Shown here in pieces: positions 1 to 41,504 of a stretch of DNA of 41,504 nucleotides (the stretch's first letter is position 1; each line of letters starts with the position of its first letter). The translations under genes were made by a program, and so were the position numbers. This stretch comes from a virus: positions 1 to 41,504 of the IMG/VR virus record IMGVR_UViG_3300024182_000014; one strand, 5' to 3'. The notes beneath the pieces are model-generated. The model saw nothing but the letters and a program-made list of their open reading frames with translations. It did not search any database and was not told where the DNA came from.

Positions 1-20
1 GCTGATGCCGAAAGTTCCTC

Positions 21-401
21 ATGAAATCCAATAAAAAGGCTCCACGACAGCAGAAAGCACCCTCCGATGCGCCGAAACCGACCATCGAGAGCGTCCTGGA
101 CGACTCGATCGCGACACTCGAGCTCGGTCTGCAGCACCTGCGCGCCGAGATCGGACTGATCGCTGCAGGCAAGGCCGGCAAGTCGAAGTTCGACCCGGCT
201 TCGCGCATCGCCTTCCTCTCCGCCGGCGTCGGCCGCATCGTCGATTCGCTCCGCAAGATCGAATCCGCGCGCGCGCGCCGCTTCGACGACGTCACCCCGG
301 CGCTTGTGATGGCCTGGCTGCGCCAGCTCGACCAGTCCGAGCGCCTCTCTTTCCTACGCGAGGCGTCGCAGATCGACGCCAGAAAGTCGGGCCTCGCATG
401 A
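21..401 (+). CDS. hypothetical helical protein
   Basis: 126 aa and not recognised. The N-terminus is Lys/Pro-rich and probably disordered to about residue 22; the rest looks alpha-helical, with short amphipathic stretches and no Cys, membrane segment or clear helix-turn-helix. It opens the rightward late operon and its stop overlaps the next start (ATGA at 398-401). In a phage of this plan the small terminase subunit is expected in this neighbourhood, so this is one candidate by position only; no sequence signature supports that. Confidence 0.75.
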   Translation: MKSNKKAPRQQKAPSDAPKPTIESVLDDSIATLELGLQHLRAEIGLIAAGKAGKSKFDPASRIAFLSAGVGRIVDSLRKIESARARRFDDVTPALVMAWLRQLDQSERLSFLREASQIDARKSGLA

Positions 402-625
402 AGCCGATCGATTACAGCAAGCTGCGCAAGGATCCGGCGTCATCACGGTTCTTCGTCGGCCCGCCACCCGAAGCCACTGCGCGTCGGATCGCGCGGCTGC
501 AGTGGTGGCGCATCGCCCTCGGGGCCGCGCTCGTCGTCTCCATCACCGGTCACACCTGCGATAATGTGCGCAGCCAACGCGCAATCGATCGGCTGCGCGC
601 GCAGTGCGTGGAGCGTGCGCCATGA
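398..625 (+). CDS. small single-pass membrane protein
   Basis: 75 aa, function unknown. One hydrophobic segment at about residues 36-54 (begins WWRIALGAALVV) follows an Arg-rich stretch, which suggests N-in topology with a short C-terminal tail holding a few charged residues and two Cys. It is translationally coupled to both neighbours (ATGA at each junction). Its place before the terminase is not typical of a holin, so no lysis role is claimed. Confidence 0.7.
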   Translation: MKPIDYSKLRKDPASSRFFVGPPPEATARRIARLQWWRIALGAALVVSITGHTCDNVRSQRAIDRLRAQCVERAP

Positions 626-1017
626 CCGCCTGGAAGCTCACCGTCCGTACCTCGCCCGGCTCGCTGATCGCCGCCGAGTACGAGTGTCCGGTGCACGGAC
701 GGTTCGCGCTCAACGTGGAGCGCGGCGCCGATGGCGATCCGCCATCCGAGGTCGGATGTCCCGCGATCGGCTGGGGGTACAGCGAAGGCTGCATGGAGCC
801 CTCGCCCCACGTCATCTCGGCGCCCGGCATCGCGCGCGCGAAGAAGGTCACCGCCGCCGTCCGCGGCTCGGACAACGTGAAGCCCGAGTTCTCTACCTGG
901 ACCGACACGACGAACCTGGCCGAGGGGCAGGACCTCGCCGATTGGAAGGAGGATCGCGCGAAGGTGTGGGAGCGCGAGAACGAGCGCCAGGCGATGGAGC
1001 TTGCCCGTGAGCTCTGA
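622..1017 (+). CDS. hypothetical protein with zinc-ribbon-like Cys pattern
   Basis: 131 aa starting at the ATG that overlaps the upstream stop. Residues 21-60 hold a CPVHG knuckle followed by further Cys (VGCP and GCMEP), resembling a small zinc ribbon. The C-terminal third is acidic and charged, likely helical. No enzymatic motif is seen. It could be a DNA- or protein-binding accessory of the packaging module, but this rests only on position. Confidence 0.72.
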   Translation: MTAWKLTVRTSPGSLIAAEYECPVHGRFALNVERGADGDPPSEVGCPAIGWGYSEGCMEPSPHVISAPGIARAKKVTAAVRGSDNVKPEFSTWTDTTNLAEGQDLADWKEDRAKVWERENERQAMELAREL

Positions 1018-1576
1018 GCTCAGGCTGGTCGGTCGAGCGGTCCAGATCGCGGGCAGCACGTTGCGACTCGACCGCGAGCACAACCTCCGCAAGGGCGATC
1101 TGCTGGCGGCGTCGCACATGATCGACGTGGACTCGCATCTTCCGCTGCGCCCTGGGCGCCTGGCGGTGGCGGCCGTGTATCGCGACGGCCGCATCGACAT
1201 CGCCTCGCGGGACGCGATCGCGGCGCTCGTGATTCACCCGGAGTGGGGCGACTGGCTGTACCTTGATCTGCGCTCGCCGGTCGAGCACTACATCCGCTGC
1301 TCGGTGACGGTCGGCGGCGTCATCGTGGAGCCCGGCCTCGAGATGCGAGAGGGCGATGACTTCGACCGACTGTCGGCTCAGCTCGCCGAGCTGGCCAGCG
1401 CGATAGGGGCCGGCGTGCCGCACTGGGGTGCCGAGCGCGCGCGGCACTGCGCATCGTTCGGCGCGAGCTTCGAAACGCTTTGGCCCGGCCGCGCGTGGTT
1501 CGTCGAGCTCCACGACGCGAAGCTCGAGCGCTGGACGCAGAGCTACCAGCCGTACGGCGTGCCGAGGGCGCGATGA
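1007..1576 (+). CDS. hypothetical protein
   Basis: 189 aa from the GTG at 1007, which overlaps the preceding stop by 11 bases; a TTG at 1001 is an alternative. The protein is mixed alpha/beta with several short beta-like runs (VYRDGRIDI, WLYLDLRS) and an aromatic C-terminus. No conserved motif is recognised and no membrane segment is present. It sits in the tightly coupled chain leading to the terminase and ends with an ATGA overlap to the GNAT-like gene. Confidence 0.72.
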   Translation: MSSELRLVGRAVQIAGSTLRLDREHNLRKGDLLAASHMIDVDSHLPLRPGRLAVAAVYRDGRIDIASRDAIAALVIHPEWGDWLYLDLRSPVEHYIRCSVTVGGVIVEPGLEMREGDDFDRLSAQLAELASAIGAGVPHWGAERARHCASFGASFETLWPGRAWFVELHDAKLERWTQSYQPYGVPRAR

Positions 1577-2067
1577 CCGTCTATCGCCACGCCGACATGG
1601 CGCCATCCTCGGATGAGCGCGCCTTCGTGATCTCCACCTGGTCGAGCTCGTACAAGAGCTCGCACTTCGCCGGCCTCATCGCCTCCGAGGACTGGCCGGC
1701 GATCATGCATGCGCAGATCGGCAAGCTGGTCGACCGGCCCAACGCGCGCACGTTGGTCGCCTGCGAGCCCGACGGGTTCCTGTACGGCTTCATCGCCGGT
1801 GACACCTCGCGGCGGCTGCCGATCGTCTACTACGTCTACGTCAAGGACCCGTTCCGCGAGGTCGGCTACGCGCGCGCCCTGTTCGTGGCGCTCGGCGTCG
1901 ACCCCGCGCAGCCGTTCCTCTACACGTGCCGCACCGCGATCGTCAGCCGGATCGCCGACAACTACCCAGGCGGCACCAACAAGATCCCGCACGCCAAGTT
2001 CGCGCCCGCCGCGGCGCGCTACCCCGACTACTATCACCAGGAGCACCATGGCAACCGACGAGCGTAA
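1573..2067 (+). CDS. GNAT-like acetyltransferase-fold protein
   Basis: 164 aa, ATG in an ATGA overlap. The middle (about residues 75-105) has the GNAT order: a beta strand of the substrate side (FLYGFIAGD), then IVYYVYV and a basic/glycine turn FREVGYARALF that resembles acetyl-CoA-binding motif A (R/Q-x-x-G-x-G/A). Such proteins occur beside phage terminases; substrates are unknown. The C-terminus (YPDYYHQEHH) is aromatic and His-rich. The fold is inferred from motif order; catalysis is not shown. Confidence 0.62.
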   Translation: MTVYRHADMAPSSDERAFVISTWSSSYKSSHFAGLIASEDWPAIMHAQIGKLVDRPNARTLVACEPDGFLYGFIAGDTSRRLPIVYYVYVKDPFREVGYARALFVALGVDPAQPFLYTCRTAIVSRIADNYPGGTNKIPHAKFAPAAARYPDYYHQEHHGNRRA

Positions 2068-2365
2068 CCCCACCGCCACGAAGAACACGGCCGCGCAGGC
2101 GCCGCGCACGCCCGGCCCGATGGAGCCGATCCGTGTAAGCAAGATCGAAACACTCCGGGTCGACGATCGGATCCCGAGCCCGGGCCGGTCGAACGTCCTG
2201 AAGGCCGGCCTGAAGGGCTCCACCACCGACACGATCGCGATCCAGTACGAGCCGTGGCAGCGGCACCATCGCGTGCGCGAGTTCGACGAGCACGGCAAGG
2301 TGAAGACCGAGGTGTGCATCCCGGAGAGCTGGGTCGCGTACACGCCGGAGGAGCCCGGCGCGTGA
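2048..2365 (+). CDS. hypothetical protein
   Basis: 105 aa, starting at ATG 2048 within the last 20 bases of the GNAT-like gene. The N-terminal 30 residues are Thr/Ala/Pro-rich and look disordered; the rest has beta-type runs (DTIAIQYEPW, KVKTEVCIPESWVAY). No domain is recognised. Located two genes before terL, it is a positional candidate for a packaging accessory. Confidence 0.72.
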   Translation: MATDERNPTATKNTAAQAPRTPGPMEPIRVSKIETLRVDDRIPSPGRSNVLKAGLKGSTTDTIAIQYEPWQRHHRVREFDEHGKVKTEVCIPESWVAYTPEEPGA

Positions 2366-2628
2366 TCACGACAGCGGATCTGTGCGGCGAGATCGCGGCC
2401 GAGGCGGTGCGCCGCAAACTGGTCGGCGGCAAGCTTGCGCGCGTGCGCCTGCACCCCGCGACCTTCTGCCGGCTGGTCAAGGACCTCGGCGCCCGCGTGG
2501 TCGAGGGTCAGCCCGGCGTGCTCGAGGTGATGCTGGCCATGCCCGCCGGCATGGCGGTCGCGGTGAACCCTGATATCGAGGTCGCGGTGGTCGACCACCC
2601 GTACTTCGATCCGGCCACCGGAGGCTGA
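2362..2628 (+). CDS. hypothetical protein preceding terL
   Basis: 88 aa from GTG 2362 (GTGA overlap). A helical N-terminal half (ITTADLCGEIAAEAVRRKL) is followed by a beta-rich half ending DHPYFDPATGG. It directly precedes the large terminase and shares a TGATG junction with it, so the two are co-translated. The size would suit a small terminase subunit, but no DNA-binding helix-turn-helix can be pointed out, so the role is left open. Confidence 0.7.
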   Translation: MITTADLCGEIAAEAVRRKLVGGKLARVRLHPATFCRLVKDLGARVVEGQPGVLEVMLAMPAGMAVAVNPDIEVAVVDHPYFDPATGG

Positions 2629-4298
2629 TGCCCCGCAAGCCGCGCGCCGCCCCGCACGCTCGCGTGAAGGCCGAGCGGCGCGTGCTGTCGCCGGATGAAC
2701 GATGGGCAGCCGAGATCCGCGAGGCCATCCTCGCCGACTGCCACCCGTTCCAACGCGATGCGGTCGAGGACCCGAGTCGCCGCGTGTCGATTCTTGGCGG
2801 TCGCGGCGGTGCGAAGACGACGACGCTGCGCGGCCGCGCGGCGCTGAAGGTCACGTCGATCCGCAAGGCGGAGGTGTTGTACTTCGCGCGCACCAAGGAG
2901 CACGCGAAGAAGCTCTACTGGGACAAGTTGCAGGAGATGAACGAGCATTATGGGCTCGAGCTCCGCTTCAAGGAATCCGAGCAGACCGCGACGTGCGCGC
3001 GCACGGGCGGCATCGTCACCATCAAGGGGATGCAGGACGACTCGGACATCGAGGTGCACCGCGGTTACCCGTTCAACGAGGTGCAGGTCGACGAGGCGGC
3101 GAGTCATCCGCCGGCGCGCGTCGAGAAGCTCCGAACCCAGATCGTCGGGCCCCGGCTCGGCGAGCGCCAGGGCTGCTTCGTCCTCGCCGGGTCGGCCGGC
3201 TTCGACCTGAAGGGCGATTTCTACGACGCGACGCGCACCGGGTCGACGAAGCACGCGCCATACGCCGATCGCGACAAGCCCGGCTTCGAGCGCAAGCTGT
3301 GGAGCTCGCACTACTGGACCGCAAAGATGGTCTACGAGCTGCCCAACGCGCGGAAGCTCTACCCGGCGATCGTTGCGAACTGGGAAGAGGCACTCGTTGA
3401 GAAAGAGGAGAATCAGTGGTCGGACGACAACCCGGTGTGGCTGCGCGAGTACCTGGCGCAGTGGGCCTCCGACGACACGAACATGGTGTTCCACTACCGC
3501 GCGCAGCTCAACGGCGAGCCGTGGAACCAGTGGGACCCGTTCGACGGCAAGAAGATCGAGGGCGTCCAGGGTCTCGAGCTGGCAATCGCGAAGCTGCGCG
3601 AGATGGGGCTCGTCGACCTGCGGTTCGTGTACGCCGGCGACATGGGCACCGCACTGCCCTACGCGCTGAACGTCTACGCGTTTTCGCCGCGCGACCGCAA
3701 GCGCGACATCTGGCACGTGATGTTCTTTGAGCGCACCCGGATGCACGCGCGGCCGATCGCCGAGCTGCACATTGGGCCCGCGGCGGCGGAGCGCGCGTTC
3801 CTCCACCAGCCGGCCGAGCCGCTCGGCGGCGCGATGGGTATCACCGGCTGGCCCGACGCGCAGGTGATGGACACCGACCTGGCCACGCTCGAGGAGCTCA
3901 AGAACACCTACGGCCTGCCCTACAGGAAAGCAGAGAAGAATCCGCACTATAAGAAGGGCGCGATCGAGCTCGTCAACGGCAACTTCATCGACGGGCGTAT
4001 CCACGTGATCAAGGGCTCGCCGCTGGAGGACCAGGTCACCTCGGTGCAATGGCGCGAGAACCGTTTCGGTCACGTCGAAGAGGACCAGCGCCAGGCGTCG
4101 CACAGCTCCGACACGCTGGTGTACGGCAACAAGGAAATCGCTGGGCTATTCGAGAGCGGGGCCGTCGAACAGGAGGTCGCTCCGGCCGATGTCCGGCGGC
4201 CGGACGCGGCACTGGAGCGCCCTGCCGATCCCGCCCCCGCCGGCGGATCGACATTGACGATCTCGAACCGCTATGTCGATCCTTGGGGCAACCTGTGA
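2628..4298 (+). CDS. terL: terminase large subunit
   Basis: 556 aa, normal size for the family. It is the ATP-driven DNA packaging motor and headful/cos nuclease that docks on the portal. Walker A is GGRGGAKTT (residues 57-65, Lys63) and Walker B is VQVDE (152-156, with Asp155 and catalytic-type Glu156). The C-terminal half holds the RNase H-like nuclease region, starting with a strand ending YAGDMG and with later acidic residues (DGRIHVI, HSSDTL). The start is ATG 2628 in a TGATG overlap. The next gene starts four bases inside its end. Confidence 0.93.
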   Translation: MPRKPRAAPHARVKAERRVLSPDERWAAEIREAILADCHPFQRDAVEDPSRRVSILGGRGGAKTTTLRGRAALKVTSIRKAEVLYFARTKEHAKKLYWDKLQEMNEHYGLELRFKESEQTATCARTGGIVTIKGMQDDSDIEVHRGYPFNEVQVDEAASHPPARVEKLRTQIVGPRLGERQGCFVLAGSAGFDLKGDFYDATRTGSTKHAPYADRDKPGFERKLWSSHYWTAKMVYELPNARKLYPAIVANWEEALVEKEENQWSDDNPVWLREYLAQWASDDTNMVFHYRAQLNGEPWNQWDPFDGKKIEGVQGLELAIAKLREMGLVDLRFVYAGDMGTALPYALNVYAFSPRDRKRDIWHVMFFERTRMHARPIAELHIGPAAAERAFLHQPAEPLGGAMGITGWPDAQVMDTDLATLEELKNTYGLPYRKAEKNPHYKKGAIELVNGNFIDGRIHVIKGSPLEDQVTSVQWRENRFGHVEEDQRQASHSSDTLVYGNKEIAGLFESGAVEQEVAPADVRRPDAALERPADPAPAGGSTLTISNRYVDPWGNL

Positions 4299-4573
4299 CC
4301 GCCAAGGAAGCTGCCGACCTGCTGGACGTGATCGCGAATCGCGCGCAGGGGCTCCGCCAGCTCGGCGTGCTGCGTGTCGACCTGGGCGTCGGCATTGGCT
4401 TCACGCTGGCCGACCCCGAGATCGAGTCGGGCGCGGCCGCCGGCGCGAAGCCCGACGATGAGACGCCGCGCGATGCGCTCGAGGACCCGGAGACCTTCGG
4501 GATCCGCGGGCCCGAGGTGTCGCAGCGCCTGCCGCGCCGCCGACGCGACCGGCTCGTGGAGCCCGAATCGTGA
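4295..4573 (+). CDS. hypothetical protein between terminase and portal
   Basis: 92 aa from GTG 4295, with GTGA overlaps on both sides. The N-terminal 30 residues look like an amphipathic helix (TAKEAADLLDVIANRA); the middle is acidic and the tail is very Arg-rich (PRRRRDR). No family is recognised. Its position between terL and portal and its charged ends suggest a small head-assembly or packaging accessory. Confidence 0.7.
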   Translation: MTAKEAADLLDVIANRAQGLRQLGVLRVDLGVGIGFTLADPEIESGAAAGAKPDDETPRDALEDPETFGIRGPEVSQRLPRRRRDRLVEPES

Positions 4574-6504
4574 TCGATCAGGGGCTCTGGTACGAGCAAG
4601 AGAAGAACGACGTGCACAAGCACGTGTTCGGCTTCGTCGACCGCATCGAGCAAGAGCAGGGCGGCATCTACGACCGGCTGGCGACGCTGGAGTCGTTGTA
4701 CGACAAGCACAGCCCCGACGGCATCTTTGCTGACGATCCGCGCGCCGCCACCGATCTGCTGAACGACATGGCGGAGAACGTGGTCGCCTCGAACGTCGAC
4801 ACCACGTACGCGTCGGTCGCGACGGCCGAGGTCCGCGCGCGCTTCCTGACCGACGGCGCCGACTGGTCGACCCAGCGCCGCGCAGCGAAGATGGAGCTCT
4901 ACGCCGAGGGGCTCGGCAAGCAACTCGACCTCCACAAGAAGTGTCGCCTGGCCTTCAAGGAGGCGGCGAAGAAGGGCGGCGGCCTGGTCAAGGTCTACGC
5001 CGATCGGTGGGACGAGATCGCGGTCGAGCATACTCCGCTCGAAGACATCGTGGTGCCGGACGAGGATGCCCGCTCGGGCGCGCCGCCGCTCCAGCTCCAC
5101 CACGTGCAGCGCCACTACGATCGCGCCAAGCTCAAGGCGGAGTACCCCGACGCGGCCGACGACATCGATGTCACGTTCTCGGGCGCGTCGCTCACGAGCG
5201 ATCGCCAAGCGCCGGCGACGAGCCTATGGATCAAGACGAAGATCACGGTGATTGAATCGATTCGGCTACCGATCGGCAAGCGGCCGCCGAAGCCGAAGAA
5301 GGGCGAGCGTGTCGCGAAGAAGAATCGCAACGGCGCCGCATACGTGCCCGGCCGGCGGACCATTACGATCGCGAACAAGACACTCCTCGACGAGCCGTAC
5401 CACAAGCCCTACTACCCGTTCGCGATGATCGCGTGGTCGGCACGGAAGGGCTCGTTCTATCCGATCAGTGGCGCCGAGCGCATCGCCGGCATCCAGCGCG
5501 CGCTCAACAAGCGCAACTGGACGATCGAGCGGATGCTCCAGCAGAACGCGCACGTGACGACGTGGGTGCGTCCGGCCGACTTCGGCGCGTCCGGCAAGAT
5601 GACCGAGACCGGCAACTGGGTGCCGATCAAGGGCGACTACCCACAGACCGTCACGCCACCGGCGGTGCACCCCGAGCTGATCAACAGCCGGATGCAGCTC
5701 AAGCAGTCGGCCTTCGAGGAATTCGGGCAGAACCAGCAGGCGAGCCACGGCTCGATCCAGCCGGGACTCGAGACCGGCGCCGCGGTGCGCGAATTCCGCC
5801 AGTCGCAGACGCAGCGGTTTGCACCGCAGGAGGCCGACTTCGAGCACCTGGTCCTCGACGCGACCTTCCTCATGATCGACGCCTGCAAGGACCTCGGCGC
5901 CGAGGCCCCGACGGTGCTCGAGAGCCGCTGGCAGAAGCCGATCAAGTGGTCCGAGGTCGACATGGGCCAGGTGAAGATCCAGATCGAGGCCGCGTCGACC
6001 CTGCCGCGCACCGCCGCCGGCCGCGAGCAGACGATCCTGGAATGGGCTCAGGCCGGCGTCATCTCAACCGACAGTTTCCGGCGCCTGTCCGGCCACCCGG
6101 ACCTAGAGCGCGAGCTGTCGATGTACACGGGCGCCTTGGACTCGATCGACCAGCAGATCGAGGTCATCCTGGACGGGGGGATCTCCACCCCCGAGCCGTT
6201 CGACAACCTCAAGATGATCGAGTGGCGCGCGACCGGCACGTACCACAACGTGCGCATCGCCGGCGCGCCCGAGCAGGTGCTCGAGAACCTGCGCGACTAC
6301 ATCTCGCAGGCCGCGTGGATCTCCGCGCAGCAACAGGCACAAATGGCGCAGAACGACAACGCGACGGCCGGCATGCAGCCCGGCGTGGTGGGCCCCGGTG
6401 CACCGCCGCCCCAGGCCGACATCAACGGTCCGCCGGCCGGACAGCCGCCCGCGGCGGCGCTCGCTCCACAGGCGATGCAGCTCCGGCCGACCGCGGCCGC
6501 GTGA
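4570..6504 (+). CDS. portal protein
   Basis: 644 aa from GTG 4570. The portal is the dodecameric ring at the head vertex through which DNA enters and leaves; it binds the terminase. The call rests on size, position directly after terL and before scaffold and capsid, and the podovirus-type layout: helical N-terminus, a central part with a conserved-looking block around residues 300-420 (PISGAERIAGIQRALNKRN, then aromatic/Gly strands), and a long helical C-terminus. The last 60 residues are Gln/Pro/Ala-rich, as in many podovirus portals with a barrel extension. Confidence 0.85.
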   Translation: MIDQGLWYEQEKNDVHKHVFGFVDRIEQEQGGIYDRLATLESLYDKHSPDGIFADDPRAATDLLNDMAENVVASNVDTTYASVATAEVRARFLTDGADWSTQRRAAKMELYAEGLGKQLDLHKKCRLAFKEAAKKGGGLVKVYADRWDEIAVEHTPLEDIVVPDEDARSGAPPLQLHHVQRHYDRAKLKAEYPDAADDIDVTFSGASLTSDRQAPATSLWIKTKITVIESIRLPIGKRPPKPKKGERVAKKNRNGAAYVPGRRTITIANKTLLDEPYHKPYYPFAMIAWSARKGSFYPISGAERIAGIQRALNKRNWTIERMLQQNAHVTTWVRPADFGASGKMTETGNWVPIKGDYPQTVTPPAVHPELINSRMQLKQSAFEEFGQNQQASHGSIQPGLETGAAVREFRQSQTQRFAPQEADFEHLVLDATFLMIDACKDLGAEAPTVLESRWQKPIKWSEVDMGQVKIQIEAASTLPRTAAGREQTILEWAQAGVISTDSFRRLSGHPDLERELSMYTGALDSIDQQIEVILDGGISTPEPFDNLKMIEWRATGTYHNVRIAGAPEQVLENLRDYISQAAWISAQQQAQMAQNDNATAGMQPGVVGPGAPPPQADINGPPAGQPPAAALAPQAMQLRPTAAA

Positions 6505-6552
6505 AACGAGACGCTGGCGCACGTCATACGGCTCGTGTAATCGTTTGTCCGC

Positions 6553-7689
6553 ATGGCGGACGCAGCCGATCCCGACAGCCCCGCCCCGAACGGAGCCGCA
6601 GCTGCCGGCGCGCCCGCGGACGACGACGCATCGCTGCTCGCCGAGCTCGAGGCCGAGCAGGCCGCGGCGGGTGGTGGCAAGCCGGCAGCGAAGCCGGGCA
6701 AGGCTGCCAAGCCCGAGCCCGACGCCGACGATGTGGACGATGGCGATGCGGACGACGGTGCCGCCCCGAGCGAGGACGACGAGGAGCCCGCGGATCTCGA
6801 CGACGATGACGACGAGCCGGCCGACGAGGACCCCGACGCCGAAGACGACGAACTCGCGGCCGCCGGCAAGGATCCCGAGCTCGCCAAGCGCATCGCCGCG
6901 GTCCGCCGCACCGAGCAGCGCCAGCGCGAGCAGCTCCGCCGCGATCGCGAGGCGTTCGAGCGCGAGCGCGACCAGCTGACCGCGCAGCGCCAAGGCCAGA
7001 CCGACGCGCAGAAGCAACTCGAGGCGTTCCGCGCGCGCGCGAAGCTCGACCCGGCCGGCGTGCTGGCCGAGCTCGGCCTGGCCGAGGACGACATGGAGTA
7101 CGCCGCGCAGCAGGCCTACGCGCGGTCGAAGGCGGCCGCGGCCAAGCCCGAGTACCGCGCCGCCGCCGAGCGCGCGCTTCGCGATCGCAAGGCCGACGAG
7201 CGCATCACGGCCGCCGAGCAGAAGGCCGCCGCCCTCGAGGCTCGGCTCGCCGAGCGCGACCAGCAGGCCGCCGTCCGGCGCGAGCTCGACAGCTACTTCG
7301 GCCGCGCGATCCGCAAGGTCGACGACGCCACGCCGCGCACGAAGGCACTGATCGCCAAGAACCCCAAGCAGGCCCGCGCTGAGCTGGCCGCGACCGCGCT
7401 CGAGCTCGTCGAGAAGACGAAGCGTTCGCTGCCCGAGATCAAGGCCCGGGAACTGCTCGCCGCGCACGAAAAGAAGATCGCTCGCCGGCTCCGTCTGTAT
7501 GGCGTCGAGGACGCCGCCGCACCCGCGGCAGATGCCGAGTCCAAGCCGAACGGCAAGAAGCCCGCGGCCGCTGCGGCGAAGCCGAACGGCAAGCCGGCCC
7601 GGGCCGCGCCGGCTGCCGATGCCGACGAGACGGCGATCCCGTCCGCAGCCGACCTGGTGCGCGAGCTCCAGGCGCAGCAACGCAATTGA
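6553..7689 (+). CDS. capsid scaffolding protein
   Basis: 378 aa from ATG 6553, 48 bases after the portal gene. Residues 45-110 are extremely acidic (runs of Asp/Glu). Residues 115-260 form a long charged coiled coil rich in Glu, Arg, Gln and Ala. The C-terminus has alternating Lys and Ala/Pro, a basic end of the kind scaffolds use to contact coat protein. Composition, size and position between portal and capsid fit a scaffold that guides procapsid assembly and is then lost. Confidence 0.8.
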   Translation: MADAADPDSPAPNGAAAAGAPADDDASLLAELEAEQAAAGGGKPAAKPGKAAKPEPDADDVDDGDADDGAAPSEDDEEPADLDDDDDEPADEDPDAEDDELAAAGKDPELAKRIAAVRRTEQRQREQLRRDREAFERERDQLTAQRQGQTDAQKQLEAFRARAKLDPAGVLAELGLAEDDMEYAAQQAYARSKAAAAKPEYRAAAERALRDRKADERITAAEQKAAALEARLAERDQQAAVRRELDSYFGRAIRKVDDATPRTKALIAKNPKQARAELAATALELVEKTKRSLPEIKARELLAAHEKKIARRLRLYGVEDAAAPAADAESKPNGKKPAAAAAKPNGKPARAAPAADADETAIPSAADLVRELQAQQRN

Positions 7690-7819
7690 TGTTCCGCGGC
7701 GCCTCGCGCGCCGCTTGCCGCCTGCACCGAAGTCCATACCCGTCCTGCCGATAAGTCGACCGGCGAAAACCCGCTGAACGTCGCGCCACCTCGTCGAGGT
7801 GGTTCGGAAGGACTTGGAC
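7690..7819. promoter_or_regulatory. leader of the capsid gene with hairpin and strong RBS
   Basis: 130 bases without a gene. At 7786-7802 a perfect inverted repeat CCACCTCG-T-CGAGGTGG could fold as a six-pair stem with a five-base loop. It ends just before the ribosome binding site GGAAGGA (7806-7812), seven bases from the capsid ATG at 7820. It has no U-run, so it is more likely an mRNA processing or stabilising element than a terminator. No clear -10/-35 pair is seen. Confidence 0.5.
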
Positions 7820-9031
7820 ATGGCAGCCGCAGCCGACAACACCACCGTCGCGTTTGTTTTCAAGCGCCGGTACTCCGATGCGCAGGTGGCGATGGTCACC
7901 CAGCGCGATCACCCGACCTACAACATGCTTTCGAAGATCCAGGGCCTCGGCGGCCAGGACTTCGTATACGCGACCGTCACCGGCAATCCCCAGGGCGTCG
8001 CGAACACCTACGCCGACTCGGTCACCGCGGTCGAGGTGCTCAGGGGCGAGCAGTTCGTTGCCACCGACGTCCTCAAGTACGGCTACATCACGCTCGATGG
8101 CCCGTCGATCAATCGCTACAAGGCGAACAACGCGGCCTTCGTCAACTTCATCACTGGCCACACCGACGGCGTGCTCACCACGCTCGGCGACGAGGTGGCC
8201 TTCGACATCTTCCGTGATGGCTCCGGCCAGCGTGGGCGCCGCGCGTCGATCTCGGGCAACACGGTCACGCTGACCAGCGCGAGCGACGTCCACAACTTCC
8301 GCCGCGGCATGACCGTGATCGCGGCGACCGGATCGACCGGCACCGGCGCGCGCATCGGCTCGGCCAAGGTCACTCAGATCATCCGGTCGGCGAAGAAGAT
8401 CGTGCTCGACAACGCTGCGGGCATCGCATCGTTCTCGGACAACGACTACCTGTTCCGGCTCGGTCAGACCGCCACCAACGGCATCCAAGGCATGGGGGCA
8501 TGCACGCCGCTCGTTGCGCCGGTCTCCGGGGTGCTGTTCCGCAACGTCGACCGCGCGAACGACACCGAGGCGCTCGCCGGCACGCGCATCGACGACATCA
8601 CCGTGCTCCCCGAGGACCAGATCGGCGACCTCGCCGTGCAGGTCTCGCTCGTCGGCAAGCGCCTCGAGCGCGCGGTGGTCTACCCGACGGTGTTCCAGTC
8701 GATGGTCAAGCGCCTGGGCGCGAAGGTCCAGTACGTCAACCCCGAGGGCAAGGCGCGCATCGGCTTCCAGACCATCATGATCGACGCCGCGGGCTATGCG
8801 ATCGAGGTGATGGCCGAGCCCGACATCGTGCCGACGGAGCTGCGCGCGTTCAAGAACGACGCGCACAACATCATGTATCTCGGCGCGTCGGTCGCCCACC
8901 TGATCCGCGACGACGGCAACCTGCCGCTGCGCATCAGTGACGCGGACGGCCTCGCCTACCGCGCGCGCGTGCAGGCGAACTACATGCAGCCCGACCAGGC
9001 GTCGCACGGCGTCGCCACGTTCCAGGCGTAG
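7820..9031 (+). CDS. major capsid protein
   Basis: 403 aa. The start at ATG 7820 is fixed by the strong RBS GGAAGGA. This is the most abundant head subunit. Support is its position after the scaffold, its length, the strong translation signal, and a sequence typical of podovirus/HK97-fold coat proteins: an extended N-arm, many beta strands, and a C-terminal region with AGYAIEVMAEPDI and ISDADGLAYRARVQANY resembling the P-domain/A-domain end of such proteins. The gene is isolated between two non-coding gaps, as often seen for highly expressed coat genes. Confidence 0.85.
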   Translation: MAAAADNTTVAFVFKRRYSDAQVAMVTQRDHPTYNMLSKIQGLGGQDFVYATVTGNPQGVANTYADSVTAVEVLRGEQFVATDVLKYGYITLDGPSINRYKANNAAFVNFITGHTDGVLTTLGDEVAFDIFRDGSGQRGRRASISGNTVTLTSASDVHNFRRGMTVIAATGSTGTGARIGSAKVTQIIRSAKKIVLDNAAGIASFSDNDYLFRLGQTATNGIQGMGACTPLVAPVSGVLFRNVDRANDTEALAGTRIDDITVLPEDQIGDLAVQVSLVGKRLERAVVYPTVFQSMVKRLGAKVQYVNPEGKARIGFQTIMIDAAGYAIEVMAEPDIVPTELRAFKNDAHNIMYLGASVAHLIRDDGNLPLRISDADGLAYRARVQANYMQPDQASHGVATFQA

Positions 9032-9034
9032 CCC

Positions 9035-9048
9035 GACGGCGCGCCGTC
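9035..9048. other. perfect 14-base palindrome after the capsid gene
   Basis: GACGGCGCGCCGTC begins three bases after the capsid stop codon (TAG 9029-9031). It could form a GC-rich hairpin that protects the 3' end of the capsid message or causes partial termination. There is no U-run, so full intrinsic termination is unlikely. It pairs with the hairpin upstream of the capsid gene. Confidence 0.5.
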
Positions 9049-9107
9049 CCAGCCACATCCACACGATGGCGCCGTCCTACACGGTGCCCGAGACAAGGAC
9101 AACGACA

Positions 9108-9878
9108 GTGACGAACGACATCACCAACAAGACAATCTTCGTCCCCGGGACCCGCGCGCTGCCGCAGCCCGTTCCCGGCGACGGCGCGATGATCGGCGCA
9201 CGGGCGAGCCGCTACGGCGAGCTGTTCGCCGTCCCGATGGGGCGCTGGCGCTACGCGGCGGCCGATGAGGGCACGTACTTCACCGCGCACAACGCGACCA
9301 ACGACGCGGCGACCACGCTCGCCGGCCACGCCGCGCCGGTGCTCGTCGATGCCGATGCGACGATGACCAAGCCGTTCATCCACCTGGTGAACAGCGACGC
9401 GGCAACCAGCAAGACGCGCTGTTATCTCGACTTCATCGAGATCGAGGTCATCACCGCCGGCGCGAACGGCACCGCGGACAGCTGGGCCGACGCGCTCGAC
9501 ACCGGCGCCACCCGTATCACCACGCCGGGCACCGCGCTCACCAAGGTCAACCCGAACATGCAGTCGAGCGCGACCGCGGTGCTCTCGCCGACCGGCGGCG
9601 CGATCGTGGTCAGCGCCGAGACCGCGCAGTCGCGCAACCTCGGCTTCGGGCAGTTCCGACCGTCGATCCAGCTCGCCGGCGACAAGTACATGTTCGTGTT
9701 CGGCGCCGAGCCCGAGAGTGCGGGCATCGCCGGCGCGACCGCGACCATCAACCGCCACGTCATCTGCCGGCCGCCGGTCATTCTCGGCCCGACGGATTCG
9801 TACATGCTGGCCCTGTACTCGCCGTCGCAGTCCGCGGCCGGCGTCTACAAGGTCCGCATGGGCTGGCTGGAGCGCTGA
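9108..9878 (+). CDS. virion structural protein, possible head decoration protein
   Basis: 256 aa from GTG 9108, chosen because AAGGAC (9095-9100) lies seven bases upstream; an in-frame ATG at 9066 would add 14 residues but lacks a ribosome site. The protein is beta-rich with many Thr, Ala and Gly and no Cys-rich, membrane or catalytic motifs. Placement directly after the coat gene and composition suggest an abundant head or decoration protein. No family is recognised. Confidence 0.72.
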   Translation: MTNDITNKTIFVPGTRALPQPVPGDGAMIGARASRYGELFAVPMGRWRYAAADEGTYFTAHNATNDAATTLAGHAAPVLVDADATMTKPFIHLVNSDAATSKTRCYLDFIEIEVITAGANGTADSWADALDTGATRITTPGTALTKVNPNMQSSATAVLSPTGGAIVVSAETAQSRNLGFGQFRPSIQLAGDKYMFVFGAEPESAGIAGATATINRHVICRPPVILGPTDSYMLALYSPSQSAAGVYKVRMGWLER

Positions 9879-9879
9879 C

Positions 9880-10248
9880 GTGCAGTTCCAGACCGGCAAG
9901 ACGTGCGTGCACGAGGAGCGGATCATTCGGATCCGACTCCTCGGCACCGGCGCGGCCGATCCGACCGTCGAGTACGGCCCGAACATGACCGTGCTGCGCC
10001 AGGGCGTCGGCGTTCACCGCATCACGCTCACCGAGGGACGCGGAACGTTCATCGGGATCGGCGGCTACATCTTCGGCGCGGCGACGCCGGGCGATGTGAA
10101 GGGCCAGACACTCACGCGCGACACGTGGGACGCGACGAACCGCCAGCTCGACATCGCGATCTGGAACTCGAGCTTCGCCGCCGACGACCTGCAGACGACC
10201 GAGTATCTCGACGTCTCGCTCGTGTTCGCCGACACCAACAAGCCCTGA
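9880..10248 (+). CDS. hypothetical structural protein
   Basis: 122 aa from GTG 9880, one base after the previous stop. Almost wholly beta in appearance (ERIIRIRLLGTG, HRITLTEGRGTFIGIGGYIFG, YLDVSLVFAD). It contains two CVHEER/HRIT-type charged strands and no enzyme motif. It sits between head and connector genes, so a virion role (minor head or vertex protein) is likely by position only. Confidence 0.7.
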   Translation: MQFQTGKTCVHEERIIRIRLLGTGAADPTVEYGPNMTVLRQGVGVHRITLTEGRGTFIGIGGYIFGAATPGDVKGQTLTRDTWDATNRQLDIAIWNSSFAADDLQTTEYLDVSLVFADTNKP

Positions 10249-10254
10249 CCGACC

Positions 10255-10935
10255 ATGGCGCGCAATGTCCTCCTCAGCTCGCTCACCACCCGCGCTCGCC
10301 AGCGCTGGAGTGGCGAGGGGGACGGCGCGATCGATGACGTCGAGCTGAAAGCCCTGGTCGCGGAGTTCTACGGCGAGCTCCACGCGGTGGTGGCCGACAA
10401 GGGGGCTCGCTACTTCGAAACCGAGGCGACGCTCGACCTCAGCAATCTCGCCCTGCCGAGCGACCACCTCTCGACGATCGGCGTCGACCTGGTGCTCTCG
10501 GGCACGACGGGGCCGCGGCGGCCGGTGTGGGGGCCGATCGGGCCGGCTGACCGCACGTACGTCATCGGGCTCACGACGGGCGGCCCGGCCTACTTTTGGG
10601 CGGAGGAAGGCGCGAACCTCGCGCTCTACCCGACGCCGACCAGCGGCACGTACAAGCACCTGTACGTGCCGCAGCCGACGGACTTGTCGACCGCGGCCGA
10701 CTCGACCACGGTCGACTGCATCAACATCTACGGCGAGCGCCTCATCCTGTGGGGCGTCGCCTCGGTCGCGCAGCACAAGGGCTCGACAGCGCAGCAGCGC
10801 GCGATCGACGAGCACAAGCGCGCGAGAGACGAGCTCGAGTACTGGGCCTGCCAGCGCTCGCTCGGGCAGCCGGTGTATCGCATCCCGGGCGACGTGCTCG
10901 AGTCGCTGCGCTGCGGTCGGTGGTGGCGGCCGTGA
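10255..10935 (+). CDS. head-tail adaptor (connector) protein
   Basis: 226 aa. The first 50 residues form helices with an acidic turn (DDVELKALVAEFYGEL); the middle is beta-rich with a region ending in YKHLYVPQPTDLS, as seen in podovirus adaptor proteins whose extended loops contact portal and nozzle. The C-terminal third is helical and basic. Order portal, scaffold, coat, adaptor, nozzle matches P22- and T7-type phages. The family assignment is by position and general shape. Confidence 0.6.
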   Translation: MARNVLLSSLTTRARQRWSGEGDGAIDDVELKALVAEFYGELHAVVADKGARYFETEATLDLSNLALPSDHLSTIGVDLVLSGTTGPRRPVWGPIGPADRTYVIGLTTGGPAYFWAEEGANLALYPTPTSGTYKHLYVPQPTDLSTAADSTTVDCINIYGERLILWGVASVAQHKGSTAQQRAIDEHKRARDELEYWACQRSLGQPVYRIPGDVLESLRCGRWWRP

Positions 10936-11282
10936 CGCTCAAGGCGCTCGCGGCCGTCAAGCTCGCCGACCCGCTGGCCGAGCGCGCGCGGGATTCGCAC
11001 GCGAACGCGATCGCTGAGCTGCAGCAGCTGCCGGCAGCTGGGCTGATCGTCGTCGGCGACTTCACGATTCCCAACAATGGCGCGGTCGTAGTGCCGCACA
11101 AGCTCGGCCGCAATCCCGCCATGGTATGGATCTCGCCGCCGCGTGTGGCCTTCGGCGCAGCGGTGAACACGTTCGGCGTCATTTACGACGTGGTCGGCAA
11201 CGGGGTCAATCGAGCGCAATCGCTGTATCTGTCGGCGTTCAGCTATGGCGTGCCGGTCATCGTCACCGTGGTGGTGATGTAG
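10932..11282 (+). CDS. hypothetical tail-associated protein
   Basis: 116 aa from GTG 10932 (GTGA overlap). A helical N-terminus (residues 1-35) is followed by beta strands (LIVVGDFTIPNNGAVVVPH, MVWISPP) and a hydrophobic end VPVIVTVVVM. It abuts the nozzle gene with no gap. Likely a small virion protein at the head-tail joint; no direct motif supports this. Confidence 0.68.
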   Translation: MTLKALAAVKLADPLAERARDSHANAIAELQQLPAAGLIVVGDFTIPNNGAVVVPHKLGRNPAMVWISPPRVAFGAAVNTFGVIYDVVGNGVNRAQSLYLSAFSYGVPVIVTVVVM

Positions 11283-14200
11283 ATGGCCTACAACGGGCTC
11301 AACTGGCAGGTGATGCAGCTGCCGCTCGCGGCCGGGCTGCAGCAGCGCACCGACGATCGCGCGCGACCGCAGCCGTACCTCGACATCTGCCGCGACGTGC
11401 AGTTCGACGAGGACGGCGGCACGCAGACGCGCCTGCCGTACCTCGCGATGTCCAACAGCATCTTCGGCGGCGGCACGTTGTCGAATTGCCGGCGGCTCGC
11501 GGTGGTCAACGGCGAGCTCTGCGTGTTCACCGACACGGCGCTGTACAGCTGGAACGCGCAGCTGGCGGTATGGGCGCTGCGGGGAACGCATATGGCGGTC
11601 ACCATCGACACGGCGCAGCGCTTCGCGCGCGCCACTGACCAGTTCTTCGCGGACCGCGCCGAGCTGAGCAACACCATCGTGTACGCGTGGTACGAGCCGA
11701 ATGGCGCGGTTCTAGGTGGCGCCGTGTACGCGGCGGCGATGGACAAGGCGACCGGCTCGGTGCTCGTCGCGCCGACGCTCGTCGCACCCTCGAGTGGCAA
11801 TACCTTCAGTGTGCGGCTTGTGGCGCTGTCGACAAAGATCCTCATGTTCACGGAGGTCGGCGGCGCGAATCGCACACTCGAGGTTCGCGCCGTTGACCCG
11901 GCGGCGCCGCTCACCGGGATTCAGTCGGTCGCCACCACGGTCATCGCGTCCGGTGTGATGGGTGGGACCGGATACGACGTCGTCCGAGTACTCGGCGCCG
12001 ATCAGGCGGTCGGCGCGGCCGTCCGGGCAACGACCACGTCCTACTCGGCGTTCACGGTGACCGCGGGGCTTGCTGTTGCGACCTCGACCAAGGCCCGCAC
12101 GGCCGATGGCCGAATCGCCGTGGCCTCGCGGCCATCGAGCGGCACGCAAACACACATCTTCCGCACGGTATCCGGCACGACTCAGGTGCTTGGCGACGTC
12201 GTCACGACGAGCACGCTTGCGGATGTCGCGACCGGTCAGGTGATCGGAACCTACACCGCGAATCCGAACCACCTGACCGCGTGCTATCGCTCGGCGCAGA
12301 CGGCCGGGCATTTCGTGTGCCGCGTGTTTTGGACTGCGAACGAGTTCACGGCGAACACGCCAGAGACCAAGAGCAACACCGTCGATGACGCGGGAACGAT
12401 CGGGACGCAAGCGACGTTCGCCGACGGGCTGGGCATCGCGTCCCGCGCCTTCGACTACAGCGGCTCGGTCTATGTCAACGCGATGTTCGCGCTCAGCAGC
12501 TTGGCCTCGACGGCGATCGGCTCGTCGCTGCAGAACACCTACTTCCTGTACCGCGAGGACGGCTCGCTGATCGGCAAGGCGCTCGCCGGCGTCGCGAGTG
12601 GGTTCGAGAACGTCGGCGTGCGACCCGGTGTCGGGCTCACCAGCGGAACGGCAACGTTTTCGTGGGCCGGCGCGGCGCGGCGCACGCTCGAGGCGGACTC
12701 CGGGGCCTCGCTGCCCGAGGCCGGGGGCAACTCGTACGGATCCCGGACGCTCACCGACATCACGATCGCGTTCGACACGAACGACGCGCGCCGCACCGCG
12801 CAGCTGGGGCGCACGGCGTACATCACCGGCGCCGAGATCCTGCAGTACGACGGCGTGCAGCTCGTCGAGGTCGGCTTCAATACGTTCGCCTATTCATTTG
12901 TGCCGGCGGACGGCGGTGTGACCGGCGGCGCGGCGATGGCAGCGGGAACCTACGCGTACAAGCCGACGTTCGCGTACACGAATGGGCAGGGCGAAAAGGA
13001 GCGCTCGACCACCGCGGCGATCACGACCGTCGCCATCGCCGCCGGCGCCAGCTCGATGTCGGCGGCCTCCGGCAGCGGCCCGCTGTATACGACCCGCAAG
13101 ACGTCGCCCGTGCCAACGTTCGAGGTCTGGCGCACCGTGGTCAATCCGCCGCCGGGCAACCCGCCATTCTATCGGGTGAGCTCGCAGGACCCGAGCGTCA
13201 CCACGAATCCGAATAGGTATCTTCTGACCCCGTCGCCGGTGCCAGCGTTCACCGATTTCCTCGCGGATTCGTCCATCCTTGGAAGGGAGCAGAATCCAGA
13301 GAACGACGATGTGCTTGAATCGCTGGCACCGCCGCCGGCGACAATCATCATCGCGACCGACACCCGCCTATATATTGCGGGCGTCGCCGGCGACCCCGAT
13401 CGCGTGTGGTATTCGCGCGAGCGCAACGACGGCGAGATCGCATCGTTTCACGACACGCTGACGATCGACGTGCCTCAGGTCGGCGGCGATATCACTGCCA
13501 TCTGGTTTCAGGACGAGATCCTGTTTGTCGCGCGCGAGACCGCGCTCTACCAGTTCCCGGGGCAGGGGCTCGACAACCGCGGCCAGGGTAGCGGATTCGG
13601 CCCGGCGCGCGTCGTCTCGGCAGACATCGGTGTGGTCAGCCAGGAGTCCGTGGTGCTCACGCCGCACGGCACGCTGTTCCAAAGCCGGAAGGGCTGGCAG
13701 CTACTCGACCGCAGCGGATCGGCGGTGCTCTACATCGGCGGCGCGATCTTTGACTTCGAGACCGAGACGGTGCTCGCGACCAGCATCGTCGAGACGCAGC
13801 ATCACGTTCGCATCCTCACCAACCAGCGCATGATCCTCTGGGCGTACCCGCGCCAAGGGGGGGCCGGCGGGGCGTACCCGCAGCAGATGGCCGCCGGCGG
13901 GCAGTGGGGCGAGTGGGTCATCGCCGACGGCGTGCATGCCTGCATGTGGCAAGGGCAGCACGTCTACCTGACCGCGACCGGCCCGAAGATCCAGCAGACC
14001 TCGTACTCGAACCTGACCTACGGGATCGACATCGAGGAGACATGGATCAAGCTGGCCGACCTGCAGGGCGCGGCGCGCGTGCGCAAGGTGCAGCCGCTCG
14101 GTGAGGTGCGCAGCGAATGCCTGCTCCGCATGCGTATCGCCTACAACTACGATCCGACGTACGTCGACGACATCGTGTGGCCCCCCTCGCCGTTCGTGGT

Positions 14201-14792
14201 CGGCGGCCCGCTACAGATGGCCCACGGTCCCAAGCGACCCGCATGCGAGGCGATCAAGGTGCGCATCAGCGCGGTCGCTGAGCTTGCCAGCGCGACGCTC
14301 GCCACCGCATCCGCGCTCTCGCCGGCAGTCGCGACATCGGGTACGGCGTGGGCGGCGACATGGCGGGTCACCGGCACGAAGCGCTCCGGCGAGCTCGGCA
14401 ACGCGATCACGATGGCCATCACGTTCGAGAGCGGCGCGAACCGCGTCGACGTGCGCGATGGGCTCTCGTGGCAGCCGTCGCTCGGCGTGTGGCTTCCGCA
14501 GCCGGGCTGCATCGGCGTGCGCGTCGCATGCACCGCGGCGAGCCTGACGGTCGCGGCGCTCGAGGCGGCGATCGCGTCCGGCACCGCGCTCGCGGTGCTC
14601 GCGACCCCCGACGCGGCGCCGACCAAGACGATCAACATCGCGACTATGGCCGGCCAGGTCGCGACCGGGGCGTTCAGCGGCGGCGCGTTCACGGCGCCCA
14701 CCGGCGAGGCGTTCAAGCTCACCGGCCTTGCCCTCGAAGTCGGCATCGAGGGTGGTCTCTACCGGCGCCTCGCCGCGGCGCAGAAGGCATGA
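11283..14792 (+). CDS. tail nozzle / head-closure protein, beta-propeller type
   Basis: 1169 aa, the largest gene. It resembles podovirus nozzle proteins (P22 gp10-type stabilisation protein, T7 gp12-type tubular protein), which close the packaged head and form the short tail tube. Typical features are an N-terminus that lists source-data-like strands (FDEDGGTQTRLPY), and about residues 680-960 with repeated propeller-like blades (TRLYIAG, FQDEILFVARETALY, VVLTPHGTLFQSRKGW). The C-terminal 250 residues are Thr/Ala-rich beta and may be a phage-specific add-on. Confidence 0.75.
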   Translation: MAYNGLNWQVMQLPLAAGLQQRTDDRARPQPYLDICRDVQFDEDGGTQTRLPYLAMSNSIFGGGTLSNCRRLAVVNGELCVFTDTALYSWNAQLAVWALRGTHMAVTIDTAQRFARATDQFFADRAELSNTIVYAWYEPNGAVLGGAVYAAAMDKATGSVLVAPTLVAPSSGNTFSVRLVALSTKILMFTEVGGANRTLEVRAVDPAAPLTGIQSVATTVIASGVMGGTGYDVVRVLGADQAVGAAVRATTTSYSAFTVTAGLAVATSTKARTADGRIAVASRPSSGTQTHIFRTVSGTTQVLGDVVTTSTLADVATGQVIGTYTANPNHLTACYRSAQTAGHFVCRVFWTANEFTANTPETKSNTVDDAGTIGTQATFADGLGIASRAFDYSGSVYVNAMFALSSLASTAIGSSLQNTYFLYREDGSLIGKALAGVASGFENVGVRPGVGLTSGTATFSWAGAARRTLEADSGASLPEAGGNSYGSRTLTDITIAFDTNDARRTAQLGRTAYITGAEILQYDGVQLVEVGFNTFAYSFVPADGGVTGGAAMAAGTYAYKPTFAYTNGQGEKERSTTAAITTVAIAAGASSMSAASGSGPLYTTRKTSPVPTFEVWRTVVNPPPGNPPFYRVSSQDPSVTTNPNRYLLTPSPVPAFTDFLADSSILGREQNPENDDVLESLAPPPATIIIATDTRLYIAGVAGDPDRVWYSRERNDGEIASFHDTLTIDVPQVGGDITAIWFQDEILFVARETALYQFPGQGLDNRGQGSGFGPARVVSADIGVVSQESVVLTPHGTLFQSRKGWQLLDRSGSAVLYIGGAIFDFETETVLATSIVETQHHVRILTNQRMILWAYPRQGGAGGAYPQQMAAGGQWGEWVIADGVHACMWQGQHVYLTATGPKIQQTSYSNLTYGIDIEETWIKLADLQGAARVRKVQPLGEVRSECLLRMRIAYNYDPTYVDDIVWPPSPFVVGGPLQMAHGPKRPACEAIKVRISAVAELASATLATASALSPAVATSGTAWAATWRVTGTKRSGELGNAITMAITFESGANRVDVRDGLSWQPSLGVWLPQPGCIGVRVACTAASLTVAALEAAIASGTALAVLATPDAAPTKTINIATMAGQVATGAFSGGAFTAPTGEAFKLTGLALEVGIEGGLYRRLAAAQKA

Positions 14793-14796
14793 ACCG

Positions 14797-15729
14797 ATGA
14801 GCACGTGGAACAGCTGGGGCGACACCGGACAGCGGCTCTTCGTGCCGCTCGGCGGCAACGTCGACAACAGCAATGCGCCGTGGTGGGACCTCGGCGGCAT
14901 GGCGCAGCGGAGCATGGATCAGGCGGATCAGGCGGAACGGCAGCGCAAGCAGCTCCTCTATGATCAGTCGCGCGCCGCGAGCGATTTCGCCGACCAGGCG
15001 CAAGGCGGCTATCAAGACTACGGGCGCCAGGCGCAGCCCGTTCTCGATCAGCTGCAACGACAGGCGAGCGGTCAGGACTCGGTCTCCGCCGAGCAGCTCC
15101 GCCAAGGGCTTCAGCAGAACGTCGCCGCGCAGCGCTCGCTCGCCGCGGGCGCATCGCCGCACAATGCCGCGATGGCGGCTCGTACGGCCGCGATCCAGTC
15201 TGGCCGGCTCGGCGCAGGGCTGGCGGGGCAGCAGGCGATCGCCGGCATCCAGGAGCGCCAGTCCGCTAACCAGAGCTACGGCAACCTGCTCGGCAACCTG
15301 CGCGGACAGGATCTTCAGGCCTCGCTCGGGGATCGACAGAACGCGATGTCGGGCTACGCGGCACAGAACGCCGGGCAGCCCGAGAAGAGCGGGATCGAGA
15401 AGTACGGTCCCGCGGCGATCGGCGCGCTCGGCGCCATCTTCTCCGATCGCCGGCTCAAGACGGACGTGAAGGACGGCGGCGAGCAAGCCGACGCGATGCT
15501 GTCCGCGCTCCGGCGCGCCTCGAAGTACCGCTACAAGGACGAACGGGACGGCGACGGCGAGCACCTGGGGCCGATGGCGCAGGACCTCGAGCGCGCTGGC
15601 AGCCGCGCAGTGGTCGACACGCCACGCGGCAAGATGGTCAACGGCGCGCGCCTCGCGAGTGAGAACACCGCGATGCTCGCGGCGCTGCGCGATCGGGTCG
15701 CCAAGCTCGAGCGGGGCGCGGGGCGCTGA
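14797..15729 (+). CDS. helical virion protein with C-terminal S74 auto-processing chaperone domain
   Basis: 310 aa. Residues 30-200 are Gln/Ala/Arg-rich and look helical (repeated QAQQ/RQ patterns), with no beta-fibre region. Residues 215-310 match the intramolecular chaperone auto-processing (peptidase S74) family: SDRRLK at 216-221 with the cleavage Ser216 and catalytic-type Lys221, then KYRYKDE, LGPMAQDLE and a final leucine-zipper-like helix (NTAMLAALRDRVAKLE). In fibres this domain trimerises the partner and cuts itself off. Here it is attached to a protein placed with the ejection genes, which is odd. Confidence 0.75.
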   Translation: MSTWNSWGDTGQRLFVPLGGNVDNSNAPWWDLGGMAQRSMDQADQAERQRKQLLYDQSRAASDFADQAQGGYQDYGRQAQPVLDQLQRQASGQDSVSAEQLRQGLQQNVAAQRSLAAGASPHNAAMAARTAAIQSGRLGAGLAGQQAIAGIQERQSANQSYGNLLGNLRGQDLQASLGDRQNAMSGYAAQNAGQPEKSGIEKYGPAAIGALGAIFSDRRLKTDVKDGGEQADAMLSALRRASKYRYKDERDGDGEHLGPMAQDLERAGSRAVVDTPRGKMVNGARLASENTAMLAALRDRVAKLERGAGR

Positions 15730-18225
15730 ATGGCCGATCCGGCGCTCTATGGTGACGTCGCGGGCGGCTTGCCGCCGGACGCGCCCGACCTCGCGTCGCT
15801 GCAGTATCCGTGGAGCGTCCCGCCGGCGACGGTTCTGCAGCCTGGCGTTGGCATCCCAGCGGACGCACTGGACGCCGCGGTCGCTGCTGCTCCAGCGCTC
15901 GGGCCGCCAACCCAGGACGAGCTCGCGGCGCGCGGGCTGGCGGCGATGGCGCAGCCCGCGCCGCCCGAAGTTCAGCCGGCCCCAGCGCCGGAGCCGCCGC
16001 CCTACGCCGGGCCGCAGCCGGCGATCGCGGGACCCCCGGGGCCGCCGCCGATCGGGCCGCCCGCGCCGACCGTCGCGCAGCTGCCGGACGTCACGGTGTC
16101 CACCGAGCAGCAGCCCTCAGAAGCCGCGGCGCTCGCCGCCGATCCGCTGCGCACGCAGCCCGGCGCGCAGGGCGTCGTCGGCCAGCTCTCGCCGACGCAG
16201 ATCCTCAGCGATGAAGAGGCCGGCCGCGCGCTCGCGAACCTGCCGCCCGAGAAACAGGCCGAGATTCGCGCGAAGTTCGAGGCCGCCAAGACCGACGACT
16301 ATGCGACGAAGCTGCTCGAGGCCTCGACGGCCAACCGCATCCGCGCACAGGAGAATGCCGATCGCTACCAGAAGGCGCAGACCGCGGCCGAGCAGAAGGC
16401 GGCCGAGCTCGATCGCGACTACAAGGCGCTCGCGGCCGAGCACATCGATCCGCACGGAGGGCTGAGCAAGGGCCAGCGATTCGCGGGACTCCTCGCCGGC
16501 ATCATCGGCGGCCTCGTCCAAGCGCGCACCGGCGGTCCCAACCAGGGCATCCTGATGCTGCAGCACGCGATCGATACGGGCATCGAGACGCAGAAGGCGG
16601 ACATCTTGAACCGCCGCGGCATCCTCGCGGCGCGCCAGACGGCCGTCGGCGAGATGTTCGCGCGCACGGGCGACATGTACAGGTCGGCGGAGACCGCCCG
16701 CGCCGCGGCGTGGGAGTCGACAATCCAGCAGCTCCAGGCCGAGCAGCTGAAGTACGACCCGCGCGGCACGACGTCGATGCGGATCGCCGACACGATCATG
16801 CAGGCACGCGCGGCGCAGCGGGCCGGCACCAACGCCTATGCGCAGCAGCAGCTCAAGAACTATCTCGACGTCTCGAAGGAGAATCGCGAGGGCGTGCTCG
16901 CGCAGAGCACGGTCGGCAAGAACGCGTCCGAGATCACGAAGAACAACGCCGAGGCGGCCAAGCTACTCGCGAAGCTCGGCGGTGGCGGTCCTGGCGGCGC
17001 GGCCGCGGGCGCCGGCTACCAGGTCGCGACCGGTTTCTACAACCCCTTCATGCATCCCGACGAGCCGGGCGCCGCGATCATGGGCAAGCGCCAGCTCGGC
17101 GGCAAGGGCGAGGACGCCAAGGAGCGCAAGGGCGTTCAGGACCAGCTCGATGTCTACGCGGGCATCAACGACTACTACGGCAAGCTCGCCGACATCGGCC
17201 GGCGCATCGACAACGCCAAGTCGCTCGGCGAGTCCATCTGGTCGGCGCGCAAGAGCACGCTCGGCGCCGAGTACGACGCGGCGCGAGAGGCGCTGATGGT
17301 CTACCTGACCAAGCTCCTCGGCGACAAGCTCACCCAGGGCCAGCTCGAGGCGCAGCAACATCGCATCCCGGAGCGCGCCTCGGTGTTCGAGTCGCGTGAT
17401 CCCGGGAAGCAGATCCAGGACGCGCTCTCGGACGCCGATCGCGACTTCGGCCGCTCGATGTCGGTGGTGGGCGTCGATGCCGACCCGGTCATCAAGATCG
17501 CCCAGCGCCAGCGCGCTGTGGTGCAGGCGAGCTCGAACCAGGAGCTCGACGCCGCACAGGCCGCGGCGGCCGCGCACCCGGAGAGCAAGGACGCGCAGAC
17601 CGCGCTCGCGGCGGCATCGCAGCGCGTACACGACGAGACGGCGGCCGCGCAGCAACGCGAAAAGGATGTGACTACCGCGCGCGATCTGCCGCCGCCCCCG
17701 GCGCCGCTGCCCGAGCTCGAGGGGCGCCCCGTCGCCGAGGCCGCCGCCGTCAAGGAGGCCAACCGGGCCACCCTTCGGTACACGCAGTTGCTCCAGCGGT
17801 TCCACGCCGCGGCCGGCGATACCTCATATCGCAAGGGACTCAAGCCGGGCGAGCTCTCCGCGGCGGATGCCGATGCCGCGACGAAACTCGGGGGGCTGGC
17901 GCGCGAGGTCCTTGACGCCCAAGCGCTCGCCGATCAACAGCGCACGAAGGCCGCCGGCGAGATCCGCCGGCACGAGGTCGCCGATCGCGCCAAGGCGCTC
18001 GGCATCGACCCGGACGAGGCGCTCCGGCGAGCTCGCCTGGGGCTGCCGATCGGCGACGAGCCGGCGCCGCAGCCGGCGGCCCCCGCGCCCAACCCGCTCG
18101 CGCCGAACGCTTCCTATCTGCCCGGCGCCGATCCGTTCGCGCCGCCGATCAATGCGTCGCGGTCGGCGACGCCGGCGCCATGGGAGGTCAACCCGCCGAA
18201 TCCGAAGAAGAAGGGCAAGCGGTAG
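15730..18225 (+). CDS. internal virion (DNA ejection) protein candidate
   Basis: 831 aa. The first 130 residues are Pro/Ala-rich and probably disordered; residues 150-430 are helical and include a Gly-rich hydrophobic stretch (FAGLLAGIIGGLVQA, about 257-271). The rest is Ala/Gln/Lys-rich helix with long charged runs and a Pro-rich end. Size, low-complexity helical composition and place after the nozzle match the E-proteins that podoviruses carry in the head and eject to span the envelope. No muramidase motif is seen. Confidence 0.62.
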   Translation: MADPALYGDVAGGLPPDAPDLASLQYPWSVPPATVLQPGVGIPADALDAAVAAAPALGPPTQDELAARGLAAMAQPAPPEVQPAPAPEPPPYAGPQPAIAGPPGPPPIGPPAPTVAQLPDVTVSTEQQPSEAAALAADPLRTQPGAQGVVGQLSPTQILSDEEAGRALANLPPEKQAEIRAKFEAAKTDDYATKLLEASTANRIRAQENADRYQKAQTAAEQKAAELDRDYKALAAEHIDPHGGLSKGQRFAGLLAGIIGGLVQARTGGPNQGILMLQHAIDTGIETQKADILNRRGILAARQTAVGEMFARTGDMYRSAETARAAAWESTIQQLQAEQLKYDPRGTTSMRIADTIMQARAAQRAGTNAYAQQQLKNYLDVSKENREGVLAQSTVGKNASEITKNNAEAAKLLAKLGGGGPGGAAAGAGYQVATGFYNPFMHPDEPGAAIMGKRQLGGKGEDAKERKGVQDQLDVYAGINDYYGKLADIGRRIDNAKSLGESIWSARKSTLGAEYDAAREALMVYLTKLLGDKLTQGQLEAQQHRIPERASVFESRDPGKQIQDALSDADRDFGRSMSVVGVDADPVIKIAQRQRAVVQASSNQELDAAQAAAAAHPESKDAQTALAAASQRVHDETAAAQQREKDVTTARDLPPPPAPLPELEGRPVAEAAAVKEANRATLRYTQLLQRFHAAAGDTSYRKGLKPGELSAADADAATKLGGLAREVLDAQALADQQRTKAAGEIRRHEVADRAKALGIDPDEALRRARLGLPIGDEPAPQPAAPAPNPLAPNASYLPGADPFAPPINASRSATPAPWEVNPPNPKKKGKR

Positions 18226-20532
18226 ATGCCCGGGTACGTCAGCCTTACCAACCGCGCGACGGGCCAGGAGGAGCTCGTCGATGCGGACCAGGCGCCGGCC
18301 GCGCTCGCCTCTGGCAAGTACCTCGATCCCGGCGCGGTGGCGGTCGAGCGCAACGGGATGGCGCGCTACACGACGCCCGAGGTCGCGGCGCGCGAGCAGC
18401 TGATCGCGCCGACGATCGACCCCGCGCAGGCGGCGCTCCAGCAGGGCCACGACATTCGCGAGCGCGCGAACACCGGCGCGCTACCGACCGCGGAGGCGCT
18501 GCTCGGCGGCGGCGTGAGCGGCCTGTCGTTCGGCGTGCTCAACCCGTTCGGCGAGCAGCAGGAATTCAACCCGATCGCCTCGGGCGTGGGACAGGTCGCC
18601 GGCGCGCTGGCCCCGGCGTTCGTCGGTGATGTCGGCGGGCTGTTCGGCGCTGGCCGCGAGGCGGTAGTGGCCGACGATGCGCTCACGGCCGAGCGCGCCG
18701 CCGCGGGGCTGCCGTCCAAGGCGCTGTACGGCGGCGAGGCGGCCGCCGGCACGGTCGAGGGCGACGTGGTGCGCGCCGGCAAGGCGATCACGGGCGCCGC
18801 GGAGCGCCCGCCCGCCGTGCATGTTCCCACCCCGACCGCGGCGGGGCCAGCGCTCGAGGATCTCGACCTCGCCGGCCTCAAGGCCGCGCGCACGTCCGAG
18901 CTCGACGCGATCAAGGCGGCGCAGGCGCCCGAGCGCAAGGCCTTTGTCGACGAGCTCGTCGCGTCGCGCCAGGCGAACCTCGATGAGAAAACGTGGCTCG
19001 CCACGCAGGGCGGCAAGACGCGCGAGGTGCGCGCGATCGGGCTCGATACGCTGCAGGCCGACCGGCGGATCGACAAGCTGCTCAAGGTCCAGGCTGACCT
19101 CGCCGAGGACCCGGCGCGCGCGGCATCGGCGCTCCGCCAACAGGAGCAGGCGCTGACGAAGCTGCAGGCCTGGGGCGAGCGGGCGATCGCGGACTGGCAA
19201 GAAGAGTTCACGAACGCGCCCGCCAAGATCATCGAGGAGATGAAGTTGCCCGAGGCGAAGCAACCGCCGGACGTAAGGGGCTATCGCTACGACGCGCTTT
19301 CGCAGCGCGGCATCGATCAGGCCATCACCAACATCATGGAGGCGCGCTACGGCCGCACCACCATCGATGCGCGGCTACCGCTGCTCGACCAGCTGCCGAC
19401 GAACCTCCGCGTGCTGCAAGGCGTGCCCGCCCAGCTCGAGCGGAACCGTGCGCTGCAGGACACGCTCGCGCGGCTGGTGGCCGAGCCGACCTCCACGCGG
19501 CTGGAGGAGATCGATTCGATGCTCGCCGCGCGCGCGGAACCGCATGACAACGCGATCGGCAAGGCGATCCACGCCTTCGCGCCCTTCCTCGGCCCGGCCG
19601 GCGCCGTCGCGGAGAAAGCCTATAAGGGGATCAGCAAGCTCGCCTCGGTGAGCGCGAAGGCCGTTTCTAAAGCCGCGAGTTCCTTCATCGAGGGCGCCGT
19701 GGCGGCCGCGCCGAAGGTCGCGCCGACGCTCGGCGTGCTCGGCACGCGGACCCTAGCCGGCGTGGCGTTCGCGGCGCCAGCATCGGCGCTCGCCGCCGCA
19801 GCATCCTCGCCGCCGCCCAGCAGCAAGAAGGCCGCGCTCGCGCCGGCGACGCCCGCCAAGTCGGCCGACCTCGAGGCGCTGTACCAGCAGCGCACCGCGG
19901 AGATTCGCTCACAGACGATGTACGGCCCGGGCGGGGTGCCCGTCATGCGGCCCGAGGCACGCGAGATGATGGCTGCGCAGCTCGCCGCGATCCGGGCGGC
20001 GTCGCCGATGCTCGCCGACCGCGTCGAGACCGTCGGGGCGCGGCGCATGGAGTACCTCGCCGGCATCATGCCCAAGCTGCCCGACTACGGCGTGATGCAG
20101 CTCGGCCCCGATCGCCGGCGCGTGCCGGAGCTGCAGATGCGCTCGTTCGCGCGCTCGGTCGCGGCCATCGAGGACCCGCACGCCGCGCTCGAGCGCGTCG
20201 CCAGCGGCAACTTCGTGCCCGAGGATGCCAACGCGCTGCGCGCGGTATACCCCGAGCTGCTCGCCGACTTCACGCAGCAGGTGGTCGCGAAGCTGCCGAC
20301 GCTGCAGCGGACCCTGCCGTACAAGCGGCGCCTGGCGCTGTCGATGCTGACCGGCGTGCCGGTGGACGTCGCGATGACGCCGGCCGTGCTGCGCGAGATC
20401 CAGTCGATGTACGCGGCCGAGCCGGGCACCGAAGGCGGCACGCAGGCACCGACCGCGCAACCGCAGTTCGGATCCGTGAAGCGCAGTGACCCCGGAACGC
20501 CGGCGCAGCGCCGGGAAGGACTGACCACATGA
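18226..20532 (+). CDS. internal virion (DNA ejection) protein candidate
   Basis: 768 aa starting directly after the stop of the previous gene. Two Gly/Ala-rich hydrophobic regions are visible: about residues 88-145 (LLGGGVSGLSFGVL, then APAFVGDVGGLFGAG) and about 500-530 (TRTLAGVAFAAPASALAAAA). Between them is a long charged coiled-coil-like region. Such amphipathic helices can insert into membranes. Together with the 831-aa gene it probably forms the ejection apparatus; this rests on composition and position. Confidence 0.62.
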   Translation: MPGYVSLTNRATGQEELVDADQAPAALASGKYLDPGAVAVERNGMARYTTPEVAAREQLIAPTIDPAQAALQQGHDIRERANTGALPTAEALLGGGVSGLSFGVLNPFGEQQEFNPIASGVGQVAGALAPAFVGDVGGLFGAGREAVVADDALTAERAAAGLPSKALYGGEAAAGTVEGDVVRAGKAITGAAERPPAVHVPTPTAAGPALEDLDLAGLKAARTSELDAIKAAQAPERKAFVDELVASRQANLDEKTWLATQGGKTREVRAIGLDTLQADRRIDKLLKVQADLAEDPARAASALRQQEQALTKLQAWGERAIADWQEEFTNAPAKIIEEMKLPEAKQPPDVRGYRYDALSQRGIDQAITNIMEARYGRTTIDARLPLLDQLPTNLRVLQGVPAQLERNRALQDTLARLVAEPTSTRLEEIDSMLAARAEPHDNAIGKAIHAFAPFLGPAGAVAEKAYKGISKLASVSAKAVSKAASSFIEGAVAAAPKVAPTLGVLGTRTLAGVAFAAPASALAAAASSPPPSSKKAALAPATPAKSADLEALYQQRTAEIRSQTMYGPGGVPVMRPEAREMMAAQLAAIRAASPMLADRVETVGARRMEYLAGIMPKLPDYGVMQLGPDRRRVPELQMRSFARSVAAIEDPHAALERVASGNFVPEDANALRAVYPELLADFTQQVVAKLPTLQRTLPYKRRLALSMLTGVPVDVAMTPAVLREIQSMYAAEPGTEGGTQAPTAQPQFGSVKRSDPGTPAQRREGLTT

Positions 20533-20894
20533 CCGACAACCTCGATGCCAACCTCTTTCGCGGCAAGATCGCCAGCGGCGTCACGGACTACGTGGAGATC
20601 CCCGTGCGCGACGGCGTGGATGGCGGCCGCTTCCTTGGCGTGCAGGTCGCGTGGCTCGACGCGACCAGCTCGGCGACGATCACACTCGAGCTCACGAGCT
20701 ACAGGCACGCCGGAGCGAAGGACACCACGGCGTACGTGTGGATCGACTCCGGGCTGACCTTCACCGGACCGGCGGCCACGGCGGCGGGCGGGCTCCTCAT
20801 CAACGTCGAGAACGTCCGACAGCATCGCGCGCGGCTCAAGATCGTCACTGCCGCGATCACGACCCTCGACATCCGGGACGGCACCAATCCGTGA
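20529..20894 (+). CDS. hypothetical beta-rich virion protein
   Basis: 121 aa, ATG 20529 (ATGA overlap). All-beta in appearance with Thr/Ala strands (SATITLELTSYRHAG, RARLKIVTAAITTLDI) and no catalytic motif. It lies between the ejection genes and the tail spike and is coupled to the spike by GTGA, so it may be a spike-anchoring or tail-tip protein. Confidence 0.68.
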   Translation: MTDNLDANLFRGKIASGVTDYVEIPVRDGVDGGRFLGVQVAWLDATSSATITLELTSYRHAGAKDTTAYVWIDSGLTFTGPAATAAGGLLINVENVRQHRARLKIVTAAITTLDIRDGTNP

Positions 20895-22519
20895 GCCTGT
20901 TCAGTGGCCTTCGCTCCGGGCTGCGCAGCGGTCTGCGCTCGGGACTGAATCCCGGGCTGACTGCCGACATTCTCATTCTGGGAATGGGGCAGAGCAACCG
21001 CGTCGGCTTCACCGACGGCGGCCGCGCGGGCACCGCGGTGGTCGAGCACTCGGGCACGGGGCAGGCCGCCGGCGACACAGCGCTGCAGCTGTTCACCGCG
21101 TTCCCGGCGTGCAACTTCATGATGGACTGGCAGTTCAGCGGCACGAATCCGCTGGCCTTCACGCGCGTGCCGGTCGGCCCGCTGAAGGCCTACGCGGCCG
21201 CCGGGCAAGCCGACAACACCGGACTCGACAACGGCCTCGGTCGCGCGCTCGTGCGCAACGGCCTGTACCGGAGCCCGGGCATCGCGGTGTGCGGTATCGG
21301 CTCGACGTCGATCCCGAGCCAGTGGGCCAAGCTGAGCGCGTATCCGGGCAGCGGCGAGAAACTGTACGACCACATGATCGCGTACTTCCGGGGCGCGATC
21401 GCCGCGTTCGGTTGGACGCCGGCCATTCCGATCATCCTGATCGACTACATCGGCGAGACCGACTCGCAGGCGATCGGCGCCGGGACTGCGCAGTCGGACC
21501 GGCAGACGCTGTGGAACAACATCCGCACGGACCTCGGCCTGCCGAACCTCAAGATCCTCACCATCCTGATCAACAGCGAGTGGGACAGCTCGCCGAACTC
21601 GACCGCGACCTACCAGGCGGCACAGATCGCCGCCGCGGCCGCCGATGGCAACGCATCCACGTTCGACCCGAGCTTCATCCCGCTCGACCACTACCCGCAC
21701 TACCTCGGCGGGGGCTATGAGGCGCTTGGCCACGCGCTGTCGTTCGCCATCCGGGACATCTTCAAGCCCGGGCAGAGCACGAACCTGAGCTCGGGGCCCG
21801 CGCCGTGGTTCCAGGGCGCATGCGGCGCGTTCTCGGCGCAGTCCGGCACCGGCGGATCGCTGACCACCTCGCGGCCGATGGGCTACCCCGATCCGCAGGT
21901 CGGCGACATCGAGGTCCTGGTCGCCGAGGGCTCGCCGAGCGCGGCGACTACGACGCTCACCACCGCGGCCGGCTTCACGCTCCTGATCGCGCAGACCGAC
22001 GCGGTGAACGGCGGCGCCCACCGCTCGATCATGGTGTGGACACGAACGATCGACGCTACCGCGCTCGCTGCACGCACCGCCGGCGCCGACGGCGTGAAGC
22101 GTGGGCCGTGCGCGACGCCGGTGGTGGACTTCGGCGTCAACACGCTGAACGCGGCGGTCATCTTCTGCGTGCGCGGGTCGAGTGGCATCACGGTGACGCC
22201 GGTGACCGGCACCGCGGCAAGCGGCACGTCGGTCACGATCCCAACGATCACGACGACGAGCAACAACTCGCTGGTGATGTTGATCGGCCTCTGCAACCAG
22301 GCGCTCGGCTCGCCCGGCACGAAGTTCGTGAACACCAACATCCAAGGCATCACCGTGCAGCGCGACGGGCAGATGAACCCCGGCGCGGGCGTCATCAACT
22401 ACGCGATGGCGACCGGCACCGTGGCGGCCGCTGGCGCGCTCGGCTCGACCGTCTGCACGTTCGGCAACGGGGCCATCAACAGCGTCAACGTCGGCGCGGC
22501 GATCGTGTTCAACCCATGA
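20891..22519 (+). CDS. tail spike with SGNH (sialate O-acetylesterase-type) hydrolase domain
   Basis: 542 aa from GTG 20891. An N-terminal repeat (SGLRSGLRSGLRSGLNPGL, residues 5-23) probably forms a small anchor. The SGNH esterase domain follows: block I ILGMGQSN with nucleophile Ser35, and a late block with Asp266 and His267/His270 ahead of GGGYEALG. These enzymes remove acetyl groups from polysaccharides, and phage spikes use them to degrade or read capsule or LPS. Residues 305-542 are a Thr/Ser/Gly-rich beta domain, possibly for trimerisation or binding. Exact substrate is unknown. Confidence 0.72.
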   Translation: MSLFSGLRSGLRSGLRSGLNPGLTADILILGMGQSNRVGFTDGGRAGTAVVEHSGTGQAAGDTALQLFTAFPACNFMMDWQFSGTNPLAFTRVPVGPLKAYAAAGQADNTGLDNGLGRALVRNGLYRSPGIAVCGIGSTSIPSQWAKLSAYPGSGEKLYDHMIAYFRGAIAAFGWTPAIPIILIDYIGETDSQAIGAGTAQSDRQTLWNNIRTDLGLPNLKILTILINSEWDSSPNSTATYQAAQIAAAAADGNASTFDPSFIPLDHYPHYLGGGYEALGHALSFAIRDIFKPGQSTNLSSGPAPWFQGACGAFSAQSGTGGSLTTSRPMGYPDPQVGDIEVLVAEGSPSAATTTLTTAAGFTLLIAQTDAVNGGAHRSIMVWTRTIDATALAARTAGADGVKRGPCATPVVDFGVNTLNAAVIFCVRGSSGITVTPVTGTAASGTSVTIPTITTTSNNSLVMLIGLCNQALGSPGTKFVNTNIQGITVQRDGQMNPGAGVINYAMATGTVAAAGALGSTVCTFGNGAINSVNVGAAIVFNP

Positions 22520-23070
22520 GCGACGACGAGGACACCGACCGCTGGCGCAACCCTCGGCGTGGGCAGACCGCCAACGATCGGGACCTGGCCGCGCGCCGGC
22601 GCAACGCCCCGCCGCTCGGCGTGCCGGTGCTCAAGGTGACCAAGAGCGACCCCGACATCACCGACGCGTTCGAGATGCTCGAGCGCGAGCCCGACGATGA
22701 GGCGCGCGCCATCGTGCAGCGGTCGCGCCGCAACAGCGGCGACCCCGCGACGGTCGATGACCTGGCCAAGGTGTTCGTGGCGCTCTACAGGGACCGCTCC
22801 GCGGCCGCCAAGCGCGACAAGGAGGCCGAGGTCGTGCTGGCCGGTCCGCACAAGGCGCACCGGGCAACCCGCCGGCACCTGATCGCGACCATCGTCGCGG
22901 CCGCGGTCGCCGCCGGCAGCGCGCTGAAGCCCGTCATCGCGCCGGCGGCTCCAGTGCCCGAGGCCGGCGAGAGCGTGCGCGTCGAGGAGCTGCGCCACGC
23001 CGTCGACCGGCTCGACATCGAGCTCCGCGAGATGCGCGCTGCGCTGCGGCGCGCCGAAAGGAACCCATGA
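22516..23070 (+). CDS. membrane protein of the lysis cassette
   Basis: 184 aa. The N-terminal 110 residues are charged and Arg/Asp-rich, then a basic HRATRRH leads into one hydrophobic segment (LIATIVAAAVAAGSAL, about residues 118-133), followed by a Pro-rich linker and a C-terminal coiled coil (VEELRHAVDRLDIELREMR). The single membrane span with a periplasmic coiled coil resembles an inner-membrane spanin, though the long cytoplasmic part is unusual. It starts the group of small membrane genes before the endolysin. Confidence 0.62.
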   Translation: MSDDEDTDRWRNPRRGQTANDRDLAARRRNAPPLGVPVLKVTKSDPDITDAFEMLEREPDDEARAIVQRSRRNSGDPATVDDLAKVFVALYRDRSAAAKRDKEAEVVLAGPHKAHRATRRHLIATIVAAAVAAGSALKPVIAPAAPVPEAGESVRVEELRHAVDRLDIELREMRAALRRAERNP

Positions 23071-23165
23071 CCGACCTGTCGCCCGCGCGATTCCGCATCG
23101 CGATGACCGCCGTCTTTCTCGGCGTCGTCACCCTCACCATTGCCGTTCTGCACCTCGCTCACTGA
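23067..23165 (+). CDS. very small membrane protein (holin-like)
   Basis: 32 aa: a short polar N-terminus (MTDLSPARFR), one hydrophobic helix (IAMTAVFLGVVTLTIAVLHL) and the end AH. The ATG overlaps the upstream stop and is preceded by AAAGGA at a good distance. It lies between two other membrane genes just before the endolysin, so a pinholin-, antiholin- or accessory role is plausible. It is supported by coupling, RBS and its transmembrane profile, not by homology. Confidence 0.6.
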   Translation: MTDLSPARFRIAMTAVFLGVVTLTIAVLHLAH

Positions 23166-23178
23166 AAGGATCCCGCTC

Positions 23179-23652
23179 ATGTCCGACTTCACGACCACCC
23201 TGCTCATCCTCGGCGTCATCCTCGGCGGTCTGGGCTCCGTCCTTGGCGGCCTCTCCGTCGTGCTGCACGCGATCGCGCCGCACACCAAGACGACGATCGA
23301 CGACACCGCGGCAGCCGACATCGACAAGGTTCACGACAAGCTCGATGCGCTCACCGCCCTGCTCAAGAAGCTGGCGCCGCCGGCCGCGATGCTGCTCGTC
23401 CTCGTGCTCGCGGCATCGACCATGATCGCGTGCGCCGGCACCGGCGCAACCGTCAAGAAGGAGGCGAGCTACCTCGAGGGCTGCAGCACCGCCGACGCCG
23501 CGACCATCATCAACGCCGGCAAGGCGATCGCCGACGACGCGAAGGCGCTCAAGGCCGGCGGCGACCGGGCGACAGCGGCCATCGACGTGATCGCGCAGCT
23601 CGCGCTCGTGCAGACCGCCTGGCAGCACTGCAAGAGCACGGCGGGTGCGTGA
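23179..23652 (+). CDS. holin-like protein joined to a lipoprotein-like C-terminus
   Basis: 157 aa, ATG 23179 with AAAGGA eight bases upstream. Residues 7-30 form a Gly/Leu-rich membrane helix, then an acidic amphipathic stretch (DTAAADIDKVHDKLDAL) and a second hydrophobic run from Met71 ending in the lipobox-like TMIAC with Cys85. The remaining 72 residues are Ala/Asp-rich helix with two more Cys. It reads like a holin-type protein followed in frame by an outer-membrane spanin-type lipoprotein. An internal start at 23389 would give the second part alone, but no ribosome site is evident there. Confidence 0.65.
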   Translation: MSDFTTTLLILGVILGGLGSVLGGLSVVLHAIAPHTKTTIDDTAAADIDKVHDKLDALTALLKKLAPPAAMLLVLVLAASTMIACAGTGATVKKEASYLEGCSTADAATIINAGKAIADDAKALKAGGDRATAAIDVIAQLALVQTAWQHCKSTAGA

Positions 23653-23930
23653 TGCCGCCGCCGACCAGCACGGCGCCGCCTGACGCGACCGGCGACCTCG
23701 ACATCGGCGGCGGCGTTATCATTCGCCTCGACGAGGACGGCGGCGGGCTGATCTGGCGCCATCCGGCATGCCGGGCGTGGATGACGCTGCGCTACAAGCC
23801 CGACCCCGCGTCGACCGGGCACGTGCTCGTGCAGCCGTGGCCGGAGCTGACGATCGAGGGCTCGCTACTCTGCCCGGCCGGCTGCGGAATGCACGGCTGG
23901 ATTCGCGGCGGCCGATGGGTGACCGAATGA
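23652..23930 (+). CDS. small Cys-containing protein, DUF6527-like ending
   Basis: 92 aa, starting in a TGATG overlap. The end reads CPAGCGMHGWIRGGRW, resembling the C-terminal Cys/His plus Trp-Ile-Arg-Gly block of the phage DUF6527 family, which is often encoded beside endolysins. The N-terminus is Pro/Thr-rich and the middle beta-rich. It is coupled by ATGA to the endolysin gene. The function of the family is not known to me. Confidence 0.6.
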   Translation: MPPPTSTAPPDATGDLDIGGGVIIRLDEDGGGLIWRHPACRAWMTLRYKPDPASTGHVLVQPWPELTIEGSLLCPAGCGMHGWIRGGRWVTE

Positions 23931-24481
23931 CGCCGCCGCGCCCGGCCTCGCCGATCGCCGCGGTGACGGTCGCGCGCTCGCTGGTCGGCACCGGCGTGTA
24001 CATGCTCGGGACCGGCAACTACAGCACGCCGCTCGACGGCCCGAGCGACTGCTTCGGCTTCGCGTTCTGTCGCTGCTACGGCGTGCCGCGCCATCGCCCC
24101 GGCTTCAATCACGGGCCGTGGGCGAGCGTCGAGGATGACCTCAACTGCAACAGCGCGATCGAGGATGCCGACCACAACCGCGAGCTATTCGTGCGCGCCG
24201 AGCGGCCCGAGCTCGGCGACCTGATCGCCTACCCGACGATCCACCTGGCCGGCCACCCGCAGCCATGGATCGGGCATATCGCGATCGTGGTCAACGTGAC
24301 CCGGGTGCTCGAGTGGGACCCGGAGCTGCCCGACTGGTCACTGCTCGACGTGGCGCAGTGCTGCGGGCCGAACGGTCGCAAGCCCGGCATCCTGCGGACC
24401 GACGGGTCGCACTGGAACGGCCACGACATGACCTGGCCAAAGCCCGAGCACCGAACGAGCCTGCTGCGCGTCGTGCCGTGA
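23927..24481 (+). CDS. endolysin, NlpC/P60-type cysteine peptidase
   Basis: 184 aa, last gene of the late operon. NlpC/P60 features: SDCFGFAFC with nucleophile Cys42, GDLIAYP (97-103), and WIGHIAIVV with catalytic-type His117. Such enzymes cleave peptide or amide bonds in peptidoglycan to burst the host cell. No signal peptide is seen, so it needs a holin for export, which fits the membrane genes just upstream. A separate cell-wall-binding domain is lacking, as is common for Gram-negative hosts. The unusual CC pair at about 149-150 is unexplained. Confidence 0.75.
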   Translation: MTPPRPASPIAAVTVARSLVGTGVYMLGTGNYSTPLDGPSDCFGFAFCRCYGVPRHRPGFNHGPWASVEDDLNCNSAIEDADHNRELFVRAERPELGDLIAYPTIHLAGHPQPWIGHIAIVVNVTRVLEWDPELPDWSLLDVAQCCGPNGRKPGILRTDGSHWNGHDMTWPKPEHRTSLLRVVP

Positions 24482-24680
24482 GAAGTTCCCCGCTGCATCC
24501 TCGCGAACCGCCGTGGGAATCGCCGAGTCCTGGGAATAGATCGGCAGCGGTTCTCGTCGGAATCAGCTGGATTTAGGTTCCTGTCTTTAACAAGGTCCGG
24601 GTTCGAGTCCCGGCGCTCGCACAGCACTTACGCATCGTTGGCCAGGCGCCCGAAGGTCGAGTTCCCAGCGAGTTCCCAGA
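24482..24680. other. attP region between endolysin and integrase block
   Basis: 199 bases without a gene, between convergent operons. It holds the tRNA-derived core (24597-24621) and four copies of TGGGAA: two on the plus strand at 24514-24519 and 24531-24536 and two inverted (TTCCCA) at 24662-24667 and 24673-24678, 11 bases apart. This is the arrangement expected of integrase arm-type sites around a crossover core. No terminator with a U-run is visible, although both operons end here. Confidence 0.65.
24597..24621 (+). other. attP: attP core: tRNA T-arm and acceptor 3' end
   Basis: CCGGG-TTCGAGT-CCCGG is a perfect T-stem and loop, followed by seven acceptor bases CGCTCGC and a discriminator A; CCA is not encoded. 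No matching 5' half (GCGAGCG and D/anticodon arms) exists upstream, so this is a partial tRNA, as used by phages that integrate into tRNA genes and restore the 3' end. The integrase gene is about 0.4 kb to the right. Identity to the host tRNA probably also covers the few bases before 24597. Confidence 0.72.
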
Positions 24681-25064
24681 TCACTCGTCGTTCCAGCACT
24701 GGCAGCCGGTGTCGAGCGACCCGCAGCCGTGGCAGCAGTCATGGCTCAGCTCGTAGCGCTGCCTGTCGGTCAGCGCACGCCACGCGACCGGCATTCCGGC
24801 GTGAAGGTTGGAGATCGTCCGGGCCAGCCGGTACCTCTCCTCACGAAGCTGCTCCGCGGCTCGGATATGGTAGTCCCGCACGACCTCGAGCTCGGCCACC
24901 CGCTTGCGCAGCACGCCGAGCTCGAACTGCGGGTCGACGGGATCGACGCACAAAACGTCGGGGTCCAGCGAGAGCGCATCCTCGAGTAGCTTCGCAGCCT
25001 GGCGCCGCATCGAATTCGCGATCCCCTTTTGGTACTCGGGATCGCGGGACTGGTCACCGCTCAT
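24681..25064 (-). CDS. hypothetical protein with C-terminal Cys cluster
   Basis: 127 aa, ATG overlapping the integrase stop (ATGA). The middle is a charged coiled coil (VLRKRVAELEVVRDYHIRAA). The end, HDCCHGCGSLDTGCQCW, has five Cys and a His that could bind zinc. It is the last gene of the leftward operon and lies between integrase and attP, so a role in recombination (directionality or DNA contact) is possible but not shown. Confidence 0.68.
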   Translation of the reverse strand: MSGDQSRDPEYQKGIANSMRRQAAKLLEDALSLDPDVLCVDPVDPQFELGVLRKRVAELEVVRDYHIRAAEQLREERYRLARTISNLHAGMPVAWRALTDRQRYELSHDCCHGCGSLDTGCQCWNDE

Positions 25065-26125
25065 CGCCGCCCGCCTTGTAGCACGACCATCCCGCGCTCG
25101 ACCGCGGCCGCCCGCGCGGACTCGCGCCCGACGTACGCTCGGCCGGTAACCGCCGGCGCCGCCGGCACCGAGTGCCCGAGCGAGCGCGCGACCTCGAGAC
25201 CCGCTACGCCGGCGTCGGTCGCGAGCGTGGCCTGGGTCCGCCGCAGCGCCTGCGGGGCGAGTTCGGGCACGCCGGCCGCCTTGCACACGCGTCGCGTGTG
25301 GTTGTAGGCCATGTGACGCGACCATCGCCGCCCCGCCGGCCAGCGCCGCGACGCCTCGGACAGGAACAGCGGGTCGCCGCCGGGCCGGCCCTCGGCAAGC
25401 GCGACCAGGTAGACGCCGAGCTCGTCCGGCACGGCGAGCCGACGCCGCGCGGGCCGCGTCTTGGTGCCCGGGATCCACAGCAGCCGGCCGCCATCGTCTA
25501 CGTGCTGGACGTCGCACCCGACGAGCTCGGAGGCGCGCGGCCCGAGCAGCAGATAGCCGAGCGTCAGGATGGCGCCGAGGTCGACTTCGGCGGCGAGTCG
25601 GTGACAGACCGCCTGCAGCTTCCGCGACTGGTCGATCGTTAGCCGGGACTTGTCGGCGCCGATCGTGCGCCGGCCGGCCGGCTCGACGTCGGCGAACGGG
25701 TCGGCACGCAGCCACCGCTGCTTGACCAGCCACCGGCCGAACATCGTGCCGACCGCGAGCGCGTTGCGGTGGGTATCCGGCGCGCGGCCGGCCTGCGCCG
25801 CGGTGTAGAGCTCGGCGCCCCGGCGCGCCAGGTATCGGATCGGGCGCGCGGCGACGTCGCCGAGCAGCGCGGCGAGGCGGTCCTCGTAGCTCTCGAGCGT
25901 CGCCGGCGCGAGGCCCTTGATGCGCCCGTGCTCGACGAACGCCGCGATCGCCTCGCTCACCGTCTTGCCGCCCTGCGCCTCGCCGCGCGCGGCGTCGGCA
26001 TAGGCGACAGCGGCTGCCCGCGTCTCAAAGCTGCGACGTCTTCGCGAGCCATCCGCTCCAACGAGGATGACTCGCCAGCGTGCTCCGTGTTCATAGGGTC
26101 CATGGATGCGTTCTCCTCTCTGCAT
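25061..26125 (-). CDS. int: tyrosine integrase
   Basis: 354 aa. It catalyses attP x attB recombination. The N-terminus (GPYEHGARWRVIL, then DGSRRRRSFET) is a typical arm-binding AP2-like region; residues 54-150 form the core-binding SAM-like domain. Catalytic block: Arg198 (GPRASEL), Lys222, Arg295 in APQALRRT, His318 (SLGHS) and nucleophile Tyr331 (RAYVGRES). The usual His of the HxxR motif is Gln292 here, a variation that some family members tolerate. The start is set by the domain's normal N-terminus. Confidence 0.93.
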   Translation of the reverse strand: MQRGERIHGPYEHGARWRVILVGADGSRRRRSFETRAAAVAYADAARGEAQGGKTVSEAIAAFVEHGRIKGLAPATLESYEDRLAALLGDVAARPIRYLARRGAELYTAAQAGRAPDTHRNALAVGTMFGRWLVKQRWLRADPFADVEPAGRRTIGADKSRLTIDQSRKLQAVCHRLAAEVDLGAILTLGYLLLGPRASELVGCDVQHVDDGGRLLWIPGTKTRPARRRLAVPDELGVYLVALAEGRPGGDPLFLSEASRRWPAGRRWSRHMAYNHTRRVCKAAGVPELAPQALRRTQATLATDAGVAGLEVARSLGHSVPAAPAVTGRAYVGRESARAAAVERGMVVLQGGRR

Positions 26126-26241
26126 CGGTCCTCCAGTGAGGACTCGACGATTCCCGTCGTCGACCGTCCTCCGGATTGCAGGCGCCGCGCAACCGCCGCC
26201 GCGATCGCCTCGATGTCGTCAGGGTGCAGGCGGGCGGTCAC
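25957..26241 (-). CDS. possible excisionase-position small protein
   Basis: 94 aa if started at GTG 26241, which overlaps the upstream stop. Its N-terminus (RLHPDDIEAIAAAVARRL) resembles small phage proteins found before integrases. The reading frame then runs 169 bases into the integrase gene, with a Ser/Glu middle and an Arg-rich end that may be fortuitous. A small gene upstream of int would suit an excisionase, but no winged-helix motif is seen. The real gene may be shorter or broken. Confidence 0.42.
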   Translation of the reverse strand: MTARLHPDDIEAIAAAVARRLQSGGRSTTGIVESSLEDRCREENASMDPMNTEHAGESSSLERMAREDVAALRRGQPLSPMPTPRAARRRAARR

Positions 26242-32545: not shown

Positions 32546-32851
32546 TCAGCGCTGACCGGTGCAGCGCACCGTGATTGTGACCTCGGGCGTCTCGTTGATC
32601 CGCCGGCCGAACACGGCGACGCGCTCGGTGCTCTGGGCGATGCCCGTCCTGCTGTCGAGCACCTCGTAGCCGTCCGGACAGACCTCGCGCGCTCGGCGCT
32701 GCGCCGCCTGCATCGCGATCGCGTCGCTATGTTGCTCGCCCTCGGGCGCCGACCGGATCATATAGCTGGCGTCGCCGACCAGTGTCGCCTCGGCCCGGTA
32801 CGGCGTGCGGCAGCCAGCGGCGAGTCCAGCCACGACAATCCATCTCCGCAT
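32546..32851 (-). CDS. small exported lipoprotein-like protein (moron candidate)
   Basis: 101 aa from ATG 32851; a GTG three bases earlier is possible. A very short signal-like start (RRWIVVAGLAAGC) puts Cys14 in a lipobox-like setting, though position -3 is Ala instead of Leu. The rest has an Ala-rich helix (AIAMQAAQRRAREVC) and beta strands, with Cys in EVCPDGYEV and near the end. It is transcribed against the rightward operon in which it is placed, typical of genes expressed from the prophage that change the host surface. Confidence 0.6.
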   Translation of the reverse strand: MRRWIVVAGLAAGCRTPYRAEATLVGDASYMIRSAPEGEQHSDAIAMQAAQRRAREVCPDGYEVLDSRTGIAQSTERVAVFGRRINETPEVTITVRCTGQR

Positions 32852-32884
32852 CACCTGAGCGTATCGCGGCGAGCGAGCGCGATC

Positions 32885-33178
32885 TCAATCCGGATCGCAG
32901 AAGCAGACGTGCTCGAGGTGCGGGTAGGTGATGTAGTACGCGGCGAACTCGACGTGCGAGCCCGAGGCGCACGCGTCGCCGTCGCCGCACGGAACGCGAG
33001 AGCACGCGGTTGCCGGCTCCGGCTGATCGCAGAAGCACGTGCTGTCCGCGCACGGCGCCCAGCGGTCGGCCTCACCGCTCGCCGCCCATCGACAGCCGAG
33101 CTCGGCGCACGTCGGCAGCGGCGAGCTTGCCGCGCACCCCGCCCCGATCGCCACCAGCAACACCAGCATCACGCGCAT
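32885..33178 (-). CDS. Cys-rich lipoprotein-like protein (moron candidate)
   Basis: 97 aa. Hydrophobic start (MRVMLVLLVAIGAGC) with Cys15 at a lipobox-like place, then ten further Cys in short spacing (CAELGC, CADSTCFC, CSRVPCGDGDAC, CFC), resembling disulfide-knotted secreted domains. It faces left, tandem with the preceding lipoprotein-like gene and against the flanking rightward operon. Host range or superinfection immunity functions are plausible; none is shown. Confidence 0.6.
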   Translation of the reverse strand: MRVMLVLLVAIGAGCAASSPLPTCAELGCRWAASGEADRWAPCADSTCFCDQPEPATACSRVPCGDGDACASGSHVEFAAYYITYPHLEHVCFCDPD

Positions 33179-33249
33179 GCCGCCACGGTAGATCGCGGCG
33201 CGCCGTCACGCAATCCGCCGCAGATCGCGGCAGCCAGGAGCCACTGATC
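33179..33249. other. divergent intergenic region
   Basis: 71 bases between the leftward Cys-rich gene and the rightward early genes. A purine-rich AGGAG (33236-33240) serves the downstream ATG. It should hold promoters for both directions if the moron genes are independent, but no clear -10/-35 pair can be read. Confidence 0.3.
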
Positions 33250-33978
33250 ATGGAGACCTCGATCCCCAAGCTCGTTCGCGAACTTCCATCGAATCTAGTC
33301 CTCAAACACGGAAGCCACAGCTCGCCAGACAAGGGCATGTGCGCAATGGAAGCCGTCGCGTGGGTGGCCGGCGAGCCGCACAGCGATCACCCCAAGTGCG
33401 CGTCGCCGGTCCTTGGCGCGATCATGCGCGGGCTCAACGATCGCTTCACCGACGACGAGCGCCAGCTGCTCGCGCCGCTGATCCCGCGGCTGGTCGGCAC
33501 GCGTGCACCCGAGCTCGAGAGCAAGCGCGCGTATGCGATGGTTGACGCGGCGATCCGCGAGCTCGCGCCGATGGGCCTCGACGCGGTGAAGTGGACCGAC
33601 CTCGCGGATCGGATGCGCGCGATCGCGCCGATCGTCGACCTCGCGAGCGCGAATGCGGCGCTGGCGATCTGCCGCGAGATCAGATCGGAGGCTTGGGATA
33701 CGAGGAAAAAGTCCGCCGCCGCCTACGCCGCCGCCGACGCCGCCGCCTACGCCGCCGACGCCGCCGACGCCTACGCCGCCGCCTACGCCTACGCCGACGC
33801 CGACGCCGCCGCCGACGCCGCCGACGCCGCCGCCTACGCCGCCGACGCCGCCGCCGCCTACGCCGCCGACGCCTATAAAAGTCCGGAAGAACGCGCGCGC
33901 GTCCGCTCGCTCACCCGCCGCCCGATCGTCGAGGCCACCGTGCGCGCCTACGAGCGCGTCATCGCGATCGCCGCCTGA
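33250..33978 (+). CDS. early protein with Ala/Tyr/Asp repeat tract
   Basis: 242 aa from ATG 33250 with AGGAG upstream. Residues 30-70 (KGMCAMEAVAWVAGEPHSDH, then PKCASPVLGAI) belong to a phage protein family I recall from diverse temperate phages, function unknown. Residues 156-208 consist only of Ala, Tyr and Asp, written solely as GCC, TAC and GAC, giving a tandem low-complexity tract (33715-33873). A basic tail follows. The tract may form a helix or fibre, and can change length by slippage. Confidence 0.72.
   Translation: METSIPKLVRELPSNLVLKHGSHSSPDKGMCAMEAVAWVAGEPHSDHPKCASPVLGAIMRGLNDRFTDDERQLLAPLIPRLVGTRAPELESKRAYAMVDAAIRELAPMGLDAVKWTDLADRMRAIAPIVDLASANAALAICREIRSEAWDTRKKSAAAYAAADAAAYAADAADAYAAAYAYADADAAADAADAAAYAADAAAAYAADAYKSPEERARVRSLTRRPIVEATVRAYERVIAIAA
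33715..33873 (+). repeat. trinucleotide tract of GCC, TAC and GAC codons
   Basis: 159 bases made of 53 codons, all GCC, GAC or TAC, inside the gene above. Neighbouring codons use the same residues more variably, so this looks like recent local expansion. No complete unit repeats throughout, but six- and nine-base units (such as GCCGAC and GCCGCCTAC) recur. Confidence 0.8.
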
Positions 33979-33980
33979 CC

Positions 33981-34748
33981 ATGAGCGCCGACCTCCAGCG
34001 CCGCGGGCTCGCGTCCGACCTGACGCGCAGGCTCCAGCTCGCGAGCCACGACGAACTGCGCCTCGCCGACGCCGCGCTGACCGCGATCGAGCAGGCCCGC
34101 GGCCTCCAGTGGGAGCGCCGGATCGCGACCGGGCCCGGCGACGTCGACCGGCTGTTCCACATCGCGACGCCCAGGCTCTCGCGCGGCATCGTCGAGACCA
34201 GGTGCAGGGGCTCGTGGCCGTTTGCCGATCCGGTCGAGCGCCAGTCCAACGTGCCGGTGGTCGAGCGCTGCCTCGAGTGCTGGCGCGCCGTCGCCGACCA
34301 CCCGATCAGCGTCGGACTACTCGCCGTCGTCGAGGATCTGTGCGCGCAGGACGTCGAGCGCGCGGAGCTGCGCGAGGCTGCGCGGCGCGAGATGTTTGTC
34401 GGTGCCGAGCGGGGTGGCGCTGACCAGTCGCCGCAGCGCCCCGCGCTACGCGATGACGTCCGCTCCAGCCACTTCGCGCACTGCACTTTCATCGTCGATC
34501 AGGCGCAGCGGGAGAGCGGCTTCTGCGCGCGGGATGGTTTCACGATGGAGGCGCACTGTGAGCAGTGCTACCAGGACGCGCGCCATCCCGCTGACGACCT
34601 CGCGATCGCCGTCGAGCCCGCGCGCGCCGCCGAGTGGCAGGGTGACCTGACGCGCGCGAGCAACGTGCCCGCGCAGCTCGCGCTCGCGGACGTTGACCAG
34701 CGCGAGCCGCACGAGATCGACATTGTAGAGCTCGGAGGCAAGGGCTGA
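33981..34748 (+). CDS. hypothetical protein with Cys pairs
   Basis: 255 aa, three bases after the previous gene. Helical N-terminus; the middle includes RCLECWRAVADHP, and a later block has HFAHCTFIVDQ and CEQCYQDARHP. These scattered Cys pairs and His could bind zinc. No known fold can be named. It ends in an overlap with the XF1762-family gene (TGATG). Confidence 0.66.
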   Translation: MSADLQRRGLASDLTRRLQLASHDELRLADAALTAIEQARGLQWERRIATGPGDVDRLFHIATPRLSRGIVETRCRGSWPFADPVERQSNVPVVERCLECWRAVADHPISVGLLAVVEDLCAQDVERAELREAARREMFVGAERGGADQSPQRPALRDDVRSSHFAHCTFIVDQAQRESGFCARDGFTMEAHCEQCYQDARHPADDLAIAVEPARAAEWQGDLTRASNVPAQLALADVDQREPHEIDIVELGGKG

Positions 34749-35230
34749 TGCGGCTCGAGCTCGTACCCCTCACGTTGACCGAGGCGCACGCCTTCGTCGA
34801 AGGGCATCACCGCCACCACGACCGCGACGAGAGCGGCCGGTTCGCGATCGGCGCGGCGCGGGTTCGCGTCGTGGTCGCGGTCGCCATCGTCGGTCGCGCC
34901 AAGGCGCGCCTACTCGACGCCGACGACTACACGGCCGAGGTCACGCGGCTGTGCTCGATCGAGACCGGCCGGTTTGCTGACAGCGCCGGCAAGCTGCACG
35001 CGTCATGCGCGTGCTCGATGCTGTACGCGGCGTGCTGGCGCGCATGGCGCGCGATGGGGGGGCGCCGGCTGGTCACGTATATCCTCCCCGAGGAGGGCGG
35101 AATCTCGCTCGAGGCCGCGGGATGGACGTGCGTTGGCGAGGCCGGCGGCGGCTCGTGGGATCGCAAGGATCGCCCTCGCGTCGACGAACACCCGACGCAG
35201 CTGAAGATCCGATGGGAGCGCGCCGCGTGA
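34748..35230 (+). CDS. XF1762-family protein
   Basis: 160 aa. It matches the XF1762 family, common in phages: a start with TEAHAFVEGHHRHH, then AVAIVGRAKARLLD, EVTRLCSIETG, CSMLYAACWRAWRAMGGRR, VTYILPEEGGISLEAAGW and GGGSWDRKDRPRVDEHP. The fold is thought to be GNAT-like, but the substrate is unknown. The start ATG is set by the TGATG junction with the previous gene. In phages it usually sits with replication or DNA-modification genes, as here. Confidence 0.85.
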   Translation: MRLELVPLTLTEAHAFVEGHHRHHDRDESGRFAIGAARVRVVVAVAIVGRAKARLLDADDYTAEVTRLCSIETGRFADSAGKLHASCACSMLYAACWRAWRAMGGRRLVTYILPEEGGISLEAAGWTCVGEAGGGSWDRKDRPRVDEHPTQLKIRWERAA

Positions 35231-35376
35231 CGAAGCGCTCGAACCGGACGCGCAACGTTCCGCACGCGGCCCCGTTCGGCGGGGGGGGCGTCGACGGTAT
35301 GCGTAGCCGGTCGGACTGGCTCGTGGACCTCGCGGCCGCCGCGCGTCGCGACGAGCTGCGCGCGGAGGCCGGCTGA
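35227..35376 (+). CDS. small basic hypothetical protein
   Basis: 49 aa from GTG 35227 (GTGA overlap). Basic N-terminus (TKRSNRTRNVPHA), a Gly run FGGGG coded by a run of eight G (35281-35288), then an amphipathic helix (DWLVDLAAAARRDELRAEA). The homopolymer could slip or hide a sequencing error. Coupled to both neighbours. Confidence 0.55.
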   Translation: MTKRSNRTRNVPHAAPFGGGGVDGMRSRSDWLVDLAAAARRDELRAEAG

Positions 35377-35615
35377 TGTCGCTCGACTTCACCCTCGAGT
35401 TCGGCCTGTGGGGCGTCAACTCCAAGCGCCTGCCGGGCGCGAGCTGGCGCGCGCTGATCGTCGACCACGAGACCGGCCAGCGCTACGCCGGGTCGGATGA
35501 CAGCCCGTGGCTCGCGATCGGGTGGGCGCTGCACGAGCGCGCGCGGCGACGAGCCGGCGGTCACGCGATGGCGCGGCGCGAGGACGACTTGCCGTGGAAC
35601 GCGAGCGTGCCCTGA
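35376..35615 (+). CDS. hypothetical protein
   Basis: 79 aa, ATG in a TGATG overlap. It has a Trp-rich beta start (DFTLEFGLWGVN) and a helical centre with WLAIGWALHERARRR. No domain is recognised. Upstream and downstream junctions overlap, supporting the frame. Confidence 0.62.
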   Translation: MSLDFTLEFGLWGVNSKRLPGASWRALIVDHETGQRYAGSDDSPWLAIGWALHERARRRAGGHAMARREDDLPWNASVP

Positions 35616-36268
35616 TGGCGCCCGTGAAGCACACCGAGGCCGACCTCGCGGCGGTCGTGGTCGCGTGGCTGCAGGACAGCGGGGCGGCGGTCTATCAGGA
35701 GGTCGAGGTCGCCGGCGGCGTCGCCGACATCGTGGCGCGCGTGGGGCCCGAGCTCTGGATCATCGAGACAAAGCTCAGCCTATCGCTCGCGCTTCTGGTC
35801 CAAGCGATGGGGCGACGACGCCACGCACACCGCGCCTACTGCGCCGTGCCATACACGCGTACGCTGCGCGACTTCGCCAGCGTGTGTCGCGAGGTCGGCG
35901 TGGGGCTGCTCGAGGTGAGCGCTGGCGACGAGCGTGATTGTCCGCGGGTCAAGGAGGCGATGCCGGCGCCGCGGTGGAATACCCGCCCGGTCGCGCTCGC
36001 GACGAAGCTCCGGCCTGAGCATCAGACGCATGCCGCGGCCGGGACCAACGGCGGGCGCTGGACACCATTCCGTGACACCTGCGAGCAGCTGCGCGCGATC
36101 GTCGAGCGGAATCCCGGCGTGCCACTCGGCGACGCGGTATCGAGCATCCGAGACCACTACAGCAGCAAGGCCGCGGCGCGGTCGAGCCTGGCAGCGTGGG
36201 CCGCGGCCGGCAGGGTGCCGGGCGTCATGATCGTCGAGGGAGCGCTCTGGCCCGCGGAGCTCGACTGA
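35615..36268 (+). CDS. PD-(D/E)XK nuclease-like protein
   Basis: 217 aa. The N-terminal 100 residues carry the nuclease order: a helix with ADLAAVVVAWLQ, then YQEVEVAGGVADIVARVG with the metal-binding Asp, and ELWIIETKLSLSLALLVQAM with the ETK (E-x-K) signature. The family includes restriction and repair nucleases. Residues 115-217 are a helical extension with WTPFRDTCEQLRAIVERNP and no clear function. Position before the replication initiator suggests a DNA-processing role. Confidence 0.62.
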   Translation: MAPVKHTEADLAAVVVAWLQDSGAAVYQEVEVAGGVADIVARVGPELWIIETKLSLSLALLVQAMGRRRHAHRAYCAVPYTRTLRDFASVCREVGVGLLEVSAGDERDCPRVKEAMPAPRWNTRPVALATKLRPEHQTHAAAGTNGGRWTPFRDTCEQLRAIVERNPGVPLGDAVSSIRDHYSSKAAARSSLAAWAAAGRVPGVMIVEGALWPAELD

Positions 36269-37623
36269 TGGCCCGCATGTCGATCGACGACAAGTTCCTC
36301 CGCGACCCGCGGATCACGCAGCTCGCGCTCGACCTCCGCATGTCGCGGTGGGAGGCGATGGGCCGGCTGATGGCGGTGTTCGCGGTCTGCTACGACCTGG
36401 AGCGCGACACCGTATCTGCCGCGCTGATCGACCACGCGGCGGACCGGCCCGGGTTCGCGGATGCGATGTTCGCCGTGGACCTGGCCGTGAACACGCGGCG
36501 CGGACTACGGATCCGTGGCGCCGGAAAGCGGATCGAGTACCTGGGCGCAAAGAGCGAGGCTGGGCGCGCAGGCGGACTCAAGAGCGCGGAATCACGGCGC
36601 CGAGCGGCGAAGCAGCGGCGAAGCAGCGGCGAAGCAGCGGCGAACGACGCGATCCGAGACGTGGATCCGAACCGCGAAGCAGACCGCCCACGAGACGCGA
36701 AGCACGGCGACATTGAGGGGCTAACTGCCAATGATCCACAGGGGAATTCGGCGAAGCAAAAAACGAACGAACGCGAAGCACGGCCGAACCCTCCGGATCC
36801 GGTTCCGGATCCTCCTCCGGATCCGGTTCCGGAAGATCAGAGCTCTCCCTCCGCGCGCGCGATCCCATCGAGCCCAGTACCTGCGCCACCGGCGCCCACT
36901 GTCCCCGCAGTGTCCCCGCCGGCGCCAGCACGCGAGGACATCGCGAGGACACAGCCGGCGATCCCCGGCCCGCTGGTCATGACCCCAGGCGAGATCCGCG
37001 CCGAGCGCGCGCGGGTCGCGCCGGCGGCCGTCGCCCCGCCGGGTGAGAGCGCCTGGCACAGGCGCCAGCGGTGGTGGGGCGCGATGCTCGAGGCCGATCG
37101 CCGGATCCGCGAGGCCGGCATCGAGCCGAATGCAGGCGCGCTCGCGAAGTCCCCCGCCGGCGTGAACGAGCAGAACATGAACCGCTGCGAGCGGCAGCTG
37201 ATCGACGGGGGGCTCTCGCCTGCCGAGGTTGACGCGAAGATGCTGCACATCGTGCTCGTCGCCGAGGCCGAGGCGATTCGCGAGCGGCATCGTCGGTGGT
37301 TCAAGCCGGCGATGATCTGGGATCCCGAGCGCGCAGCGCGCGCGGTCGACACCTCGCTGGCCGAGGCATCCGCGAAGCCCGAGGCGAAGCGCACGTCGGC
37401 GAAGTCCGACCGCTACGCGAAGCCTGAGCCGTACGTTGCACCCAAGCCCGAGTTCTCCGAGCCACCCGTCGTCGTGTCGCGAGACGAGCTCGCCGACGTC
37501 GCCGCGATGGCGGCGCACGCCCGCGCGGCACTGTTCGGCGCGACCGCCGACGCACGCGCGGGACCGACGAGCGCGCCACTGACCACCGACGAGCAACCCC
37601 AACCAGCAAAGGCAGCGACATGA
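36268..37623 (+). CDS. replication initiator / replisome organiser
   Basis: 451 aa. The N-terminal 115 residues resemble winged-helix phage initiators: MSIDDKFLRDPRITQLAL, a long helix with MSRWEAMGRLMAVFA, then GAGKRIEYLGAKSEAGRAGG and a basic end KSAESRRRA. Residues 115-250 are low complexity with Pro/Asp runs; this segment also contains the iteron-like DNA repeats. The C-terminus (ESAWHRRQRWWGAM, VDAKMLHIVLV) is helical and may contact helicase. As in lambda O, an origin lies inside the gene. No helicase loader is recognised nearby. Confidence 0.65.
   Translation: MARMSIDDKFLRDPRITQLALDLRMSRWEAMGRLMAVFAVCYDLERDTVSAALIDHAADRPGFADAMFAVDLAVNTRRGLRIRGAGKRIEYLGAKSEAGRAGGLKSAESRRRAAKQRRSSGEAAANDAIRDVDPNREADRPRDAKHGDIEGLTANDPQGNSAKQKTNEREARPNPPDPVPDPPPDPVPEDQSSPSARAIPSSPVPAPPAPTVPAVSPPAPAREDIARTQPAIPGPLVMTPGEIRAERARVAPAAVAPPGESAWHRRQRWWGAMLEADRRIREAGIEPNAGALAKSPAGVNEQNMNRCERQLIDGGLSPAEVDAKMLHIVLVAEAEAIRERHRRWFKPAMIWDPERAARAVDTSLAEASAKPEAKRTSAKSDRYAKPEPYVAPKPEFSEPPVVVSRDELADVAAMAAHARAALFGATADARAGPTSAPLTTDEQPQPAKAAT
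36607..36780 (+). repeat. iteron-like repeats, candidate replication origin
   Basis: Seven copies of GCGAAGCA start at 36607, 36618, 36629, 36674, 36697, 36751 and 36773; a degenerate eighth starts at 36640. Spacings are 11, 11, 45, 23, 54 and 22, close to multiples of the DNA helix turn. They fall in different reading frames, so the protein does not explain them. TGATCCACA (36732-36740) resembles a DnaA box (TTATCCACA). The stretch between is less GC-rich. Confidence 0.68.
36792..36833 (+). repeat. CCGGATCC/GGTTCCGG repeats in the initiator gene
   Basis: Just downstream of the iterons the sequence repeats CCGGATCCGGTTCCGGATC-type units twice in about 42 bases; each contains palindromic GGATCC and TTCCGGAT-like parts. 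In protein it is a Pro/Asp run. It could be part of the origin or a low-complexity expansion. Confidence 0.5.
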
Positions 37624-37949
37624 CCGACAGCATTTTCGACGCCGTGGAGCCAGCGAGCGTACGCACCGCGACCGACGACGATCCGCACCTGCATGTCGTC
37701 GGCGTCGTCGACCCGCGAGTCTGCACCGGCGACGGGTCAGTGCGACACGTCAGCGGGGTCGTGCTCGCCGACGATAGCAAGCTCAGCGACGCCGACGCGA
37801 TCGCGCTGCTCAAGGCCGGGCGCGTGTTGTACATGCTGCCGCCCGAGGGCGCGCCGGCCTACGAGGCGAGCCAGGCGCTCGGAGGCGCTCGGCTTCTGCT
37901 CCAGGTCAGGACCTGCGCGCACTGCAACGAGAGGGTCCTGTTCGCATGA
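37620..37949 (+). CDS. hypothetical protein with C-terminal Cys pair
   Basis: 109 aa, ATG overlapping the initiator stop. Beta/helix mix (HLHVVGVVDPRVCTG, VLADDSKLSDADAIALL) and a C-terminal CAHCNERV knuckle that could bind zinc. Unknown function; part of the rightward early operon. Confidence 0.64.
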   Translation: MTDSIFDAVEPASVRTATDDDPHLHVVGVVDPRVCTGDGSVRHVSGVVLADDSKLSDADAIALLKAGRVLYMLPPEGAPAYEASQALGGARLLLQVRTCAHCNERVLFA

Positions 37950-38239
37950 CCCGCCTCCCCGGTCTCGACCCCGAAGTCCTCGCCGACCTGCGCCGTCGCG
38001 AGGAGAGCGAGCGCGATCCGTCGCGATCACGCACCGACCCGACGAGCTGGTCACCGCCCGCGATCGTCGAGCACTGGCCGTGTCGCGGCGGCTGCAACAC
38101 GATGGTCGGCGTCACGCGCGAGGCGGTCGACGCGCGCAATGCCGGCAACGCGATGCTCGCCCGACGTCGCGAGAAACCGATCGGGCGCCACGAGGTCGTG
38201 TGGTGCGACGACTGCAACAGCCGACGGAGGATGACGTGA
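37946..38239 (+). CDS. zinc-ribbon-like protein
   Basis: 97 aa, ATGA overlap. Two knuckles, CRGGC (about 46-50) and CDDC (87-90), are separated by a helical region (TREAVDARNAGNAMLARRR); N-terminus Arg-rich with Pro/Ser. Such ribbons bind DNA or protein. Not further assigned. Confidence 0.64.
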   Translation: MTRLPGLDPEVLADLRRREESERDPSRSRTDPTSWSPPAIVEHWPCRGGCNTMVGVTREAVDARNAGNAMLARRREKPIGRHEVVWCDDCNSRRRMT

Positions 38240-38463
38240 ACGACGCGACGGGACAGTGCGAGTGTCGCATCGACGATTTCGGCGTCGTGCTCGCTCAGTG
38301 CGTCGAGCATGGCAACCGATCGCGTCACAACGAATGGCGGTATCGACAGCTGCTCGATGCCGAGCTCGACGAGGTCATCCGCGATCTCGCCGGTCGGTCA
38401 CCGACGCGCATCGAGCGCAAGGCCGGCGCGCTCGGTGATTTTGCGATCGCGAGGAAGCCATGA
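38236..38463 (+). CDS. small protein with CxC/C motifs
   Basis: 75 aa from GTG 38236 (GTGA overlap). Begins NDATGQCECRIDDFG, with another Cys-His pair (QCVEHGNRSRH); the remainder is helical and charged (LLDAELDEVIRDLAG). It could be a small metal-binding protein. Coupled to the methylase gene downstream. Confidence 0.6.
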   Translation: MNDATGQCECRIDDFGVVLAQCVEHGNRSRHNEWRYRQLLDAELDEVIRDLAGRSPTRIERKAGALGDFAIARKP

Positions 38464-39377
38464 AGCCCATCCCGGCCATTGTTGAGAAACTCGTGGTCAG
38501 CGCCGCTGACATCGACCTCGCCCGCGAGCGCGTCATCGTCGATCTGGCCGGCGAGCGAGACGACATCCGGATCGCCGAGCGCCACGAGCAGCAGGCCGCG
38601 GCGGCGCGCGAGAGCGCGAAGGCCCGTCGGCTCCGCATCGGCGCGCAGCTGTGCAAGGTCCGCCCGGCCTGGCCCGAGCGCGGCCCGAAGGCCAAGGGCT
38701 GGGGCGAGTTCCTGGCGTCGGTCAAGCTCGACGACTCGACGGCGCTCCGGTACATGAACGAGTACCGCGACCCGACGGGTTTCGCTCAGCAGCAGCGCAA
38801 ATTGAGTGAAACCGCCGGCGACGACGGGCCGGAGGGCGAGCGCTCCGAGCTAGCGCAGGGCGGCGCGCCGCAACTCGCGCTCGTGCCCGACCCGGCGCCC
38901 GAGGTCGACATCGACCGCGACACGTGGTGCACGCCGGCGTGGATCACCAGCGCGATTGGCCGGTTCGGTCTCGACCCGTGCAGCAACGAGCGGTCCACGG
39001 TCGCCGCCGACCTGGCGCTCCAGCTCGATCGCGGTCAGGACGGTCTCGTCGGCGCGCTGCATATCCGACCCGAGGAGCGCGTATTCATCAACCCGCCGTA
39101 CAGCGACGTCGCCCCGTGGATCCGGGCGTACGCGCACACGCGGTTCTGCTTCCTGCTCAAGCTCGACACCAGCACGAGGTGGTTCGCCGAGCTCCATCCG
39201 CAGACCGAGCTGATCCTGATCCCCCGCAAGCGCGTCCAGTTCGAGCCGCCACCCGGCGTGCCGCCGGAGCGCGCGATCGCGCAGCAATTCCCCCATGCGC
39301 TGTTCTACGCGCACGCCGAGGACGCAACCGATGCGATCCACGCGCTGTGCTGGCAATGGCGCACGCATCTCACCTGA
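38460..39377 (+). CDS. DNA N6-adenine methyltransferase, phage Dam type
   Basis: 305 aa. The N-terminal 120 residues are a charged helical region (reminiscent of DUF3102-type proteins). The methylase part begins about residue 155: DTWCTPAWITSAIGRFGLDP (SAM-binding/Asp motif in order of the phage Dam family) and, at 211-214, the catalytic NPPY of motif IV, then RFCFLLKLDTSTRWF and LILIPRKRVQF. The enzyme likely methylates adenine to protect phage DNA from restriction. Recognition site cannot be read. Fusion with the helical part may be regulatory. Confidence 0.8.
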   Translation: MKPIPAIVEKLVVSAADIDLARERVIVDLAGERDDIRIAERHEQQAAAARESAKARRLRIGAQLCKVRPAWPERGPKAKGWGEFLASVKLDDSTALRYMNEYRDPTGFAQQQRKLSETAGDDGPEGERSELAQGGAPQLALVPDPAPEVDIDRDTWCTPAWITSAIGRFGLDPCSNERSTVAADLALQLDRGQDGLVGALHIRPEERVFINPPYSDVAPWIRAYAHTRFCFLLKLDTSTRWFAELHPQTELILIPRKRVQFEPPPGVPPERAIAQQFPHALFYAHAEDATDAIHALCWQWRTHLT

Positions 39378-39398
39378 CCCGCGAAAGGAACACGTCAC

Positions 39399-39719
39399 AT
39401 GGCACGCAAGCAATCAGAGCTCCCTGGCACCCGCAGGCCCGACGAGGGCAAGATCCAAGAGGCGATCCGAGCGCTCGACGAAGCCCTCGAGGAATTCGAG
39501 AAAGCGAAGGGCAAGCGCGTCAAGGCCGGCCAGCTGGTCAAGGCCGCGCGCGACAAGGCTCAGGAGCTGCTCAGGGAGCACGGCCTCGAGTTCTACGTCT
39601 ACGAGGACCTCGGCGGCGTCGAGCGGCGCTTCTTCACGAAGCAGACCGTCGGCACGTGCAAAGTCAAGAAAGAGAAGCGGGTCAGCGACCACGACAGCGA
39701 CGACGGGGACGAGGAGTAG
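39399..39719 (+). CDS. coiled-coil hypothetical protein
   Basis: 106 aa with AAAGGA about 10 bases upstream of the ATG. Residues 15-60 form a Lys/Glu/Ala coiled coil (IQEAIRALDEALEEFEKAKG), then EFYVYEDLGGVERRFF and an acidic tail (SDHDSDDGDEE). No domain is recognised; the tail may mimic nucleic acid. Independent translation start. Confidence 0.65.
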   Translation: MARKQSELPGTRRPDEGKIQEAIRALDEALEEFEKAKGKRVKAGQLVKAARDKAQELLREHGLEFYVYEDLGGVERRFFTKQTVGTCKVKKEKRVSDHDSDDGDEE

Positions 39720-39723
39720 GCCG

Positions 39724-39921
39724 ATGCCGGCGACCCGCGAAGATCTGATCAAGCTCGCGCGCGAGACGGTCGAGCGCACGACAGACGTGCACGAGTACCA
39801 CGGCATCCCAGCGAAGTTCGACCCGCACGAGTGGGTGCTCGAGGCGATGCAGCGCGCATACGACCGCGGCATCCGCGACGAGCGCGATCGCCGGCACGAG
39901 GAAGATCGGAGCCGCGAGTGA
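39724..39921 (+). CDS. small charged hypothetical protein
   Basis: 65 aa starting four bases after the previous stop. All helix by appearance (REDLIKLARETVERTTDV, then EWVLEAMQRAYDRGI) with a strongly charged tail. No function assigned. Confidence 0.6.
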   Translation: MPATREDLIKLARETVERTTDVHEYHGIPAKFDPHEWVLEAMQRAYDRGIRDERDRRHEEDRSRE

Positions 39922-40115
39922 ACGCCGCGCGTCGCATCATCCCGCGCGACGAGCTCATGCCCGCGATGCGCCGCGAGCAGACCACCGACCAGCAGTCGCG
40001 GTGCCGCGCGATCATCGAGCTCGACGGCTACACGTACCGCTGCGGCCGCGCCGACCATGAGGGCATCCACGACGCGTTCGCGAGCCACGTCGACCAGGGC
40101 GCGGTGAGATGGTGA
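39918..40115 (+). CDS. small Cys/His-containing protein
   Basis: 65 aa from GTG 39918 (GTGA overlap). Pattern CRAIIELDGYTYRCGRADHEG with His residues after the second Cys suggests a small zinc-binding module seen in several phage early proteins. The end overlaps the next gene by seven bases. Confidence 0.6.
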   Translation: MNAARRIIPRDELMPAMRREQTTDQQSRCRAIIELDGYTYRCGRADHEGIHDAFASHVDQGAVRW

Positions 40116-40717
40116 CGGCGCGCATCGACAAGCTGATCGCCGCATCGTCGGTCGGCGCCGGGTTGCGCGACATCGAGGAGCGTGGCATCGAAGCACACGT
40201 CGCCGACCTCGAGCAGGAGATGGCGCCGCGCAAGAAGCGCAAGGCGTCGACCTCGCCCACGCAGCGCACGCTCGCCGAGTGCCGCAGGCGCGGACTGATC
40301 GCACAGGTCGTGGAGCGCTGGAACCCTCACGCCAAGGTGCGTGTCGACCTGTTCGGCGTGATCGACGTGCTCGCGATCGTGCCGCGCGTCGAGACGGTCC
40401 ATGGTCAGGCGATTGCGGGCGAGATCGTCGGGCTCCAGGCGTGCAGCGGCACCGACCACGCCAAGCGCCGCGCCAAGATCCTCGCCGAGCCGCGGGCCCT
40501 GGCCTGGGTCGAGGCCGGCGGCCGGCTCGAGCTGTGGAGCTGGAGCAAGCGCGGCGACCGCGGCAAGCAGAAGCGCTGGACGCTGCGTGTCGAGGAGTTC
40601 ACGGCGGCGAGTTGGGAGGCCGAGATCCCGCCAGCGTTCCGGAGGCCGGCCATCGTCCGACGGTGCTCGGCAGCGGGTCGCCGCGCGCAGCGATCGCGTG
40701 TTCGGTCTCCACGATGA
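40109..40717 (+). CDS. putative PD-(D/E)XK-fold nuclease
   Basis: 202 aa from ATG 40109. Residues 48-160 follow a phage nuclease-like pattern: TLAECRRRGLIAQVVERW, then KVRVDLFGVIDVLAIV (Asp pair), GEIVGLQACSGTDHAKRR and AWVEAGGRLELWSWSKRG. The usual E-x-K position reads I-V-G-L-Q, so the catalytic residue pattern is altered and activity is uncertain. Holliday-junction resolvase-like use in late replication is one option. The last 25 residues are Arg-rich and unlike the rest. Confidence 0.5.
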   Translation: MVTARIDKLIAASSVGAGLRDIEERGIEAHVADLEQEMAPRKKRKASTSPTQRTLAECRRRGLIAQVVERWNPHAKVRVDLFGVIDVLAIVPRVETVHGQAIAGEIVGLQACSGTDHAKRRAKILAEPRALAWVEAGGRLELWSWSKRGDRGKQKRWTLRVEEFTAASWEAEIPPAFRRPAIVRRCSAAGRRAQRSRVRSPR

Positions 40718-40815
40718 CTGGCTTGTCGCCCTCCCAGCGCACCCAGGCGCGACGCATCTCGCACCACCACGTCATGCTCTCGGAGGCGTTTCGTGTGCTC
40801 GGGGTTATCGCGTGA
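40714..40815 (+). CDS. very small hypothetical protein
   Basis: 33 aa, placed between an ATGA overlap (40714) and a GTGA overlap (40812). It reads TGLSPSQRTQARRISHHHV, then MLSEAFRVLGVIA: a basic N-terminus and a short hydrophobic helix. It is supported only by coupling. Confidence 0.4.
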   Translation: MTGLSPSQRTQARRISHHHVMLSEAFRVLGVIA

Positions 40816-41171
40816 GCACCGAGCGCGACCCGGTGTTTGGTTGCGAGCTCGCCACGGGCCGGCGCGATAAGGACGGCTACGCGTTCCATGGCCGGACACG
40901 CGCCCACATCGTCGCGTGGGAGGCCGAGCACGGCGCGATCGAGGGCGACATGGAGCTCGACCACCTGTGCCGGCGCCGTGCGTGCGTCGCCCTGCACCAC
41001 CTCGAGCTCGTGACCCGCCGCGAGAACGAGCTGCGCAAGAGCTGGCGGCATCGGGCGCGCCGTGCGTTGTGCCCGCGAGGTCACGCGCTCGCCGACCATG
41101 GCGTCGTCACACCAGAAGGCGGCCGCGTCTGCCGCCAATGCAACCGAGACGCAGAAGGCAGGACAGCATGA
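40812..41171 (+). CDS. HNH endonuclease
   Basis: 119 aa from GTG 40812. The HNH core is ELDHLCRRRACVALHHLELV followed by TRRENELRK: His in DHLC, His in LHHLE and Asn in REN. A C-terminal zinc ribbon (CPRGHAL and CRQCNR) is present. HNH nucleases near the packaging genes assist terminase in many phages; on the circular map this gene lies about 3 kb before terL. A homing-endonuclease origin is the alternative. Confidence 0.78.
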   Translation: MSTERDPVFGCELATGRRDKDGYAFHGRTRAHIVAWEAEHGAIEGDMELDHLCRRRACVALHHLELVTRRENELRKSWRHRARRALCPRGHALADHGVVTPEGGRVCRQCNRDAEGRTA

Positions 41172-41368
41172 GCAAGGCCAACAAGAAGCTGGAGCTGACG
41201 ATCGACCGGCTCCTCGATGCGATCGCTGAATCGATCGTGAACCGATCGCCCGAGCGCGCCAAACTCTACGCCGAGGCGGTCGGTGCGCTGGCGCCGCTGT
41301 CGTTCGGGCGTCTGCCGCTTGGCCTCGAAAGCGGCGCGGCCATCACGCAGGGCTCCGAGTCCGAGTGA
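41168..41368 (+). CDS. small helical protein
   Basis: 66 aa, ATG overlapping the HNH stop. KKLELTIDRLLDAIAESIVN and SPERAKLYAEAVGALAPL form amphipathic helices; the tail is Gly/Ser/Glu-rich. It is the last well-supported gene; a role near packaging is possible by position only. Confidence 0.62.
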   Translation: MSKANKKLELTIDRLLDAIAESIVNRSPERAKLYAEAVGALAPLSFGRLPLGLESGAAITQGSESE

Positions 41369-41487
41369 TCGGAGGCTTCGTGTCGAGCACCCAGATCGCA
41401 AGCCATGGACCAGATTCCGTCAAGCGCGCAGCACACGAAGCGATCCCACTTCGAGAGCCGGCACCTGGGGAGGGTGCCTCCCCTTGA
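41365..41487 (+). CDS. doubtful short ORF at the right end
   Basis: 40 aa from GTG 41365 (GTGA overlap) or GTG 41380 with GGAGG just upstream. It begins IGGFVSSTQIASHGPDSVKR and is otherwise Pro/Glu-rich. A competing frame from ATG 41405 (MDQIPSSAQHTKRSH...) stays open to the window edge. Neither is convincing. Confidence 0.27.
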   Translation: MIGGFVSSTQIASHGPDSVKRAAHEAIPLREPAPGEGASP

Positions 41488-41504
41488 GGGTTACCTGGGT
41501 GCGG
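41455..41504. other. right-end non-coding stretch with inverted repeats
   Basis: GGGGAGG-GTG-CCTCCCC (41467-41483) is a perfect seven-pair inverted repeat, overlapped by GGCACC (41460-41465) and GGTGCC (41473-41478). CACCTGGG-type words recur at 41462 and near the end. Between the HNH gene and the terminase block on a circular map this is the natural place for a cos or pac site. Confidence 0.35.

Follow-up and report, generated by a model that had tools for sequence, protein, structure and literature searches.

Short direct repeats at an 11-bp pitch inside a predicted phage replication initiator gene: a candidate intragenic origin

Introduction

A virus record of 41,504 bp (hereafter the window, meaning the whole stretch of DNA analysed) holds seven exact copies of the 8-base word GCGAAGCA inside a single open reading frame. 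The question raised by this locus is what such an array does within coding DNA, and in particular whether it is the origin from which the phage replicates. An earlier note, made from the letters alone, had described the site as helically phased iterons hidden in an initiator gene and as a candidate new phage origin family. Here, we use computation to establish where the repeats lie and in what register, that they are kept as DNA, and how they co-vary with the N-terminal domain in relatives. We consider it likely that the gene at 36268–37623 is a phage replication initiator with a phage origin of the iteron type in its own coding sequence.

Results

The repeat array

The array occupies positions 36607–36780, with every copy on the plus strand and spacings of 11, 11, 45, 23, 54 and 22 bp. 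The gene and the putative iterons are as follows:

36268..37623, plus strand: predicted initiator gene encoding P0001 (451 aa); an open frame with a match to phrog_9474; in its relatives L003 and L007 the gene adjoins a DnaB gene
36607..36614, plus strand: iteron 1, exact copy of GCGAAGCA, codon phase 0
36618..36625, plus strand: iteron 2, exact copy of GCGAAGCA, codon phase 2
36629..36636, plus strand: iteron 3, exact copy of GCGAAGCA, codon phase 1
36640..36647, plus strand: degenerate copy, GCGAACGA, read from the sequence; 11 bp past iteron 3, keeping the 11-bp register
36674..36681, plus strand: iteron 4, exact copy of GCGAAGCA, codon phase 1
36697..36704, plus strand: iteron 5, exact copy of GCGAAGCA, codon phase 0
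36751..36758, plus strand: iteron 6, exact copy of GCGAAGCA, codon phase 0
36773..36780, plus strand: iteron 7, exact copy of GCGAAGCA, codon phase 1

Outside the array, a single further GCGAAGCA was found in the 41.5-kb window, at 19255. The total of eight compares with 2.85 expected, and none of 100 dinucleotide shuffles reached it (maximum, seven). We then used a codon-preserving shuffle, in which synonymous codons are exchanged within the gene and both the protein and its codon usage stay unchanged. For 8-mers present in at least two frames within 180 bp, the gene gave seven copies and 2000 such shuffles gave four at most; GCGAAGCA itself averaged 1.7 copies under this shuffle and never exceeded five (n = 5000). 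A two-strand version of the test, run twice on the same gene, was matched by 0/1000 and 0/500 shuffles. When it was applied with 8-mers to 24 window frames, which include the array gene and some of which overlap one another, the other 23 were not comparable, each being reached by at least 9/100 shuffles. The GCC-rich frame 33010–33978 stood above its shuffles with 7-mers (0/100) and not with 8-mers (9/100). Seven exact copies with these spacings in several codon frames had been reported by the earlier note, and this was confirmed: all three frames are used, and 0/2000 codon-preserving shuffles reached seven. The maintenance of the GCGAAGCA repeats as DNA, and not as protein, is supported.

Simple sequence of other kinds was seen in the window as well. 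Frame 33010–33978 contains 11 CGCCGCC copies in 180 bp, a GCC-rich low-complexity stretch, and a second GCGAAG cluster at 37372–37425 keeps to one codon frame, reads Ala-Lys and resembles codon usage.

The encoded protein

The iterons begin at residue 114 of the 451-aa protein, after a predicted winged-helix N-terminal domain. Two domains were delimited in the gene:

36268..36600, plus strand: N-terminal domain, predicted winged-helix DNA-binding (AlphaFold2 model, weak structure matches and hhalign)
37036..37428, plus strand: C-terminal domain, with 64% identity to that of L003

The whole of P0001 matched two PHROG families, both annotated as 'replication initiation protein' (phrog_9474, E = 7e-5; phrog_2509, E = 0.024). 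The N-terminal domain alone matched each of them with E = 0.0012, and no Pfam family was matched by P0001. The evidence for a replication initiator gene at 36268–37623 is weak but consistent. An AlphaFold2 model of the first 111 residues, built together with 10 relatives, has a pLDDT of 79 and shows helices followed by a beta hairpin. In VIA-align, winged-helix entries (rows at Z 4–5), including DnaD, a 'DNA binding protein' and an 'initiator', were recovered at Z 4.0–4.5, within a mixed list headed by the unrelated NLRP9 and Avs4 (Z 6.0) and in a range, below Z 8, that may mean a common arrangement alone. Profile alignment of the window N-terminal domain to 10 family members with hhalign returned a probability of 96.5% (E = 8e-10); judged by its sequence, the domain belongs to the N-terminal family of L003, L007, L010 and L015–L024 as a diverged member. 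The C-terminal domain is presumed to contact the replisome.

Other structural and profile searches were set aside. Foldseek with the N-terminal model gave a best E of 0.16 (OhrR, then MarR; none below 0.001), the full-length AlphaFold model (mean pLDDT 45) had no meaningful Foldseek match, and the N-terminal profile retrieved just two TPR/kinesin rows from PDB sequences (E = 0.003 and 0.008). Relatives of P0001 were found neither in phage records (tblastn) nor in plasmids or one-per-species genomes (two-sequence alignment), and its N-terminal part alone, searched up to E = 10, gave a single weak phage match (E = 2). The DnaB_C profile had no match in the window, a record that may be a fragment.

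Repeats and domains in relatives

The relatives, all from viral contigs, combine domains and repeats in different ways. The C-terminal domain of L003 is that of the window, at 64% identity over 131 aa, whereas the N-terminal domains of the two have diverged (33% over 69 aa); the L003 linker holds eight CCAGCA, on both strands, in the same place as the window array (0/1000 shuffles). The N-terminal domains of L007 and L003 are 68% identical and CCAGC repeats occur in both, the L007 copies being spaced 12, 11, 11, 11 and 10 bp. The C-terminal domain of L007 is unrelated to that of L003; it resembles DnaT (E = 7e-4, short of the Pfam cut-off) and matches phrog_1032, 'replication initiation protein' (E = 3e-11). 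A DnaB gene lies directly downstream of the initiator in both contigs. Since L003 keeps the window C-terminal domain with another repeat, and L007 shares with L003 both the N-terminal domain and the repeats, the type of repeat follows the N-terminal domain, as would be expected of a binding site for that domain.

Exact-repeat clusters were assessed in 10 N-terminal relatives. Three were clear (L003, L007 and L023) and one was borderline (L015). L023 has eleven [AG]ACCCT, nine of them consecutive at spacings of 12, 12, 11, 11, 11, 11, 12 and 11 bp (0/300 shuffles). On whether relatives that keep the protein also keep the repeats, a point raised by the earlier note, the outcome was divided: L003, the sole C-terminal relative found, keeps a cluster of another sequence, but in 6/10 N-terminal relatives (L010, L017, L018, L019, L022 and L024) the cluster was not significant. 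In four of the six, one or more 6-mers recur at 11 bp, the exceptions being L022 and L024. TGCC clusters in L010, L015, L017, L018 and L019 were reached by 26 to 110/1000 shuffles and, being this weak, are not claimed as iterons. L018 ends in Phg_2220_C, a part that recurs in phage genes with a replication initiation protein annotation. Among helicase neighbours with another N-terminal type, L012 has seven CGTGAC (0/500 shuffles) and L009 nothing. Searches for further relatives gave none for L003 or L023 in phage records and none for L007 in genomes.

Register of the array and pitch across initiator genes

The spacing had been described in the earlier note as close to whole helical turns. For a period of 11.0 bp, R was 0.92, a value that 0.1% of random placements equalled or bettered (1% with the tandem triplet taken as a single copy); for 10.5 bp, R was 0.22, equalled or bettered by 79%. 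The array is thus in phase at 11.0 bp and not at 10.5 bp, and the pairwise 'whole turns' were recast as an 11-bp register.

The pitch was then assessed by a motif-free test, which counts the 6-mers repeated at each offset in nt 260–620 of initiator genes and compares them with synonymous shuffles. Set A comprised 12 viral-contig genes, selected by protein similarity (L003, L007, L010, L015, L017, L018, L019, L022, L023 and L024) or, for L009 and L012 (with L010), by helicase similarity, with the near-duplicates L016 and L020 excluded. Set B comprised 18 annotated phage genes among the tblastn matches of L031, L032 and L036, which had themselves been found through repeats; the 18 were picked from 90 matches listed (84, 20 and 137 records matched) for host variety and with their linkers unseen. 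Nine further matches from similarity listings served as a hold-out. L031, L032, L036 and the window were excluded from the offset counts, and two of the genes counted, L057 and L059, are so short that they scarcely reach the linker.

Among offsets 7 to 39, 11 was the top offset in set A and set B alike. The number of 6-mers repeated at this offset was 12 vs 2.8 expected in set A (n = 12) and 17 vs 3.1 expected in set B (n = 18), with 0/100 shuffles reaching either value, and it was 1 vs 1.4 expected in 17 control frames (12 from the window and five dnaB). Counted by gene, 9/12 in set A (2.3 expected) and 12/18 in set B (2.7 expected) had an 11-bp repeat of a 6-mer (0/200 shuffles). A weaker excess at 11 was present in nt 1–260 of the initiator genes (9 vs 2.7). 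In the nine hold-out genes, offset 22 was on top (10 vs 1.5 expected); offset 11 was raised (6 vs 2.0; 2/300 shuffles) and lay outside the top six, so that the prediction made beforehand, with 11 at or near the top, came true in part.

For all 39 initiator genes, there were 35 repeats vs 7.5 expected at 11 bp and 24 vs 5.4 at 22 bp, and 18 neighbouring genes used as controls gave 2 vs 1.9 expected at both offsets. Some of the 39 are near-duplicates or close relatives of others (L062 of L061, L067 of L066 and L064 of L063). Without L062, L064, L067 and L019, the remaining 35 genes gave 32 vs 7.0 at 11 bp and 19 vs 4.8 at 22 bp, with bands of excess at 10–12, 22–25 and 33–36 and smaller excesses at 18 and 46. 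As neither 11 nor 22 is a multiple of 3, protein repeats do not explain the excess at these offsets; that at 12, 18, 24 and 36 may come partly from codon-phase simple repeats.

Exact-repeat clusters, called clear when at most 2/200 shuffles reached them for some word length out of three tried, were found in 6/18 annotated genes (L046, L048, L049, L050, L054 and L055), of which L048, L049, L050 and L054 adjoin helicase or loader genes. A predicted array of five GTTGAA is present in the temperate Sinorhizobium phage phiLM21. In the open-licence literature, we found no description of phage initiator genes with a pitch of 11 bp. The initiators of a Sinorhizobium phage (L050) and a Methylophilaceae phage (L069) have nearly the same 11-bp unit, TTCAACGG(A/G)CG.

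GCGAAGCA arrays in other viruses

Three GCGAAGCA at 10–12 bp were detected in 14 viral contigs. In four of these, representing three distinct genes, the array lies in the linker of an initiator-like gene: L031 and L040 (same printed protein), L032 and L036. The N-terminal parts differ, with DUF1376 in L031/L040, Lin1244_N in L032, and no Pfam match in L036; among the phage matches of L036 are initiators annotated as RepA-like. The GCGAAGCA spacings in L032 are 11, 11, 23 and 11. The other 10 contigs were made up of five with 12-bp codon repeats in open frames (L027, L029, L030, L033 and L035), three with simple arrays of 10 to 15 bp (L028, L034 and L039) and two with copies outside frames of more than 120 codons (L037 and L038). 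L034 and L039, which have the same printed flanks, carry GCGAAGCAAC arrays at 10 bp with a further copy 72 bp on.

Exact GCGAAGCA was absent from 18/18 annotated phage genes reached through L031, L032 and L036, and the repeat DNA of L032 had no match in phage records in a search that filters simple repeats. The peptides AKQ, RSK and REA may be common in the linkers of phage initiators. The recurrence of GCGAAGCA across families could be due to convergence, given the number of viral contigs, and for that reason no common recognition is claimed.

DNA features beside the repeats

Next to or among the iterons lie the following features:

36706..36780, no strand: local A+T peak, candidate melting region; 46.7% over 75 bp vs a window mean of 30.2%
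36732..36740, plus strand: TGATCCACA, DnaA-box-like, one mismatch from TTATCCACA
36790..36833, no strand: three CCGGATCC/GGTTCCGG units at 12-bp spacing, with strong self-complementarity, encoding PDPVPDP / PDPVPDPPPDPVP
36831..36867, no strand: element GGAAGATC..TCTCCCTCC..GCGCGATCC, common to the window, L003 and L010

At 19th of 8286 sliding positions, with 18 above it, the A+T peak is modest. The consensus of the DnaA box is TTATCCACA, and TGATCCACA is the sole match to it in the window at one mismatch or fewer. The DnaA-box-like sequence pointed out earlier among the repeats is thus present, at 36732, but it is not conserved: boxes at this threshold occur in just 2/35 linkers of other initiators.

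In the window, L003 (gene nt 509) and L010 (gene nt 453) alike, the element GGAAGA..TCTCCCTCC.G.GCGCGATCC lies past the repeats and ahead of the part that encodes the C-terminal domain, and the codon phase of TCTCCCTCC is different in each (0, 1 and 2, respectively). Across the viral collection, from which the window's own record may have been excluded, the 20-base pattern of the element had exact matches in two contigs alone, L003's and L010's. A pyrimidine tract 3' of the repeats went beyond shuffles (0–4/200) in L003, L010, L015, L016, L018, L020, L022 and L024, was weaker in L017, L019 and L023 (reached by 26–32/200) and was within shuffles in L007 (105/200) and the window (175/200); for the window it is given no weight here. 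GC skew across the window has no clear turn at the repeat site.

Purine-rich microsatellites (GGAGA and GAAGA units) in the linkers of L009 and L012, at gene nt 419–463 of both, were beyond synonymous shuffles (0/200 and 1/200), and a purine-rich tract at nt 426 of lambda O was within its shuffles (45/200). The initiator gene is flanked by genes for a Mom-like DNA modification protein (phrog_1384; 34748–35230) and a Dam-type methyltransferase (PF05869; 38460–39377). An AAA-type ATPase (PF13479; phrog_1366, unknown function) is encoded on the minus strand at 27976–28923.

Comparison with known systems

According to PMC6022878, ori lambda sits within gene O. In our two-strand shuffle test, lambda O passes (0/100 with 7-mers, 1/100 with 8-mers) and lambda P fails. 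Lambda O is like P0001 in having iterons in the coding DNA downstream of a roughly 115-residue N-terminal part; the annotated lambda iterons start at about residue 117, close to residue 114 in the window, and in position the gene-inside-origin plan that had been proposed by comparison with lambda O is supported. The two differ in detail, as the four iterons of lambda are 18 bp long with start-to-start distances of 20, 24 and 23 bp, whereas the window has 8-bp sites at 11 bp. The view that the initiator is not a recognisable O homologue was also upheld: lambda O matches PF04492 (Phage_rep_O) and P0001 no Pfam family, and homology between the P0001 N-terminal alignment and lambda O was not detected (hhalign, 0.1%).

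SPP1 oriL is described as direct repeats within initiator gene 38 together with an AT-rich unwinding element (PMC6316719). As described there, it is like the window in plan, with repeats inside the initiator gene; SPP1 differs in having a second origin, oriR. For P1, the account in PMC9948254 has oriL postulated inside repL, with function reduced by synonymous changes; the part of repL demonstrated to be important there is an AT-rich region and not iterons. The authors of a study of RepA-type mycobacteriophages favour an origin just upstream of or within repA, in a lambda-like manner, and report that they saw no motif recur in the replication region of these phages (PMC7157519). In prophiT36-2a (L055), annotated as RepA-like, we counted six GGGACA in the gene (0/200 shuffles); the mycobacteriophage RepA-like initiators differ from P0001, which had no tblastn match in phage records. 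The DUF1376 (L031) and Lin1244_N (L032) initiators are like the window in having GCGAAGCA arrays at 11–12 bp in their linkers and differ from it in belonging to other Pfam N-terminal families.

Discussion

The repeats might serve as operator sites, with the initiator autoregulating by binding inside its own gene and the origin lying elsewhere, and intragenic repeat binding would look identical for an operator or an origin. Seven sites in mid-gene, in the same place as the annotated iterons of lambda, nevertheless argue against autoregulation, as do the clear clusters in initiators that adjoin helicase or loader genes (L048, L049, L050 and L054), and we regard operator sites as unlikely. An origin in protein low complexity appears less probable again. 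On that account, slippage and codon bias would have made the repeats in an Ala/Lys-rich basic linker, encoded by a genome that is rich in GC and favours a small set of codons; GCGAAG does recur in frame as Ala-Lys at 37372–37425, and the triplet at 36607–36640 is a perfect 11-bp tandem within reach of slippage. The copies, however, occur in all three frames, above synonymous shuffles, and the top offset of sets A and B is not a multiple of 3, which leaves low complexity a very improbable source of the array.

We give the least credence to sites for some other DNA-binding protein, for example a partition or nucleoid protein. Triple GCGAAGCA arrays do lie outside initiator genes in 10/14 viral contigs, and in L038 irregular copies at 11- and 12-bp spacings have no frame of more than 120 codons across them. 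Against such a protein, five of those 10 are codon repeats, three are simple arrays and two lie outside frames of more than 120 codons, and the repeats co-vary with the N-terminal domain of the initiator.

Returning to an iteron-type origin within the initiator gene, we infer initiator binding, melting, helicase recruitment and origin activity, which would proceed as follows. The N-terminal winged-helix domain, as modelled, would bind the GCGAAGCA iterons in the linker-coding DNA, and several initiator molecules would line up at an 11-bp pitch. This row would strain and open the adjoining A+T-richer DNA, at about 36700–36780, after which the C-terminal domain would recruit a DnaB-type helicase, either the phage's or the host's. 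By analogy, the site is best read as a plan like that of lambda and SPP1, with an initiator from a separate family and a pitch of 11 bp. To call it a candidate new phage origin family, as the earlier note did, overstates the case for the window phage and is too strong, since the plan is published for lambda and SPP1 and 6-mer repeats at 11 and 22 bp recur in several initiator types.

A broader proposal, which we hold tentatively and rate somewhat below an even chance, is that a single hidden origin code is common to phage initiators of unrelated families. It would consist of short sites in linker DNA, spaced at 11 bp and out of codon phase, whose sequence is free to change with the N-terminal domain. 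The difference between 11 and 10.5 bp would then reflect a row of bound initiators that holds the DNA slightly underwound and stores the strain for opening. To our knowledge, many phage genomes, metagenomic ones above all, are without a known origin. If the 11-bp rule is true, both the origin and the binding site of the initiator would be readable from the initiator gene alone in several families, and swaps like those among L003, L007 and the window would be natural experiments on how N-terminal residues correspond to the site.
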